A stretch of DNA of 64,000 nucleotides from Egibacter rhizosphaerae (GTDB taxonomy: Bacteria; Actinomycetota; Nitriliruptoria; Euzebyales; Egibacteraceae), in NCBI RefSeq assembly GCF_004322855.1, contig NZ_CP036402.1:1984001-2048000 (forward strand). The letters run 5' to 3'. Below the pieces are notes generated by a model. It was not told the DNA's origin, searched no databases, and worked only from the letters and a program-made list of their open reading frames with translations. The position numbers and the translations under genes are program-made. Below, piece after piece: positions 1 through 64,000 of the stretch. Every line of letters begins with the position of its first letter. The stretch's first letter is position 1.

Positions 1-222
1 CCCCTCGATCGAGTTCTCGAGGGGGACCACGCCGAGGTCGGCGGTCTCCGCGCGAACGGCGTCGAGAATCTCCCCGATCGACGAGAGCGCGTCGCGCGCC
101 GCGTCGGGGGCGGCCAGGCGCGCGGCCTCGCTGGCGAACGTGCCCTCGGGGCCGAGGAACGCGACTCGGGGCCCCGCCGGGCGCTCCTCCCGCGGACGCG
201 ACGGCTCGCGGGTGCTGGTCAT
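1..222 (-). CDS. pheA: Prephenate dehydratase, N-terminal part (cut by window edge)
   Basis: The reverse strand encodes about 74 residues opening with a short charged leader and then AFLGPEGTFASEAA, with VVPLENSIEG at the window edge. Both are hallmark prephenate dehydratase motifs (prephenate to phenylpyruvate in phenylalanine synthesis); the PLENS segment lies in the catalytic domain. The ATG at 220-222 overlaps the stop of the upstream DUF4446 gene in an ATGA arrangement, so the two are probably translationally coupled. The catalytic TRF motif and the ACT domain would lie outside the window and cannot be checked. A monofunctional enzyme rather than a chorismate mutase fusion is likely, since no mutase domain precedes the motif. 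Confidence 0.9.
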   Translation of the reverse strand, partial: MTSTREPSRPREERPAGPRVAFLGPEGTFASEAARLAAPDAARDALSSIGEILDAVRAETADLGVVPLENSIEG

Positions 223-746
223 CGCGCGTCTCCTTGGCTCGAGGACGACACGGGGGCGACCGGACCGGTCTCGAGCGCGACACGCAGCACCTGGCGCTCC
301 TCGTCGCTCAGGTGGAACTGGCTCTCGCCGGCCCGGATCGGTTTCGCGTACGACCGGGAGTCGTTGCGGCCGTGGATCGCGGTGAACACGACGCCGTCAC
401 CGCGCTCGTCGATCATCGCGCTCGAGAACGACAGTTGGCCACCGACCTCGTCGAACGCGTCGTAGCGCACCGTGGCGACGCGGCTCACGCAGCCCGAGAG
501 CAGCCGGCGCAACCCGTCGACGCGGTCCTCGATGCCCACGACCTCGCCCCGCAACGCCGTGACCTCGTCGATGTGGCGCCGCAGGAGGGTGAGCACGTCC
601 TCGCTGCGCCCCTGGCTGAACACCGCGTAGGCGCGTTGCACACGCCGCGCGCGCATCAGCGAGACGACCGCGATGGCCAGCGCGGCCAGCGCGCACAGCG
701 CCGCACCGCCCGCGAGCGCTGCCATCACGGTCTCGTTGAACTCCAC
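219..746 (-). CDS. DUF4446 family membrane-anchored protein
   Basis: 175 residues. One transmembrane helix near residues 8-32 is followed by a basic stretch, a coiled-coil-like region (about 45-85) and the conserved DUF4446 block RYDAFDEVGGQLSFSSA ... GVVFTAIHGRNDSRSYAKPI. The function of this actinobacterial/firmicute family is unknown. It lies directly upstream of pheA with a 4-base overlap, an arrangement I recall from other actinobacteria. The family assignment rests on the RYDAF...GGQLSFS and IHGRxxSRxYAKP motifs and is secure; a link to phenylalanine synthesis is only positional. Confidence 0.85.
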   Translation of the reverse strand: MEFNETVMAALAGGAALCALAALAIAVVSLMRARRVQRAYAVFSQGRSEDVLTLLRRHIDEVTALRGEVVGIEDRVDGLRRLLSGCVSRVATVRYDAFDEVGGQLSFSSAMIDERGDGVVFTAIHGRNDSRSYAKPIRAGESQFHLSDEERQVLRVALETGPVAPVSSSSQGDAR

Positions 747-840
747 GGTCGCTGCCCCTGACGTCGTCCCGCCGCGTCGCGCACCCCGAGTCTACGCACG
801 CACTGCGGCTCTCACGGCCGAGGCCTCGCCGGCCCATTCA

Positions 841-930
841 GGCGGGTCGGACGGGCCAGGCGGGTCGGACGGGCCAGGCGGGTCGGACGGGCCAGGCGGG
901 TCGGACGGGTCAGGCGGGCCGGACGCGGCA
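841..930. repeat. 18-bp tandem repeat, five copies
   Basis: An 18-base unit starting GGCGGGTCGGAC is repeated from 841: three identical copies, a fourth with one change and a fifth, degenerate copy ending near 930. It lies in the 245-base gap between the DUF4446 gene and the winged-helix gene. The period is a multiple of three, so reading frames stay open through it on both strands (Pro/Asp/Ser-rich on the minus strand), but no start with a ribosome binding site or family match supports a gene. It is most likely a neutral or length-variable intergenic minisatellite. Confidence 0.8.
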
Positions 931-991
931 GGGTGCGACTCACCGTCGCGGGCGCCGAGCAGGCCGGTGCCACCCCAGGGGGCACCGCGCA

Positions 992-1528
992 TCACTGAAC
1001 GCTGTCCGCCCTGCCGGCTCGATCGCGGAAGGTGGGCTGGCTCGCCGTGCCGAGCACGTACCCGTGGCTTCGCACCGTCCGGATCCGCAGCCCGAGCGGG
1101 GCGAGGCGCCGGCGCAGACGCATGATCTGGACGTCAAGGTTGTTCCGTGCATCCGAGGCCCCGGGCCAGGCGCGCGCGACCAGATCGTCGCGTTCGACCA
1201 GCTCCCCGAACCGCTCGATCAGTGCCCGGGCGATCGCCGTGTCGACCGGGCCGAGACTGACCCAGTCCCCGCGGTACCGCAGGATTCCCGCGCTGTCGAG
1301 CTCCGGACGCAACGAGACCTCCCCGCGCACCGCTCGGGAGGTCAGCGTCGCGGTACGGGCCAGGATGTCCCGCTCCATGGCCGGGATCCGAACCCAGTCC
1401 TCGAGGCAGTCGGTCACCTCGGGGGGGATGGCGTCGTCCTCGACGAGCAGCAGTCGTGGGGTGCCCTCGGCCCGCAACTTGTCGAGATGCTCGGCCTCGG
1501 CCGGCCAGTGCACTAGTTCCACAGCCAT
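992..1528 (-). CDS. Winged-helix (OmpR/PhoB-type) DNA-binding protein
   Basis: 178 residues from the ATG at 1526-1528. An AAGGAG sequence 8 bases upstream favours this start over the in-frame ATG 24 bases further out, which would contain the Shine-Dalgarno sequence inside the gene. The C-terminal ~95 residues form an OmpR/PhoB-type winged helix (LVERDDLVARAWP, LDVQIMRLRRRLAPLGLRIRTVRSHGYVL). The N-terminal half contains LLLVEDDA, resembling the start of a receiver domain, but is too short for one and lacks the rest of a phosphoacceptor site. It is probably an orphan regulator not controlled by phosphorylation. Partner and targets are unknown. Confidence 0.75.
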   Translation of the reverse strand: MAVELVHWPAEAEHLDKLRAEGTPRLLLVEDDAIPPEVTDCLEDWVRIPAMERDILARTATLTSRAVRGEVSLRPELDSAGILRYRGDWVSLGPVDTAIARALIERFGELVERDDLVARAWPGASDARNNLDVQIMRLRRRLAPLGLRIRTVRSHGYVLGTASQPTFRDRAGRADSVQ

Positions 1529-1715
1529 GATGGCGCTCCTTACGGCCGTCATCGCGTCCCCCGCTCGCCGTGGACCGGCGGCTTCGGCCCCGGCTTGACA
1601 GCCCTACGCCAAGTATGCGTGAGTCCGTCAAGAACCTCACGCCGCCGAAGTGTCCGATCGGCCCTCGACCCTTGCTACACCTGGGCCGACACTCGCCGAC
1701 GCAACGAGGGGCGAG

Positions 1716-1787
1716 ATGGTGATCACCCATCGTGACCGCCCGCGTGCGTTCCCCGCATGCCCGAAGAACCTGGCGGGACGACGATGA
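1716..1787 (+). CDS. Possible 23-codon leader ORF coupled to the PilZ gene
   Basis: An ATG at 1716-1718, preceded by GAGGGGCG, opens a 23-codon frame rich in Arg and Pro. Its TGA (1785-1787) overlaps the downstream ATG (1784-1786) as ATGA. Such an overlap is typical of translational coupling. No peptide family is recognised. It could be a chance open frame, but the good ribosome binding site and exact stop-start overlap favour either a coupled leader or a decision for the 1784 start of the PilZ gene. Confidence 0.35.
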   Translation: MVITHRDRPRAFPACPKNLAGRR

Positions 1788-2455
1788 CGGCAAACCAGAT
1801 CTACCCGGAGATCAACGAACGCGTCGAGCTCGCGCGCGACGAGTGGGACGGCCCCGCTCGCTCGCGGGTGGAGGACACGGCTCGGCTGGCCGACGGCACC
1901 ATGGCGCTCGTGGTGTCCGCGCCGCGACGAGCGGGCAGCGGCGCCGCCCGAGCCGGCCCCGGCGACGTCGTCGAGATCACGTGGGCGAACGAACGCGGGC
2001 TCTGCTGTGCCGACGCGGAACTCATCGCGGCGGAGGAGGAACCGGTGCCCACCTGGGCACTCGCCCTGCCCCGCGGCCCCGAGATCGTGCAGCGCCGCGA
2101 CGCGGTGCGGGTGCCCGTCACCGTGTGGGCCAGGCTGCTCCCCGCCGACCGGGCCGAGGGCGACCCCCTCCCCGCGCAGCTGGCCGACCTGAGCGAGACC
2201 GGCGCCCGGATCCGCCGTCCCGACGGCGCCACGTTGGTGTGCGGGGATCACGTGACGCTCGTGGTCTCGACCGAGGAGGGGGAGATCGAGCTGTCGGCGG
2301 AGGTCGTGCGGGAGGACCGCGAGACCGGCGACGCCCCACTCCGCGGCTACGGCCTGGCCTTCCGAGGGATCCCGCGGCCGGCCGAGGACAGGTTGCGGCG
2401 ACACTTGATCTCGCTGCAGCTCGCCCAGCGCGGGGCCACGCCGGCATCCACGTGA
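1784..2455 (+). CDS. PilZ domain protein (YcgR-like c-di-GMP receptor)
   Basis: About 223 residues from the ATG at 1784; an in-frame ATG at 1757 would add 9 residues but has no visible ribosome binding site. The N-terminal ~95 residues resemble the YcgR-N/PilZN beta domain. The C-terminal PilZ domain begins with the c-di-GMP-binding RxxxR motif (QRRDAVRVPV) followed by the (D/N)xSxxG motif (DLSETGARIR), and ends with YGLAFRGI. Both ligand-binding motifs are intact, so c-di-GMP binding is expected. YcgR-type proteins act as flagellar brakes, but no flagellar genes are visible in this window apart from a possible flagellum-type NlpC peptidase at 5658. Confidence 0.8.
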   Translation: MTANQIYPEINERVELARDEWDGPARSRVEDTARLADGTMALVVSAPRRAGSGAARAGPGDVVEITWANERGLCCADAELIAAEEEPVPTWALALPRGPEIVQRRDAVRVPVTVWARLLPADRAEGDPLPAQLADLSETGARIRRPDGATLVCGDHVTLVVSTEEGEIELSAEVVREDRETGDAPLRGYGLAFRGIPRPAEDRLRRHLISLQLAQRGATPAST

Positions 2456-2552
2456 ACCGGGCCGAGCGCACCCACTCGCCCGGCCGCGGCCGACCACCCG
2501 CGGCGCACGTGCTGCTTGACCGCCCGGCCGCCCCTCACGACGCTGCCGCTCC

Positions 2553-3911
2553 GTGACCGAGCCCTCGTACCCCGACGAGGCGGGGACGACGCAGGATCCA
2601 GCGGAGCGCCTGACGGCCGCACGGATCGCCGAGCTGACCCCGCTCGACCGCAACCGCTACGCCGACTTCCTCCGTGTGCTCGCGATCTGCATCGTCGTGC
2701 TGGGCCACTGGCTCGTCGCGGTGGTGCTCATCGACGACGGGTGGGAGGCGGGCTCGCTGCTCGCCATGGAGCCCTGGACGCAGTGGCTGACCTGGATCTT
2801 CCAGGTGATGCCGCTGTTCTTCTTCGTGGGCGGCTACGCGAACGCGGCGGCGTGGCGGTCCGCCCGCCAGCGGGGCCAGCCCTGGGCGCAGTGGATCCGG
2901 GTGCGGGCCCGGCGGCTCCTACGGCCGGTCCTTCCGCTCCTCGTCCTCTGGGTACCCCTGGCAGCGATCCTGGGGACCCTCGGCGTTCCCGGCGACCTGC
3001 TGCAACTCGGGACGCAGGTGGCGTTCATCCCCGCGTGGTTCCTCGCGGCCTACCTGCTGGTCTGCGCGATCGTCCCCACGACGTGGGCGCTGCACGAACG
3101 GCTCGGAGCATGGGCGGTGGTCGCCTTCGCGGTCGCGGCGGCCCTCGTCGACATCGTCCATCTCTTCGGCGTGCCCCTGCTCGGCTGGGCCAACTTCGTG
3201 TTCGTCTGGGCCGGGATCCACCAGCTGGGGTACCTCTGGTACGCCGAGCGCCTGCCCACGCGCGTGCCGGCAGCGCTCACCCTGCTCGGTGCCGGGCTCG
3301 CGGCTCTCGTAGCGCTCACGCAACTGGCGGACTACCCGCTCTCGCTGGTCGGCACCGGCATCGAGGACGAGCGCTCGAACAACTCCCCACCCACCGTGGC
3401 GCTCACGGCGCTCGGGGTGGCGCAGGTGGGCCTCGTCCTCGCGCTGCGCCGCCCCGCCGAACGATGGCTGCAACGCCCGGCGGTGTGGGCGCGCGTCGTC
3501 ATCGGGGGGTCGTTGGCGATGACGGTCTACCTCTGGCACATGACCGCACTCGTCCTCGTCATCGCCCTCACCTACCCGACCGGCCTGTGGCCGGCGGGTT
3601 CGGAGATCGACGCCACCTGGTGGGCGATGCGCCCTCTCTGGTGGGCCCTGCTCGCCGCGGCGCTGGCCGGCCTCGTGGCGGTCTTCGCACGCTTTGAGCG
3701 CTCCGGCAAGCCGATTCCGCGGCGGGGACGGGTGCGCACCGCCGTCGGGCTGGCGGCCTCGACCGCCGGTATCGGCCTCCTCGTCGCGGGAGGCCTCTAC
3801 GATCCGGCCCGGACCCTCGGGGTCCCACTGTCCGCGCTGGGACTCCTCGCGCTCGGGCTCGGGGCCCTCGGGGTGCTGCGTCCACGCCCTTCGCGGGAGG
3901 GGGGCGAGTAA
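2553..3911 (+). CDS. Acyltransferase 3 family membrane protein
   Basis: 452 residues from a GTG start with no clear ribosome binding site. A short hydrophilic N-terminus precedes RYADFLRVLAICIVVLGHWL, which carries the R...H signature of acyltransferase-3 (OafA/YrhL-like) proteins, then about ten predicted membrane helices with the late YLWHM segment typical of the family. Members transfer acyl groups from the cytoplasm to surface glycans or other acceptors; the acceptor here cannot be told. The final ~65 residues add two further hydrophobic segments and an Arg-rich tail. No glycan synthesis genes adjoin it, so it appears to stand alone. Confidence 0.8.
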   Translation: MTEPSYPDEAGTTQDPAERLTAARIAELTPLDRNRYADFLRVLAICIVVLGHWLVAVVLIDDGWEAGSLLAMEPWTQWLTWIFQVMPLFFFVGGYANAAAWRSARQRGQPWAQWIRVRARRLLRPVLPLLVLWVPLAAILGTLGVPGDLLQLGTQVAFIPAWFLAAYLLVCAIVPTTWALHERLGAWAVVAFAVAAALVDIVHLFGVPLLGWANFVFVWAGIHQLGYLWYAERLPTRVPAALTLLGAGLAALVALTQLADYPLSLVGTGIEDERSNNSPPTVALTALGVAQVGLVLALRRPAERWLQRPAVWARVVIGGSLAMTVYLWHMTALVLVIALTYPTGLWPAGSEIDATWWAMRPLWWALLAAALAGLVAVFARFERSGKPIPRRGRVRTAVGLAASTAGIGLLVAGGLYDPARTLGVPLSALGLLALGLGALGVLRPRPSREGGE

Positions 3912-3948
3912 CCGCCACGGACCAACCCGCGATCGCTAGCATTCGGGC

Positions 3949-4623
3949 ATGGCTGTCACCGACACGATCCGCGCGCGCATGCGCACGGTCCGCGCGGCGT
4001 TCGTCGCGACCAAGCACGCGGACCGCAAGCTCCTGCCCCTCTTGCTGGGCATCCCGCTCGCGACGCTCGCCGTGCTGGTGGCGGTCGACCTGCTCGTCGG
4101 CTGGTTCCCGCTCCTCACCGCGATCTCCGTCCCGCTGGCGCTGCTGCTCGCTGTGGTCATCTTCGGGCAGCGCGCCTCCAAGGCGCAGTTCGCCGCGATG
4201 CGCGGGCGACCCGGCGCGGCCGCGAGCGTCCTCGAGTCGATGCGCGGCCAGTGGCTCGTCACGGCCGGAGTGGCGTTCAGCCGGAAGCAGGACCTCGTGC
4301 ATCGCGTGGTCGGCCGGTGTGGAGTCGTCCTGGTGGGAGAAGGCGCGCCGGCGCGCACCAGGACCCTGCTCAAGCAGGAGGAGCGCAAGGCCAAGCGGGT
4401 GGTGGGCGACACGCCCATCCACACCGTGCTCGTCGGGGAGGGCGACGGCCGGGTGCCGATCGAAAAGCTCCGTCAGCACCTCATGAAGAAGAAGCGCGCG
4501 CTCAAGAAGCGCGAGGTCGCGGCGGTGAACAAGCGGCTGACGTCGCTGCCGTCGAGCGACATCCCGATCCCGAAGGGGCCCCTGCCCGGCGGCATGAAGA
4601 TGCCCCGCGCCCGCAACCGCTAG
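3949..4623 (+). CDS. DUF4191 family membrane protein
   Basis: 224 residues. Two adjacent transmembrane helices (about residues 28-75) are followed by GQRASKAQFAAMRGRPGAAASVL, the conserved GPRVVLVGEG-like strand (here CGVVLVGEG), HTVLVGEG, a Lys-rich helix and a C-terminal SLPSSDIPIPKGPLPGGMKMPR block, all characteristic of actinobacterial DUF4191. Function unknown. A TAGCAT box at 3937-3942, seven bases before the ATG, fits a leaderless promoter. The last 122 bases overlap a possible convergent gene on the minus strand. Confidence 0.85.
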   Translation: MAVTDTIRARMRTVRAAFVATKHADRKLLPLLLGIPLATLAVLVAVDLLVGWFPLLTAISVPLALLLAVVIFGQRASKAQFAAMRGRPGAAASVLESMRGQWLVTAGVAFSRKQDLVHRVVGRCGVVLVGEGAPARTRTLLKQEERKAKRVVGDTPIHTVLVGEGDGRVPIEKLRQHLMKKKRALKKREVAAVNKRLTSLPSSDIPIPKGPLPGGMKMPRARNR

Positions 4624-4882
4624 CCGCCGCTTCCACCGAGCGCGTCGGTGCCGCGGGAGGGTGCGTACTCGATGCGGATCCTGCCAGGCGCCAGCCCAGC
4701 CCAACGAGCCACCTCCCGACGGTGCGCCGCACCGCCGGGAGGCGCGCCCGAACGTGACGTGGTGAGGCGGCTCTGGCTGCCGCTCCGGCCTGGCTGACCT
4801 CCCGGAACGTGCGCGCCTCCAGCAAGAGCCGACGATGCTCGGCGTGGGCGAACGCCTCGACCCCCATCTGCGGCCAATGCAC
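4502..4882 (-). CDS. Small Arg/Ala-rich protein, uncertain 3' end
   Basis: A GTG at 4880-4882 with AGGAGG five bases upstream opens a frame whose first ~70 residues (AHAEHRRLLLEARTFREVSQ ... TVGRWLVGLGWRLAGSA) look like the small amphipathic proteins common in actinobacteria: an HRRLL/EAR helix followed by a WLxxLGWRLAG end. After that segment no stop occurs until 4502, so the tail runs antisense through the DUF4191 gene and reads like non-coding sequence. Another frame stops at 4620, so a frameshift or a lost stop codon is possible. Divergent from soxR across a region full of inverted repeats. Function unknown. Confidence 0.4.
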   Translation of the reverse strand: MHWPQMGVEAFAHAEHRRLLLEARTFREVSQAGAAARAASPRHVRARLPAVRRTVGRWLVGLGWRLAGSASSTHPPAAPTRSVEAAASGCGRGASSCRRAGAPSGSGCRSTAATSAACSPPRPRAS

Positions 4883-4907
4883 GGTGACCTCCTCGTCCAA
4901 CCGGTTC

Positions 4908-4949
4908 CGTCTCCGTGGAGACGCCAGTTGTCGTCTCGCGTCGCGAGAC
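4908..4949. promoter_or_regulatory. Cluster of inverted repeats upstream of soxR
   Basis: Two perfect inverted repeats lie side by side: CGTCTCC (4908-4914) with GGAGACG (4917-4923), and GTCTCGCG (4933-4940) with CGCGAGAC (4942-4949). GAGACG near 4919 can also pair with CGTCTC near 4932, so alternative hairpins are possible. They sit in the divergent gap between the small minus-strand gene and soxR, just before the SoxR-like box. They could be operators or RNA structure; which one is not decidable from sequence. Confidence 0.45.
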
Positions 4950-4954
4950 CGTAG

Positions 4955-4976
4955 GACCTAAACTTTGCTTTAGGTC
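4955..4976. promoter_or_regulatory. SoxR-box-like palindrome
   Basis: Perfect 8-bp arms GACCTAAA (4955-4962) and TTTAGGTC (4969-4976) flank six bases. The inner 18 bp, CCTAAACTTTGCTTTAGG, match the layout of the known SoxR operator (CCTCAAGTTAACTTGAGG) in length, CC/GG ends and AT-rich centre. It lies 45 bases before the soxR start, so autoregulation or control of the divergent small gene is likely. Confidence 0.6.
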
Positions 4977-5021
4977 AAGTTCGAGGTCGCCGAGGGACGC
5001 ACGCGAGGGGCTAAACGCGCG

Positions 5022-5474
5022 ATGGCCGAAGGGACGCTGTCGATCGGAACCGTGGCCGAGCGAGCCGGCATCACCGTGTCGGCCGTACGGTTCTACGAGT
5101 CGCGCGGGCTGATCTCGGCGAGCCGAACGTCGGGCGGGCAGCGCCGCTTCGAGCGCATCGTGTTGCGGCGCATCGCGTTCATCCAAGCGGCGCAGCAGGT
5201 GGGCCTCACCCTCGAGGAGATCGGTCGAGCGCTCGCGACACTGCCCGACGACCGCGGACCGACACAGGAGGACTGGGCACGGCTCTCGGCTGACTGGCGC
5301 GCACTCCTCGACGAGCGGATCCGGCTGCTCCAGGGCCTGCGCGACGAACTCGACGGCTGCATCGGTTGCGGGTGCCTCTCCCTCGCCCGGTGCGGGCTGC
5401 GCAACCCCGGCGACGCGGCGAGCCGCCTCGGCCCTGGCCCGCGCTACCTCTACGGCGACCGCCCCGTGTCCTAA
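5022..5474 (+). CDS. soxR: SoxR, redox-sensing MerR-family regulator
   Basis: 150 residues. The N-terminal MerR helix-turn-helix (LSIGTVAERAGITVSAVRFYE, wing ending GGQRRF) is followed by a dimerisation helix and the cysteine cluster C113-x2-C116-x-C118-x5-C124 (CIGCGCLSLARC), which ligates the [2Fe-2S] centre of SoxR. It would sense redox-cycling compounds or superoxide and activate a promoter with a long spacer. No soxS is expected in actinobacteria, where SoxR acts directly on a few oxidoreductase or efflux genes; none adjoins it here. A SoxR-type palindrome lies at 4955-4976. Confidence 0.93.
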   Translation: MAEGTLSIGTVAERAGITVSAVRFYESRGLISASRTSGGQRRFERIVLRRIAFIQAAQQVGLTLEEIGRALATLPDDRGPTQEDWARLSADWRALLDERIRLLQGLRDELDGCIGCGCLSLARCGLRNPGDAASRLGPGPRYLYGDRPVS

Positions 5475-5657
5475 GAACCCCGCGCTCGTCCGTCCCCTCC
5501 GTCGACACAGGCGACCTCCGCCACGGACGACTCGCGGACAGCACGGAATCCTGCGCGACTCCTTCATCCGGATCCGGCGCTGCCGACGGGGCGGGCCTGA
5601 CCGGGGCCGCCTCCGACCGACCGGGGCGGGCCGACGTGAGACCAAGCAGGAGACTCC

Positions 5658-6299
5658 ATGCCCACGGTGCAGGCCCTTTCGCCGCAGGCGCCATCCCCGG
5701 CTGCCGACGTCCAGCGCGCCGACGGTGACGGCCGTGACGGGTTCGCCGACGCCCTGACGCAGGCCGCCGCCAGGACCGGCACCAGCGACCTCCCGATCCA
5801 GAACAGCGTCGCCGGGGCGACCCTGGGGCAGATGCTGGGCCTGCCGCCGGTCCCACCCGCTGAGGTCGCCGCAGGCGCGCCGCAGATCGACGCCGCTCAT
5901 GCGTTGACCGGTACCAGCGGCGCCGGGGCCCGCGGCGGGGGCGGACACCCCGTCATCGCGGCCGCCGAGCAGTACCTCGGGGTGCCGTACAAGTGGGGCG
6001 GCACGAACCCGAACGTCGGCTTGGACTGCAGTGGCTTCACGCAACAGGCCTTCGCCGACATCGGTGTCGACCTGCCCCGTGTGTCGAAGGACCAGTCCCG
6101 GGCCGGCCAGGAGGTCCCCGACCTGTCGCAGGCTCAGCCCGGCGACCTCTTGTACTGGGAGGGCACGGGCGGCAGCGCGAACCACATCGGCATCTACACC
6201 GGCGACGGCGAGATGATGCACGCCCCGCGGACGGGCCAGGACGTCCAGTACGACTCGATCCGCAGCCAGCCGCCGACCACGATCCGCCGCGTCGCCTAA
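5658..6299 (+). CDS. NlpC/P60 (C40) peptidase without signal peptide
   Basis: 213 residues, good ribosome binding site (AGGAGA, 5 bases before the ATG). The C-terminal NlpC/P60 domain (about 97-205) has the catalytic Cys124 (LDCSGF), His176 (NHIGIY) and His188 (MHAPRTG), so it should cleave peptidoglycan stem peptides. The N-terminal ~90 residues are low-complexity Ala/Pro-rich and contain no signal peptide or membrane helix. Flagellar operons of some actinobacteria carry very similar C40 proteins (DLPRVSxDQ ... MxAPRTG) that probably leave the cell through the flagellar export apparatus. Together with the PilZ protein nearby this is a plausible role, but no flagellar structural gene is visible. 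Confidence 0.8.
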   Translation: MPTVQALSPQAPSPAADVQRADGDGRDGFADALTQAAARTGTSDLPIQNSVAGATLGQMLGLPPVPPAEVAAGAPQIDAAHALTGTSGAGARGGGGHPVIAAAEQYLGVPYKWGGTNPNVGLDCSGFTQQAFADIGVDLPRVSKDQSRAGQEVPDLSQAQPGDLLYWEGTGGSANHIGIYTGDGEMMHAPRTGQDVQYDSIRSQPPTTIRRVA

Positions 6300-6351
6300 C
6301 CCTCGAGCGCCTCGCCCGCGGGGCGCGGGCGTCCCGCTACGCTGCGCGGCA

Positions 6352-8223
6352 GTGTCAGCCACCTCCCCGCCGCAGGCGCCCCTCGACGCCGCTCTCGACG
6401 GGGTCGAGCACATCGCACGCACCTGCGACGCCCCCAGCGACCGCGTCGTCGGCGCGGTGCTCGGCGCGGTCGTCGAGCGCCAAGCGGGACAGGATTGCGC
6501 GGCCGCGCTCGGGTTCCCATCCGGTCCCGTCGGACTGCACGGGTCGACCCTGGAGCGCGTGGCCCGCGACATCGACGCCGGGCTGCTCGGCACGGCCCTC
6601 GACACCGACCCCGCCACGCTGATCGCCGGCCCGCTGGGCGAGCTGCACACCCTGCTGCTCGAGGGCCCCGACCGCGCCGCGCCGTCGACGAGCGCCCGGG
6701 ACGGGGCTCGGCGTGCCGCCGGAGCCTGGTACACGCCCGCCGGGCTCGTCGACGCGGTCCTCGAGCGCACCCTGGAGCCGTTCCTGTCCACCCCCGGAAC
6801 GAGCGTCGGCGGGTCGCCAGCCGGCGCGCCGGTGCGCGTGCTCGATCCCGCATGCGGGTCGGGGCGCTTCCTCCTCGCGGCCGCACGACGGCTCCGCGAG
6901 CACGGCGGGGCCGCCAGCCTGCACGGCATCGAGCGCGACCCGACCGCCGCGGCGCTCGCTCGCGCGGCCCTGTGGCTCGACCGCGAGGACCGTCCCGGTC
7001 CCGCCGACGTCGCCGACCTCGTCACCGTGGGGGATGCCCTGGGCGACGAGATCACCGCCGCCCCCGCCGACGCCGTCATCGGCAACCCGCCGCACGGTGG
7101 GGCGCTCGCTCCCGCCTCGCGCCGCTGGCTCGCCCGACGCTACCCACCCGCCCGGCGCGCCGGCAACACCGCAGCCGCGTTCCTCGTGCGCGCCCACGAA
7201 CTCACGCGGTCCGGAGGGCGGGTCGGCTTCGTGCTGCCGAAGTCGCTGACCTACGCGCACACGTGGGCACCGTTGCGGGACTGGCTGGAGCCGTCGGTCG
7301 TCGACGTCCTGGACGTCACGCGGGCCTGGACCAACGTGCGGCTCGAACAGGTCGTGCTCGTGACCCGCCCGGACGGTCGACCGGGCGAGACCGTCTCACT
7401 GGGGCGCCTCGGGCGTCCGCGCCGCGCGGTGCCCGCTGCCATCGTGCGACGGATCGGCACCCTGCCCACCGGGGTCGACGCCGACGACGAACGGCTCCTC
7501 GCCCACCTCGCCCGGCGCGCCGACCTGCCGCTCGGCGAGCTCGTGCGCACCGTCCGCGGCGCCGGCTCCCAGGCGTGGGCCCTCGAGCCGGGCGCACCGT
7601 CTTCGACCGGCGACGCAACCGCTCCCCACGGACCGCACCCGCAAGGGGGGCGACACCTGCCACCACAGCCGGCCGCGGGCACGGAACCGCTCGTCGCCGG
7701 CCGCGACCTCGCCCCCTTGCGGCCGACAGCCCCCACCCGCCGGCTCGACCTCGCGGCGTGCCCGCCCGACCGGGTACGGCGCGCCGACCCCCCGCAGGCG
7801 GCGTTCCAGAACATCGTGGCGCACCGCACCCGCCCCTCGGACCACGCGTGCCTCATCGGCACCGTGCTGACCGAGCCGTGGCCATGCCTGGACACCGTCA
7901 ACCTGCTGCTCCCCCGCACCGGGACCCTGCCGCCGTGGGGTCTCGCTGGCCTACTGCTCAGCCACCTCGCGAGCTGGTTCGTCCACGTCGCCGCGTACAA
8001 CCGTGCCATCCGCACGATGCACTTCGACAACGTGGTGCTGGCCCGCATCCCCCTTCCCGACCCGGACCTGCCGGCGCGGCTCGATCCCATCGCTCGCGCC
8101 ATCGCCGGCGACCCCGACGATCCCGGCGGCTGGGAAGCGCTGGAGGACGCGGTCGCCGCTGCCTGGCGCCTGCCGACCGCCGCACGCGAGCGCCTCGCGG
8201 CCACGCACGCGCCCCGCGCTTGA
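6352..8223 (+). CDS. Orphan N6-adenine-type DNA methyltransferase
   Basis: 623 residues from a GTG; a TACGCT box eight bases upstream suggests leaderless transcription. Motif I (VLDPACGSGRFLL, D165) binds S-adenosylmethionine and motif IV is NPPH (residues 245-248), a variant of the NPPY/F of gamma-class adenine methylases. The C-terminal half contains PLVAGRDLAPL, FQNIVAHRTRP and ARIPLPDPDL, resembling the target-recognition part of Eco57I/type IIG-like enzymes. There is no nuclease motif in the protein and no restriction gene beside it. It may be a regulatory orphan methylase or the remnant of a restriction-modification or BREX-like system. Target site unknown. Confidence 0.8.
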   Translation: MSATSPPQAPLDAALDGVEHIARTCDAPSDRVVGAVLGAVVERQAGQDCAAALGFPSGPVGLHGSTLERVARDIDAGLLGTALDTDPATLIAGPLGELHTLLLEGPDRAAPSTSARDGARRAAGAWYTPAGLVDAVLERTLEPFLSTPGTSVGGSPAGAPVRVLDPACGSGRFLLAAARRLREHGGAASLHGIERDPTAAALARAALWLDREDRPGPADVADLVTVGDALGDEITAAPADAVIGNPPHGGALAPASRRWLARRYPPARRAGNTAAAFLVRAHELTRSGGRVGFVLPKSLTYAHTWAPLRDWLEPSVVDVLDVTRAWTNVRLEQVVLVTRPDGRPGETVSLGRLGRPRRAVPAAIVRRIGTLPTGVDADDERLLAHLARRADLPLGELVRTVRGAGSQAWALEPGAPSSTGDATAPHGPHPQGGRHLPPQPAAGTEPLVAGRDLAPLRPTAPTRRLDLAACPPDRVRRADPPQAAFQNIVAHRTRPSDHACLIGTVLTEPWPCLDTVNLLLPRTGTLPPWGLAGLLLSHLASWFVHVAAYNRAIRTMHFDNVVLARIPLPDPDLPARLDPIARAIAGDPDDPGGWEALEDAVAAAWRLPTAARERLAATHAPRA

Positions 8224-8299
8224 CCGACAATGGCGAAACGTGCCCTTCCGTGCGGACCGGCTCACCCGTACGCTCGCTTCCGGAAGGGGGTGGTGCACC

Positions 8300-8728
8300 A
8301 TGCGGCAATACCTGATCGTCGCGAACCTCACCCTGGGCCGCGCCGAGCTGTGGCGCGAGGTCCGTGAGCGCATGACCGCGGGTCCGTGCCGGTTCCACGT
8401 CCTGGCGCCGGCGGCGCACGAGCCCCGCAGCGGCGCGTACACCGAAGTGCAGAACGAGGGCGAGGCGGCCCAGCGGGTCGAGCACATGCTCGCTCGACTG
8501 CACGAGATGGGCGCCGAGGCCACGAGCGAGATCGGCGACATCCGCCCGTTCGACGCGGTCCTGGACACGATCGAGCGGGACGGTCCGATCTACGACGAGA
8601 TCCTGCTGTCGACGTTGCCGGCCAGTGTCTCCAAGTGGCTGGGTCTCGACCTCGTCAGCAAGCTCCGCCGCAACCTGGACATCCCGATCACCCACGTCAT
8701 CGGGGCCACGGAACCCGCCGAGACGTAA
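8300..8728 (+). CDS. Universal-stress-protein-like small protein
   Basis: 142 residues from the ATG at 8300, preceded by a GGAAGGGGGTGG purine stretch; the open frame extends far upstream, but only this start gives a normal protein. The fold signature is MRQYLIVANLTLG ... FHVLAPA ... LHEMGAEATSEIGDIRPFDAVLDTI ... YDEILLSTLPASVSKWLGLDLVSKLRRNLDIPITHV, resembling Usp/HUP alpha-beta proteins common in actinobacteria. The ATP-binding GxxG(x9)GS motif of classical UspA is not evident. The role in stress tolerance is inferred from the fold only. Confidence 0.65.
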   Translation: MRQYLIVANLTLGRAELWREVRERMTAGPCRFHVLAPAAHEPRSGAYTEVQNEGEAAQRVEHMLARLHEMGAEATSEIGDIRPFDAVLDTIERDGPIYDEILLSTLPASVSKWLGLDLVSKLRRNLDIPITHVIGATEPAET

Positions 8729-8880
8729 CGGCGCGCCGGCAACCACGGGGGAACCGGCCGGCGGCGAACCCCGGATCGCGAGGCCCCGCCGATCGATGGC
8801 ACGCTTGCGCCGGCCTGCGACAGCGTCGACCGCCCGACGCTCCGCGGCCGCCACCGAGCCAGCCGATCGGAAGGCCCGCC

Positions 8881-9792
<912 letters not shown>

Positions 9793-9808
9793 CCCCGCGG
9801 GCGCGACC

Positions 9809-10240
9809 TCACCCTCGCGGAGGGCCGTCCTCGAGCAGGACCAGGATCGCGGAGGCGAGCTCCCGCAGATCCTGCAACCCGCCCAGGTGCTCCCAGACCC
9901 GCTCCGGATCCACGGTGAGGTACGCATGAACGAGGACGTTGCGCAACCCGGCGGCCTCGGCCAGGCGCCCCGCGAGCACCCGGTCGATCACCCCCGCCTC
10001 GCCCAGGACCCTGAACGCGTCCGCGTAATCCTCCGGCGTCGCAGCAGAACGCTCCGCGGCCACGTGCAGCGCGACATCGATCGCGCACTGGATCGCCACC
10101 TGCAGGTGGCGTTCGCCCTGCGCCTGCACCGCCTCGTCCGCCACGTAGGTGTCGCGGCCGTGCTCGCGAAGCCGTTCGAGCTGCGCCAGGCGGCGGTCGA
10201 GCTCGCGCAGACGGCGGGTGACGACCTCAGGGTCGACCAA
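9809..10240 (-). CDS. hepT: HepT-like toxin (DUF86), copy 1
   Basis: 143 residues, all-helical DUF86/HepT fold. The RNase-type motif appears as RNVLVHAY (R-x4-H-x-Y) near residue 100, as in HepT toxins of the HepT/MntA system. Its start overlaps the end of the mntA-like gene by 14 bases, so the pair is one operon with antitoxin first. In studied systems MntA transfers AMP groups to the Tyr of this motif to neutralise HepT, and the Tyr is present here. Converges on menB with a 16-base gap. Confidence 0.85.
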   Translation of the reverse strand: MVDPEVVTRRLRELDRRLAQLERLREHGRDTYVADEAVQAQGERHLQVAIQCAIDVALHVAAERSAATPEDYADAFRVLGEAGVIDRVLAGRLAEAAGLRNVLVHAYLTVDPERVWEHLGGLQDLRELASAILVLLEDGPPRG

Positions 10241-10664
10241 ATCGACCCTCCTTCAGCCGTCGCCGCGTCCCCTCCTGCAGCACGGCCCGCAGCGGCGCCA
10301 TGTCGAGGTAGCGGTCCACCGTTCGCACCCAGTGCCTCACGCGCGCGCCTTCGTCGCGGCTGAACAACAGCCGTCCGTCGCGGAGCACTCGATAGGCCAG
10401 GGGAATCGGCGCGTCGTCGAGGACCACGACGTCGGCGCGCTCGCTTCCGGTGACCTCGCCGACGGCGGCGGTGAGCGCGGCGTACCGCGCCAGGGTCGGG
10501 GAGGCGCCGAGGAGCACCGCCACATCGACGTCCGAGACGGCTCCCCCCTCACCGCGCGCCCACGAGCCGAAGAGGTAGGCGACGAGCACGTCGGGTTCGC
10601 GCTGCAACCGAGCAGCCAGGGCGTCGGCGAGGTCACTCGTCGATGTCGACGCGGGCGTGGACAT
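10227..10664 (-). CDS. mntA: MntA-like antitoxin nucleotidyltransferase, copy 1
   Basis: 145 residues. Minimal nucleotidyltransferase with YLFGSWARGEGGAVSDVDVAVLL (GSx10DxD), the metal- and nucleotide-binding motif, and a third acidic residue in ADVVVLDD. Pairs with the downstream HepT-like gene. The C-terminal ~30 residues (APLRAVLQEGTRRRLKEG) are basic. A TAGCCT box (complement of 10671-10676) six bases before the ATG, with no ribosome binding site, indicates a leaderless promoter, the same design as in the second mntA copy at 20207. Confidence 0.87.
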   Translation of the reverse strand: MSTPASTSTSDLADALAARLQREPDVLVAYLFGSWARGEGGAVSDVDVAVLLGASPTLARYAALTAAVGEVTGSERADVVVLDDAPIPLAYRVLRDGRLLFSRDEGARVRHWVRTVDRYLDMAPLRAVLQEGTRRRLKEGRFGRP

Positions 10665-10670
10665 GACGGA

Positions 10671-10676
10671 AGGCTA
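10671..10676 (-). promoter_or_regulatory. -10 box for leaderless mntA copy 1
   Basis: On the minus strand TAGCCT ends six bases before the ATG at 10664. A TAnnnT -10 element at this distance places transcription start at or next to the start codon. The identical hexamer lies seven bases before the other mntA copy. Confidence 0.45.
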
Positions 10677-10763
10677 GTACGCCCCGGTCCAAGGAGGCCG
10701 CCTCCGTCAACGTGCGCCGGCGACGGGCGGGCGGCGCGCGAAGTGCGAGCAGGACTCCCGAAG

Positions 10764-10868
10764 AACCGGCGCTACAACTGCCTGGACCCCGAGGGGCACT
10801 CGTGGAGCTTCGCACAACGCGTACGCGACCTGGATCCCGAGGAGTGGGGCGCCAGCACGGTTCGGTGA
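10764..10868 (+). pseudogene. C-terminal remnant of a VOC (glyoxalase-like) gene
   Basis: About 34 codons ending in TGA at 10866-10868 read NRRYNCLDPEGHSWSFAQ and then RVRDLDPEEWGA. This is the characteristic C-terminus of PhnB/glyoxalase-type VOC proteins (xxDPEGHxWSF). The preceding sequence in all three frames shows no VOC N-terminus and no suitable start, so only the end of the gene survives. It lies between the toxin-antitoxin operon and the subtilase gene, which suggests that insertion of one of these modules or a deletion removed the rest. Confidence 0.65.
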
Positions 10869-10889
10869 CACACGCTCTGCGTCGAGTGG

Positions 10890-12170
10890 TCAGACGCGAG
10901 CCGGGATCACCACCGTGCCCAGACCCTTCAGACGCTGGGCCGACGGGTCGTGGAGGAGGTCCGCGACCGCCTCAGGACCGCTGCGGCCCTCGCTGATCAG
11001 CCCCGCGAGCACCGCGGCGACCTGGGGGGCCGCGAACGACGTGCCGTCCCACCGCGCCCCTCCCGTGAACTCGACGTCGCCTTTCGGGGGCTCCACGACC
11101 ATCTCGCCCTTGCAGGGCTCCGGGGGGTGATCGGGATAGGGGGCCATGGGCCCGTCCCACTCCAGGAACGTGCTGTGCCGGTCCACGCCGGGCGCGCAGG
11201 CGTCCACCCACCAGCCGTGGTTCGAGAAGCAGGCCCGCCGACCGTCGTTGTCCAGCGCACCGACCCCCACCACGAGCGGGCTGGCCGCGGGGAAGAACGG
11301 GTGCGCCGCCCCCTCGTTGCCCGCCCCGGCGACGATCACCAGGCCCGGCGTCAAGTCGCGCAACGCCTCCACCGCGCCCTCGAACGCGAGCAGCCCCATC
11401 GCGTCGTGCGTGTACCCACCCACCGAGAGGGTCAGGACGTCGCACGCGAGCAGCTCGGGGGTGTCGAGCAGCATCGTGGCGAGCTCGAGGTCGGTCAGGT
11501 GCGCCGGGTTCGGCGCGGGCCCCGGATCCTCGGGCAGGCGCCGCGCGACCACCGTCGCCCGGGGTGCGTACTGCAGGATCGTGCCGGCGATGAACGTCCC
11601 GTGCCCGGCGGCCCAGTCGAGCCGGCCGTCGCCGTCCTGGTCGGGCACGTCGAGGTCCTCGGGGTACCGGAAGTCGACCCGACCCATGAACCACGGGTGC
11701 GCCCAGGCGCCCGTGTCGAGGGCGGCGATCCGCACCCCCTCGCCGGGCAGCCCGGGCTCGTCGGCGCGCAGCGGCAGCGGCGGTGCCGGGCGAGGTGGCG
11801 CGACGGGCACCATCGCGAGGTGCGCGTTCACCCCCAACACGTGGCTGGGCCCGACGCGGAGCCCGCCGGACAGGGCGTGCAGCTCGTCGACGATCGTCGG
11901 AACGTCCGCGCCTCGACCGGTCTTGATCTCCAGCAGCGCCACGCCGAGCCGCTCATGGCGCGCGATGTCGGTCACCGAGGTGCCGCGTCGCTCGTCCAGG
12001 TACCGTTCGACCCGCGGGAGGTCGTCGAGGGTGCTGACCAACCGGTCCGGCTCGTACAGGTAGTCGCCCGCGGTGCGGTCCACCGTCTCCGCCACGCCCG
12101 GGGGCAGTGGTGGCTCGTGTCCCCGGTGGCCGCGTCCGCGATGGTCGTGTGCGTTCCCGCCTCTTGCCAT
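10890..12170 (-). CDS. Subtilisin-like serine protease (S8), no signal peptide
   Basis: 426 residues from ATG 12170, chosen because GAGGAGAG lies five bases upstream; the frame stays open far beyond it. A His/Gly-rich start and a ~110-residue prodomain-like region (YLYEPDRLVSTLDDL ... LGVNAHLAMV) precede the S8 domain with the catalytic triad Asp152 (AALDTGAWAH), His190 (GHGTFIAG) and Ser378 (GTSFAAPQVA). No signal peptide or membrane helix is seen, so the enzyme is probably cytoplasmic, unlike most subtilases. It is divergent from a TPR-CHAT protease with 141 bases between starts. I infer that the two proteases work in one pathway, one perhaps activating or being cleaved by the other. Confidence 0.88.
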   Translation of the reverse strand: MARGGNAHDHRGRGHRGHEPPLPPGVAETVDRTAGDYLYEPDRLVSTLDDLPRVERYLDERRGTSVTDIARHERLGVALLEIKTGRGADVPTIVDELHALSGGLRVGPSHVLGVNAHLAMVPVAPPRPAPPLPLRADEPGLPGEGVRIAALDTGAWAHPWFMGRVDFRYPEDLDVPDQDGDGRLDWAAGHGTFIAGTILQYAPRATVVARRLPEDPGPAPNPAHLTDLELATMLLDTPELLACDVLTLSVGGYTHDAMGLLAFEGAVEALRDLTPGLVIVAGAGNEGAAHPFFPAASPLVVGVGALDNDGRRACFSNHGWWVDACAPGVDRHSTFLEWDGPMAPYPDHPPEPCKGEMVVEPPKGDVEFTGGARWDGTSFAAPQVAAVLAGLISEGRSGPEAVADLLHDPSAQRLKGLGTVVIPARV

Positions 12171-12201
12171 GATCTCTCCTCGCGCCCGATTGCCGGGGAC
12201 C

Positions 12202-12230
12202 AGTATCAGCGTCGCCGCCGCGATCACCAA
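12202..12230 (-). promoter_or_regulatory. Candidate promoter of the subtilase gene
   Basis: Reading the minus strand, TTGGTG (complement of 12225-12230) and GATACT (complement of 12202-12207) are separated by exactly 17 bases, a good match to a housekeeping sigma promoter. It lies 32 bases before the subtilase ATG in the divergent gap to the CHAT gene. Confidence 0.4.
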
Positions 12231-12311
12231 CGACATCGGACGAACCACGGCGGCGTGGCACATTCCCGGCAGAGACCTCATCCCCGCAGACACCTCAGCC
12301 CACGGGAGCGC

Positions 12312-14969
12312 ATGACCACCGGCGGCCAGCGCACTGCGATCCTCGCGGATCTCGCCGCGCAGGCGCTCGACTGCGCGCGCGAGGATCCCGAGCACGCCCG
12401 CGACCTCGCCGGACGGGTGCTCGCCGAGGCGCCACCCGACGACCCGGCCAGCGCCGCGTCGCGTTCGATCGCCCACCGGGCGCTGGGCCTCGCCGCCCGG
12501 GCCGATCACGACCTCGACCTGTCGTTGCGGCACTTCTCGCGCGCCGTCGAGACCGCCGAGGGGGCGGGTGAACGCGTGGTCGCCGCGCGCGCCCGCACGA
12601 GCCTCTTCGGAACCCTGGCCTTCCAGGGCCGCTTCGAGGCGGCCTTCCAGGAGGCCGCGCGCGCCGCGCAGGACGTCGAGGGGGTGGACCTGGCGCGTCT
12701 CGAGTTCCAGCGCGCCACCGTCCTGGTGGCCCAGGGTCTCGACCTCGGCGCGGCGCTGGCCGACTTCAACCGGGCGCTGCCGGTGCTGCGCGCCGCCGGC
12801 GAGACCGAGCTGGTGGCCGCCACCCTCTGGAACCGCGGCATGCTGCACAGCTACCGCGGTGACCTCGCCGTCGCCGAGGCCGATCTCCGGGAGGCCGAGT
12901 CCCTGCACCGCTCGTCGGGACAACCCCGCCTGGCGGCGACCATCCAGCAGAACCTCGGCCTCGTCAGCAGCCAGCGTGGTGACCTGCCCGCCGCGCTCGA
13001 ATGGTTCGGGAAGGCCGCCGCGTTCTTCGACGAGCGCGGCGAGGTCGACCCCATCGGCCTCCGGGACCGATGCGAGGCGCTGCTACCCGCCCGCCTCCTC
13101 GCCGAGGCCCGAGCCTCCGCCGAGCAGGGACTCGCCCGGCTCACCCGCCACGGCTATCGCGGCTATGCCGCGGAGACGCGCCTGCTGCTCGCCCATGCCG
13201 CGATCCTCGACGACGATCCCGACACGGCACGGATCGAGGCCGACCGCGCAGCCCGGACCTTCGCCCAGCAGGGCCGGCCCCGCCACCGCGTCCTCGCGAG
13301 CTACATCGCCGCCCGCGCCGCGTGGCATCAGGGCGAGCACAGCCGCGGGGTGCTGGGCCGCATCCGGCGGGCCGCCGACCAACTCGAGGACGCCGGATGG
13401 ATGGCGCCCGCCCAGGAGGCGCGGCTGACCGCGGGACGCCTCGCCCTGGAGCTGGGTCACCCGATCATCGCCGACCGGGAACTCGGCGTGGCCGGCGAAC
13501 GGCGGCACCGCGGCCCCCTCGAGCCGCGGGTGCACGGCTGGCACGCGGAGGCGCTCCGCCGTCACGCGGCCGGCAACCGGACCGGGGCACGTCGCGCGAT
13601 CGAGGCGGGCCTGCGCTTGGTGGACGCCCAGCGGGACCTCCTCGGTGCCACCGACCTGCGTACCCACACCACGGTCCACGGTGCCGAGTTGGCACAGTTC
13701 GGCCTCCACCTCGCTCTGGAACAGCAGCGCGCGGACCGGGTCCTCATGGCCGCGGAGCGCACGCGCGCCGCGAGCCTCGCGACCCCGCCGACCCGCCCAC
13801 CCGACGACGAGCGACTGGCGTCAGCCCTGGGTCGGCTGCGTCAGACAGTGCGCGACCTCGACCGGGCCGCGCTCGCCGGCGAGGGCACCACCGACCTCAT
13901 CCAGCAGCAGACCCGACTCGAACGCGAGGTCGCCGACCTCGCCCGCCAGGCCCGCGGCACCGGGACCGGGCCGTCGGGACACCTGTCGCTGGACGCGCTC
14001 CACCAGCGGCTCGGGGACCGCGCGCTGGTGGAGTTCGTGGGGGTCGGCGGGTCGCTGCATGCCGTGGTCGTGGTGGGTGAGCGCGCGACGCTCGTTCCGC
14101 TCGGCTCCGACGACCCGGTGAGCCGCAAGGTCGTCGCCGTGCGGTTCGCGGCGCGGCGACTGACGAACCCGCGCGGCTCCGAAGCCGGTCGCGCGGCGGC
14201 GCACACGGCGTTCGACCACGCGCGGCACGAGCTCGACCGCCTGCTGTTCGACCAGCTTCGCTCCCACGTCGGCGACCGTCCGCTGGTCGTCGTGCCGACG
14301 GGCTCCCTCCACGCCCTGCCGTGGGGCACGCTGCCGTCACTGGACGGTCGGCCGGTCACGGTCGCGCCCTCGTCGCAGCTGTGGCTCCGGGCGCACGAGT
14401 CGGCGGCGGCACCTGGCACCGACCCACCCGTGCTCGCGCAAGGGCCGGACGTGCCCGCCGCCGCCGACGAACTCGCCGCGATCGCCGATCACCACCCGAA
14501 CGCGACCCTGCGGACCGGTGCCGACTCGACGGCCGAGACGGTGCTCGCCGACCTCGATGCGGCCTCGCTGGGGCACCTGGCGGCCCACGGCACGTTCCGC
14601 GCCGACAACCCCCAGTTCTCGTCACTGCGCCTCGCCGACGGCCCGCTCATGGTCTACGACCTCGAACGGATTCGGCAGCCACCCCCACACCTCGTGCTGT
14701 CGGCCTGTGACGCCGGACTGTCGGACGTCAGCGCCGGCGACGAGCTGCGCGGTCTGGCCGCGGCGCTGCTCGGCCTCGGCACGCGATCGGTCATCGCCTC
14801 GGTGATCCCCGTCGGGGACGTTGAGACCGCCGCGTTGATGGGCGACGTGCACGCAGAACTCGCGTCGGGGCGGGAGCCCGCGACCGCCCTCGCACGGGCC
14901 CAGTCGCGGACCGGGGCCGACGGATCGGCACCGCGCGCGTCGGGCTTCGTCTGCTTCGGCGCGGGCTAA
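12312..14969 (+). CDS. TPR-CHAT caspase-like protease
   Basis: 885 residues from ATG 12312 (GGGAG just upstream). Residues ~1-560 are helical tetratricopeptide-type repeats (repeated LAxxLxxxALxxARxxG patterns, for example WNRGMLHSYRGDLAVAEADL and QQNLGLVSSQRGDLPAALEW). A charged coiled-coil-like linker (~600-650) follows, then a CHAT domain (~670-885) with catalytic His759 (LAAHGTF) and Cys799 (LSACDAG), both intact. CHAT enzymes are clan CD cysteine proteases related to caspases and separase. The TPR part would sense a partner or scaffold. It heads a same-strand run of six genes that ends with an ECF-type sigma factor and its small partner, and is divergent from a subtilase. Signalling by proteolysis is inferred; the substrate is unknown. 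Confidence 0.9.
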   Translation: MTTGGQRTAILADLAAQALDCAREDPEHARDLAGRVLAEAPPDDPASAASRSIAHRALGLAARADHDLDLSLRHFSRAVETAEGAGERVVAARARTSLFGTLAFQGRFEAAFQEAARAAQDVEGVDLARLEFQRATVLVAQGLDLGAALADFNRALPVLRAAGETELVAATLWNRGMLHSYRGDLAVAEADLREAESLHRSSGQPRLAATIQQNLGLVSSQRGDLPAALEWFGKAAAFFDERGEVDPIGLRDRCEALLPARLLAEARASAEQGLARLTRHGYRGYAAETRLLLAHAAILDDDPDTARIEADRAARTFAQQGRPRHRVLASYIAARAAWHQGEHSRGVLGRIRRAADQLEDAGWMAPAQEARLTAGRLALELGHPIIADRELGVAGERRHRGPLEPRVHGWHAEALRRHAAGNRTGARRAIEAGLRLVDAQRDLLGATDLRTHTTVHGAELAQFGLHLALEQQRADRVLMAAERTRAASLATPPTRPPDDERLASALGRLRQTVRDLDRAALAGEGTTDLIQQQTRLEREVADLARQARGTGTGPSGHLSLDALHQRLGDRALVEFVGVGGSLHAVVVVGERATLVPLGSDDPVSRKVVAVRFAARRLTNPRGSEAGRAAAHTAFDHARHELDRLLFDQLRSHVGDRPLVVVPTGSLHALPWGTLPSLDGRPVTVAPSSQLWLRAHESAAAPGTDPPVLAQGPDVPAAADELAAIADHHPNATLRTGADSTAETVLADLDAASLGHLAAHGTFRADNPQFSSLRLADGPLMVYDLERIRQPPPHLVLSACDAGLSDVSAGDELRGLAAALLGLGTRSVIASVIPVGDVETAALMGDVHAELASGREPATALARAQSRTGADGSAPRASGFVCFGAG

Positions 14970-15075
14970 AGCACCACCGCCTCCCGTCGCACGTCCGAAC
15001 GCCATCCGTTGCCAACAGCCGCCGGCCGGCTCCGTCTTCCAGAGGAGAGACGGCGCATCGGGAGGTGGTAGCGAG

Positions 15076-15285
15076 ATGGGACTGGAGTACGAGACGGCGC
15101 GGGTTCGGCGGCAGGAGCTGTTGCAGCTCGCCCAGCAGCGTCGCCTGGCCCGCGAGGCGCACCGGCACGGGCCCGAGCCCGGCGGCGCACGGCACACTGC
15201 GGTGTCTGCAGTCGGCAGGGCGCGTGCGGCGTGGCGGCGGCTGACAGGGGCTCGACGGGCCGCGTTCTCGACGAGGAGGGTCTGA
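15076..15285 (+). CDS. Small Arg-rich protein in the CHAT locus
   Basis: 69 residues with an excellent ribosome binding site (GGGAGG, about 10 bases before the ATG). An amphipathic helix rich in Arg, Gln and Leu (ARVRRQELLQLAQQRRLAREA) is followed by a short Gly/His linker and a second basic helix (VGRARAAWRRL). No cysteine, membrane segment or known domain. The stop is directly followed by the next start (15287), so the two are in one operon. It resembles in style, but not demonstrably by homology, the small protein at 4502-4882. Function unknown; a basic helix pair could bind nucleic acid or a protein partner. Confidence 0.65.
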   Translation: MGLEYETARVRRQELLQLAQQRRLAREAHRHGPEPGGARHTAVSAVGRARAAWRRLTGARRAAFSTRRV

Positions 15286-15286
15286 G

Positions 15287-15706
15287 GTGGGAGAAGACGA
15301 CACCGAGGTGAAGCAACCGGATGGACCGGGAGCCGTGGAGAACGTGGCCATCCTGGACCTCACCACGATGCGCTCGGCCGACGAGCTGCTCGCGGTCCAC
15401 CGCATCGAGAACGTCGCGCTCGTCCTCGTCCCCGAGTCGCTCGCCGGCACGCTGGCACGCATCCCGACCAAGAACGTGGCCAGCGTCGTTCCGGTCCCCG
15501 ACGGCGCGGATCTGAGGGTCCACACCGGCGCGGTCGTCATGGGCGGTGACGCCTTGGCCGATCCGTCGGCCGAGGGCGCGGTGCTGGTCGTGACCGGCAC
15601 CCTCGCGGTGTCGAACCCCGTCGAGCACGTGGCGTTCGCCCGGGTGGTCGTCACCGGGATGGTGCTCGCCCCCACGGGAGCGAGGCGGCCCTCGCCAGCG
15701 GCCTGA
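15287..15706 (+). CDS. Unknown beta-rich protein A of the CHAT-sigma locus
   Basis: 139 residues from GTG 15287 (GAGGAGGG six bases upstream). Predominantly beta-strand pattern with short repeats: ENVAILDL, ENVALVLVP, KNVASVVPVP, GAVLVVTGTLAV, and VEHVAFARVVVTGMVLAP. The spacing suggests a small solenoid or repeated beta hairpins. No signal peptide or helix bundle. It shares the (I/V)VxxGxLVAP-type motif with the next protein, so the two are probably distant paralogues. I do not recognise a named family. Its position between the CHAT protease and the sigma factor makes it a candidate substrate or regulator in that pathway. Confidence 0.7.
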   Translation: MGEDDTEVKQPDGPGAVENVAILDLTTMRSADELLAVHRIENVALVLVPESLAGTLARIPTKNVASVVPVPDGADLRVHTGAVVMGGDALADPSAEGAVLVVTGTLAVSNPVEHVAFARVVVTGMVLAPTGARRPSPAA

Positions 15707-15711
15707 CACGG

Positions 15712-16251
15712 GTGACGGGCTCGGTGGAGTACTTCCACCTCGTCGAGGGGCAGCAGTTCAAGACGCTGTCCGGCCAACAGCGCCTGAGTGGTGAGGCCCT
15801 CGCGAACGAGGGAGGAACCGAGGGCGACGTCTTGTTCCTCTCCGGCCAGACCGTCATCACCGGCCCCATACCGCGGATCGGGTACCAGCGCATCGTCGCC
15901 GCGGGACAGCTCGTCGCGCCGCGCGCGAGCGAGACCCGGCTCGTCCCGGTCCTCACCATGGAGGGGCAACTCGCCTGGTACGGGGGTGAGCGTCCACGGT
16001 TCTTCGTCGGCAAGGAACGCCTCGGCCGCGGGTTCTTCGAGCTCGTCGACGAGCCCCTCGCGTTGGTGCTGGTCGGACGATTCGAGCTGGGCGATGACGT
16101 CGGTGTGGACCTCCTCGGCCAGAAGGTCGCCGAGATCTCGCTCGTCGGGACGCTCGTCGCTCCCGACGAGCTCGTGGGAGCCGTGCAGTTCCTCACCACG
16201 GAGAACCACGGCACGATCGCGGTGGCAGAGGATGTCGTCGACGGGGGTTGA
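15712..16251 (+). CDS. Unknown beta-rich protein B of the CHAT-sigma locus
   Basis: 179 residues from GTG 15712, five bases after the previous stop. Beta-rich with the segments GDVLFLSGQTVITGPIPRIGYQRIVAAGQLVAP, RPRFFVGKERLGRGFFELVDEPLALVLVG, and KVAEISLVGTLVAPDELVGAVQFLT. The recurrent xGxLVAP element links it to protein A upstream. Bactofilin-like or other beta-solenoid assembly is conceivable but not shown. The stop (16249-16251) lies 20 bases inside the sigma factor gene, so translation is coupled to it. Function unknown; a sequestering or scaffold role for the sigma factor is a hypothesis. Confidence 0.7.
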   Translation: MTGSVEYFHLVEGQQFKTLSGQQRLSGEALANEGGTEGDVLFLSGQTVITGPIPRIGYQRIVAAGQLVAPRASETRLVPVLTMEGQLAWYGGERPRFFVGKERLGRGFFELVDEPLALVLVGRFELGDDVGVDLLGQKVAEISLVGTLVAPDELVGAVQFLTTENHGTIAVAEDVVDGG

Positions 16252-16762
16252 GGTCGCCGCCTTCGACGACCTCTTCGAGCGGCACCGCGACACCGTGCAC
16301 GCGTTCCTCCTGGGCCGCACCTCGGATCCGGAGGCCGCTCGCGACCTGCTGCAGGAGGCGTTCCTACGGCTGTGGCGGCACCTCGGCGAAGTCGCGACGC
16401 TCGAGGAACCACGCCAGCGGGCCTGGCTCATCACCGTGGCGCGCAACCTCGTCATCGACGGGTACCGCGCCGAGGCCACCCGGACCGCCACGGTCGCCAA
16501 CCTCGCCCGCGACCCCGGCGTGCGGGACGGCAGCGAGCCCGACGACACCGAGCGCGTAGCCCTGCGCGGGCAGCTCACGCGCCTCGACGCGGCGATCGCG
16601 CGCCTGCCGGAGCAGGAGCGTGTGGCCCTGACGATGGCGAGCGTGGCGGGGATGACCAGCGACGAGATCGGCGAGGCACTGGACCGCCCCGCCGGCACGG
16701 TGCGCTACCACCTCCACCGTGCGCGCACCCGGCTCGCGGCAGAATTGGACCTGGACACGTGA
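16232..16762 (+). CDS. ECF-type sigma-70 family factor
   Basis: 176 residues from ATG 16232, which overlaps the preceding gene by 20 bases; a GTG five codons later is an alternative. Region 2 (FDDLFERHRDTVHAFLLGRTSDPEAARDLLQEAFLRLWRH ... RAWLITVARNLVIDGYR) and region 4 (LPEQERVALTMASVAGMTSDEIGEALDRPAGTVRYHLHRARTRL) are both complete, region 3 is absent, as in ECF sigma factors. No zinc-finger anti-sigma gene follows; instead a small unrecognised gene overlaps its stop by four bases. Its position in the same operon as a TPR-CHAT protease suggests that protease action releases or modifies it. Confidence 0.88.
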   Translation: MSSTGVEVAAFDDLFERHRDTVHAFLLGRTSDPEAARDLLQEAFLRLWRHLGEVATLEEPRQRAWLITVARNLVIDGYRAEATRTATVANLARDPGVRDGSEPDDTERVALRGQLTRLDAAIARLPEQERVALTMASVAGMTSDEIGEALDRPAGTVRYHLHRARTRLAAELDLDT

Positions 16763-17028
16763 CCATGCCCACCGAGCACCCGCAGCGGCTGGACCCCCTC
16801 CTCGACGCGTGGGGGCGGCGTCACGCGCTCTCGCAGACCCGGACGGCGGAGATCCGCGAGGCCGTCCTCCGCGACCGGGGGCCTGCCGAGGAGCGAGACA
16901 CGCTGCCCGCGACATGGTGGCTCGAGCTCAGCCGACAGGTCACCGCCAGCATCGTGACCGCCACCGCCGTCCCGAGGACGGCCGTTGACCGGGCCTACCA
17001 AGCAGTGCCCGCGGCAACCGTCGCCTGA
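16759..17028 (+). CDS. Small partner protein overlapping the sigma factor gene
   Basis: 89 residues from GTG 16759, sharing GTGA with the sigma factor stop; an ATG two codons later is equally possible. Sequence opens with [27 protein letters not shown], a helical segment resembling the start of anti-sigma or DNA-binding helical proteins, continues with [23 protein letters not shown] and ends in a short Ala-rich tail. No zinc-binding cysteines or membrane helix. The four-base overlap argues for stoichiometric synthesis with the sigma factor, so an anti-sigma or co-factor role is plausible but unproven. Confidence 0.65.
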
Positions 17029-17097
17029 GCGGGCGCGAGCGCCGCCGCCTTCTCCCCTGTCACGTCGGCCCGACGACGCCACGGGGCGAAACCGGCG

Positions 17098-17463
17098 TCA
17101 GACCTCGCTCGCCTCGCGTTCCCATCGGGCGAGGGTCCGGGCAACCACGGCTCGTGCGAGCGGCAGCAGCGCGAACAGCAAGCCCCCGAACACGAGCGGG
17201 AACTCGCCCGCGACAGCGGCGACCCCGAACGCCGTGAGGGCGCCACCCAGCGCCATCGCCCGCAGCGTCCTTCGCACCGGCGACACCGCGCCGCCGAGCG
17301 GCCGGTGCGGCTCCGGGCTCGTCGCCAACCACACCCAGATGGCGAGGACCCAGACCACGAGCGCCGCCTCGGCAACGACCGATTCGGCAGGCGCCCGCAG
17401 CGACAGCGCGACGACGACTGCGAGGATCGCGGTCCCGAGGCGCAGCAGCGTCCTGCCGTGCAT
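17098..17463 (-). CDS. Small four-helix membrane protein
   Basis: 121 residues from the ATG at 17461-17463, preceded by AGGAGAGGGGG. Three to four transmembrane helices (about 8-24, 30-48, 68-85, 88-108) are separated by short basic loops; a [19 protein letters not shown] loop lies between helices 2 and 3. No family recognised. It follows another small membrane protein gene on the same strand by 43 bases and probably belongs to the same operon. Converges on the sigma-associated gene with a 69-base gap. Confidence 0.6.
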
Positions 17464-17506
17464 GGTTCCCCCTCTCCTCGCACCGCGTCGAGCGCCCCGC
17501 GTGCGG

Positions 17507-18091
17507 TCACCGAAGACGGTGGGCGGTCGTCGCCAGCGCAGCGGCGAGCGTCCCGTAGAGCGCGGTGATCGCCCAGTCCGCCGGCACGCCCAGCCAGGTT
17601 GCCGCGCCCGCGGCCACGACCAACAGCACGATCGCCCACAGGCCGACGGCTGCACGACGGGTCGGTCCCTCGAGCCGAGACAGCACCCCACCGGCGACGA
17701 CGACACTGCCGAACAGGGCGAGCAGGGCGAGCCCGCCCGCTGCGCTGGCGCGAAGACCAGGCAGCGCCGTGTCCGCGTAGGCGGCCACCGCGAGCACCGA
17801 CCAGACAACGGCCGCGGCGACCCCGAGCGCGGCGAGCCCGAGGCCCACAGGGGCCGCCGCGCTCACGGGCCTCAACCTCCACAGCAGGAGGAGCTGGGCA
17901 ACGAGGAACGCCACGGCGCCGAGCGTCACGCCCGGGCTGATCATCAGGGAGGCGGCCACCAGGGCGACCTCGAACTCGACCAGCAGGTTGCCCACGAACG
18001 CCAGGGCGACCAGCACCCCGGCCGCCCCGTACCACAGGCTCGCGCCGGCCAGGCGCGGGCTCGACACATCTCGGGTCGCGCGGTGCACCAT
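17507..18091 (-). CDS. Polytopic membrane protein of unknown function
   Basis: About 194 residues from the ATG at 18089-18091, chosen for the AAGGACGGGGGG sequence upstream; earlier in-frame ATGs at 18115 and 18142 are possible. Six predicted transmembrane helices with few charged residues between them. [14 protein letters not shown] loop precedes the last two. No transporter or enzyme motif is visible. First gene of a two-gene operon with the membrane protein at 17098-17463. Confidence 0.6.
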
Positions 18092-18316
18092 CGTGTCCCC
18101 CCGTCCTTGCAGCATGGTAAGAGCGGAGGGCACGGCCGTCACGGGGCCCGGCCCTCCGATACGGGTCGGCGGGAACCGTCGTCACGACGCGAAACCGCCC
18201 CGCAACATCCACGACACATCGCCTGGATACCGTGCCGCGCACGTTGCGGGCCGAGGCACGGGCGCACGGAGACGACGCCCGCCTGCGGCCCACCCGACGC
18301 GCCGGAGGGTGCCCAG

Positions 18317-18637
18317 GTGCTGCTGACCCCCCACGAGCAGGAGCGACTGCTGCTGCACGTCGCCGCGGACGTCGCCCGCAGACGCCAGGCCCGGGGCGTC
18401 GCGCTGAACCGCCCCGAGGCCGTCGCACTGCTCTGCGACGTCGTGCTCGAGGGCCCCCGCGACGGCCGCTCAGTCGCCGACCTCATGGAGGCGGGCCGCC
18501 ACGTGCTCGGGCCCGACGACGTCATGCCCGGCGTGGAGGCGATGATCCCCGAGATCGCGGTCGAGGCGACCTTCCCGGACGGCACGAAGCTCGTGACCGT
18601 CCACGATCCTCTCGGCGCCGCGGAGACCCACACGTGA
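18317..18637 (+). CDS. ureA: Urease subunit gamma
   Basis: 106 residues from GTG 18317, with GGAGGG seven bases upstream. [70 protein letters not shown] and [17 protein letters not shown] are the standard UreA landmarks across its whole length. UreA is the small structural subunit of the nickel urease. Here it is followed directly, with a GTGA overlap, by the accessory gene ureD instead of ureB and ureC, which do not occur anywhere in the window. Without them no active enzyme can be made from this locus alone. Confidence 0.92.
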
Positions 18638-19281
18638 CCGCGCGCGGCCGTACCCGCATCGTCGAGCGCCGGTCGGACCCGCCGCTGGTCCTGCGCCCCA
18701 CCCCGGAGGCCGTGCACCTCGTCGGCGGCACCGCCGGCCCCCTCGGCGGCGACGACCTCGCGCTAGACGTCGAGGTCGGCCCGGGCGCTCGCCTGACGGT
18801 GCGCACCGTCGCCGCGTCGCTCGTCTACCCGGGCACGGGCCCCTCGCGGCTGGCGGTCACCGCCCGTGTGGACCGGGGCGGGCACCTGGACTGGGCCCCG
18901 GAGCCGACGGTCGCGATCGCGGGCTGCGACCACGAGGCCTCCGCGTCCATCGACCTGGCCGAGGACGCGACGCTGCGGTGGAGCGAGCAACTCGTGCTCG
19001 GACGGTCCGGTGAGGCCGGCGGCCGCGTGCGCAGCACCCTGTGGGCCGACCTCGCGGGGTCCCCGCTCCTGCGTCACGCCCTCGACGTCGGCGGGGACGC
19101 ACCCGACGGACCGGCCATCACCGCGGGCGCCCGCGCGATCGGCAACCTGCTGGTCGTCGGCCCCGAGGCCGCGCCGCTCGACCGCGAGGCGCAGAGCCCG
19201 GAGCGCGCGGTCCTGGACCTTGCGGGGGGCGGCGCGCTCGTGACGGTTGTCGGTGGGAGCGCGTGCGCATCCACGTCATGA
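18634..19281 (+). CDS. ureD: Urease accessory protein UreD
   Basis: 215 residues starting at a GTG that overlaps the ureA stop. [54 protein letters not shown] is the conserved UreD/UreH N-terminal half, followed by [40 protein letters not shown]. UreD is the scaffold of the UreDFG complex that loads nickel into urease. The protein is at the short end for the family and its C-terminus ([13 protein letters not shown]) does not resemble the usual helical ending, so the 3' end may be truncated. ureE, ureF and ureG are absent here. Confidence 0.82.
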
Positions 19282-19339
19282 ACCCGTTCGCGTCCCGGAT
19301 GCTCGGGTCGGTCCACTCCGGATCTGAGCCCGGTCACCG

Positions 19340-19762
19340 TCACGGTGAGTCGGCATCGCTGGCCTCGAGCTCGGCCACCGTCCTCACGAACCGTTGCACC
19401 GGCTCCAGGCGGCGTGTGGCCTCCACGACACGCTCGAGGTCCAGCCCCACGTACTCATGAAGCACCACATTGCGGAGACCCGGCAGTGCCTCCAGCTCGG
19501 TGACGACGGCCGGCTCGACCCCGACGGTCAAGAGGTTCCTGACGGCGGTGGTGTAGTCGTCGAACGGCAATGCGCGACGCGCCGACAGCTCACCGGCGAT
19601 ATCGACCACCAGTTGGGCGACCATCAGCAGCGAGAACAGCACATCGTTGCGCAGGCTGAAGTCACCGCGCAGATCGTCCGCCGATGTCACCCGGGCGCGC
19701 AGCTGCTCGAGATGGGTCAGATGCCGGCGCAGTTCACCGAGGCGCTCGACCAGGTAGGTCAT
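19340..19762 (-). CDS. hepT: HepT-like toxin (DUF86), copy 2
   Basis: 140 residues, helical DUF86 fold with RNVVLHEY (R-x4-H-x-Y) near residue 98, the HepT ribonuclease motif and AMP-acceptor tyrosine. It follows the mntA-like gene by 7 bases on the same strand. Overall similarity to copy 1 at 9809 is low outside the motif region, so the two modules are not a recent duplication. Confidence 0.83.
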   Translation of the reverse strand: MTYLVERLGELRRHLTHLEQLRARVTSADDLRGDFSLRNDVLFSLLMVAQLVVDIAGELSARRALPFDDYTTAVRNLLTVGVEPAVVTELEALPGLRNVVLHEYVGLDLERVVEATRRLEPVQRFVRTVAELEASDADSP

Positions 19763-19769
19763 GGCGCTC

Positions 19770-20207
19770 TCACGCTCCGGTCCGTAGCGCCTCCAGAGCC
19801 ACCCGACGCGCCCGACCGAGGAACAGGTCGAGATCGGCCGCGCGCAACTGGGCGTGGCGTCGGAATGCGATGTCGGCCTCAGGGTCGCGGCACTGCAACC
19901 TCCGGCCGTGGCGCAGGACGGTCCGCGCCAGCATCGGCGGCGCGTCGTTGAGCACCACGAGGTCGACGTCGTCCCGACGCAGGGCGGCGATGAGCGCGCT
20001 GGTCAGCCGCAGCCGCTCCTCGAAGCGTTCTGCGGCGGTCGGGAAGCGGTCCCGGTCCAGCAAGACGGCCACGTCCACGTCGCTGTCGACGCGCGCGGTC
20101 CCGCTGGCGTGCGACCCGAACAGATAGACGGCGAGGACGCCGTCCCAGTCCGCCATGACACGTGCGATTGCCTCGTCGTCCACACGGCGCCGGTCGTTGG
20201 GGGACAT
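19770..20207 (-). CDS. mntA: MntA-like antitoxin nucleotidyltransferase, copy 2
   Basis: 145 residues from the ATG at 20205-20207. AVYLFGSHASGTARVDSDVDVAVLL contains the GSx10DxD catalytic motif and VDLVVLNDAPP the third strand, where Asn replaces one acidic residue compared with copy 1 (VVVLDDAP). Residues 100-145 are basic and end with LDLFLGRARRVALEAL. No ribosome binding site is seen; TAGCCT seven bases before the ATG implies a leaderless mRNA. The frame stays open upstream, but the palindromic promoter and family length support this start. Confidence 0.82.
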   Translation of the reverse strand: MSPNDRRRVDDEAIARVMADWDGVLAVYLFGSHASGTARVDSDVDVAVLLDRDRFPTAAERFEERLRLTSALIAALRRDDVDLVVLNDAPPMLARTVLRHGRRLQCRDPEADIAFRRHAQLRAADLDLFLGRARRVALEALRTGA

Positions 20208-20208
20208 T

Positions 20209-20222
20209 GGTAGCAGGCTACC
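20209..20222. promoter_or_regulatory. Palindrome over the mntA copy 2 promoter
   Basis: A perfect inverted repeat GGTAGC-AG-GCTACC immediately precedes the ATG (20207). On the minus strand it contains TAGCCT as the -10 box. A palindrome covering the -10 element is well placed for autorepression by the toxin-antitoxin complex, though HepT/MntA lack an obvious DNA-binding domain. Confidence 0.45.
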
Positions 20223-20380
20223 CGACACCTCGCCGGCGAGACCGGCAGCGAGCGAACCGACCCGAGCGCCGGTCACGATCCCGGCGGTCAGCGGGTGTGC
20301 TACGAGGTGGGCATCGACGAGCCGTTGACCGGCCACGGCCCGTCGTGACCACGGCAGCGCTCGGCCACTCACACGGTGCT

Positions 20381-20436
20381 TCCACAGATTCGGGTGGGTT
20401 CCAGATGCTGTCGTAGGTGGCGAGTATACTTCCAGT
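20381..20436 (+). promoter_or_regulatory. Conserved 5' flank and leaderless promoter of DUF222 cassette 1
   Basis: The 56 bases before the ATG begin TCCACAGATT and end with a TATACT -10 box (20425-20430) six bases before the start codon. The second DUF222 gene has the same TCCACAGATT start exactly 56 bases before its ATG and TATTAT at the same place. No ribosome binding site is present in either, so both are probably leaderless. Confidence 0.55.
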
Positions 20437-22110
<1,674 letters not shown>

Positions 22111-22161
22111 CCCCGCGACACCGCCCGATGCCTCGGGCTCAAAGCAACGCAGAACACGTCA

Positions 22162-22189
22162 GCCCCGCGCACCCACCAGTGCGCGGGGC
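22162..22189. terminator. Hairpin terminator after DUF222 cassette 1
   Basis: An 11-bp stem, GCCCCGCGCAC pairing with GTGCGCGGGGC, encloses a six-base loop (CCACCA) 52 bases after the stop. No U-run follows, as is usual in such GC-rich genomes. The same stem, with one loop change, follows cassette 2. Confidence 0.6.
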
Positions 22190-22324
22190 CGACGCGCGCG
22201 ACCTGCCCCGAGGGTCCTCCACAGCCCGAGCGGCGCGATCGCCCGTCCTGGCCCGCCGCCCGGGCAGACTCGAACCCCGTCCCCCCGCATCCGCCGCTTG
22301 TGGTCATCGTGACCGAGGAGCACC

Positions 22325-22684
22325 ATGGACGAGGTCAGCCGCCATCATGCGTTCGACGTCCTGCGCGACCGCCTGGACGAGCCAACCGCTTCCCTCATCA
22401 TGAGCCATCTCGCCCCGGTGCCCGCCCCTGACCTCGCGACGCGCGCGGACCTGGCCGAGGGGCTGGACGTCCTCGGCACCCAGCTGCGCGGCGAGGTCGC
22501 CGAGGTCCGTGGCGAGATCGTCGAGGTCCGTGGCGAGATCGTCGAGGTCCGTGGCGAGATCTCCGAGGTCCGTGGCGAGATCTCCGAGCTACGCGGCGAG
22601 CACAAGCGCGACCTCGGCCGTTTGATGCTGGTCCAGGTCGCGACACTGATCGCGGCCGTGGGTACCACCGCGGCGATCACGTAG
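22325..22684 (+). CDS. Heptad-repeat coiled-coil protein with C-terminal membrane anchor
   Basis: 119 residues, ATG with GAGGAG six bases upstream. After a ~45-residue helical start (ALDEPTASLIMSHL-like region and PAPDLATRADLAEGLDVLGTQLR) comes a run of seven-residue units EVRGEI(V/S), encoded by 21-base DNA repeats (22502-22585), followed by a C-terminal transmembrane helix (LMLVQVATLIAAVGTTAAIT). This layout is shared by CCDC90/DUF1640-like proteins, a coiled coil ending in a membrane helix. The role is unknown. The near-perfect DNA repeats indicate recent expansion. Confidence 0.7.
   Translation: MDEVSRHHAFDVLRDRLDEPTASLIMSHLAPVPAPDLATRADLAEGLDVLGTQLRGEVAEVRGEIVEVRGEIVEVRGEISEVRGEISELRGEHKRDLGRLMLVQVATLIAAVGTTAAIT
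22502..22585 (+). repeat. 21-bp in-frame tandem repeat, four copies
   Basis: Units starting GAGGTCCGTGGCGAGATC at 22502, 22523, 22544 and 22565 are nearly identical, with degenerate units on both sides. Each encodes one coiled-coil heptad, so copy number changes would alter coil length in whole heptads. Confidence 0.9.
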
Positions 22685-22780
22685 TAGAGGTACGGCTACC
22701 AGGCCTGCGTGAACGCCGCACGTCACGCGCTTCGACCAGGGCGCCCCAAGCGCGGCGAACGCCGAGCCGACCCAGCGGCC

Positions 22781-23719
22781 TCAGCGCTCGTCGCGGACGT
22801 AGGGGACCCCGAGCGCGGTGGGCGCGCCGAGGCGCTCGCGGGTGTCGGTCGCGGTGATCACCATGAGCACCGCGACGGTCACCAGGTAGGGCAGCATCGA
22901 CAGGAACTCCGCGGGAACCGCGGTGAAGCCGGCCGCCTGCAGCGCGAAGTTCGCGCGCAGCGCGACGCCGAAGAGGTAGGCGCCGGCCAGGGCCCGCCAG
23001 GGTCGCCACGACGCGAACACCACGAGGGCGATCGCGATCCAGCCGAGGCCGGCGGTCGTCCCGTCCTGGGCCCAGGCGGGCACGCGGGCGAGGATGATGT
23101 AGGCGCCGCCGGCGCCCGCGAACACGCCACTCGCGACGACGTGGGCGTAGCGCACCGCGGCGACGCGGATCCCCATCACGTCCGCGGTGGCTGGCGCTTC
23201 CCCGACCGCGCGGACGGCGAGCCCGGTGCGGGTGCGCATGAGATAGAAGGTCGCCGCGGCGATCACGACCCACGTGCCGTAGACGACGACGTCCTGGTCG
23301 AACAGGATCCGCCCGAGGATCGGGATCTCGGACAGAAGCGGCAGCGAGGTGTCGGGCAGGCGCGCCGACAGGGGCTGGCCCTCGATCGGCTGGCCGAGGA
23401 ACATCGCGATCCCGGTGCCGAGGAGCACGAGCGCGAGTCCGGCGACGATCTGATTGGCCCGCATCGTGATCGACAGGAACGCGTGGATGATCGCGAGCGC
23501 GCCGCCCGCGGCAGCGCCGGCGACGAGGCCGAGCAGGGGCTGGCCGCTGACCTCGGCGACGATGAACGCGTTCACCGCGCCGACGAGCATGAGCCCCTCG
23601 ATCCCGAGGTTCAGCACGCCGGCGCGCTCGGACAGCAACGCGCCGAGGGCCGCGAGGGCCAGCGGCGTCCCAGCGCCCACTGCCGCGGCGAGGGTGAGCA
23701 CGACGATCGTCACATCCAC
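22781..23719 (-). CDS. Nucleoside-type ABC importer, permease 2
   Basis: 312 residues, about nine membrane helices, with the permease signature GTPLALAALGALLSERAGVLNLGIEGLMLVGA and RANQIVAGLALVLLGTG of the BMP/YufQ (NupQ) branch of branched-chain-type permeases. Its start overlaps the end of the other permease gene by 10 bases. Last gene of the leftward purine operon. Context with xanthine dehydrogenase and 8-oxoguanine deaminase points to import of purine nucleosides or bases. Confidence 0.88.
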   Translation of the reverse strand: MDVTIVVLTLAAAVGAGTPLALAALGALLSERAGVLNLGIEGLMLVGAVNAFIVAEVSGQPLLGLVAGAAAGGALAIIHAFLSITMRANQIVAGLALVLLGTGIAMFLGQPIEGQPLSARLPDTSLPLLSEIPILGRILFDQDVVVYGTWVVIAAATFYLMRTRTGLAVRAVGEAPATADVMGIRVAAVRYAHVVASGVFAGAGGAYIILARVPAWAQDGTTAGLGWIAIALVVFASWRPWRALAGAYLFGVALRANFALQAAGFTAVPAEFLSMLPYLVTVAVLMVITATDTRERLGAPTALGVPYVRDER

Positions 23720-24912
23720 CGCGCGCCCTCCTCGTCGTCGGAGTCCGCGGCCGAGGCCTCGGGGACCGGTTCGCCCGGCTCGGGGGGCGCGGCCTCGGCC
23801 TCCCCGTCACCGTGCAGCCGGAGGCGGTAGCGCACGAAGAGCTCACCGCCCAGGGCGAACAGCAGGATCGCGGCGGTGAGGATCGTCGAGATCGCGTCCG
23901 GCACGCGCTCGGGGAGGCTCTGCAGGGCGGGTCCCGCGTTCAGCAGGCCGCCGACGAGCACGGCGACGGGCACGACGGCCAGCGGGTTGTAGCGCGCGAG
24001 CGCCGCGACGATGATCCCGGTGTAGCCGAGGTTGATCGCGAGCCCCTGGGGGTCGAGGCGGAACGCGCGACCGGCGACCTCCCCTGCGCCGGCGAGGCCG
24101 GCCAGCGCGCCGGAGATCAGCAGCACCGAGACGATGACCTTCGTGCGACTGATCCCCGCATAGCGCGCGGCCGGCGGGGAGTCGCCGAACACGCGCCACC
24201 GATAGCCCCAGCGGGTGCGGGTGACGACGAGATAGACCGCCACGGCAGCGATGACCGCGATGACCAGCCCCAGGTGCACGCGGGTGGTGCCGAACTCGTA
24301 GAACGTCGCGTTCTCGGGCAGGCGCCGGCCCTGGGGGAACGTCGTCGCTCCCGGATCCCGCCAGAAGGTGTCCGAGCCGAAGATGAGGTACCGCATCGCG
24401 TAGAGCGCCACGAAGTTGAGCATGAGCGAGGTGATGATCTCGCTCGTGCCGAGGTAGGCGCGCGCGAGTGCGGGCACCGCGACCCACGCCATGCCACCGA
24501 TCGCGCCGCCGAGGACGACCGCCGCGACCGCGACCGGTACGGGCACGACCTCCCCGACGGCCAGCGCGATCCCGGAAGCGGCGACCGCGCCGATGTAGAG
24601 CTGACCCTCGCCGCCGATGTTGTAGAGCTTGAAGCGGAACGCGACCGCCGCGGCCAGGCCGGTGAGGATCAACGGCGTCGCGCTGCGCAGCGTGTCGGTG
24701 ATCCCGAAGCCGGTGGTGTAGGAAACGCGCAGGATCGTCCGGTACACCTCGACCGGGTCGTGGCCGGTCGCGACGAGGAACACCGCGCCGAACAGCAACG
24801 CCGCCACGACCGACACGACCGGGACCACAACCTGCAGCCACCGCGGGGCGCGGGCGCGGCGTTCGAAGCGCACGCGTCGCGCGGGGGCCGCCGTGGTCGA
24901 GGGAGCCGTCAC
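23710..24912 (-). CDS. Nucleoside-type ABC importer, permease 1
   Basis: 400 residues. A basic N-terminus and a first helix (VVPVVSVVAALLFGAVFLVA) are followed by RSATPLILTGLAAAVAFRFKLYNIGGEGQLYIGAVAASG, the hallmark of YufP/NupP-type permeases, and about ten helices in total. The last ~40 residues are acidic. The start overlaps the ATPase stop by four bases. Partner of the permease at 22781 and the ATPase at 24909; together a four-component importer with the lipoprotein at 26529. Confidence 0.88.
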   Translation of the reverse strand: MTAPSTTAAPARRVRFERRARAPRWLQVVVPVVSVVAALLFGAVFLVATGHDPVEVYRTILRVSYTTGFGITDTLRSATPLILTGLAAAVAFRFKLYNIGGEGQLYIGAVAASGIALAVGEVVPVPVAVAAVVLGGAIGGMAWVAVPALARAYLGTSEIITSLMLNFVALYAMRYLIFGSDTFWRDPGATTFPQGRRLPENATFYEFGTTRVHLGLVIAVIAAVAVYLVVTRTRWGYRWRVFGDSPPAARYAGISRTKVIVSVLLISGALAGLAGAGEVAGRAFRLDPQGLAINLGYTGIIVAALARYNPLAVVPVAVLVGGLLNAGPALQSLPERVPDAISTILTAAILLFALGGELFVRYRLRLHGDGEAEAAPPEPGEPVPEASAADSDDEEGARWM

Positions 24913-26525
24913 GGCGCGCCCCCACTCGCGTCGGAACCGGGCTCCGGTGACCGATCGTCCGGCGAACCGGCGCCCGCGGCGGAGACCTGGCCGGCCATCG
25001 CGAGACCGAGCTCGGTCGTGTCGGCGGTCGCGGCCGCGCGCTCCAGCACCAGCCTCCCCTCGCTCAGGACGACGATGCGGTCCGACAGCCCGCGCACCTC
25101 GTCGAGGTCCTCGCTGATGAGCAGGATCCCAGAGCCCTCGGCACGACGACGGTCCAGCAGACCGCGGACGAACTCGGTGGCCCCGACGTCGAGACCGCGG
25201 GTGGGGGCCGCGACGACGATGGCGTGCACGCCCTCGGGGCGCTCGAGCTCGCGGGCGAGCAACACCTTCTGCGCGTTGCCACCCGACAGATCGCGCAGCG
25301 CCGCGCCCGGGCCCGTCGTGCGAACGTCGAACCGGCTGATCACGGCCTGGGCCTCCTCGACCGCGCCCCGGCGGTCGAGGACGATCGACAACGAGCGGGT
25401 GAGCTGCAGGTTCTCGGCGATCGAGAGGCTCGGCGCGAGACCGGAGCCGAGCCGGTCCTCCGGCACGTAGGCGAGCCCGGCCGCGCGGGCGGCCTGCGGC
25501 CCACGGCCGGCGACGTCCCGGCCAGCGACCCGGACCGCGCCATGGCTGGGAGCCCGCAACCCCGCGACCACTTCAGCGAGCTCACGCTGCCCGTTGCCGG
25601 CCACACCGGCGACGCCGACGATCTCGCCGCCGTGAACCGTGAGGTCGACGCCCTCCAGAGCGCCCCGGCCGTCGACGGCGTCGAGGCCGAGCCCGGCGAG
25701 CTCGAGCACCGGCTGGCTCGGGGGGCCGGCGGCACGCTGCGGGGAGAGGTCGACGTCGCGGCCGACCATGAGGCGGGCGAGCTCGTCCGCGTCGCTCTCG
25801 GCCATCGCCCGCTGCCCGACGACGCGCCCGTCGCGCAGGACGGTGACGTCGTCGCTCACGGCCGTGACCTCGCGCAGCTTGTGGCTGATGAACACCACCG
25901 CCTTGCCGTCCGCGGCCAGCGCACGGACGGTCTCGAACAGCGCGTCGACCTCCTGGGGCGTGAGCACAGCCGTGGGTTCGTCGAGCAGCAGCACCTCCGC
26001 GCCGCGGTAGAGCGTCTTGACGATCTCGACGCGCTGGCGCTCGCCCACCGAGAGGTCGCCGACGACCGCCCGGGCATGGACCGGGAGGCCGTACCGGTCG
26101 GCCAGCGCGCTCACCGTCTCGCCGACCCGCCGCGCCGACCAGCGCCACGGCAGCCGTCGGTCGCCGAGCGCGAGGTTCTCGGCGACGGTGAAGCGGTCCA
26201 CCAGCCGGAAGTGCTGGTGGACCATGCCGATGCCACAGGCGAGCCCGTCGCGCGGGCTGCGCAGCTCGATGACACGGCCGTCGCGGCGGAGCTCGCCGCC
26301 GTCCGGCTGGTAGAGGCCGGTGAGGATCGAGGCCAGTGTCGACTTGCCCGCCCCGTTCTCACCGAGCAGGGCGTGGACCCGGCCCGGCCAGAGCGCGAGG
26401 TCGACCCCGGCGTTGGCGACCACGCCGGGAAAGACCTTCCGGACCCCGCGTGCCTCGAGCGCGGGGACGGCAGGCTCCGCCCGGGGCACGGACGGTTCGC
26501 CCGCGGGCACCGCCGCTCCGGTCAC
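24909..26525 (-). CDS. Nucleoside-type ABC importer, tandem ATPase
   Basis: 538 residues with two ABC domains. Domain 1 has Walker A GENGAGKST, signature LSVGERQRVEIVK, Walker B VLLLDEPTAVLTPQE and the H-loop FISHKLREV. Domain 2 has the degenerate P-loop GVAGNGQREL, LSGGNAQKVLLAREL and the AAPTRGLDVGA Walker B variant normal in this family. This tandem arrangement is that of sugar/nucleoside (RbsA/YufO) importers. It lies directly between the binding lipoprotein and the permeases in the leftward purine operon. Confidence 0.9.
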   Translation of the reverse strand: MTGAAVPAGEPSVPRAEPAVPALEARGVRKVFPGVVANAGVDLALWPGRVHALLGENGAGKSTLASILTGLYQPDGGELRRDGRVIELRSPRDGLACGIGMVHQHFRLVDRFTVAENLALGDRRLPWRWSARRVGETVSALADRYGLPVHARAVVGDLSVGERQRVEIVKTLYRGAEVLLLDEPTAVLTPQEVDALFETVRALAADGKAVVFISHKLREVTAVSDDVTVLRDGRVVGQRAMAESDADELARLMVGRDVDLSPQRAAGPPSQPVLELAGLGLDAVDGRGALEGVDLTVHGGEIVGVAGVAGNGQRELAEVVAGLRAPSHGAVRVAGRDVAGRGPQAARAAGLAYVPEDRLGSGLAPSLSIAENLQLTRSLSIVLDRRGAVEEAQAVISRFDVRTTGPGAALRDLSGGNAQKVLLARELERPEGVHAIVVAAPTRGLDVGATEFVRGLLDRRRAEGSGILLISEDLDEVRGLSDRIVVLSEGRLVLERAAATADTTELGLAMAGQVSAAGAGSPDDRSPEPGSDASGGAP

Positions 26526-26528
26526 CGG

Positions 26529-27776
26529 CTACTCCTCGATCTCGCCGATGACGCCCTCGACGAACCAGTCGAACTCGAGCAACTCCTCAAGCGACATCTC
26601 TTCGCCCTCGGGCACGCGCTCCTCACCCTCCTGATCGGTGAGTGGTCCGGTGAACGGCGCGAAGTCGCCGGCGACGATCTCGTCCCGGCGCGCCTCGACC
26701 TCCTCGATCGCGTCGTCGGGCACCGACTCCCCGAACGGTGCGAGGTTCACGAGCCCGTCGGCCATGTCGCCGTAGTACTCGCGCGGCTCCCAGGTCCCGT
26801 CGAGCACCATCTCGGCGGTCTCGGTGTAGTAGGAACCCCAGTCCCACGCGGTCGCGGTCAGCCACGCGTCGGGGGCGAACTCCTCCATGTCCGAGTGATA
26901 GCCGGTCCAGTGCGCCCCCGCGTCCTCGGCGGCCTGACCGACCGCCGGCGAGTCCTGGTGCATGCCGACGACGTCGACCCCGGCGTCCAGCAGGCTCTCG
27001 GCGGCCTGACCCTCGGTCTCGGGGTCGTACCACGTCGAGGTCCACACGACCTGGACCGTCGCGTCCGGGTTCATCTCCTGGGCACCGAGCGCGTAGGCGT
27101 TGATCCCGCGCACCACCTCGGGGATCGGGAACGCGGCTACGTAGCCGAGCTCGCCGGTCTCGCTGACCGCGCCGGCGGCCATGCCCTCGAGGTAGCGGCC
27201 CTCCTCGGCCGCGCCGAAGTAGTTGCCCATGTTCTCGGTCGTCGTGAACCCGGTGGCGTGCTCGAACACGACGTCGGGGTAGCGCTCGCTCACCGCGGCC
27301 ATCTGGTCCTGGTAGCCGAAGCTCGTACCGAAGATCAGGTCGTGGCCGTCACGGGCGAGGTCGTCGAAGACCTCCTCGCTGCCGGCGCCCTCCTCGACGT
27401 TCTCGACGTAGGTCGTCTCGACCTGGTTGCCGAGGTTCTCCTCCATGTCCTGGCGCCCGACGTCGTGGCGGTAGGTCCAGCCGGCGTCGCCCACGGGCCC
27501 GACGTAGACGAACGCGACGCTCAGCGCGTCCTCGTCGGCCTCGCCGTCGTCGGGGTCGTCGTCGGGCTCGTCAACGGGCTCGTCGTCCTCGTCGCCATCG
27601 TCGTCGCCATCGTCGTCGCCATCGTCGTCGCCATCGTCGTCGGCCTCGTCGTCCGGCTCGTCGGCGACGGCGTCGTCGTCGTCATCGGGCTCGTCGGCGA
27701 TCTCGTCGGTGTCGCAGCCAGCGGCTGCGAGCAACGCGAGCGCGAGCAGCATGAGCAGTAGGTGTCTCAGGCGCAT
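26529..27776 (-). CDS. BMP-family nucleoside-binding lipoprotein
   Basis: 415 residues with a good ribosome binding site (GAGGGGAG). Signal peptide with lipobox LAAAGC (Cys at about 20), then an unusually acidic linker of ~55 residues containing repeated DDDG units (27595-27642), then the Bmp domain: VAFVYVGPVGDAGWTYRHDVGRQ, FGTSFGYQDQMAAVSERYPDVVFEHATGF, NMGNYFGAAEEGRYLEGMAAG. This is the extracytoplasmic substrate receptor for the importer downstream. BMP proteins of this type bind purine nucleosides or related compounds. The acidic linker may act as a spacer through the cell wall. Confidence 0.9.
   Translation of the reverse strand: MRLRHLLLMLLALALLAAAGCDTDEIADEPDDDDDAVADEPDDEADDDGDDDGDDDGDDDGDEDDEPVDEPDDDPDDGEADEDALSVAFVYVGPVGDAGWTYRHDVGRQDMEENLGNQVETTYVENVEEGAGSEEVFDDLARDGHDLIFGTSFGYQDQMAAVSERYPDVVFEHATGFTTTENMGNYFGAAEEGRYLEGMAAGAVSETGELGYVAAFPIPEVVRGINAYALGAQEMNPDATVQVVWTSTWYDPETEGQAAESLLDAGVDVVGMHQDSPAVGQAAEDAGAHWTGYHSDMEEFAPDAWLTATAWDWGSYYTETAEMVLDGTWEPREYYGDMADGLVNLAPFGESVPDDAIEEVEARRDEIVAGDFAPFTGPLTDQEGEERVPEGEEMSLEELLEFDWFVEGVIGEIEE
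27595..27642 (-). repeat. 12-bp tandem repeat coding for DDDG
   Basis: Four perfect copies of a 12-base unit (CCATCGTCGTCG on the plus strand) encode consecutive Asp-Asp-Asp-Gly units in the linker after the lipobox of the BMP lipoprotein. Length changes would stay in frame. Confidence 0.9.
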
Positions 27777-27894
27777 CGGTCACTCCCCTCGTCCGGCTCC
27801 CGCAGCGGGTGCGCCGCGACAGCGTGGCTATCCCGTACCGGTCAGCGCCCGCGGGCCCGCCACCCCACCCTCGTGGAGGCGCGCTCGGGACCGC

Positions 27895-29187
27895 TCACGA
27901 CCACAGGCGGCGAGCACGCCGCGCGAGGTCGCGTCGGCTGGCCTCGAGGTCGAGGCCGGCCAGGTTCCCCTCCTCAGCGATCGGCTCCCCCCCGACGAGC
28001 ACCGTCTCGGCCCGGCGGTCCGGGCCGAGCACGAGCCCGTCGACGGCGTCGGGGACATCGGCGATATCGTCGGCGGGCCAGACCACGAGGTCGGCGCGCG
28101 CGCCGGGCTCCAACCGCCCGATGTCGTCGCGCCCGAGGCACGCGGCGCCGCCCGCGGTGGCCAAGTCGAGCACGTCGGCAGGCATCAGCGCGTCGGGTCG
28201 GCCCGTGCGCTGGCGCGCGGTGAACAGCGCCTGGCGCAACTCGGTGTGGAGCGTGCCCTGCTCGTTCGAGGCAACCCCGTCGACGCCGAGGCCGACCGCG
28301 ACGCCGGCCGCACGCAGGTCGGTCGTCCGGCACATCCCGGCGCCCAGGCGCGCGTTGCTCGACGGACAGTGCCCCACGCCCGCGCCGGCCTCGGCGAGCC
28401 GGGTGATCTCGGCGTCGTTGAAGTGGACGCCGTGGGCGAACCAGACGTCGTCGGCGACCCAGCCGAGGTCGTCGAGGAACTCGAGCGGGCGGCAGCCGAA
28501 CCGCTCCAGGCAGTCGGCCTCCTCCTCACGGGTCTCGGCGAGGTGGGTGTGCAGCTGCAGGCCGCGCCGTCTGGCGAGGTCGGCGGATTCGCGCATGAGC
28601 TCCGGGGTGACGCTGAACGGGCTGCAGGGCGCGACCGTGACGCTGATCCGCTCCCCGTCGTGCCAGCGGTCGGCGATCCGCTCGGTCGAGGCGAGGATCG
28701 CGTCGCGGTCCTCGGTGACGTGGTCGGGCGGCAGTCCGCCGTCGGACTCGCCGAGGTCCATCGACCCGCGCGCGAGGTGCAGGCGGATCCCCACCTCGCC
28801 GGCGGCCTCGCCGAGCGCGTCGAAGACCCGCTCGTCGCCGCCGGGCACGAGGTAGTGGTGGTCGGCGGCGGTGGTGCACCCCGACAGGGCGAGCTCGGCG
28901 AGCCCGACGCGGGCCGCGGCGCGGACGTCGTCGACGTCCAGGTGTGCCCAGGTCGGGTACAGCGTCGTGAGCCAGTTGAACAGGTCACAGCCGACCGCGC
29001 GGCCGCGGGTCATCCACTGGTAGAGGTGATGGTGGGTGTTCACGAACCCGGCGGTGACGATCGCCCCGTCGACCCGGCGGACACGATCGCCATCGGCCGG
29101 CGCGACCTCGCCGACCGCCTCGATTCGGTCGCCCGAGATGGCGATGTCGCCGGGCCACCGAGCGCCGCGCAGGACCAGGCGGCTCAC
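27895..29187 (-). CDS. 8-oxoguanine deaminase-type amidohydrolase
   Basis: 430 residues from GTG 29187, which overlaps the stop of the xanthine dehydrogenase large subunit. Amidohydrolase with the metal site VNTHHHLYQWMTR, the segment LSGCTTAADHHYLVPGG, HTHLAET, FAHGVHFND and GLGVDGVASNE. The HLYQ, LFNWLxxLYPxW and TTAADHHY segments match 8-oxoguanine deaminases rather than classical guanine deaminase. It would convert 8-oxoguanine to urate and ammonia, feeding the urate oxidase gene of the divergent operon. Isocytosine or related substrates cannot be excluded. Confidence 0.82.
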   Translation of the reverse strand: MSRLVLRGARWPGDIAISGDRIEAVGEVAPADGDRVRRVDGAIVTAGFVNTHHHLYQWMTRGRAVGCDLFNWLTTLYPTWAHLDVDDVRAAARVGLAELALSGCTTAADHHYLVPGGDERVFDALGEAAGEVGIRLHLARGSMDLGESDGGLPPDHVTEDRDAILASTERIADRWHDGERISVTVAPCSPFSVTPELMRESADLARRRGLQLHTHLAETREEEADCLERFGCRPLEFLDDLGWVADDVWFAHGVHFNDAEITRLAEAGAGVGHCPSSNARLGAGMCRTTDLRAAGVAVGLGVDGVASNEQGTLHTELRQALFTARQRTGRPDALMPADVLDLATAGGAACLGRDDIGRLEPGARADLVVWPADDIADVPDAVDGLVLGPDRRAETVLVGGEPIAEEGNLAGLDLEASRRDLARRARRLWS

Positions 29188-31553
29188 CGCGGAGCCCCCG
29201 CCACGTGGGGAGCGACCACACCGGTGACCTCCCCGTCGGCGCGCCCGAGCGCGAGATCCTCCTGGCGCACCGGCACCCGCGGCAGGCGACGGCCGGAGGC
29301 CGCGCGGACAGCCGCGACGACCGCGGGAGTCGACGAGATCGTCGGCGGCTCGCCGACGCCCTTCGCGCCGTAGGGCGCCCCGGGCTCGGGCTGCTCGATC
29401 ATGGTGGCCGCGACCTCGGGCATGTCGAGCGCGGTCGGGATCAGGTAGTCGGTGAACGACGGGTTCTTCACCAGCCCGTCGTCGACGACGATCTCCTCCA
29501 TCACCGCGAGCCCGAGGCCCTGCGCGATGCCGCCCTCGATCTGGCCGACCACCGACCGCGGGTTCAGCGCGCGCCCGACGTCCTGCCCGGTCGCGATCTG
29601 GCGGACGCGGACGAGGCCCAGCTCGGGGTCGACGTCGACGCTCGCGCGGTGCGCGGCGAACGCGAACGACACGTGCGCGGAGCCCTGCCCGTGCTCGTCG
29701 AGCGGCTCGGTCTCCACGTGGTGGTGCTCGCGCACCTTCTCGGCCGGGCGGTCGAGCAGGTCGCCGATCCGTGCCCGCTCGCCGTCCAGCGTCGAGAAGG
29801 CCCGCCCCTCGAAGAGCAGGCCGTCGATCGGGGCGTCCAGGCGCTCCGCGGCCCGCTGCGCGAGCTCGTCGCGCACCGCCTGGCAGGCGAGCTGCACCGC
29901 ACCGCCCGACATCCACGTCTGCCGAGACGCGCTCGTCGACCCTGCGGAGCCGATCAGCGTGTCGGCCGGAAGCAAGTGCACCTGCTCGACACCGAGCTCG
30001 GTCCGGACGATCTGCTGGGCGAGCGCGACGAAGCCCTGCCCCACCTCGGCCGCGGCGCAGTGCACGCTCGCGAGCGGCTCGCCGTCCGGCCCGCGTTCGA
30101 GACGGACCGACGCGGTCGAGAAGTCGTCGAACCCCTCCGAGTACATGAGGTTCTTGAAGCCGACCGCGACGCCGGTGCCGCGGCGCACGCCGTCAGGGTC
30201 CGCCGTCAGGCCCGCTCCCCCGGGTCGCAGGGTCTCCGGGTCGTCCGGTGAGGGTTCCGGCGGCTCGTCGTGGGCGATCGCCTCCTCGATGCACGCGCGC
30301 ACCGGTGCCGTCCCGTGCAGCACCTGTCCGGTGATGAGCTCGTCGCCGCTCTCGAGCGCGTTGCGCAGCCGCAGCTCGACGGGGTCCATGCCGAGCGCCT
30401 CGGCGAGGCGATCCATCTGGGCCTCGTGGGCGAAGCAGACCTGCACCGCCCCGAAGCCGCGCATCGCGCCGCACGGCGGGTTGTTCGTGCGCACCACCCA
30501 GCCGTCGATCCGGGCGTTGGGCACTCGGTAGGGACCCGCCGAGAAGCAGACCGCGTTGCCGAGCACCGCGGTGGAGGACGAGGCGTAGGCGCCACCGTCG
30601 AGCAACAACCGCGCCTCGACGCTCACCAGGTCGCCCGAGGAGGTCGCGGTGTGCCGGTACCACATCCGGGCCGGGTGGCGGTGCACGTGACCGAGGAAGC
30701 TCTCCTCGCGGCTGTAGAGCATCTTGACCGGACGGGCCGTCCGCAGCGCGAGCATGCAGGCGTGCACCTGCAGGCTGATGTCCTCGCGGGCGCCGAACGC
30801 GCCGCCGACGCCGGAGAGGGTCAGGCGGACCTGATCGGCGGGCAGGGCGAGGCACGCCGCCACCTGATCGCGGTCGACGTGCAGCCACTGCGTCGAGATG
30901 TAGAGCTCCACGCCGCCGTCGTCGGTCGGCATCGCGAGACCCGACTCCGGGCCCATGAACGCCTGGTCCTGCATTCCGACCTCGTAGGTCCCCTCGACGA
31001 CCACCTCACCGGCGGCGTCGGGGTCACCGCGGCGCAGCGGCAGGTATCGGACGATGTTGCCGTCGGGATGGATCGCCGGCTCGGTCAGCGCGGCCTCGCC
31101 GTCGGTGAGGGGCTCGAGCGGCTCGTAGTCGACGGTGATCGAGTCGAGTGCCCGGCGCGCCAGCTCGGGATGTTCGGCGGCCACCAGGGCCACCGGCTCG
31201 CCCTGGAAGCGCACCACGTCGCTCGCGAGCACCGGCTGGTCGGCGTGCTCGAGCCCGTAGACGGGCTTGCCCGGCACGTCCGCGGCCGTGAGGACGCACG
31301 CCACGCCCTCCATCGCCTCGGCCTCGGAGGTGTCGATGTCGCGGATCCGGGCTGCCGGATGCGGGCTGCGCAGCGCCCGGCCCCACAGCATCCCGCGCGC
31401 GTACAGGTCGCTGGAGAACGCGAAGTCGCCGGTCACCTTCGGGACGCCGTCGGGGCGGTCGGCGCTCTCGCCGAGCCCCCCGCGCACCCCGCCGCGGGTG
31501 GTCGTGCCCTCGTCGACGGTGCTCATCGTGGCGCCTTCGTCCACGGTGCTCAT
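29184..31553 (-). CDS. Xanthine dehydrogenase, molybdopterin subunit
   Basis: 789 residues from ATG 31553, overlapping the iron-sulfur subunit stop (ATGA). Contains the aldehyde oxidase/xanthine dehydrogenase a/b hammerhead domain (RPDGVPKVTGDFAFSSDLYARGMLWGRALRSPHPAARI), the Moco-binding segments SGVGGAFGAREDISLQVHACMLA, NNPPCGAMRGFGAVQ and the catalytic-Glu region KGVGEPPTISSTPAVVAAVRAA. It hydroxylates hypoxanthine or xanthine to urate. The first 18 codons are a 27-base sequence present twice in tandem. Middle gene of the leftward purine operon. Confidence 0.9.
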   Translation of the reverse strand: MSTVDEGATMSTVDEGTTTRGGVRGGLGESADRPDGVPKVTGDFAFSSDLYARGMLWGRALRSPHPAARIRDIDTSEAEAMEGVACVLTAADVPGKPVYGLEHADQPVLASDVVRFQGEPVALVAAEHPELARRALDSITVDYEPLEPLTDGEAALTEPAIHPDGNIVRYLPLRRGDPDAAGEVVVEGTYEVGMQDQAFMGPESGLAMPTDDGGVELYISTQWLHVDRDQVAACLALPADQVRLTLSGVGGAFGAREDISLQVHACMLALRTARPVKMLYSREESFLGHVHRHPARMWYRHTATSSGDLVSVEARLLLDGGAYASSSTAVLGNAVCFSAGPYRVPNARIDGWVVRTNNPPCGAMRGFGAVQVCFAHEAQMDRLAEALGMDPVELRLRNALESGDELITGQVLHGTAPVRACIEEAIAHDEPPEPSPDDPETLRPGGAGLTADPDGVRRGTGVAVGFKNLMYSEGFDDFSTASVRLERGPDGEPLASVHCAAAEVGQGFVALAQQIVRTELGVEQVHLLPADTLIGSAGSTSASRQTWMSGGAVQLACQAVRDELAQRAAERLDAPIDGLLFEGRAFSTLDGERARIGDLLDRPAEKVREHHHVETEPLDEHGQGSAHVSFAFAAHRASVDVDPELGLVRVRQIATGQDVGRALNPRSVVGQIEGGIAQGLGLAVMEEIVVDDGLVKNPSFTDYLIPTALDMPEVAATMIEQPEPGAPYGAKGVGEPPTISSTPAVVAAVRAASGRRLPRVPVRQEDLALGRADGEVTGVVAPHVAGAPR
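31500..31553 (-). repeat. Tandem duplication of the xanthine dehydrogenase start region
   Basis: Two 27-base units (31527-31553 and 31500-31526 on the minus strand) both begin ATGAGCACCGT and encode MSTVDEGAT and MSTVDEGTT. Each carries an ATG, so the gene has two equivalent starts nine codons apart; only the first overlaps the upstream stop. Confidence 0.85.
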
Positions 31554-32110
31554 CGCGCCTCCTCCCGCCGGCTCTGGACCTGCTCGACTGCCTCGAGGAT
31601 CCGTCCGTAGCCGGTGCAGCGGCAGAGGTTGCCGCTGATCGCCTCGCGGACGGTGAGATCGTCGGCGTCGGGCGCCCGGTCGAGCAGGTCGTGCACCGCG
31701 ACGATCAGCCCCGGGGTGCAGAAGCCGCACTGCACCGCACCGGTGTCGAGGAACGCCTGCTGCACGTCGGTCAGCTCCTCGGCGTCATCGCCGGCGAGGC
31801 CCTCGACGGTGCGGATGTCGGCGTCGACCGCGTCGGCGGCGAGCACGCAGCACGAGCAGACGAGCACTCCGTCGAGCAACACCGAGCAGGAGCCGCACTC
31901 GCCCTGGTCGCAAGCGTTCTTCGAGCCCGGCATCCCCAGCCGCTCGCGGAGGACGTAGAGCAGGCTCTCGCCCACCCAGGCGCCCGGCACCTCGCGCGTG
32001 CGACCGTTGATCGTCAACGCGTAGACCAGCTCGGGATCGGGTTCCGGCGCGGGGTCCGAACCCCCCCGGCGCACATCGTCGGGATCGCGTGGACCGGTCG
32101 GGCTCGTCAT
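31550..32110 (-). CDS. Xanthine dehydrogenase, [2Fe-2S] subunit
   Basis: 186 residues from ATG 32110, AGGAGG upstream. After a ~30-residue acidic/Pro-rich leader come the plant-type ferredoxin motif CDQGECGSCSVLLDG with Cys further at VCSCC, and the second cluster CGFCTPG ... GNLCRCTGYGRILEAV. Both cluster-binding cysteine sets are complete. It passes electrons from the molybdenum site to FAD. Overlaps both neighbours by four bases, indicating coupled translation of the three subunits. Confidence 0.92.
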   Translation of the reverse strand: MTSPTGPRDPDDVRRGGSDPAPEPDPELVYALTINGRTREVPGAWVGESLLYVLRERLGMPGSKNACDQGECGSCSVLLDGVLVCSCCVLAADAVDADIRTVEGLAGDDAEELTDVQQAFLDTGAVQCGFCTPGLIVAVHDLLDRAPDADDLTVREAISGNLCRCTGYGRILEAVEQVQSRREEAR

Positions 32111-32946
32111 GCGGACAGACACCTCCTGAGGGCACGGTCGGCGAGCACGCCGACGGCATGGCGTCGGTACTCGGCCGTGCTGCGGTGGTCGGAGATCGGG
32201 TTCGTCGCGGCCGCGCACGCATCGGCGAAGCGCGCGATCGCGTCGTCGGGGCACGTCAGGCGGTGCCAGTCCACGGCCGCGCTCACGGCCTGCTCGGCCT
32301 CGGCGGGACGCACGGGGGTCGCCGCGACCGCGCCGAGCCCCACCCGCACGCGGCGGTGGTCGGTGTCGAGGATCAGCGACAGGCACGCGATCGAGATCAC
32401 CATCGCGTTGCGCGGGCCGATCTTCGCGGTGTGCTGGGGCCCCGCGACACGCCGTGCCCGCACCGCTCGGATCAGCTCGTCGGGCCGCCGAGCGGTGCGC
32501 TTGGGCCCGGTGATGAACTCGGCGAGCGGCAACCGGCGGGACCCCTCGGCGGACACGAGCTCAACCTCCGCGTCGAGCGCGAGCAACCACGGGAGGGTGT
32601 CGCCGGCCGGACTCGCCGTGCCGAGGTTGCCCCCGACCGTGCCCGCGTTGCGGATCTGCGGGGAGCCGACCGTCCGGGAGGCCATCGCGAGACCCGGCGC
32701 CTCGTCGGCCAGGCGCGTCTCGATGTCCCCGTAGGTCACCATCGCGCCCAGCTCGAGCGCGCCGTCGTCGATGCGGTGCTCCCGCAGCTCCTCGGCCCGG
32801 CGCAGCGCGACGATGCGCTCCGGATGGCGGTGGCCCAGGTTCGTCTCCACGACGAGATCGGTGCCCCCGGCGAGCGGTTGCGCGTCGGGGTGCTCGGCGA
32901 GGGCGGATACGGCCTCGCCGAGGCTGCGTGGTCGGGTCACGGACAC
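32107..32946 (-). CDS. Xanthine dehydrogenase, FAD subunit
   Basis: 279 residues. CoxM/XdhB-type FAD-binding protein: RPRSLGEAVSALAEHPDAQPLAGGTDLV, LGAMVTYGDIE, the TVGSPQIRNAGTVGGNLGTASPAGDTLPWLLALDA FAD motif and a C-terminal CO_deh_flav_C domain (LGAVAATPVRPAEAE). Transfers electrons to NAD+. Ends in a four-base overlap with the iron-sulfur subunit gene; starts 30 bases after the DUF77 gene. Confidence 0.92.
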   Translation of the reverse strand: MSVTRPRSLGEAVSALAEHPDAQPLAGGTDLVVETNLGHRHPERIVALRRAEELREHRIDDGALELGAMVTYGDIETRLADEAPGLAMASRTVGSPQIRNAGTVGGNLGTASPAGDTLPWLLALDAEVELVSAEGSRRLPLAEFITGPKRTARRPDELIRAVRARRVAGPQHTAKIGPRNAMVISIACLSLILDTDHRRVRVGLGAVAATPVRPAEAEQAVSAAVDWHRLTCPDDAIARFADACAAATNPISDHRSTAEYRRHAVGVLADRALRRCLSA

Positions 32947-32976
32947 GTCGGCTCCTCGTAGGGTCGCAACAGTTTG

Positions 32977-33291
32977 TCAGCGTTCAGGGTCACGGGTGTC
33001 TCGGGGGTGTGACGGCTCGATGTCGCCCGGCGCGTCACCGCCCGTCGCGGCGGGCCGGTCGAGGCGCTCGATCTGCACCGCGATCCGATCGGCGCCGCGG
33101 TGCAGGGCGGCCTCGTTCAGGCGCGCCAGCGCGGCGAGCACGGCGGAGGCCTCGCCCTCGACGCTCGAGCCGAACGGCCCCATGTCCACGGCGAGCCCCT
33201 CCGCGGCGGCGGCCTCCACCGCGGCTTGCACGTGGGCGCCCGGGTGGCCGGGGACGAACGGCTCGACGGTGAACTCGGCGCGCAACCTCAT
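32977..33291 (-). CDS. DUF77 / thiamine-binding-like (YkoF/MTH1187) protein
   Basis: 104 residues from ATG 33291, overlapping the regulator gene by four bases. One ferredoxin-like repeat with EFTVEPFVPGHPGAHVQAAVEAAAAEGLAVDMGPFGSSVEGEASAVLAALARLNEAALHRGADRIAVQIERL, as in MTH1187/YkoF proteins, some of which bind hydroxymethylpyrimidine or thiamine. The C-terminal 25 residues are disordered and charged. Its place in a purine operon suggests ligand sensing or a stabilising role, but the function is unknown. Confidence 0.7.
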   Translation of the reverse strand: MRLRAEFTVEPFVPGHPGAHVQAAVEAAAAEGLAVDMGPFGSSVEGEASAVLAALARLNEAALHRGADRIAVQIERLDRPAATGGDAPGDIEPSHPRDTRDPER

Positions 33292-33842
33292 CGCCCCGCC
33301 TCGCGACCGCCGTCGACCCCCGAGCCGGTTCGGCCACCGTCCTCGCCGCTCGCCGCAGCGAGGTAGTTGTACACGGTGAATCGGGAGACCCCCAGTCTGG
33401 CGGCCACGTCCTCCACGGCCTTGCGCAGCACGAACGCGCCACGGGAGTCGAGCTCGGCGACGACCTCCTGCTTCTGGGTGCGCGACAGTGCGTCGAGCGG
33501 ACCCCCGTGGCGGTCGGCCAACTCGTCCAACAACTGCCCGAGCGCGTCGTGGAGCGGAGGGATGCGCCGCTCCTCGGGCAGACGGACCCTCCCGACGGGC
33601 TGGCCCTCGTAGACGAGCGGGATCTCGCGTCCGCCGGGCTCGTCCGGGCCGAGCAGGCACGTGCCCCGACCGTCGTAGAGGCTGCCGTCGAGCGCGGTCA
33701 CGAGCGGGGCGACGGACACGAGCACCGGATGCCAGGCCTCCGCGGCCGCGTGGCCGCGCGCGTCGACCGGTTCCCCGGACGGCGGCGCGAGGCCCCGCGG
33801 CTCGTGTTCGACCGACCCCTCGCTCCCAACCACGAGCCGCAT
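33288..33842 (-). CDS. Helix-turn-helix regulator of the purine operons
   Basis: 184 residues from ATG 33842 (GGAAG upstream); the frame stays open to 34043 but would overlap the divergent allantoinase gene. The central region (WHPVLVSVAPLVTALDGSLYDGRGTCLLGPDE) may be a small ligand domain. The C-terminal LSRTQKQEVVAELDSRGAFVLRKAVEDVAARLGVSRFTVYNYL is the HTH_22-type helix-turn-helix of YheO/DtrR-like regulators. First gene of the leftward operon and divergent from allantoinase, so it is the obvious candidate to control both. The effector (urate, allantoin or a purine) is not deducible. Confidence 0.75.
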   Translation of the reverse strand: MRLVVGSEGSVEHEPRGLAPPSGEPVDARGHAAAEAWHPVLVSVAPLVTALDGSLYDGRGTCLLGPDEPGGREIPLVYEGQPVGRVRLPEERRIPPLHDALGQLLDELADRHGGPLDALSRTQKQEVVAELDSRGAFVLRKAVEDVAARLGVSRFTVYNYLAAASGEDGGRTGSGVDGGREAGR

Positions 33843-33914
33843 CGTACTTCCACGAGCGAGGGCGTCGAGGGGCGATCTTGACAGGTCGTTGAATGCGCCC
33901 GAGCGTTCCGGCCC
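33843..33914. promoter_or_regulatory. Divergent control region of the purine operons
   Basis: The 72 bases between the regulator and allantoinase starts must contain both promoters. TTGACA (33878-33883) and TTGAA (33889-33893) give a direct TTGA repeat with an 11-base period, one helical turn, which could be a -35 element or an operator. No clear -10 box is visible in either direction. Confidence 0.4.
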
Positions 33915-35414
33915 ATGAGCGACCTCCGCGACGATCCCGACCGACCGCTCGTCCTCGTGAGCCGTCGGGTCGTCACGCCCGAGCGCGTGGAGCCGGCCGC
34001 CGTCATCGTGACCGGCGGGCGGATCGATCGGGTCACGGCGCATCCAGAGCAGGAGGGCACGGGGCAGGCAGGCATGGGGCAGGAGGGCACGGGGCAGTCA
34101 GACACGGCCCGCCTGCCGGCATCCGCCGAGGTCGTCGACCTCGGGGACCTCGCCGTGCTGCCCGGCCTGGTGGACAGCCACGTGCACGTGAACGAACCCG
34201 GCCGCACGCACTGGGAGGGCTTCGCCACCGCCACGCGAGCCGCGGCCGCCGGCGGCATCTCGACGCTCGTGGACATGCCCCTGAACAGTCTCCCGCCCAC
34301 CACGGACCCCGCGGCGCTGGCCGAGAAGCGCGCCGCCGCCGGGCCGCAGGCACACGTCGACGTCGCGTTCTGGGGCGGGCTCGTGCCGGGATCCGAGGAG
34401 CGACTCGCCGAACTTCGGGACGCCGGCGTACGGGGCGTCAAGGCGTTCCTGTGCGACAGCGGCGTGCCGGAGTACGGGTGCTTCGCGCCCGGCGACGCCG
34501 AACGGCTGCTCGCTGCCACGGCGGAGGTCGGCCTGCCGCTGCTCGTCCACGCCGAGGATCCCGTCACCCTCGACCGCGCGTCGCGGGAGGTCGTCGCCGG
34601 CGACCCCGACCCGCGCCGCCATCGCACCTGGCTCGACACGCGGCCGGCCGAGGCCGAGATCGTCGCCGTGCGCGCGCTCGTCGACGCCGCCCGCCGGACC
34701 GGTGGCCACGTCCACGTGCTGCACGTGTCCGCGGCGGAAGCGGCCGAGCTGATCGCCGCCGCCCGCGGCGACGGGGTGCCGGTCACCGCCGAGACCTGCC
34801 CGCACTACCTCACGCTGGCCGCCGAGGACGTGCCGCACGGGGCCACGATCCACAAGTGCGCCCCGCCGATCCGTGACGCGGCCAACGCCGAGCGGCTCTG
34901 GCGGCACCTCGCGGCGGGCGACCTCGATGCGGTGGTCAGCGATCACTCGCCCTCCTCACCGGACGAGAAGGCGGTGGAGGCGGGCGACTTCATGGCCGCA
35001 TGGGGCGGCATCGCCTCCCTGCAGCTCGGGCTCCCCGTCGTGTGGACCGCCGCCCGAGAGCGCGGCCACGACCTCGCCGACCTCGCCCGGTGGATGGCGG
35101 CCGAGCCCGCACGACTCGCCGGCCTCGACCGCAAGGGCGCGATCTCCCCCGGCCACGACGCCGACCTCACGATCGTCGATCCCGACGAGCCCTGGACGAT
35201 CGACGCCGCTCGGCTCGAGCACCGCCACCCCCTCACCCCGTACGCGGACCGCCGCGTGACCGGCGCGGTCCGCCGCGTCTACCTGCGCGGGCGCCTGATC
35301 GCCCGTGACGGGGCTCCACTGGATGTCCCGCAGGGGCGGCTCCTTCCCGATCCGGCCGGCGACGCCGATGCGGCGCCGCCGACCGCGCCTTTCCTGGCCC
35401 GCGACCCCTCATGA
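33915..35414 (+). CDS. Allantoinase
   Basis: 499 residues. Cyclic amidohydrolase with VLPGLVDSHVHVNEPGRTHWEGFATATRAAAAGG (HxH metal site), VKAFLCDSG carrying the lysine to be carboxylated, LVHAED, VHVLHVSAAEA, ETCPHYL and VVSDHSPSSPDEK. It opens the allantoin ring to allantoate. Compared with the family it has an inserted Gln/Gly-rich loop at about residues 46-62, encoded by a 30-base imperfect repeat (34050-34097), between the first strands. First gene of the rightward operon, 13 bases before the allantoicase gene. Confidence 0.9.
   Translation: MSDLRDDPDRPLVLVSRRVVTPERVEPAAVIVTGGRIDRVTAHPEQEGTGQAGMGQEGTGQSDTARLPASAEVVDLGDLAVLPGLVDSHVHVNEPGRTHWEGFATATRAAAAGGISTLVDMPLNSLPPTTDPAALAEKRAAAGPQAHVDVAFWGGLVPGSEERLAELRDAGVRGVKAFLCDSGVPEYGCFAPGDAERLLAATAEVGLPLLVHAEDPVTLDRASREVVAGDPDPRRHRTWLDTRPAEAEIVAVRALVDAARRTGGHVHVLHVSAAEAAELIAAARGDGVPVTAETCPHYLTLAAEDVPHGATIHKCAPPIRDAANAERLWRHLAAGDLDAVVSDHSPSSPDEKAVEAGDFMAAWGGIASLQLGLPVVWTAARERGHDLADLARWMAAEPARLAGLDRKGAISPGHDADLTIVDPDEPWTIDAARLEHRHPLTPYADRRVTGAVRRVYLRGRLIARDGAPLDVPQGRLLPDPAGDADAAPPTAPFLARDPS
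34050..34097 (+). repeat. In-frame repeat in the allantoinase N-terminus
   Basis: The 18 bases CAGGAGGGCACGGGGCAG occur at 34050-34067 and 34080-34097, 30 bases apart, coding for QEGTGQ twice. They create a flexible loop between beta strands of the composite domain and are probably neutral. Confidence 0.75.
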
Positions 35415-35427
35415 GCGAGTACGCCAC

Positions 35428-36972
35428 ATGACCGACGACGCGCCTCCCTTGCCCGACCTCGCGGCCCGCCGCCTCGGCGGGCTCGTCGTCGACGGCAGCG
35501 ACGACTTCTTCGCCCCCAAGGAGCGCCTGCTCGACCCACGCCCGCCGCGCTTCGACCCGGACGCCTACACCGAGCGCGGCAAGGTGATGGACGGCTGGGA
35601 GAGCCGTCGTCGGCGCTCGGGCCCGGACGACTGGTGCATCGTCCGCCTCGGAGTGCCGGGCGTGATCGAGACGGCGCTGGTCGACACCACGCACTTCACC
35701 GGCAACCATCCCGCCGCGGTCACGCTCGAGGGCTGCGCGGTCACCGGCGGCACGCCCGGCCCGGACGCCGACTGGTTCCCACTGCTCGAGCACGTCCCGG
35801 TCAGCGGCGACACCGCTCAGCGCCTCCCGGTCGAGACGCTGCGCAGGGTCACCCACGTGCGGTTCACGATCCACCCCGACGGCGGCGTCGCGCGGCTCCG
35901 CCTCCACGGCCAGCCGCTGCCCGATCTCGTGGCCGCGGCGTGGGGCGGTGGGCGGCTCGACCTCGCCGCCGCCACCAACGGGGGCCACCCGCTGACGACG
36001 AGCGACGCGCGCTTCTCCTCCCCCGAGAACCTCATCGCGCCCGGACTGCCGCACGACATGCGCGACGGGTGGGAGACCCGCCGCCGACGCGGCGATCTCG
36101 ACGCGGAGGACTGGGCCGTCCTGGCTCTGGCGACCACGGGGATCGTCGAGCGTGTCGAGCTCGACACGACCCACTTCGTCGGCAACTACCCGGCCCGCGC
36201 CGCCGTGGACGTCGCCCACGCCCCCGAGCTGCTGCCGCCCGCCGCGGACGGTCGGGCCCTGCGCCCTCCGCCGGAGGAGGCGTGGACCGAGATCCTCGCC
36301 CCGCGCCCGCTGGAGGCGCACCAGCGGCACGGGTTCGCCGTCACCGACGTGCCGCCCGCGACCCACCTGCGGTTGCGCATCAACCCCGACGGTGGCGTCG
36401 CGCGCCTGCGGGCCCTCGGACCGGTCACCGAGGACGGCTGGCGGCGCGCGGGGCTCGCCCGACTGAACGCGCTGGAGCCGTCACGGGCCGAAGCCGCGCT
36501 GCGGGCCTGCTGTGCGTCAACGACGTGGGCGCGGGCCGTTGCCGCGCGACGCCCGTTCACGGACCCCGAGGCGCTCGCCGAGGCCGCCGATGAAGCCTGG
36601 TGGGCGTGCGGGCCCGACGACTGGCTCGAGGCCTTCGCGGCGCACCCGCGCATCGGCGAGCGCACGCGAGCGCCGTGGTCCCAGGCCGAGCAGGCCGGCG
36701 CAGCCTCCGCCAGCGACGACACGATCGCCGCGCTCGAGGAGGGCAACCGCACCTACGAGGAGCAGTTCGGCCACGTGTTCCTCATCCGCGCGGCGGGGCG
36801 CTCGGCCGACGAGATGCTCGCCCAGCTGCGCGAGCGGCTCGCCAACGACCCCGAGACCGAGCTGCGCGTCGCGGCCGGAGAGCAGGCCGAGATCACGCGG
36901 CTGCGCCTCGACCGGCTACTGGTCGAGGGCCCGCCGCTCGCCGACCACGCCGACCACGACCACCGCACGTAG
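35428..36972 (+). CDS. Allantoicase fused to OHCU decarboxylase
   Basis: 514 residues from ATG 35428. Residues ~1-335 are allantoicase, two related jelly-roll repeats each with DGWE(S/T)RRRR ... (V/E)LDTTHF(T/V)GN and HPDGGVARLR/NPDGGVARLR. Residues ~350-500 are OHCU decarboxylase (UraD): LNALEPSRAEAALRACCAS, WLEAFAAHPRIGER with the catalytic His, EEGNRTYEEQFGHVFLIRAAGRS and ARLANDPETE-like helix. One polypeptide thus carries the step that makes allantoin from OHCU and the step that splits allantoate to ureidoglycolate and urea, two non-consecutive reactions separated by allantoinase. Neighbours supply the remaining steps. Confidence 0.9.
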   Translation: MTDDAPPLPDLAARRLGGLVVDGSDDFFAPKERLLDPRPPRFDPDAYTERGKVMDGWESRRRRSGPDDWCIVRLGVPGVIETALVDTTHFTGNHPAAVTLEGCAVTGGTPGPDADWFPLLEHVPVSGDTAQRLPVETLRRVTHVRFTIHPDGGVARLRLHGQPLPDLVAAAWGGGRLDLAAATNGGHPLTTSDARFSSPENLIAPGLPHDMRDGWETRRRRGDLDAEDWAVLALATTGIVERVELDTTHFVGNYPARAAVDVAHAPELLPPAADGRALRPPPEEAWTEILAPRPLEAHQRHGFAVTDVPPATHLRLRINPDGGVARLRALGPVTEDGWRRAGLARLNALEPSRAEAALRACCASTTWARAVAARRPFTDPEALAEAADEAWWACGPDDWLEAFAAHPRIGERTRAPWSQAEQAGAASASDDTIAALEEGNRTYEEQFGHVFLIRAAGRSADEMLAQLRERLANDPETELRVAAGEQAEITRLRLDRLLVEGPPLADHADHDHRT

Positions 36973-36995
36973 CCGACCGAGCAGGAGGCCGACCG

Positions 36996-37331
36996 TTGAG
37001 CCTGTCCACCCACGTCCTCGACACCGCCCGCGGCCGCCCAGCGCCCGGGCTGCAGGTGACCTGCGAGCGCCGTGACGGCGACGGCTGGCAGCATCTCACC
37101 ACCCGCGAGACCAACGACGACGGCCGCATCGGCGACCTCCTCGGCCGCGAGGAGCTCACCGCCGGCGTGCATCGCCTCACCTTCGCCACGGGCGCGTGGG
37201 CGGCCGCGCACGGCCGCGAGACGTTCTGGCCCGAGGTGACCGTCACGTTCGAGATCGCCGCGCCCGACGAGCACCACCACGTCCCGCTACTGCTGAGCCC
37301 CTTCGGCTACAGCACCTATCGAGGGAGCTAA
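36996..37331 (+). CDS. 5-hydroxyisourate hydrolase
   Basis: 111 residues from TTG 36996, chosen because AGGAGG lies seven bases upstream and the next residues are the family start LSTHVLDTARGRPAPGL. Transthyretin-like fold with catalytic His (STHVLD), Arg in TNDDGRIGDLL and the C-terminal YSTYRGS tetrapeptide. It hydrolyses 5-hydroxyisourate, the product of urate oxidase, to OHCU. Followed after three bases by the urate oxidase gene. Confidence 0.92.
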   Translation: MSLSTHVLDTARGRPAPGLQVTCERRDGDGWQHLTTRETNDDGRIGDLLGREELTAGVHRLTFATGAWAAAHGRETFWPEVTVTFEIAAPDEHHHVPLLLSPFGYSTYRGS

Positions 37332-37334
37332 CCC

Positions 37335-38234
37335 GTGTCCGTCCACCTGGCATCCGACCGCTTCGGCAAGTCCGGGGTCCGCCTCGCCACCGTCGAGCGC
37401 GACGGCGACCGGCATGTCTTCAGCGACCTGGACATCGATGTCCGGCTCGAGGGGGACTTCGAGGCCGTGCACACCCGCGGTGACAACTCGCCGGTGCTAA
37501 CGACCGACACGATGCGCGGGACGTGTTACGCGCTGGCTCGCCACTACGGCGCGCGGTCGCCGGCGACGCTCGGCTCGCGGATCGCCGAGCGCCTGCTCGA
37601 GGCCTGCCCGGCCGCGTCGCACGCACGGGTCGACCTCGCGCGCTTGCCGTGGGAGCGCCTCGCCGTCGACGGCGCGCCACACACCCACACGTTCCGCCCC
37701 GGTCCCGGCGGCCGACAGCTCACGACGATCCGCCAGCCACGCGGCCAAGCGCCGACGGTGTCGGCCGGCGCCGACGGGGTGCGGGTGCTCAAGACCACCG
37801 GTTCGGCGTTCGACAGCTACATCAAAGACGAGTACACGACGCTGCCCGAGACCCGCGACCGGATCATGGCGACGACGGTCGCGGCCTCGTGGGGCTACGT
37901 CGACCCGCTGGTGGCCGACCACGCCGCGCCCGAGCACGAGCGCCTGCTCGACGAGGTCCCGGCGACGTTCTGCGCGCGGTTCGCGACCCACGACGAGAGC
38001 GAATCCGTGCAGCACACGCTGTACGAGATGGGCGAGGCAGCGCTCGCCGCCCACGACGAGCTCACGTGGATCTCGTTCCGCATGCCCAACGAGCACCACA
38101 TCCTCGCCGACCTCGAGCCGTACGGCCTCGACAACCCCAACCACGTGTTCGTCGTCACCGACCGCCCGTACGGGGTCATCGAGGGCACGATCGCGCGCGA
38201 CGGACCCTCGGCCGCGAGGGCGGAGCCGGCGTGA
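37335..38234 (+). CDS. Urate oxidase (uricase)
   Basis: 299 residues from GTG 37335. Two T-fold domains: RFGKSGVRLATVERDGDRHVFSDLDIDVRLEGDFEAVHTRGDNSPVLTTDTMRGT in the first half, and LKTTGSAFDSYIKDEYTTLPETRDRIMATTVAASWGY in the second, with the C-terminal ISFRMPNEHHILADLEPYGLDNPNHVF. Cofactor-free oxidation of urate to 5-hydroxyisourate with release of hydrogen peroxide. In the conserved TDTMKNT stretch this protein has TDTMRGT. The C-terminus is not an SKL-type peroxisomal signal, as expected for a bacterium. Confidence 0.93.
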   Translation: MSVHLASDRFGKSGVRLATVERDGDRHVFSDLDIDVRLEGDFEAVHTRGDNSPVLTTDTMRGTCYALARHYGARSPATLGSRIAERLLEACPAASHARVDLARLPWERLAVDGAPHTHTFRPGPGGRQLTTIRQPRGQAPTVSAGADGVRVLKTTGSAFDSYIKDEYTTLPETRDRIMATTVAASWGYVDPLVADHAAPEHERLLDEVPATFCARFATHDESESVQHTLYEMGEAALAAHDELTWISFRMPNEHHILADLEPYGLDNPNHVFVVTDRPYGVIEGTIARDGPSAARAEPA

Positions 38235-39508
38235 CCGCGCGCCTGTCCGACGACGAGGTCGCGCGTCTCCTCGCCGGTGTGCCCTCGGCCGAGGACGCCC
38301 ACCGGCGCGGATGGCCCGGCGCACCGGCCACCCGCCAGCCCGTCGAGGTGTACTACGTGCCCGGGGACCGCGTCACCGCGCGCACCCCGGCCGAACTCGG
38401 GCAGGAGGCGGCGCGCCTGCTGGACGCGCACGCGCCCGACGCCCGCGCCTTGGCCGACGCGGTGGCCGATCCGCGGCTCGACGGACTCGACGGGCTCGAG
38501 GTCGCCGCGCAGGTACGCGCACGCACCGCCGCGAAGCTCGCGGCCGAGCCCGTCGAGGACCTGCGCATCGACTTCGAGGACGGCTACGGCCGCCGGGACG
38601 ACGGGACCGAGGACGCCGACGCCGAGCGGACCGCGGCCGCGGTCGCCGCCATGAGCGACGAGCTCGGCGCGCCGCCGTTCGTGGGGCTGCGCGTGAAGGC
38701 GTTCGCCGACGGACTCGCCCACCGGAGCGTCGCGACACTCGACCGGTTCCTCGGCACGCTCCTCGACGCCGCGGGCGCACTGCCGGCCGGGTTCACGATC
38801 ACCTTCCCGAAGATCGTGGCGACCGACCACGTCCGCGCGTTCGTGGACACGCTCGAGGCGCTCGAGCACGCGCACGGGCTGCCCGAAGGGCGCTTGGTGT
38901 TCGAGGCCCAGATCGAGACCACGGCCTCGGTGCTCGGCCCGGACGGACGCGTCGCGCTGCGCGACCTGCGGGAGGCCGCCGACGGGCGATTGTGCGGCGC
39001 GCACCTCGGTGTCTACGACTACAGCGCCGGGCTGGGGCTACCCCCCGAGGAGCAGCGCATCGACCACCCCGCCTGCGACCTCGTGCGCCACCTCATGGTC
39101 GCGACGTTCGCGGGCGGCGAGGTGCGCATCTCGGACGGCTCGGTGAACGCCGTGCCCGCCGGCGACAGCGCCGCCGAGGTCCACCACGTCTGGGCGCGGC
39201 ACGCCGCCGCGGTGCGCCGCGCGTTCACGCAGGGGGTGCCGCAGGGCTGGGATCTGCACCCCTCGCACCTCGTGAGCCGGTACGCGGCGGTGTTCACCCA
39301 CGCGCTCGCGGGCCTGGACGACGCGCTCGATCGGCTCGCGCGGTGGGACGCGGGGGACGCGGGGGGCGGGGTCCTCGACGAGCCCGCGACCATCGCGACC
39401 ATCGCCGCACGGGTGCAGTGGGCGGTCGACTGCGGTGCGGCAACACCGGAGCTGGTCCGCGAGCGCACGGGCCGTGCGGTCGCACCGCGGCCGGCGACCA
39501 TCGGGTAG
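38231..39508 (+). CDS. DUF6986 / HpcH-HpaI aldolase-like protein of the purine operon
   Basis: 425 residues starting at a GTG that overlaps the urate oxidase stop. TIM-barrel of the citrate lyase beta/HpcH family: EDLRIDFEDGYGRRDDGTEDADAERTA, GLRVKAF, FTITFPKIVATDHVRAFVDTLEALE, FEAQIETTASVLGPDGR (Glu metal ligand), GAHLGVYDYSAGLGLPPEEQRIDHPACDLVRHLM. Members are often found with ureide degradation genes, but the reaction is not established. Because no ureidoglycolate lyase is present, it may act on ureidoglycolate or on glyoxylate; this is inference from position. Confidence 0.75.
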   Translation: MTARLSDDEVARLLAGVPSAEDAHRRGWPGAPATRQPVEVYYVPGDRVTARTPAELGQEAARLLDAHAPDARALADAVADPRLDGLDGLEVAAQVRARTAAKLAAEPVEDLRIDFEDGYGRRDDGTEDADAERTAAAVAAMSDELGAPPFVGLRVKAFADGLAHRSVATLDRFLGTLLDAAGALPAGFTITFPKIVATDHVRAFVDTLEALEHAHGLPEGRLVFEAQIETTASVLGPDGRVALRDLREAADGRLCGAHLGVYDYSAGLGLPPEEQRIDHPACDLVRHLMVATFAGGEVRISDGSVNAVPAGDSAAEVHHVWARHAAAVRRAFTQGVPQGWDLHPSHLVSRYAAVFTHALAGLDDALDRLARWDAGDAGGGVLDEPATIATIAARVQWAVDCGAATPELVRERTGRAVAPRPATIG

Positions 39509-39600
39509 GGGCACGGACCTCGACGACCGCCCGCGACGCGACGGCCTGCGCACAATAGGCTGACCCCGCTGGCCCGCACTCTCGCTGGGCCATCCGGGGA

Positions 39601-40215
39601 ATGGATTCCGGCCCTGACGTGGACTTGGACGACGGCATGGGACCAGCGCACCCGCGCCTACTGACCGTGGGCCACGGCACGTTGTCGGGTGAGGCCTTCG
39701 CGGAGCTGCTGGTCGCTGCGGGGGTCGCGACCCTCGTCGACGTCCGCCGCATGCCATCGAGCCGCCGAAACCCGCAGTTCAACCGTCCGACGCTCGCCGC
39801 GACGCTCGAGGGGCACGAACTCAGCTACCGCTGGGACGAGCGACTCGGGGGTCGGCGGGAACCTCGCGACGACTCCCCCCACCACGCGCTCACCGACCCG
39901 CAGTTCCGCGGTTACGCCGACCACATGGAGTCGCCCGAGTTCCGAGCGGCACTCGACGAGCTACTGGCCTCCGGTCGGGAGGGGCCCGTAGCGATCATGT
40001 GCGCGGAGGGCGACTGGTCACGCTGCCACCGCCGCATGATCGGCGACCACGTCGCGCTCGTGCGCGGCCTCGAGGTCCGACATCTACGCCACGATGGGAG
40101 TCGGGAGGATCATCGACTGAACGCCGGCGCCCGGCTCGACGAACTCGGCGAACGGGTGGTCTACGACGCCGGGGCCGACCAGCCGCTCCCCGGGACGAAC
40201 CCGACAGCAGGGTGA
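39601..40215 (+). CDS. DUF488 family protein
   Basis: 204 residues, with a second in-frame ATG at 39637 that starts closer to the conserved region. Signature segments RLLTVGHGTLSGEAFAELL, VDVRRMPSSRRNPQF, LSYRWDERLGGRR and CAEGDWSRCHRRMI define DUF488, a family of unknown biochemical role; the Cys-His-rich motif suggests a catalytic or metal site. A TAGGCT box at about 39557 could be its promoter. No functional link to the purine operon upstream is evident. Confidence 0.82.
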   Translation: MDSGPDVDLDDGMGPAHPRLLTVGHGTLSGEAFAELLVAAGVATLVDVRRMPSSRRNPQFNRPTLAATLEGHELSYRWDERLGGRREPRDDSPHHALTDPQFRGYADHMESPEFRAALDELLASGREGPVAIMCAEGDWSRCHRRMIGDHVALVRGLEVRHLRHDGSREDHRLNAGARLDELGERVVYDAGADQPLPGTNPTAG

Positions 40216-40273
40216 GGGCTCGAGCCTCGTCATCCGGCGAAGTATCGCTATTTCGGAGCACTGCCTGGATCTT

Positions 40274-40329
40274 TCCACAGATTTGGTGTGGGTCGGTGGG
40301 TTGTCATAGGTGGCGGGTATTATGAGGGT
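40274..40329 (+). promoter_or_regulatory. Conserved 5' flank and leaderless promoter of DUF222 cassette 2
   Basis: Starts TCCACAGATT exactly 56 bases before the ATG, as in cassette 1, shares TAGGTGGCG in the middle, and has TATTAT (40318-40323) six bases before the start codon. No ribosome binding site. Confidence 0.55.
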
Positions 40330-41982
40330 ATGTCGAACAGGTATTCGCTGCACCAAGCACCGCCGGGCTCGCGCGATGACGGCCGCGACGGCGGCGGGCC
40401 GGTGGAGACCACCGCGGGCACCCGGGGTGACCTCGCAGCACTCGAGGCGGCGCTGGAGCAGGCCGAGGCCGCCCTGGCGCGCGCGGTCATCGCCGCCGGC
40501 CGGCTGGCCGGCAGCGGGGTGTGCGAGCAGCAGGAAGGGCTGCCGCTGGAGCGGTTCGTGTCGCTGGCGGTCCGCTGGAGCGGCCGCGACGCCCGCGCGC
40601 TGGTGGGCATCGGTGAGGTGCTGGGCGACATGCCGGTGCTGGCGGGGCTGGTCGAGCAGGGGCAGGTGTCGTACTCGCAGGCACGCGCGGTCGCCGGCGG
40701 GCTGGGCCGGCTGGGTCGGGCGGCGCGCGCGACGGTGGACGAGCGCATCGGCGCCACCATCGCCGCGCGCGGCGGCGTGGACGGCTACGACCCCGACGGG
40801 CTGGTCGACGCGGTCGCCGACGCGGTCGCTGACTGCCGCGAGCAGCGCGCGGCCACGCGCCAGGACCAACGCGCGCGGGCGAGCAACTACCTGCAACTGC
40901 AGCCGGGCCTGGACGGGCGCGTGCAGTTGTTCGGCGACTGCGACGCTCTCGCCGGCGCGGTGATCATCAACGCGCTCGACGCGGCCGCGGGCACCCCCAC
41001 CAACGACGACGGCGACCACGCGCATCACCACGACGACGACCGCGACGACGACGACGCGGGCGCGGGTGCGGGTGCGGGCCTGCCCGAGGGGGTGGCGCCC
41101 ACCCGGCGGGGTCGGGCCTACGCCGATGCGCTCACCACGATCGCCAGCCACTACCTCGCCGGCGCCAGCGACACCGAACGCGCCGCCGCGGCCACCCCCA
41201 ACCACCCCAACGGCGCGGGCACCACGAACCACCCCAACGGCGCGGATCCTGCGGGCGGCTCGGGCACCGGCACGGGCACCGACGACGCGGGCGGTGCGGG
41301 CGCGGGCGGCTCGGCTGCGGGCGCCGCCGGCGGCTCGGCTGCGGGCGCGAGCTCTGCCGGGCCTGCGGGCGCAGGGGCGGGACGGCGCGCGCGGCCGCTG
41401 GTGATCGCCCACGTGCAACTGTCGCAACTGTTCGGCCTGGCCGACGGACGCATCGAACTCAACACCCGCGGCGGATACCCGCGCGTGTCCGCGGCCACCA
41501 TCGAGGCGCTGGCCGCCAGCGGCGACGTGCGCGCGGTCGTGTTCGACGGCGCCCGCCCCCTGGCGGTCACCGACAAGATCGCCGCCGACCACATCCCCGC
41601 CGCCACCCGCACCAGCGTGCGCGCCCGCGACCGCGGCTGCCGCTTGCCCGGCTCACGCGACCCCATCGGCCACACCGACCTGCACCACCTCACCGCCCGC
41701 GCCGCCGGCGGCGACCACCACCCCGACAACCTCGTCGCGCTCTCACGCCGATGGCACACCCGCGTGCACCACCACCACTGGCACCTGACCCTCGACCCCG
41801 ACTCAGGACAACTCACCATCCGCCGCGGCGACCGCCAATGGCACAGCCTGCCGCCCGGCACCCCACTCGAACCCGCACCTGCCCCTCCTGAACCCGAACC
41901 ACCGCCCGACCCACCCGACCCGCCCCAGGACAACCCCGAAGACAACCACGAACCCGACCAGCACGACCCGCCACCCTTCTAA
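40330..41982 (+). CDS. DUF222 / HNH endonuclease (13E12-type), cassette 2
   Basis: 550 residues. Same plan as the gene at 20437: MSN(R/T)YSLH(Q/H)APPGSRDD start, DUF222 region (LPLERFVSLAVRWSG, VSYSQARAVAGGLGRLG, DGRVQLFGDCDALAGAVIINALDAAAGTP), variable linker rich in His/Asp and then Ala/Gly, and HNH domain (CRLPGSRDPIGHTDLHHLTARAAGGDHHPDNLVALSRRWHTRVHHHHW), ending DPPPF in both. The linker differs in sequence while the flanking domains stay close, so the copies diverged mainly by linker turnover. See cassette 1 for family background. Confidence 0.85.
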   Translation: MSNRYSLHQAPPGSRDDGRDGGGPVETTAGTRGDLAALEAALEQAEAALARAVIAAGRLAGSGVCEQQEGLPLERFVSLAVRWSGRDARALVGIGEVLGDMPVLAGLVEQGQVSYSQARAVAGGLGRLGRAARATVDERIGATIAARGGVDGYDPDGLVDAVADAVADCREQRAATRQDQRARASNYLQLQPGLDGRVQLFGDCDALAGAVIINALDAAAGTPTNDDGDHAHHHDDDRDDDDAGAGAGAGLPEGVAPTRRGRAYADALTTIASHYLAGASDTERAAAATPNHPNGAGTTNHPNGADPAGGSGTGTGTDDAGGAGAGGSAAGAAGGSAAGASSAGPAGAGAGRRARPLVIAHVQLSQLFGLADGRIELNTRGGYPRVSAATIEALAASGDVRAVVFDGARPLAVTDKIAADHIPAATRTSVRARDRGCRLPGSRDPIGHTDLHHLTARAAGGDHHPDNLVALSRRWHTRVHHHHWHLTLDPDSGQLTIRRGDRQWHSLPPGTPLEPAPAPPEPEPPPDPPDPPQDNPEDNHEPDQHDPPPF

Positions 41983-41997
41983 CCCCCACACACCCCC

Positions 41998-42025
41998 GCC
42001 CCGCGCACCCACCCGTGCGCGGGGC
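41998..42025. terminator. Hairpin terminator after DUF222 cassette 2
   Basis: The same 11-bp stem as after cassette 1 (GCCCCGCGCAC with GTGCGCGGGGC), loop CCACCC, 15 bases after the stop. It lies between convergent genes and may also stop the ABC transporter operon. Confidence 0.65.
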
Positions 42026-42088
42026 ACACGCGCGTCGCGAAGGCGACCGAACCGCGACCTCGCACTCGAGCGCGCCGCGCGCGCATGA

Positions 42089-42895
42089 TCAGGGCTTGAG
42101 CAACCGCTCGAAGCGGCGCGCGGCGACGACGCCGGCGAGGAGCGTCAGGACCACGAGCACGCCCGCGTGCACGAGCAGGACCGGTTCGAGGACCCCGAGC
42201 GTGAGGCCGCGCAACAGGGCCGCGCCGTGGAACAGCGGTGACAGCCACACCAGCGGTTGGACGGCCTCGGGATACACGTCGATCGGGAAGAACGTCGCCG
42301 ACAGCAGCATCATCGGCAGGATCACGACCTGCACGAGCTCCTGGTCCTGCCAGTCACGGATCCAGGTCGCCACGGTCGTGCCGAGCGCCGAGAACGCGAA
42401 CCCGACCAGCATTGCCGCCGGCAGGGCAGCCAGCGCCCACCACGACGGGATCCCGCCGAGTGCCGCCGCCATCGCGAGGAAGGCCCCCGCGTACATGAGG
42501 CCGCGCAGCTGGCTCCAGGTCACCTCGCCGATGGCGATGTCGAGCGGGCGCAGCGGCGTCGCGAGCATCGCGTCGAAGGTCTTCCAGAACCGCAGCTTCA
42601 CCCAGGTGTTGACCGTCGACTCGAAGACGGCCCCGTTCATGGCGCTGACCGCGAGCAGCGCGGGCGCGACGAACGCGAGGTACTCCACCGCCCGGCCGTC
42701 GGGACCCTCGACGGCCGGGACGAGCGCGCCGAGCCCCAGGCCCATCGCGAGCAGGTAGAACACCGGCTCGAAGAAGCCGGTCAGGATGACCGGCCAGAAC
42801 CGGCGGTAGAACATCGCGTTGCGTTCGAGCACGAGCGGCACGTGCCGCCCGCCGCCCTCGCGCAGCTTCAGCGTGTGGACCAGCCATGCGCTCAT
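42089..42895 (-). CDS. ABC-2 type export permease, subunit 2
   Basis: 268 residues from ATG 42895, four-base overlap with the other permease. Six helices with FYRRFWPVILTGFFEPVFYLLAMGLGLG, KLRFWKTFDAMLATPLRPLDIAIGEVTWSQLRG and MMLLSATFFPIDVYPEAVQPLVWLSPLFHGAALLRGL, the last segment being typical of NodJ-like/ABC-2 permeases of lipooligosaccharide or drug exporters. Forms a heterodimer with the upstream permease and is energised by the ATPase at 43683. Confidence 0.87.
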   Translation of the reverse strand: MSAWLVHTLKLREGGGRHVPLVLERNAMFYRRFWPVILTGFFEPVFYLLAMGLGLGALVPAVEGPDGRAVEYLAFVAPALLAVSAMNGAVFESTVNTWVKLRFWKTFDAMLATPLRPLDIAIGEVTWSQLRGLMYAGAFLAMAAALGGIPSWWALAALPAAMLVGFAFSALGTTVATWIRDWQDQELVQVVILPMMLLSATFFPIDVYPEAVQPLVWLSPLFHGAALLRGLTLGVLEPVLLVHAGVLVVLTLLAGVVAARRFERLLKP

Positions 42896-43674
42896 CGGCG
42901 CAACACCCGCCCCACCACCCGAGCCGCCGCGACGCCACCGACGACGGTGAGGCCGGCCAGCACGGCGAGATGCGCGGCGGCCGGCCAGGTCGTCGGGGCC
43001 CCGAGCGCGGCCAGGCGGGCCAGCTCCGCGCCGTGCCAGAGGGGGGAGACCGCCGCGATCGGCTGCACGGCGTCCGGCAGCCGGTCGATCGGGAAGAAGG
43101 TCCCGCTGAACAGGAACAGCGGGATGATCGCGAACCGGAACAGCGTGGTCAGCGCTTCGCCGTTGCGCACGAGCGCGGTGAACGTCGCGATCGGACCCGC
43201 GAAGGCGGTCGCCACGAGCACCCCCACGGGGATCGCCACGAGTGCCCGAAGGGGCTCGATCACGCCGAAAACGACGATCACGACTCCGATGATGGCGCCG
43301 GCGAGCACGGCCCGGCAGATCACCCACCCGAGGTGGCCGAGCACGATGTCGCGCGGCCGCACGGGCGTGGCGATCGTCGCGTGGTACGTCTTCTGCCACT
43401 CGAGGCCGACCATCACGGGCCAGAGCGACTCGGCCGCGGCGAGCTGCATCGCGACCGCGACCATCAGCCCCGGCGCGAGGAACGCGAGGTAGGAGCCGCC
43501 GGGCAGCCCCGCGGCCTCGCCGGGGTCGACGACCGCGCCGACCCCGTAGCCCACCGCGAGGAGGTAGAGCAGCGGGTTGGCGGCATTGCTGACCACGACG
43601 CTGCGGAAGGTTCGGCGCGCCGCGATCGCGCGGCCCTCGAGGACGCGCAGGGCGGGAGCGAGCGTGGCGGCCAC
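42892..43674 (-). CDS. ABC-2 type export permease, subunit 1
   Basis: 260 residues, six helices; FRSVVVSNAANPLLYLLAVGYGVGAVV, GLEWQKTYHATIATPVRPRDIVLGH and LFLFSGTFFPIDRLPDAVQPIAAVSPLWHGAELARL parallel the second permease, so the two are paralogues from an old duplication. Starts eight bases after the ATPase stop in a three-gene operon. Substrate unknown. Confidence 0.87.
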   Translation of the reverse strand: MAATLAPALRVLEGRAIAARRTFRSVVVSNAANPLLYLLAVGYGVGAVVDPGEAAGLPGGSYLAFLAPGLMVAVAMQLAAAESLWPVMVGLEWQKTYHATIATPVRPRDIVLGHLGWVICRAVLAGAIIGVVIVVFGVIEPLRALVAIPVGVLVATAFAGPIATFTALVRNGEALTTLFRFAIIPLFLFSGTFFPIDRLPDAVQPIAAVSPLWHGAELARLAALGAPTTWPAAAHLAVLAGLTVVGGVAAARVVGRVLRR

Positions 43675-43682
43675 TGAAGCCC

Positions 43683-44666
43683 CTAGTCCACCAGGGTGCG
43701 GCCGGTCAGCCGCAGGAAGACGTCCTCGAGGCTCGCGCGGCGGGCGAAGATCCCTGCGCGGGCGAGGCCACGTTCGACGAGTGCGGCGGCCGTCTTGTCG
43801 CTGTCGCCGGTGTAGATGAGCACCCGGTCGGGCAGCACCTCGATCGTCTCGACGAGCCCGTCGAGGGCCGTCCGGTCGAGTTCGTCGCTGGGGACGTGCA
43901 GCTCGACGACCTCGCGGCCGGCGTGCACGGCGATCAGCTCGGCCGGGGTGCCCTCGGCGACGATCCGGGCGTGGTCCATGATCACGAGCCGGTCGCAGAG
44001 CTGCTCGGCCTCGTCCATGTAGTGGGTCGTGAGGATGAGCGTCGCACCGCCGCGCTTGAGCCGCCGCAGCCGGTCCCAGAGGAGGTTGCGCGCCTGTGGG
44101 TCGAGCCCGGTCGTCGGCTCGTCGAGCAGGATCAGGTCCGGACGGTTGACCAGACCCCGCGCGATGACCAGCCGCCGCTTCATGCCGCCGGACAGGTACT
44201 CCGCCTTGGCGCCGCGGCGATCGGTCAGCTCCGCGAACTCGAGCAGCTCGGTGATCCGCGGGCGCAACTCGCGGCGCGGAAGGCCGAAGTAGCGGCCGTA
44301 GATGAGCAGGTTCTCCTCGACGGTCAGCTGCGGGTCGAGGTTGTTCTCCTGCGGCACGACGCCCAGGCGCGCGCGGATCGCCTCGCCGTCGGTGTCCGGA
44401 TCCTCACCGAGGACCCGCAGGTCGCCGCCGGAGCGGGGGGACATCGCGGCGACCATCCGCATCGTCGACGACTTGCCCGCGCCGTTCGGACCGAGGAAGG
44501 CGAAGGACTCCCCCCGGAACACGTCCGCGTCGATGCCGTCGACCGCGACCAGGTCGCCATACCGCTTCTCGAGGCCGCGCGCGGAGATCGCGTCGCCGCG
44601 CGCAGCCTCCCCCGTCGATCGCGGCACGAGCCCCCCTTCTCGAACCAACCCGTTCCAACAGCCCAC
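43683..44666 (-). CDS. ABC exporter ATPase (NodI/DrrA-like)
   Basis: 327 residues from ATG 44666; a GTG at 44627 behind a G-rich sequence is an alternative start that would drop a poorly conserved 13-residue leader. Walker A GPNGAGKSS, Q-loop VPQENNLDPQLTVEENLL, signature LSGGMKRRLVIARGL, Walker B LILLDEPTTGLDP, H-loop LTTHYMDEAEQL. The C-terminal ~90 residues include the SLEDVFLRLTG motif of DrrA/NodI-type exporters. Drives the two permeases downstream. Divergent from a TSUP permease gene. Confidence 0.9.
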   Translation of the reverse strand: MGCWNGLVREGGLVPRSTGEAARGDAISARGLEKRYGDLVAVDGIDADVFRGESFAFLGPNGAGKSSTMRMVAAMSPRSGGDLRVLGEDPDTDGEAIRARLGVVPQENNLDPQLTVEENLLIYGRYFGLPRRELRPRITELLEFAELTDRRGAKAEYLSGGMKRRLVIARGLVNRPDLILLDEPTTGLDPQARNLLWDRLRRLKRGGATLILTTHYMDEAEQLCDRLVIMDHARIVAEGTPAELIAVHAGREVVELHVPSDELDRTALDGLVETIEVLPDRVLIYTGDSDKTAAALVERGLARAGIFARRASLEDVFLRLTGRTLVD

Positions 44667-44675
44667 GGCCGGCGT

Positions 44676-44710
44676 GCGAGCCTAGCAGTGCGCCCCCTCG
44701 CTAGGCTCGC
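44676..44710. promoter_or_regulatory. 11-bp inverted repeat carrying two divergent -10 boxes
   Basis: GCGAGCCTAGC (44676-44686) and GCTAGGCTCGC (44700-44710) are perfect inverted repeats separated by 13 bases. Each arm carries TAGGCT, a TAnnnT -10 hexamer, facing outward: one toward the ABC operon, one toward the TSUP gene. The site could therefore be a pair of divergent promoters or an operator for both. Confidence 0.6.
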
Positions 44711-44745
44711 CCTTTCGGATGAGACCCACGCTCCGAGGAGGACGG

Positions 44746-45492
44746 GTGCCCGAGGATCCCACGCTGCTGGGGCTTCCCCCGCTGGGCGTCGTCGCAGTGA
44801 GCGTCGTGGTGGCCTGCGCGGCGATCGTGCAGGGCACCGTCGGCATCGGGTTCGGGATCGTGCTCGTGCCGGCGCTCGCGCTGCTCGCGCCCACGGCCCT
44901 GCCGGCGACCCCGCTGCTGTTGGCGGTCGCGCTGACCGCGCTGACGGCGCGCAGGGAGCGCAGCGCGATCGATCGTGACGGCTTCCCCGCGCTGCTGGCC
45001 GGCCGCCTCGTGGGCACCGTCATCGCCGTCGTGGTGCTACTGGCCGTCACCGAAGCCCTCCTCGAGGTCCTCTTCGGGACGGTGATCCTGGGGGTGGTCG
45101 CGCTCAACGTCGCCCGCCCCCGGGTCCCGGTCACACGCACGACCCGCCTGCTGGCGGGCACCGGGTCGGGATTGTTCGCGACGACGGCGGCGATCGGGGG
45201 GCCGCCGGTGGCCCTGCTCTACCAGCATCGCCCGGGCCCCGAGGTCCGGAGCACCCTGGCCGCGCTGTTCTTCATCGGCACCCTACTGTCCCTCGCTGGT
45301 CTGTCCGTGGCCGGCCGTCTGCAACTCGACCACGCCCTGCTCGCGTTGGTCCTGCTGCCGGCGCTGCTTGCCGGTTTCGCGGTCAGTCGCCCGCTTCGGC
45401 GATGGCTCGACGGAGGGTGGCTACGACTTGCGGTGCTCGCCTTCGCCGCCATCGGCGGTGTGCTGGCGATCGCTCGCGGCCTCGGCGGTTGA
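44746..45492 (+). CDS. TSUP (TauE/SafE) family permease 1
   Basis: 248 residues from GTG 44746, preferred because GAGGAGG lies four bases upstream; ATG 44719 would add nine residues. Eight or so membrane helices in two repeats with VQGTVGIGFGIVLVPALALL and GLFATTAAIGGPPVALLYQ, the paired glycine-rich motifs of TauE/SafE. Members export or import sulfur-containing anions such as sulfite or taurine derivatives. Its 3' end overlaps the convergent YihY-like gene by 72 bases. Confidence 0.82.
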   Translation: MPEDPTLLGLPPLGVVAVSVVVACAAIVQGTVGIGFGIVLVPALALLAPTALPATPLLLAVALTALTARRERSAIDRDGFPALLAGRLVGTVIAVVVLLAVTEALLEVLFGTVILGVVALNVARPRVPVTRTTRLLAGTGSGLFATTAAIGGPPVALLYQHRPGPEVRSTLAALFFIGTLLSLAGLSVAGRLQLDHALLALVLLPALLAGFAVSRPLRRWLDGGWLRLAVLAFAAIGGVLAIARGLGG

Positions 45493-46332
45493 GCGGGCCG
45501 CTACGAGGCCGGGCTCCGGGGGTGGCCCTTCGCGTCGGGCCCGCAGCACGTCGATCAGCGCGCCCAGCAGGAGCAGCACGCAGCACGCCTGCAACCAGAT
45601 GAGTGCCGCGACGATGCTGCCGATCCCGGAGAGGGTGGGGTTCAGCGTGAGACCCCCGCCGACCACGCGCCCCACCACCGCGGAGAGCAGCAGGATCGCA
45701 CCGACCGCGAACAGGGAGCCCGGCGTCACGAGGCGGCGATCGACGGGGGGAGCGTCGGGAGCGATGCGGTAGGCGGCCGCGACCGCGACGGCGGTCACCG
45801 CTCCCGCCACCGCGACCCGCACGAGGGTGCCCAGCGGGGTGGCCCACGCCGGCAGCTGTCCGGGCAACAACAACTCCTGCACGGCCTCACCCACGACGAG
45901 CAGGACGAGCAACGCGAGGAGTGCGAGCGCGCCGATCACCACCAGCACGAGCGCCGCTCCGAGACGACGCAGCCCGCGCCGCCACGGGTCCACCCCACGG
46001 ATGATGGTGAGCGCCCGTCCCAGCGCGGCCGCGGCGCCGGTCGCCGCCCACAGACCGATGAGCGTGCCGAGCGCGATCGCGCCCCCGGCACCGGCGCGCG
46101 CACGATCCACCGCGTCCGCGATGGGCTGCTCCGCGATCTCCACGATCTGCGCCGGGACCACCTCGATCCGCTCGAGCACGGCGACGACGCTCGCCCCGTC
46201 CACAACGAGGACGAGGACGCTCACGCCCGCCAGCAGCGCGGGAAAGAACGCGAGCACGATCCGGAAGGCGACCGCGGACGCCAGGTGCACGAGGTCGACG
46301 TCGCGGGCGGCGCGCAGGGTCGCTCGGATCAT
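45421..46332 (-). CDS. YihY/UPF0761 family membrane protein
   Basis: 303 residues from ATG 46332, chosen for GAGAGAGGG just upstream; an ATG at 46359 is also in frame. Six membrane helices with the family pattern DVDLVHLASAVAFRIVLAFFPALLAG, VDPWRRGLRRLGAALVLVVIG, APDAPPVDRRLVTPGSLFAVGAILLLSAVVGRVV and LNPTLSGIGSIVAALIWLQACCVLLLLGALID. Formerly misnamed ribonuclease BN. Function uncertain. The last 24 codons overlap the TSUP gene on the other strand. Confidence 0.82.
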   Translation of the reverse strand: MIRATLRAARDVDLVHLASAVAFRIVLAFFPALLAGVSVLVLVVDGASVVAVLERIEVVPAQIVEIAEQPIADAVDRARAGAGGAIALGTLIGLWAATGAAAALGRALTIIRGVDPWRRGLRRLGAALVLVVIGALALLALLVLLVVGEAVQELLLPGQLPAWATPLGTLVRVAVAGAVTAVAVAAAYRIAPDAPPVDRRLVTPGSLFAVGAILLLSAVVGRVVGGGLTLNPTLSGIGSIVAALIWLQACCVLLLLGALIDVLRARREGPPPEPGLVAARSTAEAASDRQHTADGGEGEHRKS

Positions 46333-46566
46333 GTCCCTCTCTCGCTTCGCGACCCGCATGGAGCGGTCATCTCACTCCGCATTGTGCAGGACTTGAGGCC
46401 CCGTCGGTCCCGACCGTGTTTTCCAGCTATCCACCATCGGCGCGCTGGAGCCGACGAACCGCCGCGGGCATGGTGCATCCGGCGCCATGCCCCGGCGGGG
46501 TGCGCATCGGGTCGGGACCGCGCAGGCCGATGCCCCCGCGCTCGCCATCATCAACGGAGAAGACCC

Positions 46567-48762
46567 ATGCTTGCCAGGACACTGCCGGCCCCGGGAATCC
46601 GCCGGCGCGCCACGGTCACGGTGCTCGCGCTCGGCGCCGTCGGCGCGGCCGTCGCGCTCGGCGCCGAGCCGGCCACCGCCGACGACGCGGCCGATTCCGA
46701 CCACGAGATCTGGGCGCTCGACCAGGGCGAGGACCTCAACCGCATCCACGTCCACGACCCCGACCTCGCCGAGGGCGACGTCATCGACTTCGAGGGCCAC
46801 GAGGACGACGTCACCACCCCCCACATGATCGCGTTCGACTCGAGCCACGAGTACGCGGTCGTCGCGAGCACCGCCTCGGGCACCGTGTCGATCATCCGCA
46901 CCGATGACCGTGCGGTCGTGGAGACGATCGAGACCGGCGCGGGAGCCCACATGGCCTCGTTCGCGCCGGGGGACGAGTCGATCTGGGTCGCCAACATCCA
47001 CGAGGCGACCTTCAGCGAGATCACCGCCGACCTCGACGCCGAGGAGTTCGCGGTCGACCGCGAGCTGGACGTACTCGACTCCGAACCGTGGCTCGCCGAG
47101 TTCGCCGACGTCGAGGGCGGCGGCGCAGGCGCACGCGTCGACGGGTTCGACGAGATCGAGGAGATCCCCGACGACGCCGAGAGCGTCCCGACGCCGGTCT
47201 GCCACGAGTACACCGCCGACGGGCAGTACGCCTATCTCACCCTCGGGCCGGGCGCCGGCGGCCTCGTCGTGGTCGACATCGCCGCCGACGAGCCCGAGAT
47301 CGTCGAGGTGTTCGAGCGCGACGACGTGAAGGCGAACTGCGGCCTCGCCCGCTCCGCGGACGGGCAGAAGATCTACGCGAACTGGGGCGACCCCGGCACC
47401 CCGATCGACGGTGACGACCCCGCTGCGGGGGTCGAGGAGGACGAGACCGGCGAGTGGTACGTCTTCGATACGAGCGACCACTCGCTGATCGCCGCCAGCG
47501 ACGACGTGCGCGGCGTCGACGCCCACGGCGTCCGGCTGCACCCGGCCGGTGACGCGCTCTGGCAGGTCAACCGCGGCACCGGGGAGGGCGTCGTCGTCGA
47601 CACCGACACCGACGAGATCGTCGACGAGATCGAGGACACCGGGGGTACGCCCGACATCGTGGACTTCTCGCCCGACGGGGAGCACTTCTACGTGTCCTTG
47701 CGTGGCCCGAACCCCATCTCGGGCGCGGCGCACGTCGCGTTCGGCGAGAACCCCGGGTTCTCGGTGCTCGACGGGGAAACCGGTGAACCGATCGACACGG
47801 TCCACCCCGCCGAGGAGGACGAGGACGAGTTCGAGCGCAGCGACTTCCACGGGCTGGGCGTGCGCGTCGCCGACCCGGCCACCCGGATCGCCGGCGCGGA
47901 CCGTGTCGCGACCGCGGTCGCCGTTTCGCGGGACGACTTCGACGACGGCGCGGCCGACGGGGCCGTGCTCGCCCGCGCGGACGACTTCCCCGACGCGCTC
48001 ACCGGCGCGCCGCTCGCTGAGTCGGTCGGCGGGCCGCTGCTGCTCAGCGCGTCGAACGAGCTGTCGGCCGAGACCGCCGACGAGCTCGAGCGCGTCCTCG
48101 ACGACGCGACCGTGCGCCTGCTGGGTGGCACGGCCGCGCTCTCCGAGCAGGTCGAGGCCGACGTCGAGGCGCTCGACGTCGACGTGGAACGGCACGCCGG
48201 GGCCACGCGGTACCAGACCGCGCTCGAGGTCGCGGCCGAGCTCGACGACCCCTCGACACGGCTGATCGCCACCGGCGAGGACTTCCCCGACGCCATCGCC
48301 GCGGGTGCGGCCGCGGGACACACGGACGCCGCGGTGATCCTCACCCGCCCCGAGGAGCCGCCCGAGGCGGTGCAGGACTACCTCGTCGAGAACGAGGGTG
48401 AGCAGTGGGCGATCGGAGGTCCAGCGGCCGAGGCGCACCCCGACGCCGAGGCGCTGGTCGGCGAGACCCGGCACGAGACCGCGCTCGAGGTCGCCGAGGC
48501 GTTCTTCGACGACCCGGACTTCGTGGGCCTCGCTCGCAGCGACGAGTTCCCCGATGCCCTCGCCGGGGGGCCGAACGCTGCGGCCGCCGGGGGGCCGGTG
48601 CTGCTCACCCCGAGCAGTGCGCTGCAAGACGGCGTCGGCGAGTACGTCTGTGACACCCTCGACGTCGGCGACACGGCCGTCGCCTACGGCGGCCCCGCGG
48701 CGTTGAGCGAGGACATCCTGCGCGCCGGCACCGCACGGCTGCACGGCGCCGGCTGCGAGTAG
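46567..48762 (+). CDS. Secreted beta-propeller protein with CWB2 cell-wall-binding repeats
   Basis: 731 residues from ATG 46567, GGAGAAG five bases upstream. A twin-Arg-like basic start (RRRATVTVLALGAVGAAVALGAEPATADD) forms a signal peptide. Residues ~40-430 are a YVTN/WD-like propeller (MIAFDSSHEYAVVASTASGTVSIIRTDD, LHPAGDALWQVNRGTGEGVVVDT, FSPDGEHFYVSL). From ~440 three CWB2 (PF04122-type) repeats follow, each with RIAGADRVATAVAVS, DDFPDALTGAPLA and LLGGTAALS patterns. CWB2 repeats anchor proteins to secondary cell-wall polymers. Very acidic throughout, which suggests a salt-adapted exterior. Ligand of the propeller is unknown. Confidence 0.9.
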   Translation: MLARTLPAPGIRRRATVTVLALGAVGAAVALGAEPATADDAADSDHEIWALDQGEDLNRIHVHDPDLAEGDVIDFEGHEDDVTTPHMIAFDSSHEYAVVASTASGTVSIIRTDDRAVVETIETGAGAHMASFAPGDESIWVANIHEATFSEITADLDAEEFAVDRELDVLDSEPWLAEFADVEGGGAGARVDGFDEIEEIPDDAESVPTPVCHEYTADGQYAYLTLGPGAGGLVVVDIAADEPEIVEVFERDDVKANCGLARSADGQKIYANWGDPGTPIDGDDPAAGVEEDETGEWYVFDTSDHSLIAASDDVRGVDAHGVRLHPAGDALWQVNRGTGEGVVVDTDTDEIVDEIEDTGGTPDIVDFSPDGEHFYVSLRGPNPISGAAHVAFGENPGFSVLDGETGEPIDTVHPAEEDEDEFERSDFHGLGVRVADPATRIAGADRVATAVAVSRDDFDDGAADGAVLARADDFPDALTGAPLAESVGGPLLLSASNELSAETADELERVLDDATVRLLGGTAALSEQVEADVEALDVDVERHAGATRYQTALEVAAELDDPSTRLIATGEDFPDAIAAGAAAGHTDAAVILTRPEEPPEAVQDYLVENEGEQWAIGGPAAEAHPDAEALVGETRHETALEVAEAFFDDPDFVGLARSDEFPDALAGGPNAAAAGGPVLLTPSSALQDGVGEYVCDTLDVGDTAVAYGGPAALSEDILRAGTARLHGAGCE

Positions 48763-48772
48763 CGGCGGAGGC

Positions 48773-48802
48773 CGTGGGGGCGGCCGACTGGCCGTCCCCA
48801 CG
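48773..48802. terminator. Bidirectional hairpin terminator
   Basis: A 13-bp stem (48773-48785 with 48790-48802, one G-U wobble) closes a GACT tetraloop between two convergent genes, the CWB2 protein and the EF-G-like GTPase. Arms begin CGTGGGG and end CCCCACG. No U-tract on either side. Position and stability make it a good intrinsic-type terminator for both. Confidence 0.65.
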
Positions 48803-48830
48803 CGCGTCGCGCCGCGAGCGCGAGTCGCGC

Positions 48831-50837
48831 TCAACCGATCGCGGCCCCCTCACGCGCGGCGATGCCGGCACCGAGGTGCTCGGGCACGAAATCGTAGTGA
48901 TCGTGGACGATGTCGACCCGCGCCGTGCCGCGCGTGAGGCTGCGCAGTTCGGGCACGTACGTGGTCAGCTCCGCTTGGGGCACGAACCCGTGCACGCGGG
49001 TGCGGTCGAGCGCAGGTCCCGGCCCCGGGATCTGCTCGGAACCCTGGATGCGGCCACGGCGGGCCGAGAGGTTGCCCATGACGTCTCCGACCAGGTCGCC
49101 CGGCACGGTCACCTCGACGTGCATGATCGGCTCCAGCAGGGCGAGCCCCGCCTTCTCGGCGGCGGCGCGGAACGCGAGCGACCCCGCGGCCTGGAAGGCC
49201 ATGTCCGAGCTGTCCACCGAGTGGTGCTTGCCGTCGAGGAGCCGCATCGCGACGTCCACGACGGGATACCCGGCCAGGACGCCGCGGGCCATTGCCTCGA
49301 CGATGCCCTTCTCGACGCTCGGGATGTACTGCCGCGGGATCACGCCTCCCACGATCTCGTTGCTGAAGCGGAACCCCTCGCCCCGCGGCAGGGGCGAGAC
49401 CTCGATCTCGGCGATCCCGTACTGCCCGTGGCCCCCCGACTGTTTGACGTGCTTCCCGACGGCCCGGGCCGTCGCGCGCAGCGTCTCCCGGTAGGCGATC
49501 CGCAGGGGCTCCTCGGTGATGTCGATGCCGAACTTGCGGGCGAGCCGGGCCTGGCTCACGGCGAAGTGCTCCGGACCGTAGGTCGACAGGACGGTCTGTC
49601 CCGTGTCGGGATCGTGCTCGACCTCGAGGGCCGCATCCTCGTCGGCGAGGCGGCTCAACGCCATCGCCAGGCGATCCTCGCTCCCGGGCGCGGCCGGCAC
49701 GATCGCGGTCCGGTGCTGCGGGCGCGGGGCGCGGACCTCCACGACATCGACGGGTTCGCCCGCGGGATGCAGGAGGTCCCCGGTGCGCACGTCCTCGAGC
49801 TTGTTGTAGCGGACGATGGCGCCAGCGGGCGCACGTTTCATCGGCTCCTGTTCGGCCCCCTTCGGGCGCGCTGGGTGGTTGAGCCTGACGGTCGCGCCCG
49901 TACGGGCCACCTGCAGCGTCGTCTCCGCGGTCAACTCGCCGCTCGCGACTCGCACGAGGTTGACCCGACCGACGTACCGGTCGGTGTGGGTCTTGATGAC
50001 GCGCGCCGTGGCCGGCCCGCTCATCTCCGGGGCGGGACCCTCGTCGACGACGAAGTCCGCGAGCCACCGCACCCCGATCGGTGTCGCCACGGAGCCGCAC
50101 AGCAGCGGGAAGAACCCGCAGCCGGCGATGCCGGTCGCGAAGGTCGCGGCGAGCTCCTCGGTACCCGGCGTCTCTCCCTCGAGGTACCGCTCGAGGAGGG
50201 CGTCGTCGTTCTCCACGATCGCCTCGACCAGCAGCTCGCGGTTGCGCTCGGCCTGCTCGCGACGTTCATCGGGCACGTCGACCTCGACGCGCTGGCCGTC
50301 TCGTCGCTCGACCGCGACGAAGCGCAGGAGGTCGATGACCCCCGTGAAGTCGTCGCCCACCCCGATGGGCATGTGCACGGGAGCGAGCGCTTTGCCGTAG
50401 CGCTCGCGGAGCGCCTCGATGTTGCGTTGGTACGCGGCCTGGGGCAGGTCGAACTTGTTCAACCAGAGCAGGCGAGGGATCGCGAGCTCGTCGCACGCCG
50501 CCCAGAGCTCGTCGTGCTGGGCCTGGACGCCGACGCTGGCATCCACGACGAACACGGCGAGGTCCGCGGCGGCCAGAGCGGCGAACGCGTCCCCGAGTGC
50601 CTCCGCACCGCCGGGGGTGTCGACGATCGTGAGGACCCGCTCGCGCCACGGCAGGCTCGCCACGGCGAGGCTCAGCGAATGTCCGCGCTCCCGTTCCTCG
50701 ACCTCGTGGTCCAGGACGCCGTGGCGGCCACGCTCCCCGCCCTCGAGTTCGAGGAGCGCCTCACCCAGAGCGGTCTTGCCCGTCCCGCCGTGGCCCATCA
50801 GCAACAGCGTCCGGTACGCCGAGCGGTTCGTCGACAT
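48831..50837 (-). CDS. EF-G-like GTPase (EF-G2 type)
   Basis: 668 residues. G domain with P-loop GHGGTGKTA (not the AHIDAGKTT of true EF-G), switch II DTPGG, NKFD, then EF-G domains II-V including the ITEEPLRIAYRETLRATARAVGKHVKQSGGHGQYG and HVEVTVPGDLVGDVMGNLSARRGRIQG blocks. The usual DTPGH catalytic histidine is Gly here, so GTP hydrolysis must differ from canonical EF-G, as in other EF-G2 proteins which are not general elongation factors. The role may be ribosome-associated under stress. Monocistronic. Confidence 0.85.
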   Translation of the reverse strand: MSTNRSAYRTLLLMGHGGTGKTALGEALLELEGGERGRHGVLDHEVEERERGHSLSLAVASLPWRERVLTIVDTPGGAEALGDAFAALAAADLAVFVVDASVGVQAQHDELWAACDELAIPRLLWLNKFDLPQAAYQRNIEALRERYGKALAPVHMPIGVGDDFTGVIDLLRFVAVERRDGQRVEVDVPDERREQAERNRELLVEAIVENDDALLERYLEGETPGTEELAATFATGIAGCGFFPLLCGSVATPIGVRWLADFVVDEGPAPEMSGPATARVIKTHTDRYVGRVNLVRVASGELTAETTLQVARTGATVRLNHPARPKGAEQEPMKRAPAGAIVRYNKLEDVRTGDLLHPAGEPVDVVEVRAPRPQHRTAIVPAAPGSEDRLAMALSRLADEDAALEVEHDPDTGQTVLSTYGPEHFAVSQARLARKFGIDITEEPLRIAYRETLRATARAVGKHVKQSGGHGQYGIAEIEVSPLPRGEGFRFSNEIVGGVIPRQYIPSVEKGIVEAMARGVLAGYPVVDVAMRLLDGKHHSVDSSDMAFQAAGSLAFRAAAEKAGLALLEPIMHVEVTVPGDLVGDVMGNLSARRGRIQGSEQIPGPGPALDRTRVHGFVPQAELTTYVPELRSLTRGTARVDIVHDHYDFVPEHLGAGIAAREGAAIG

Positions 50838-50962
50838 GTGGCCCCCGGGGCGTGCGGATGACGACGCGTTGGACCACCAAGGGTAGACCGCCCGGCTGCG
50901 AGGCGGAACCCTCGTACCCGACCGTCAGCCCCGCGGATCGGCGAGCTGCGCGGCCGTCGCCC

Positions 50963-51424
50963 TCACGCGAGACCGGTCTCGAGCGCCGCGCCGACGGTGC
51001 CTGCGAGCTCGCGGACGGCGTCGCGCTCCGCCTCCCCGGGCTGCCCCATGATCTCCACCGGCTCGTGCACCTCGCGCCACTCCAGCGCGCCCGCGATGGA
51101 CTGGACCGCCCGCACCGCACCGGTCGTATCGAGGTTCCCGTGCACGTAGACCGCGTAGGAGCGTCGCTGGGTCGCCTCCAAACACGGGTAGTAGATTCGA
51201 TCGAAGAAGTGTTTGAGCGCTCCCGACATGTACCCGATGTTGGCGGGCGTGCCGAGAACGTAGCCGTCGGCCTCGAGCGCATCGACCTCACTGCACGTCA
51301 GGGCCGGGCGGACGACCGTCTCGAGCCCCTCGAGCAGCTCGTCGCTCGCCCCCTCGACGGCAGCCTCCAACAGTTCCTGGGTCGCCGGGGACGGCGTGTG
51401 GTGGACGATCAGTAACCGGGCCAT
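50963..51424 (-). CDS. Flavodoxin-like / NADPH-dependent FMN reductase family protein
   Basis: 153 residues from ATG 51424. RLLIVHHTPSPATQELLEAAVEGA provides the phosphate-binding loop (TPSPATQ), LEADGYVLGTPANIGYMSGALKHFFDRIYYPC is the flavin-binding stretch typical of this family, and AVYVHGNLDTTGAVRAVQSIAGAL completes the fold. Probably an FMN-binding oxidoreductase of the NAD(P)H:quinone type. No operon partner is evident. Confidence 0.82.
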   Translation of the reverse strand: MARLLIVHHTPSPATQELLEAAVEGASDELLEGLETVVRPALTCSEVDALEADGYVLGTPANIGYMSGALKHFFDRIYYPCLEATQRRSYAVYVHGNLDTTGAVRAVQSIAGALEWREVHEPVEIMGQPGEAERDAVRELAGTVGAALETGLA

Positions 51425-51479
51425 GCCCGCCAGAGTGCGAGGCGATCGGGCCGCCAGCAAGGAGGCGGACGGTGCGGGC

Positions 51480-53207
51480 TCAGTCCTCCTCGAGCGGGTC
51501 GTACGCGGAGCGCGTGTAGCGAACGCTCGCGTTCCACATCATCCACTCGTCGACCCCGGCGCGTTCGGCGGCCTCGAGCTGCGCGCGTACCTCGGACTCG
51601 CCGTGGGGCCCGCCGAGCTGGAAGTCCTGCAACCACGCGACCACGTGGGAGTCGCCCTGCTCCTCGGCGAGGCGGACAAACTCCTCGAGGGATCGCTCGG
51701 TGATCAGCCCGGGCTCGGCGTTCGGGTCGCTCACGTCGAACTCCCCCGGCCCCCAGTGGCTGTAGTAGACCATCGGGGCGACGTAGTCGAGGTGCTCGGA
51801 CATCGCCGGGATGTCCTGCGCGATCTCGTGAGGCCGGGTCGCCGCGATCCCGTAGACGGAGGCGCCGTGGCTCGTGCCGTACGGTGCGATCGCCTCGTCG
51901 GCCTCCTCGAGGAAGTCGACGATCGACTCCGACGGCGTGGTGTCCTCGTCGAGGCCCCCGAAGTGGTACTCGTCCAAGGGCCCGTCGGGACGGCGGATGT
52001 AGTCCCACAGGATGTCGTCGACCCCGGCTCGCGCCGCCTCGACCGCGAGATCGATCTGGTACTGCCGCACGTCCTCGTGGGCGAAGCTCGTGAAGCCGTC
52101 GTAGCTGCCGGTGTGCATCACGCCCTCGGGCCGCTGGACCACGACATCACGATCGCCGTTCTCCCAGGCGTGCGGCGCCCAGGTCGGGTCGGCGAACGCG
52201 ACGATGCGCCCCACCACCCGGATCCCACGCTCGTGCAGCTCAGCGACGGTGTCGTCGAGGTCGTAGACCGCGAGGTTCGCGCCGATCTCGTTCGCGAGCT
52301 CCAGGTCGGTGTCGTAGCCGACGTGACCACCCTCGTCCTTGAGGCTCAGGACGACGGTGTTGATCCGACCTTCCTCGGCGAGGGTGAGGACGCCCTCGCG
52401 CAACTCGTCGCTCGCCCACCCGTGCGGCGAGACGTGCACGCCGCGGATGCGCTCCACGTCGCTGCGTGAGGGCACCCAGGCCGCTTCGGCCTCTGCGGTC
52501 GCGGTGTTGCCGGCCTCGCTCGTCGCAGTAACCGTGAGCTCGTGGACGGTGGCCGCCCCGTCCTGTGGCACCTCGAGTTCGGTCGCGAACTCGCCGTCCT
52601 CGTCGACCTCGACGGGCTCGCCACCCACCTCCACCTCGGCGTCGGGATCCGTGGAACCAGCGATCCCGACCGGCTCGTCCCCGACCGCGAGGTCGGGGTC
52701 CTCGAGCCGCAGGGGCGGGGGGCGCGTGTCGAGCGTGAACGACCACGACGCCTCGGCTGCGGGGGCGTCCTCGGTCTCGGGCACCTCGACCTCGATGACC
52801 TGCTCGCCCTCGGGCATGCGGTCGAGGTCCAGGGGCACCTCGCCGTCCTCGTCGAACGGGTGCTGCCGCGCGCCGTTGCGACGCACGGCGGCGTGCTGAA
52901 CGCGCTCCGCCGGCTCGCCGACGACCGTGACGTCGAGGCCCTCCTCGAGATCCTCGGCAGTGACAACGTCCCCGTCGTCGAGGCCGCGGAGGGCGAGCTC
53001 GACGCCGGCCTCATCGCTGTCCGGGGCCTCACCCTCGCCCCCAGTGCCGACGTCGAGTGGCGCGTCGGTCGCGCCGGCATTCCACCACCACGCCATCGCT
53101 GCGGCCGCACCGACCAACAGCACGCCGATGAGGGCTGCCCGCATGATCCGTGTGCTCCCCGATGCGTCCAAGGCACCCTCGTACTCGTCAATCATTCGCG
53201 ACGGCAC
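51480..53207 (-). CDS. Membrane-anchored DUF4015 glycoside hydrolase-like protein
   Basis: 575 residues (start GTG 53207; an ATG four codons in is possible). An N-terminal transmembrane helix (ALIGVLLVGAAAAMAWWW) is followed by an acidic, Ig-like extracellular region (~55-250; DPDAEVEVGGEPVEVDEDGEFATELEVP) and a C-terminal TIM-barrel DUF4015 domain starting RIRGVHVSPHGWASDELREGVLTLAEEGRINTVVLSLKDEGGHVGY, with ILWDYIRRP, VYGIAATRPHEIAQDIPAMSEHLDYVAPMVYYSHWG and VVAWLQDFQLG. DUF4015 proteins are putative glycosidases of cell-surface glycans. Substrate unknown. Confidence 0.8.
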   Translation of the reverse strand: MPSRMIDEYEGALDASGSTRIMRAALIGVLLVGAAAAMAWWWNAGATDAPLDVGTGGEGEAPDSDEAGVELALRGLDDGDVVTAEDLEEGLDVTVVGEPAERVQHAAVRRNGARQHPFDEDGEVPLDLDRMPEGEQVIEVEVPETEDAPAAEASWSFTLDTRPPPLRLEDPDLAVGDEPVGIAGSTDPDAEVEVGGEPVEVDEDGEFATELEVPQDGAATVHELTVTATSEAGNTATAEAEAAWVPSRSDVERIRGVHVSPHGWASDELREGVLTLAEEGRINTVVLSLKDEGGHVGYDTDLELANEIGANLAVYDLDDTVAELHERGIRVVGRIVAFADPTWAPHAWENGDRDVVVQRPEGVMHTGSYDGFTSFAHEDVRQYQIDLAVEAARAGVDDILWDYIRRPDGPLDEYHFGGLDEDTTPSESIVDFLEEADEAIAPYGTSHGASVYGIAATRPHEIAQDIPAMSEHLDYVAPMVYYSHWGPGEFDVSDPNAEPGLITERSLEEFVRLAEEQGDSHVVAWLQDFQLGGPHGESEVRAQLEAAERAGVDEWMMWNASVRYTRSAYDPLEED

Positions 53208-53485
53208 CGCGGTCCGACCCCCTGACCGACGATCCCCGAACCGTCCGACCCTGGCTCATCCGTGCCACCGCGACGCGATCCTCTACTGGCCCCCGGCCCG
53301 AGGGCCGCGGCGGCATGGACACGTGGCGCAGCCTACTGCTCGTCACCCCTCCGCGAGGGCACTGGGAACAGGATTTTCGATCGATCCCGACGCGCGTGGA
53401 CGGCGCCCCCGCGCCCGCCTCCCGGGCGGCCATCGGCGTCGTGTCGAACCCGGGACCGGCCGTCCGGTGACCGCGCGAACCGAGC

Positions 53486-54400
53486 CTACGTCTCGCGCCG
53501 CGAGGCCAGCCAGGCACCGGCCAGCACCAGGGCGGTGCCCACGAGCGCGGTCGCGTGCAGCGGCTCACCGCGGAGCGCGACGCCGAGGACGATGGCGACG
53601 ATCGGGGTGAAGTAGATCGCCACCGAGCCCCGTGGCCCCCCGACACGTCCCACGAGCGTGGTCATCAGCACGAATGCCAGTCCGGTGCCGAGCACACCGA
53701 GCGGCACCATCGCGAGCGCGGAACCCCACGCCCACTCGGAGCCCGGCAACTGCACGAGACCGAGCGGTGTCACGATCACGAGCGCCGCGACCTGGGCGTG
53801 CAGCAGCACCGGCAGCGAGCCGTAGCGCTGCTGCAGCGGCACGGCGAGGTTCGCCGCCAGCCCGTAGAGGCACACGGCCACCAGCAGCAGGGCGGTGCCG
53901 AGCGCGGTGGCGTCCGCGTCGCCCAGCCCCGGCCACATGATCGAGAGGACACCGACGAAGCCCAGCAGCAGGCCGACGACCTGGCGGCTGCCGGGCAGGC
54001 GCCGCAGCAGTGCCGTCGCCCACACCGCGGTGAAGATGGGCATCGCCGCGTTCATCATCCCCGCCACCGAGGAGTCGACCCACTGCTGGGCGATCGGGAA
54101 CAACGTCAGGGGGATGCCGATCCAGACCACACCCAGCAGGGCGACGCGCGGGAGGTCCTCGCGGGCCACGCGGCGGCGGGCCCGCGACACCAGCGCGACC
54201 GCGGCGGCACCCAGCGCCACGCGGGCGAGGGTCACGACCCCGGGCCGCAAGGCCTCCAGACCGATGTCGATGAACAGGAACGACGAGCCCCACATGAACG
54301 CGAGCGCCGTGAGCAACCCCCATTCGGGGGCGCCGAAGGCCTCCGACAGCCGTCCCGCGGACGTCTGCAGGAGGCGGGGCCGGGGGGCACCGTCGGACAT
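53486..54400 (-). CDS. EamA/DMT family transporter
   Basis: 304 residues from ATG 54400; the frame extends to a TTG at 54436 that overlaps the stop of the K+ channel gene. Ten membrane helices in two EamA repeats: LLTALAFMWGSSFLFIDIGLEALRPGVVTLARVALGA ... FPIAQQWVDSSVAGMMNAAMPIFTAVWATALLRRLPG, and LLLVAVCLYGLAANLAVPLQQRYG ... IYFTPIVAIVLGVALRGEPL. Drug/metabolite exporter superfamily, substrate unknown. A 278-base stretch between it and the DUF4015 gene holds no supported gene. Confidence 0.88.
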   Translation of the reverse strand: MSDGAPRPRLLQTSAGRLSEAFGAPEWGLLTALAFMWGSSFLFIDIGLEALRPGVVTLARVALGAAAVALVSRARRRVAREDLPRVALLGVVWIGIPLTLFPIAQQWVDSSVAGMMNAAMPIFTAVWATALLRRLPGSRQVVGLLLGFVGVLSIMWPGLGDADATALGTALLLVAVCLYGLAANLAVPLQQRYGSLPVLLHAQVAALVIVTPLGLVQLPGSEWAWGSALAMVPLGVLGTGLAFVLMTTLVGRVGGPRGSVAIYFTPIVAIVLGVALRGEPLHATALVGTALVLAGAWLASRRET

Positions 54401-54432
54401 GGACCGTGCGGCCTTTCCCGCGCCGGGGCGCG

Positions 54433-55491
54433 TCAACCCTGACGGTCGCGGGAGCGCGCACCGTCACGTTCGTCGGGCAGGCCGAGCACGCGATCGCCCT
54501 CGCGGAGCGCACCCAGGCGCGGGTCGTCGTACCGCAGGAGCTCTCCGTCGCGCACCACGGCGAGCGTGCGCTGGCCCTCCGTGGCGTCAACCGCGCAGCC
54601 GACCTCCCGTATTCCCACCTCGCGCTCGGAGAGCGCGAACCCTTCGGCGGTGTGCAGGAGATCGTCCACGACCCGACCGACCAAGGAGCTCCTCGTCGTG
54701 AGCCCCAGCAGCCGGCCGGACGCTTCGGCGGTGGTGATCGCCGCGTCGGCGCCGCCTTGGCGCAGCAGGTGCGCGTTCTCCTCCTCGCGGACGGCGGCGA
54801 CGATCCGGGCATCGGGGTTCAGCTCACGCGCGGTGAGCGTCGCGAGCACCGAGGTGTCGTCGCGGTTCGTCGCGATGATCACACCGCGCGCCTCGCGGAC
54901 CTTCGCCTCGTCGAGGCACGAGACGCGCGCCGGATCGCCGTTCACCACCGTGAACCCGTCGTGGCGGGCCTGTTCGGCCGCATCCGCATCGATGTCGATC
55001 ACCACGACCTGCCGGTCAGCAACCCCGTCCTCGCGCAACGCCTCGACCGCCGCGCGACCCTTCGTCCCGTAGCCGCACACGATGTAGTGGTCACGCAGCC
55101 TGCGGCGGGTGCGTGAGCGGCGCAGGTCCTCGCGCCACTGGGACGTGAGCAGCTCGACGGTGGTCCCCACGAGCAGCAACAGGAACACGATCCGCGCGGG
55201 CGTCACCAGCAGCGCGGTCGCCATTCGGGCACCGTCGGTCACGGGCACGATGTCGCCGTACCCCGTCGTGGTCACGGTGACCGAGGCGTAGTACAGCGCA
55301 TCGATGACACCGATCGTCCCGCCCGCCTCGTCGACGTACCCGCCCCGCCCCGCGTACAGCACGATCGCGACGAACAGGATCAGTGAGGCCGCGAAGAGCA
55401 GCCGCCGCAGCAGGCGGATGATCGGCGTGTACTCCCGGGCGGGGGGACGCGAGCGGACGTCCTCGGTGGCGGTTTCGGTCGGTTCGCTCAT
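54433..55491 (-). CDS. Potassium channel with TrkA regulatory domains
   Basis: 352 residues from ATG 55491 (GAGAGG upstream). Two-helix ion channel: LLRRLLFAASLILFVAIVLY, pore loop with the K+ selectivity filter TTTGYGD (residues 74-80), and inner helix MATALLVTPARIVFLLLLVGTTVELL. Then a Rossmann TrkA-N domain (HYIVCGYGTKGRAAVEAL ... VVVIDIDADAAEQARHDGFTVVNGDPA) and a TrkA-C domain (VVDDLLHTAEGFALSEREV). This is the MthK/Kch-type layout, gated by ligand binding to the cytoplasmic ring. Divergent from the RNase gene. Confidence 0.92.
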   Translation of the reverse strand: MSEPTETATEDVRSRPPAREYTPIIRLLRRLLFAASLILFVAIVLYAGRGGYVDEAGGTIGVIDALYYASVTVTTTGYGDIVPVTDGARMATALLVTPARIVFLLLLVGTTVELLTSQWREDLRRSRTRRRLRDHYIVCGYGTKGRAAVEALREDGVADRQVVVIDIDADAAEQARHDGFTVVNGDPARVSCLDEAKVREARGVIIATNRDDTSVLATLTARELNPDARIVAAVREEENAHLLRQGGADAAITTAEASGRLLGLTTRSSLVGRVVDDLLHTAEGFALSEREVGIREVGCAVDATEGQRTLAVVRDGELLRYDDPRLGALREGDRVLGLPDERDGARSRDRQG

Positions 55492-55587
55492 GGCCTCTCG
55501 ATGGGTACGACGCACTCGCACCACCCTGGGTGACAGCGCCCCACGATACCGTCCCCGGGAGTCCGGGCGGCTCCGGGCGGCCACGTG

Positions 55588-57765
55588 ATGCCCGAGCCTG
55601 CGAGACTGTCGCGCGACCGTGCGATCCCCGACGTCCCGTCCCGTGAGGTTGCCGTGCAGGTTCGTTGCCGTTTCCGCCCCCACCGCCGGGGGTTCGGGTT
55701 CCTGACGCCCGTTGCCGAGGACGGCGTGACCGAGACCACGGTCGCGGTCCCCGGCGCCGATGGCGAACCCGTCGAGGTCGACCGGGTCTTCGTGCCCCCA
55801 CAGCCGGCCCGCGCGTTCGTGGCCGACGACCTCGTCCTCACCACGATCGAGCTCGCCGACAAGGGCGCGACCGCCGCCGCCACCGAGCTGGTGACCCGAC
55901 CGCGCCGGCTGCTCACCGGCACGACCGCCAGACGCCGCGGGCAGATGGTCATCGAGCAGGACGGTGCGCAGGGCACAGGCTGGATCACCTTGGCCGAGCC
56001 CGTCGCAGAATCCCTCGCGGCGCACGAGGGCGAGCGGGTGGTGGTGCTCGTCGTGCCCGGTGAGGGCGGCGCCCCCGTCGCACAAGCCGTGGCAGCCGGC
56101 CCCTACCCCGCCGGCACCGCGGACGCGACCCGCGCCCGCGCCGTCCCGCTCGTGCTGGGGGGCGCCGCCCCCTCGGTGGTTCCCGGCGGTCCGGCCGCGG
56201 TCGGCCTCGACCCGCAGGCGACCGAAACCACGCACGTGCGCATCACCGGCCAACTGGCGGCAGGGCGACGCGGTGCCGCCGCCGGGCTCGACCGGTCGGG
56301 ACCCGTTCCGGGCGAGAACCTCGTGCCGATGGACCGGCGCGACGAGACGTGCGTGACCGTCGACGCGTTCGCGAGCCGCGACCTCGACGACGCGGTCGGC
56401 GCCAGCTGGGACCGCGATCCCGACAGCCCGGTCTGGGTCGCGGTGCACATCACCGACGTGGCCGGCGACATCGGGCTCGACTCCCCCGCGGACCAGTACG
56501 CCCGCACACTCGCGGCGACGGCCTACCTGGCATCCGGACCGAACGCGCCGATGCTCGACCCCTCGATGTCGGAGGGAGCCCACTCGCTCGTCGTCGGGCA
56601 GGACCGGGCCGTGCTGTCGGCCCGCTTCGCGGTGCTGCCCGACGGGCGCGTCGACCGGGTCACCGTCGAGCCCGCCTGGATCCGCTCTCGCGCGCGACTC
56701 TCGTACCGTGCGGTCGAGCGTTGGCTGGCTGGCGACGGCAAGGCCGTGGAACTCGAGGCGAGCACGCAGGCCCCCTCGGTCGAGCGGGCCCTCCGCGATG
56801 CGCTGGAGGCCTCCCGGCGGCTGTCGGTCGAGCGCGACGCGCGCCTCACCCTCGAGGAGCTGTTCGACCAGGCGGAGCTCACCCCCACCGTCGTGAACGG
56901 CGAGCTGACGCTGGCCTCCGCCGAGCCCCACGCGGAGGCCTACCGGCTGATCGAGCGCCTGATGGTCGCCGCGAACGAGGCCGTCGGCGGATGGCTCGTG
57001 CGCCACGAGATGCCGGCCCTCTACCGCGCGCACGAGGGGATCGATCCCGGGCGGCGGGAGCGGCTGCGCGCGGCAGCGGAGCTCGCGGGGGCGTCGCTGC
57101 CCTCGGTCGAGGCCGACGACGGCGACCCCGACCGGGTCACCGGTGAACTGCTCGCCGAGATCGACCGGCTTGACCGCGAGGGACGGATCGAGAGCCGCGA
57201 TCTGCTGATCTCGACCGCGACGTCGTCGACGGCGCGTGCGACGTACGAACCGGATCCGCACCAGCACCGCGGGCTGGCGTCGGAGGCCTACGTCCACTTC
57301 ACCTCGCCGCTGCGGCGCTACGCCGACCTCGTCGTGCACCGCCAGGTGCGCGCCGCCCTGGCGGGCGAGCCCCCGCCCCACGAGGTGGAGTTGCTGCGGC
57401 CGCTGTCGGACTGGCTCGGTGCTCGCGCAGGCGCGCTGGCCCGGCTGGAGGGCAGGGAGCGCGCGGATCTGTGGGCCCTGCTCCTCGAGCAGGGGGAGAT
57501 TCGCGGGGCGGAGACCGCGGTGGTCACCGGGCTCACTCCCGCGGGGCTGCGGATCCGGGTGCCGCGGCTGGGCCTGCCCGGGTTCCTGACCGCCGAGGAC
57601 GCCCTCGGGCTCGGGGACGATGAGCGCGCGAAGCTCGAGACGGACACGCACGGGCTCACCGCGACGAGCGCGTCCTGGCGGGTCGGGGTGCGCACGTCAG
57701 TGCGCTACGCCGGACTCGACGAGATCGGCCGCGCGAGCTGGACCCGCGCGGACACGGCCGGATGA
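55588..57765 (+). CDS. RNase II / RNB-domain exoribonuclease
   Basis: 725 residues from ATG 55588 (GTG 55585 also possible). A short cold-shock-like N-terminus (VQVRCRFRPHRRGFGFLTPV) leads to the RNB catalytic domain with CVTVDAFASRDLDDAVGA (acidic metal ligands, Asp-x4-6-D-x-DD pattern), VAVHITDVAGDI, AYRLIERLMVAANEAVGGWL, AYVHFTSPLRRYADLVVHRQV (catalytic Arg region). A C-terminal S1-like segment follows (TAVVTGLTPAGLRIRVPRLGLPGFL). It would degrade RNA processively 3' to 5'. Length fits the RNase II/R family. Confidence 0.88.
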   Translation: MPEPARLSRDRAIPDVPSREVAVQVRCRFRPHRRGFGFLTPVAEDGVTETTVAVPGADGEPVEVDRVFVPPQPARAFVADDLVLTTIELADKGATAAATELVTRPRRLLTGTTARRRGQMVIEQDGAQGTGWITLAEPVAESLAAHEGERVVVLVVPGEGGAPVAQAVAAGPYPAGTADATRARAVPLVLGGAAPSVVPGGPAAVGLDPQATETTHVRITGQLAAGRRGAAAGLDRSGPVPGENLVPMDRRDETCVTVDAFASRDLDDAVGASWDRDPDSPVWVAVHITDVAGDIGLDSPADQYARTLAATAYLASGPNAPMLDPSMSEGAHSLVVGQDRAVLSARFAVLPDGRVDRVTVEPAWIRSRARLSYRAVERWLAGDGKAVELEASTQAPSVERALRDALEASRRLSVERDARLTLEELFDQAELTPTVVNGELTLASAEPHAEAYRLIERLMVAANEAVGGWLVRHEMPALYRAHEGIDPGRRERLRAAAELAGASLPSVEADDGDPDRVTGELLAEIDRLDREGRIESRDLLISTATSSTARATYEPDPHQHRGLASEAYVHFTSPLRRYADLVVHRQVRAALAGEPPPHEVELLRPLSDWLGARAGALARLEGRERADLWALLLEQGEIRGAETAVVTGLTPAGLRIRVPRLGLPGFLTAEDALGLGDDERAKLETDTHGLTATSASWRVGVRTSVRYAGLDEIGRASWTRADTAG

Positions 57766-57777
57766 GCCGGCTGGTGA

Positions 57778-57795
57778 GCCGGCCCTCGCGCCGGC
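57778..57795. terminator. Possible hairpin between convergent RNase and DUF1634 genes
   Basis: GCCGGC at 57778-57783 pairs with GCCGGC at 57790-57795 across a six-base loop; a third GCCGGC lies just upstream at about 57766. The short stem and lack of a U-run make this only a possible terminator. Confidence 0.3.
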
Positions 57796-57813
57796 CGGGC
57801 CTGGCCCACTGGC

Positions 57814-58086
57814 TCAGCGGCCGACGAGGGCCGCGAGCGCGAAGACCGCCGCGAGACCGGCGAGGGCGAGCAGGTAGCGGCGGTCCCCCGGCCCGCGCCA
57901 TGCGCGGGCGGCGAGCAGCAACCGCAACGGTGGACCGAGCACCACGATCCCGATCGCGACCCACGCGACGCGCGGGCCCCAGGGAGCCGGGGCGAACAGG
58001 CTGACCAGCGCCGTGACGACCGCCAACGCGGCCATCGCGGTCAGCAGCCGGGCACCCTTCGGCACCGGATCGGTCGGCTGGTTCAT
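57814..58086 (-). CDS. Small membrane protein, DUF1634-like
   Basis: 90 residues, three membrane helices (about 12-30, 36-55, 68-88) with the basic loop LLLAARAWRGPGDRRYLLALAG between the second and third. The layout matches DUF1634 proteins, which typically sit next to TauE/SafE permeases; here it follows one by 28 bases on the same strand. Likely a partner subunit of that permease; the family assignment is by layout and context. Confidence 0.65.
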   Translation of the reverse strand: MNQPTDPVPKGARLLTAMAALAVVTALVSLFAPAPWGPRVAWVAIGIVVLGPPLRLLLAARAWRGPGDRRYLLALAGLAAVFALAALVGR

Positions 58087-58114
58087 CGATCCCCCTGCGC
58101 TGGATCTCCCTGCA

Positions 58115-58948
58115 TCAGGCGGCCACCAGCACCACGGCCACGACCACCAACGCGCCGGCCAGCACGCGCCGGGCCAGGACGGGCGGGACGACCTCCTGCA
58201 CCAACGCGCCGAGCATGCCGCCGGCGATCGCGCCGATCACCGCGACGGCCCCGAGGAGCGGGTCCACGTCGCCCCGGCCCACGTACACGATGAGCGCAGC
58301 CACCGCCGTCAGCCCGCTCGCGAGCGTCGTGGTCGCCGCGGCGACCTTGACGGGAACGTGCATCACCTCGCTCATCAGCGGGGTCTTGAGGTACCCACCG
58401 GAGGTCCCGGTCAGCCCGGCGACCACCCCGACCACCCCCGAGAGACCCAGACCCGCGGGCACGCGGCGGGCGCAATACGGCACCACCTCCTCGCCGAGCC
58501 GGTAGACGCCGGCGAGTCGGCCGGGGTGCTCCCCGACTTCGTCCGCGCCGAGCGCCGGGTCCGGACGGTTGCGCATCCCTCGCCGGCCGAAGCTGCCGGC
58601 AGCGGCGGTGAGGACCGCGACCGCGAGCACCACGTTGAAGAGCTCGGGGGGAACGACGCCCGCGAGGACGGCGCCGGCGACGGCGCCGATCGTGGCGGTC
58701 AGCTCGAGGACCACCGCCAGTCGATGGTTGATGAGCCGCTGCGCGAGCTGACGTGGCGCCGCCGCCAACGAGCCGGCTGCCACCGTCAGCAGTCCCAGGG
58801 AGGCCGCGAGCGCCTGCGGCACGCCGGCCAGGACGAGACCGGGGACGAGCAGCACGGCGCCGCCGATGCCCCCTGCGGCGCCGACAGCCGCAGCACCGAG
58901 CGCGGCGGTCAGCACGAGCCACAGGTCGGGGTCCGCGAGCGCCACCAA
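58115..58948 (-). CDS. TSUP (TauE/SafE) family permease 2
   Basis: 277 residues, about eight helices. AAVGAAGGIGGAVLLVPGLVLAGVPQALAASLGLLTVAAGS and VVGVVAGLTGTSGGYLKTPLMSEVMHVPVKVAAATTTLASGLTAV are the two glycine-rich TSUP repeats; a ~30-residue cytoplasmic loop separates the halves. Probably transports sulfite, sulfide-derived or organosulfur anions. Differs clearly from the TSUP protein at 44746. Operon with the DUF1634-like gene. Confidence 0.88.
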   Translation of the reverse strand: MVALADPDLWLVLTAALGAAAVGAAGGIGGAVLLVPGLVLAGVPQALAASLGLLTVAAGSLAAAPRQLAQRLINHRLAVVLELTATIGAVAGAVLAGVVPPELFNVVLAVAVLTAAAGSFGRRGMRNRPDPALGADEVGEHPGRLAGVYRLGEEVVPYCARRVPAGLGLSGVVGVVAGLTGTSGGYLKTPLMSEVMHVPVKVAAATTTLASGLTAVAALIVYVGRGDVDPLLGAVAVIGAIAGGMLGALVQEVVPPVLARRVLAGALVVVAVVLVAA

Positions 58949-59012
58949 GCAGCCTTACGGGATGGGGTCGGACGGACCCGCATCCTATGGGCCGACCTGC
59001 CCGGGGACGCAG

Positions 59013-59474
59013 TCAGCCGGCCGGTGGCCGGGCCGCGGGCACGCCCGGCTCGTCACCGGCACGAAACGGCGCCCGGGTGAGAACGTGCAGCAGGTACCCG
59101 ACCGGACCCAACAGGAGCGTGAGCAGCAGGACCGGAAGGACCACGAAGTGCGGCACGTGCCATGCACGCGCGTCGAGGTAGATCCAGCGTCCGACAAGCA
59201 GATCGAAGGCGAGGAAGTGGGCCCAGGCGACCAGCGCGCCGCGGGGTTCGGCCAGGAGGGCGGCCACGGCTCCGAGCTCGGGTCGCGTGACCGTCGAGAG
59301 GACGTCCCCGACGATCGGCGCCACCGCCACCGCGTAGGCGGCGGCCGCCGGAACGGCCACCAGCGGCGAGGCCAGGAGGCGTCGCGTCAGCCACCATCGC
59401 GGGGCGGCCAGCATCAGCGCCCAGACGGGGGCCACGAGCAGGAAGCTGGCGGAAAAGGCCGTCGTCACCGTCAC
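59013..59474 (-). CDS. ABA4-like (DUF4281) membrane protein
   Basis: 153 residues, four membrane helices. SASFLLVAPVWALMLAAPRWWLTRRLLASPL and the characteristic VAWAHFLAFDLLVGRWIYLDARAWHVPHFVVLPVLLLTLLLGPVGYLLHVL match the ABA4/DUF4281 family, linked in plants to neoxanthin formation, of unknown role in bacteria. The start overlaps the stop of the preceding membrane protein gene by four bases. No carotenoid gene lies nearby. Confidence 0.82.
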   Translation of the reverse strand: MTVTTAFSASFLLVAPVWALMLAAPRWWLTRRLLASPLVAVPAAAAYAVAVAPIVGDVLSTVTRPELGAVAALLAEPRGALVAWAHFLAFDLLVGRWIYLDARAWHVPHFVVLPVLLLTLLLGPVGYLLHVLTRAPFRAGDEPGVPAARPPAG

Positions 59475-60442
59475 GGCCGGCCCTCCCGGGGCGGGACGGC
59501 CGGCGCCGCCTGGTCGGGCGCACCGGTCCCGGCGGTCGCGTTCCGGGACGCGAGCGCCAACAGCGTGACCAACCCGGCCCCGCCGAGCAGTGCGACCCCT
59601 GCGACCAACAGGACGCCGGACACCGGCATGAGGTCCATGGGAGAGCGGCCGGTGAACGTCTGCAGCCCCGCGGCGAGGACGAGCCCGACGTACCCGACGG
59701 CCGCGACGACCACGACCCGGCGTTGGCGCGCGATGCCCCAGGCACCGAACCCCAGCAGCCAGGCGATCCCCGGCAGCACCTGCGCCGCGTGCACGGTCAC
59801 GGCGTGCGGCACCTTCAGCTGGCCGGCCGCGCCGAAGACGTTCGGCTCCCGTCCCGTGTCAGCGAGCGTCTGCTCGATCCCGTGGGTGACCATCTGCCCG
59901 CCGAGTGCCTGGCTCACCAGCAACACGAGCAGCCCGGTGCGGACCCCGAGCACCATCGGGCCCGGCGCCTCCAGACGGGTGAAACTCCACCACGTCACCA
60001 GCAGGATCGACAGGGCGATCGCGGTGACCGCCACCCCCATGATCACGAAGACGCTGGCGTCGAATGAGCTCGTGAGGTTGAAGTGCGACGGCACGCCCCG
60101 GAACGCCTGGAGCGACACCGCGCTGACCTCGACGACGGAGCCACCGCCGAGCAGCCACGCGACGGTGCGCCGGGCCCGAGGACCCGTCCGCAGGTAGCTC
60201 GTCAGCCAAGCGACCGTGATCGACGTCAACCCGAACGACACCCCGAACAGGAACGGCTTCCGAAACGAGATCGGCCCCTGCCAGGCACGGTCGGTCAGGA
60301 CCGCGGGCACGAGGTGCACGAGCCCCACGATGACCAGCATCGTGCCCACGGCGAAGAGCCAGCGCTGCGACGTGTCCCCCTCCCGCCAGTAGGCGGTGAG
60401 CGCGCCCCGGAGTTCCCGCACGAGCCCGGATGTCCTCCCCAT
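59471..60442 (-). CDS. Polytopic membrane protein paired with ABA4-like protein
   Basis: 323 residues, eight predicted helices. Notable segments are GPISFRKPFLFGVSFGLTSITVAWLTSYL, GVPSHFNLTSSFDASVFVIMGVAVTAIAL, GGQMVTHGIEQTLADTGREPNVFGAAGQLKVPHAVTVHAAQVLPGIAWLLGF, with several conserved-looking His residues inside or near helices that could bind a cofactor. I recognise no named family. Co-transcribed with the ABA4-like gene and divergent from a PadR regulator, whose two operator-like sites lie in the gap, so probably PadR-controlled. Confidence 0.7.
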   Translation of the reverse strand: MGRTSGLVRELRGALTAYWREGDTSQRWLFAVGTMLVIVGLVHLVPAVLTDRAWQGPISFRKPFLFGVSFGLTSITVAWLTSYLRTGPRARRTVAWLLGGGSVVEVSAVSLQAFRGVPSHFNLTSSFDASVFVIMGVAVTAIALSILLVTWWSFTRLEAPGPMVLGVRTGLLVLLVSQALGGQMVTHGIEQTLADTGREPNVFGAAGQLKVPHAVTVHAAQVLPGIAWLLGFGAWGIARQRRVVVVAAVGYVGLVLAAGLQTFTGRSPMDLMPVSGVLLVAGVALLGGAGLVTLLALASRNATAGTGAPDQAAPAVPPREGRP

Positions 60443-60520
60443 CGCTGCTGCCCTCCGCTCCGGAGCCGCAGGGTTGCCGGCTCACGACTCCCCCGATCCG
60501 GTGTGAACTTCGAATCTTAC

Positions 60521-60536
60521 ATGTCGAGACTGACAT
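60521..60536. promoter_or_regulatory. PadR-type operator, site 1
   Basis: ATGT (60521-60524), eight bases, ACAT (60533-60536): the consensus PadR half-site arrangement. It also overlaps a perfect 10-bp palindrome TGACATGTCA at 60531-60540. Lies in the divergent gap 79 bases from the membrane protein start. Confidence 0.6.
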
Positions 60537-60541
60537 GTCAA

Positions 60542-60569
60542 TTGGCATCTGTCGAACGGGACATATAGA
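60542..60569 (+). promoter_or_regulatory. Candidate padR promoter
   Basis: TTGGCA (60542-60547) and TATAGA (60564-60569) with a 16-base spacer, 31 bases before the padR ATG. The second operator-like site covers the spacer and touches the -10 box. Confidence 0.5.
60549..60564. promoter_or_regulatory. PadR-type operator, site 2
   Basis: CTGT-N8-ACAT at 60549-60564, one mismatch from the ATGT-N8-ACAT consensus, centred 28 bases from site 1. Its position over the padR promoter fits autorepression. Confidence 0.5.
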
Positions 60570-60600
60570 CTGTGCCCAGGAGACGGACGAGAAGGGCGCG

Positions 60601-61146
60601 ATGCCACTGCGACACGCACTGCTCGGGATGCTGAGCGAGCACCCGCACAGCGGATGGGACCTGACGAAACGCTTCGAGCAGTCCCTCGGCAACGTCTGGA
60701 CCGCCTCCCACAGTCAGGTCTACACCGAGTTGGGCAAGCTCGAGGTCGAAGGGCTCATCGAGGTCGTCGGCACGGGCGCACGCGGGCGGAAGGACTACGC
60801 GGCGACCGAGGCCGGTCGCGCCGAGGCGACGCGCTGGCTGCGCGAGACCGAGCCCAGCCGCAGCGTTCGCAACGAGCCGATCCTGCGGGTGTTCCTCCTC
60901 TGGCTCCTCGAACCCGAGGAGGCCCGCGCCTACCTCGAGAGGGAACGTGACCGCCACGCCGAGCAACTCGCGTTCTACGAGCAACTGGCTCACGACTGGC
61001 CGTGCGACTCAGCGGCCGTCGATGCCTCGCGGATCGCGCTCGAGGCCGGACTACGGGTCGAACGGGCCTACGTCGAGTGGGCGGAGTGGGCCGCGGCGCG
61101 GTACTGCCAGGCCGACGAGACGAGGGACGGGGACGCGTCGGGCTGA
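60601..61146 (+). CDS. PadR family transcriptional regulator
   Basis: 181 residues from ATG 60601 with GAGAAGGG upstream. N-terminal winged helix typical of PadR: LRHALLGMLSEHPHSGWDLTKRFEQSLGNVWTASHSQVYTELGKLEVEGLIEV ... RKDYAATEAGRAEATRWL, followed by a helical Vir_act_alpha_C-type dimerisation domain (LRVFLLWLLEPEEARAYLERERDRHAEQLAFYEQL). Size and layout are those of PadR subfamily 1. Two matching operators in its own promoter region indicate autoregulation and control of the divergent membrane-protein operon. Confidence 0.9.
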   Translation: MPLRHALLGMLSEHPHSGWDLTKRFEQSLGNVWTASHSQVYTELGKLEVEGLIEVVGTGARGRKDYAATEAGRAEATRWLRETEPSRSVRNEPILRVFLLWLLEPEEARAYLERERDRHAEQLAFYEQLAHDWPCDSAAVDASRIALEAGLRVERAYVEWAEWAAARYCQADETRDGDASG

Positions 61147-61236
61147 TCCGGACGTCCGGGTGCGGACCCTCGTCGGCGGGGTAGCGTCGACGCCGGGACA
61201 CACCCGGCCGCTCCGCGGACCAGGAGGTGAACGGCC

Positions 61237-61929
61237 ATGACCACCCGGCTGTGCTTCGTCCAGCACGAGGAGCACGATCCCGCGGGCCACCTCGGAGAAC
61301 ACGCCCACGCGCTCGGATTGGAGATCGAGGTCGTGCGGCTCGACCGCGGCCAGGGCCTGCCCGACCCCTCCGACGTCGACGTGCTCGTTCCGCTCGGCTC
61401 GTTCGCCTCGGCGGCTGACGACACGGTCCCGTGGCTGGCCGACGAACTGGACCTCCTCCGCCGTGCCGACGCCCACGACGTCGCGATCCTGGGCGTCTGC
61501 TTCGGCGGGCAGGCCCTCGCCCGCGCTCTCGGGGGCACCGTGGCCCCCCTCCAGACCCCCGAGATCGGGTGGCTGGAACTCGACACCGACGACCCCACGC
61601 TGATCGCCTCGGGCCCGTGGGTCGTCTGGCACAACGACGGGTTCGAGCCACCCCCCACCGCCCGGGAGATCGCCCGAACCCCGCGCAGCGGCCACGCCTT
61701 CGCCGTGCGTCGCCACCTGGGCATCCAGTTCCGTCCCGAGGTCACGCCCGACCTCCTCGACGCGTGGGTCGACGGGAGCCCCGACATGCTCGCCGCCGCG
61801 GGGGTGTCGGCAGGTCAGGTAATCGGACCCGCACGGGCCGCTGGGCCACGGGCCGAGGAGCGAGCCGGCAGGTTGCTGCGCGCCTTCCTGGCCCACGCGG
61901 GGGTCCCGGCTCCGGCCTCGGCGACCTGA
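61237..61929 (+). CDS. Class I glutamine amidotransferase-like protein lacking the catalytic His
   Basis: 230 residues. GATase-1 fold: a nucleophile elbow GVCFGGQALA with Cys88, WLELDTDDP, WHNDGFEPPP and the C-terminal HLGIQFRPEVTPDLLDAW. In active enzymes this last motif reads G(I/V)QFHPE, where His pairs with the Cys; here Arg166 occupies the position. The Glu two positions on is kept. The protein may therefore lack ordinary glutaminase activity or use another residue. No synthetase partner is adjacent; the next gene is an aminotransferase on the same strand. Confidence 0.8.
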   Translation: MTTRLCFVQHEEHDPAGHLGEHAHALGLEIEVVRLDRGQGLPDPSDVDVLVPLGSFASAADDTVPWLADELDLLRRADAHDVAILGVCFGGQALARALGGTVAPLQTPEIGWLELDTDDPTLIASGPWVVWHNDGFEPPPTAREIARTPRSGHAFAVRRHLGIQFRPEVTPDLLDAWVDGSPDMLAAAGVSAGQVIGPARAAGPRAEERAGRLLRAFLAHAGVPAPASAT

Positions 61930-62019
61930 TCGCAGCGCCTTCCGCCCTCCCGTGACCGGCACCGGCCGGTACCCTGCCGATCCGGCGACGGTCGCCGATG
62001 GTGAGGCCAGGGGGAGACG

Positions 62020-63048
62020 TTGTCCGAGTCCACGACTTCGACGCCGACGCCCGCGCCGTTCGGCAGCGTGATGGCGGGCACGATGGCCACGAGCCGGACC
62101 AACGATGGCTCGTTCGCGCCCTTCGAACTCGAGCCCGTGGGACCACTGTCGCTGCACCCGGCTGCACACGGGCTGCACTACGGCAGCGCGTGCTTCGAGG
62201 GCCTGAAGGCGCACCGGGGCGAGGACGGCACCGTCCGCCTGTTCCGTGCCCGAGATCACGCCCAGCGGCTCGCCGGGAGCGCCGCCGGACTGTGCCTGCC
62301 CGTCCCCGACCCCGAGTGGATCACCGAGATGCTTCACGCGGTGGTCGCGGCCAACCTCGACGAGGTCCCAGACCCTCCCGGCGCCCTTTACCTGCGTCCC
62401 ACCCTGCTGGGCACCGACCCCAACATCGGGGCGGCGACCCACCCCTCACGGGAGGCGCTGCTCTACGTGCTCGCCAGCCCCGTGGGGGACTACGTGGCGG
62501 CCGACCGGCCGCTGACCGTGGCGGTCGAGACCGACCTCCCGCGCACGACCCCGCAGTTCGGTGGGGTGAAGGCCGGCGGGAACTACGCGATGGCGCTCGG
62601 ACCGACCGAGCGGGCACGCCGCGAGCTGTCGGCCCACCAACTCCTCTTCGCCCCGAAGGGGTTCGTGCAGGAGGCTGGTCCGGCGAACTTCCTGCTCATC
62701 AGCGACGGCGCCCTCATCACCCCGCCACTGGACGGGACGTTCCTGGCCGGGATCACCCGCGACTCCGTGCTGACCCTCGCCCGCGATCTCGGTGACCAGG
62801 TCGAGGAGCGCCCGCTGCTCGTCGACGAGCTCCTGGATCGCTCCGCCACCGCCGAGGCCGCCCTCGTCGGCACCGCGGCGGTACTCGCGGGCGTGGGCAC
62901 GTTGGTGTACGGCGACCAGCGGGTGCGGGTGGGCGACGGCGGCGTCGGGCCGCGGACCCAGCGGTTGCGCGAGGCCCTCGTCGCCGTGCAGCGTGGTGTC
63001 GCCCCCGACCACTGGGGCTGGACCGAGCCGGTCGCTCCCGGCGGGTGA
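62020..63048 (+). CDS. ilvE: Branched-chain amino acid aminotransferase
   Basis: 342 residues from TTG 62020 (GGGGGAG four bases upstream). Class IV PLP enzyme: HGLHYGSACFEGLKAHRGEDGTVRLFRARDHAQRL, LYLRPTLLGTDPNIGA, GGVKAGGNYAMALGPTERA with the PLP lysine K184, and FVQEAGPANFLLISDGALITPPLDGTFLAGITRDSVLTLARDLG. Matches group 2 branched-chain aminotransferases, which transaminate Leu, Ile and Val with 2-oxoglutarate. Closely related D-amino acid or aminodeoxychorismate enzymes lack the long N-terminal segment present here. Confidence 0.88.
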   Translation: MSESTTSTPTPAPFGSVMAGTMATSRTNDGSFAPFELEPVGPLSLHPAAHGLHYGSACFEGLKAHRGEDGTVRLFRARDHAQRLAGSAAGLCLPVPDPEWITEMLHAVVAANLDEVPDPPGALYLRPTLLGTDPNIGAATHPSREALLYVLASPVGDYVAADRPLTVAVETDLPRTTPQFGGVKAGGNYAMALGPTERARRELSAHQLLFAPKGFVQEAGPANFLLISDGALITPPLDGTFLAGITRDSVLTLARDLGDQVEERPLLVDELLDRSATAEAALVGTAAVLAGVGTLVYGDQRVRVGDGGVGPRTQRLREALVAVQRGVAPDHWGWTEPVAPGG

Positions 63049-63107
63049 CCGCGGCCTCACCGGCCCAGTACCGCGAGCGCTTCCGGCAGACACCCGCTGC
63101 CTGAGGC

Positions 63108-64000
63108 CTACCCGGGGGTCTCACGCGTGCCGCGCAGGGGATCCAGCAGTGCGTCGATCGACGGCGCCAGATCGCGGGCGAGGTCCCGGAACACGGTGGC
63201 GAGCTGGTCCGCCCGACCGACCGGCACCGCGATGGCGAGCCGGCTCGTCGCCTGCGGATCCCGCAGCGGCAGGTAGCGGACGTGCGCGCTGCCCACCACC
63301 CGCACGGCTGCCGGCACCACGGCCACGCCGTAGCCCGCGGTCACCAGCCCGAGCATCGTCGCGTACTGCAGCGCCTGCGCGCCCTCCCGCGGCCGGAAGC
63401 CGGCGAGCCGGCACACGGCGACGAGGTGGTCGTAGACCATCGGCACGTGCTCGCGGGGGAACAGCACGAACGGCTCCGCGGCCAACTCCGCGAGATCGAC
63501 GGCCTCACGCTCGGCCAACGGGTGCCCGTCATCGACCGCGGCGAGCAGTGGCTCGTCCACGAGCGGCGTGAGCTCCACACCGTTTAGGGGGTCGGTGTCC
63601 CGGGTGATCGACACGTCCACGTCGTCGCCCACGCCCTCCAACTGCGCTTCGGTGGAGAGTTCCTGCAACTCCAGGCGGACCTCCGGTCGGCGTTGGTGGA
63701 AGGCCGCCAGCAGTCGCGGGAGCAGGTCGTAGGCGGCCGAGTCCACGAACCCGATGCGCAACCACCCGGTCTCCCCGGCTGCCGCGCGCCGCGCCGCCCG
63801 GCGCGCCGAGCCCGCCGCATCCAGGGTGCGGCGGGCCTCGACCAGGAACGCCTCGCCCGCCCGGCTCAGCTCGACGCGTCGGCTGGTGCGCGCCAGCAAC
63901 GCCACACCGACGTCCCGTTCCAGTTGCGCCACCTGCTGGCTGACCGCCGACTGGGCGAGGTGCAGCCGGGCGGCCGCGCGACCGAAGTGCAGCTCTTCGG
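63108..64000 (-). CDS. LysR family regulator (5' end cut by window edge)
   Basis: At least 296 codons; the start lies beyond the window. The helix-turn-helix begins at the edge (ELHFGRAAARLHLAQSAVSQQVAQLERDVGVALLARTSRRVELSRAGEAFL), followed by the substrate-binding domain (GWLRIGFVDSAAYDLLPRLLAAFHQRRPEVRLELQEL ... LATEPFVLFP-like FVLFPREHVPMVYDHLV, GLVTAGYGVAVVPAAV). Similar proteins (CbnR/BenM-like, LxFGRAAxRLxxAQxxxSxQ) control aromatic or small-acid catabolism. Converges on ilvE; its target genes are probably outside the window, divergent from it. Confidence 0.9.
   Translation of the reverse strand, partial: EELHFGRAAARLHLAQSAVSQQVAQLERDVGVALLARTSRRVELSRAGEAFLVEARRTLDAAGSARRAARRAAAGETGWLRIGFVDSAAYDLLPRLLAAFHQRRPEVRLELQELSTEAQLEGVGDDVDVSITRDTDPLNGVELTPLVDEPLLAAVDDGHPLAEREAVDLAELAAEPFVLFPREHVPMVYDHLVAVCRLAGFRPREGAQALQYATMLGLVTAGYGVAVVPAAVRVVGSAHVRYLPLRDPQATSRLAIAVPVGRADQLATVFRDLARDLAPSIDALLDPLRGTRETPG

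Follow-up and report, generated by a model that had tools for sequence, protein, structure and literature searches.

Positions 10890-17028 of the window (the whole 64,000-nt stretch of Egibacter rhizosphaerae DNA analysed here, contig positions 1984001-2048000 of genome G000, which is a single contig of 4.64 Mb) encode a subtilase, a TPR-CHAT protease, and an ECF sigma factor, which raises the question whether these proteases and the neighbouring sigma factor form one regulatory unit. An earlier note took the region as one locus, in which proteolysis would free this sigma factor. Our genome comparisons indicate that it is instead made of two modules placed side by side (Table 1). We consider it likely that the two are independent, the first being an S8-CHAT protease pair whose partners would be a distant ECF54-like sigma factor and a protein named here fam3, and the second a separate ECF operon encoding a small basic protein, a protein named AB, a sigma factor, and a small partner.

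Table 1. Features of the two modules (window coordinates) and of the distant sigma-fam3 pair of the same genome (contig coordinates).
Feature	Position	Strand	Remarks
S8 subtilase, 426 aa, module 1	10890..12170	-	D152/H190/S378; Pfam Peptidase_S8 5.4e-18
TPR-CHAT protease, 885 aa, module 1	12312..14969	+	H759/C799; Pfam CHAT 3.4e-36, TPR_12 2.1e-10
Candidate ECF-type promoter CCAAC-N16-CGTCT, module 2	15012..15037	+	between CHAT stop (14969) and basic gene start (15076)
Small basic protein, 69 aa, module 2	15076..15285	+	short basic ORFs upstream of AB in three relatives
AB N-terminal half (A), beta-rich, module 2	15287..15706	+	52-64% identity to N-terminal part of the single AB ORF of relatives
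AB C-terminal half (B), module 2	15712..16251	+	frame lost between halves: linker one nucleotide short
ECF sigma factor, 176 aa, module 2	16232..16762	+	sigma-70 regions 2 and 4 (Pfam); 55-60% to AB-linked sigma factors
Small soluble partner, 87 aa, candidate anti-sigma factor, module 2	16765..17028	+	conserved downstream of sigma; function inferred from position
ECF54-like sigma factor	contig 828683-829255		CHAT-linked sigma clade; directly upstream of fam3
fam3 gene of G000	contig 829263-829772		directly after ECF54-like sigma

The protease pair

All open reading frames lie where the earlier note had placed them, and the catalytic residues that it named are correct. The S8 gene is divergent from the CHAT gene. 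The D152/H190/S378 triad is kept at the aligned positions in 20 S8 relatives, the H759/C799 dyad is kept in every CHAT relative that covers those positions, and both proteases look intact at the sequence level. No signal peptide or hydrophobic N-terminus was found in S8 (N-terminal hydropathy maximum -0.26), in agreement with the absence of a signal peptide claimed before. Downstream of CHAT, after a gap of 106 nt on the same strand, the genes from 15076 to 17028 are tightly packed, overlapping or nearly contiguous as described. The basic, A, B, and partner proteins have no Pfam match above the curated cut-off.

CHAT, A, and B served as queries against 100 relatives, and the neighbourhoods of the matches were then read. 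With few exceptions, the relatives covered have S8 adjoining CHAT, both within the same family and in other families of the phylum. The conserved linkage that had been suggested as a check therefore exists for S8 and CHAT, and fails for CHAT, A, B, and the adjacent sigma factor.

In many CHAT-linked subtilases, the stretch from an N-terminal '(L)NHVLF/LDHLV' motif to the catalytic domain contains a perfect tandem array of hexapeptides, for example at L036:10319-11509 and in the CHAT-adjacent S8 of L038, L039, L040, L042, L043, L044, L045, and L049. The units include NPAYQG (8 copies), ANPAYQ (7), PFTSGG (7), PGGTPY (11), and PFWVGH (4), among others; the window S8 is without such an array. All PFTSGG copies in L043 and L044 differ in their codons, and the peptide therefore looks selected rather than freshly duplicated. 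These two loci (in G045 and G035, respectively) carry S8 and CHAT twice in succession, together with several fam3 genes and one sigma factor gene, an arrangement that suggests local duplication of the system. In G000, a second, weak CHAT domain (6.3e-05) occurs at contig 3211691-3212242 (L002), within a 1022-aa open frame.

Sigma factor and fam3 accompanying the proteases

Two gene families recur around CHAT in the relatives. One is an ECF sigma factor whose region 4 ends distinctively (PIGSIGPTR); the other, which in nearly every case comes immediately behind it, is fam3, a protein of 140-180 aa (~155 residues). The fam3 model (pLDDT 86.4) consists of two N-terminal helices, forming a helical hairpin, and a beta sandwich, and a fold search with it gave no match at E<=0.001. 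At the sequence level, fam3 has weak matches only in the PDB (two chains at 0.07-0.09), and its best Pfam match, CarboxypepD_reg, is weak and below the cut-off (0.053).

A fam3 profile was run on the relatives and on a sample of 296 genomes of the phylum, and its matches were compared with those of CHAT in the same genomes. Strong CHAT matches were defined by E<=1e-43, a cut-off set after seeing the gap to the next match at 2e-33. Strong CHAT matches, of the window type, occur in 23 genomes, every one of which also has fam3; fam3 itself is present in only 26 of the 296 genomes (hypergeometric probability about 2e-31, kinship ignored). The two genes lie no more than 10 kb apart in 18 of these 23 genomes; they co-occur at a distance in G000, G019, G021, and G024, and are 25 kb apart in G238. 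Further split cases are found among the relatives (G023, G025, and G029), and draft genomes can hide linkage. In G000 itself, the sigma-fam3 pair is on the same chromosome as the window CHAT, 1.17 Mb away. That the two halves co-occur even at such distances speaks more strongly for a joint function than their being neighbours would by itself. At the looser threshold of E<=1e-12, CHAT is found in 38 genomes, 25 with fam3 and 13 without; the latter belong mostly to one family, show weaker CHAT matches, and probably contain another CHAT type. These sequence patterns are best explained if S8-CHAT supplies the proteases of a four-gene system composed of a subtilase, a TPR-CHAT protease, an ECF54-like sigma factor, and fam3.

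The sigma tree separates the sigma factors concerned. Those linked to CHAT form one clade (100/99, 22 rows), which includes the distant sigma factor of G000, and those linked to AB form another (100/99, 5 rows). The window sigma factor, even if encoded next to CHAT, falls outside the CHAT-linked clade and groups with the AB-linked sigma factors. The better candidate partner of these proteases is thus the sigma factor at contig 828683-829255 and not the one at window position 16232.

A proteolytic control has already been proposed for the ECF54 group, whose genetic context has conserved carboxypeptidase-, subtilase-, and CHAT-domain proteins (2022 review, section 3.3, PMC8999054); for this gene context the sources are Huang 2015 and Casas-Pastor 2021, both cited in that review. 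The gene content of the CHAT-linked system closely matches this description, which places CHAT, a subtilase, and a carboxypeptidase-related protein beside a single actinobacterial ECF sigma group, so that membership in ECF54 would follow from published gene context and not from a group model. In this assignment fam3 would be the carboxypeptidase-related protein, although its likeness to a carboxypeptidase regulatory domain is weak. G000 also departs from the published context in that its proteases are far from sigma-fam3 and have a different sigma operon beside them.

The association of these proteases with a sigma factor is therefore an already published prediction. We add to it the co-occurrence despite splitting, a modelled fold for fam3 and its naming as a candidate substrate, and a warning against taking the adjacent sigma factor for the partner. 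The idea of a protease-sigma switch in the earlier note was right in kind, given the strong co-occurrence across Actinomycetota and the ECF54 proposal, but it had chosen the wrong sigma factor, together with A/B and the small partner, a plausible pairing that is corrected here in favour of a better sigma partner.

Proposed switch and known systems

In type III-E CRISPR systems, the TPR-CHAT protease Csx29 cleaves Csx30, an inhibitor that binds CASP-sigma (PMC10028731). By analogy with this Csx29-Csx30-CASP-sigma switch, the TPR domain would sense a signal inside the cell, and CHAT and/or the subtilase, perhaps in a cascade, would respond by cleaving fam3 or the sigma factor. The cut would change sigma activity, by either activation or loss, and so switch on a response; in G000, the sigma-fam3 half would act in trans over 1.17 Mb. 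Every proteolytic and anti-sigma step here is inferred. Judged by sequence and position, fam3 is a candidate substrate or anti-sigma factor, since it comes directly after the sigma factor nearly always and is a soluble two-part protein. ECF54 is described as having no anti-sigma factor (PMC8999054), and an anti-sigma role of fam3 therefore fits less well than a plain substrate role, one which the co-occurrence with CHAT makes testable.

In its full form, we advance this proposal tentatively: in Actinomycetota, a CRISPR-free, trans-acting cascade of a cytoplasmic subtilase and TPR-CHAT would cut fam3 to set free a sigma factor of ECF54 type; the hexapeptide arrays in the N-terminal part of many relatives' subtilases would serve as a recognition or activation element. 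Such a cascade would be a non-CRISPR counterpart of the Csx29 switch and, if real, would mean that TPR-CHAT proteases control sigma factors widely, beyond CRISPR systems.

The earlier note had reported no CRISPR component, and this stands. A RAMP protein (PF03787; Cas7-11) was not matched anywhere in the genome, with four control genomes positive, and a CRISPR-like array was not found in window positions 5-25 kb; a CRISPR link of S8-CHAT was rejected on these grounds. The window CHAT also has no PDB chain with a sequence match at E<=0.01, and the lack of both a RAMP protein and a PDB match argues that this is not a CRISPR system. Shared with the type III-E CASP/Craspase system are a TPR-CHAT protease with a His/Cys dyad, its link to an ECF sigma factor, and a candidate inhibitor of that factor (PMC10028731); the present system differs by its extra subtilase as well as by the two absences just given.

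A different division of labour, in which S8-CHAT has its own job, such as defence or cell suicide by proteolysis, and the ECF54-like sigma factor switches on the protease genes, appears possible but doubtful. Sigma factors often control neighbouring effectors, and the split arrangements are compatible with a regulon. PADLOC profiles for defence proteases also match, weakly, with BovA at 8.4e-08 for CHAT and subtilase at 8.3e-11 for S8; judged by sequence, these matches are domain-level resemblance only and do not make S8-CHAT a defence system. A simple, crude motif scan found no promoter common to S8-CHAT and the distant sigma-fam3 pair above shuffled controls, which speaks against such a regulon, as does the published reading of ECF54, which favours proteolytic control (PMC8999054).

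The proposed switch also resembles the RseA/DegS- and RsiW-type proteolytic anti-sigma switches, where an inhibitor stands between the protease and the ECF sigma factor under its control. The parts of the present system differ in being predicted to be soluble and cytoplasmic, and the proteases are CHAT and S8.

The AB-sigma operon beside the proteases

Module 2 occurs in five other Nitriliruptoria genomes (G034, G039, G048, G064, and G065), in which A and B show 49-64% identity. In the three relatives whose sequence extends far enough upstream, AB is preceded by a small basic ORF, and the basic gene is therefore counted in this module. The partner, downstream of the sigma factor in relatives, has a conserved LDxLLxxW ... 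WW motif and, from its position, is likely the anti-sigma factor of module 2.

A and B had been described as two proteins. This was rejected because they are halves of one in-frame ORF in relatives, where they are separated by 27 nt, compared to 26 nt in the window. The frame break reflects either a mutation or a sequencing error and, since AB is split, module 2 may be partly dead in G000. The AlphaFold2 model of the intact G064 AB (mean pLDDT 86.6, pTM 0.71) is beta-rich and repetitive, with short helices. It gave no match at E<=0.001 in a fold search of the PDB, and sequence relatives of AB were not found there either. We propose, on the basis of this model, that AB is a beta-repeat protein made by the module 2 unit.

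The motif CCAAC-N16-CGTCT also precedes the basic gene of G034, G039, and G048 (four genomes with the window), with the same 16-nt spacing, and the G048 boxes are likewise CCAAC and CGTCT. Exact copies number 2 in G000 (4.64-Mb contig), 4 in G034, and 5 in G039, counts that are similar to those of a reversed-pattern control, with one copy at module 2 in each of these genomes. No regulon beyond the operon was found for this motif, and the other exact site in G000, at 766631, heads no obvious gene. Because a conserved ECF-type motif stands ahead of the operon, module 2 is probably read from the candidate promoter at 15012-15037 and autoregulated. This motif also argues that 15076-17028 is its own transcription unit; read-through from CHAT into it is possible. 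The AB-sigma operon thus appears as a small uncharacterised ECF unit whose promoter motif marks little else in the genome.

In none of the five other genomes is module 2 near CHAT. The two are at 4.86 Mb (AB) and 1.04 Mb (CHAT) of the single contig of G039, are on different contigs in G034 and G064, and no CHAT is among the matches listed for G048 and G065. Module 2 is also rare: of the 296 sampled genomes only three (G000, G034, and G039) contain it, a single further match being weak and partial, and a short-pattern scan for AB across 84,980 species genomes returned only three Nitriliruptoraceae MAGs.

The AB-sigma operon might have come beside S8-CHAT by recruitment and now be co-transcribed or cross-controlled with it, adding to or replacing the ECF54-like sigma factor as the output of CHAT. 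This would agree with the arrangement in G016, of the same family, where an ECF54-like sigma-fam3 pair lies just 3' of CHAT, at the place of module 2 in the window, and with AB being found in none of roughly 20 same-family relatives searched. The adjacency is, however, seen in one genome only, the ECF54-like sigma-fam3 pair is still present in G000, and AB is broken there, which makes such a recruitment unlikely.

That the region is a single unit, in which CHAT and/or the subtilase cleave A, B, or the partner and free the sigma factor at 16232-16762, is highly improbable: the adjacency of CHAT and the basic gene on one strand, the intact look of both proteases, and the partner as a plausible anti-sigma factor would all suit it, but it was rejected because module 2 is never near CHAT elsewhere, S8-CHAT relatives without AB are common, the window sigma factor belongs to another clade, the CHAT-basic gap holds a conserved promoter motif of module 2 itself, and strong CHAT always comes with another sigma-fam3 pair, present in G000 too.

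Around the two modules, we observe two HepT-like/nucleotidyltransferase pairs (HepT-MntA type toxin-antitoxin) on the minus strand, flanking the region at 9809-10664 and 19340-20447. An N6 DNA methylase/Eco57I-like protein of 623 aa is encoded not far upstream (window 6352-8223). A UreD urease accessory protein (3.7e-30) is found at window 18634-19281, with a urease-gamma-like frame, identified by eye, just upstream. Tandem copies of a 21-nt unit at window 22461-22621 form a heptad-like coding repeat.
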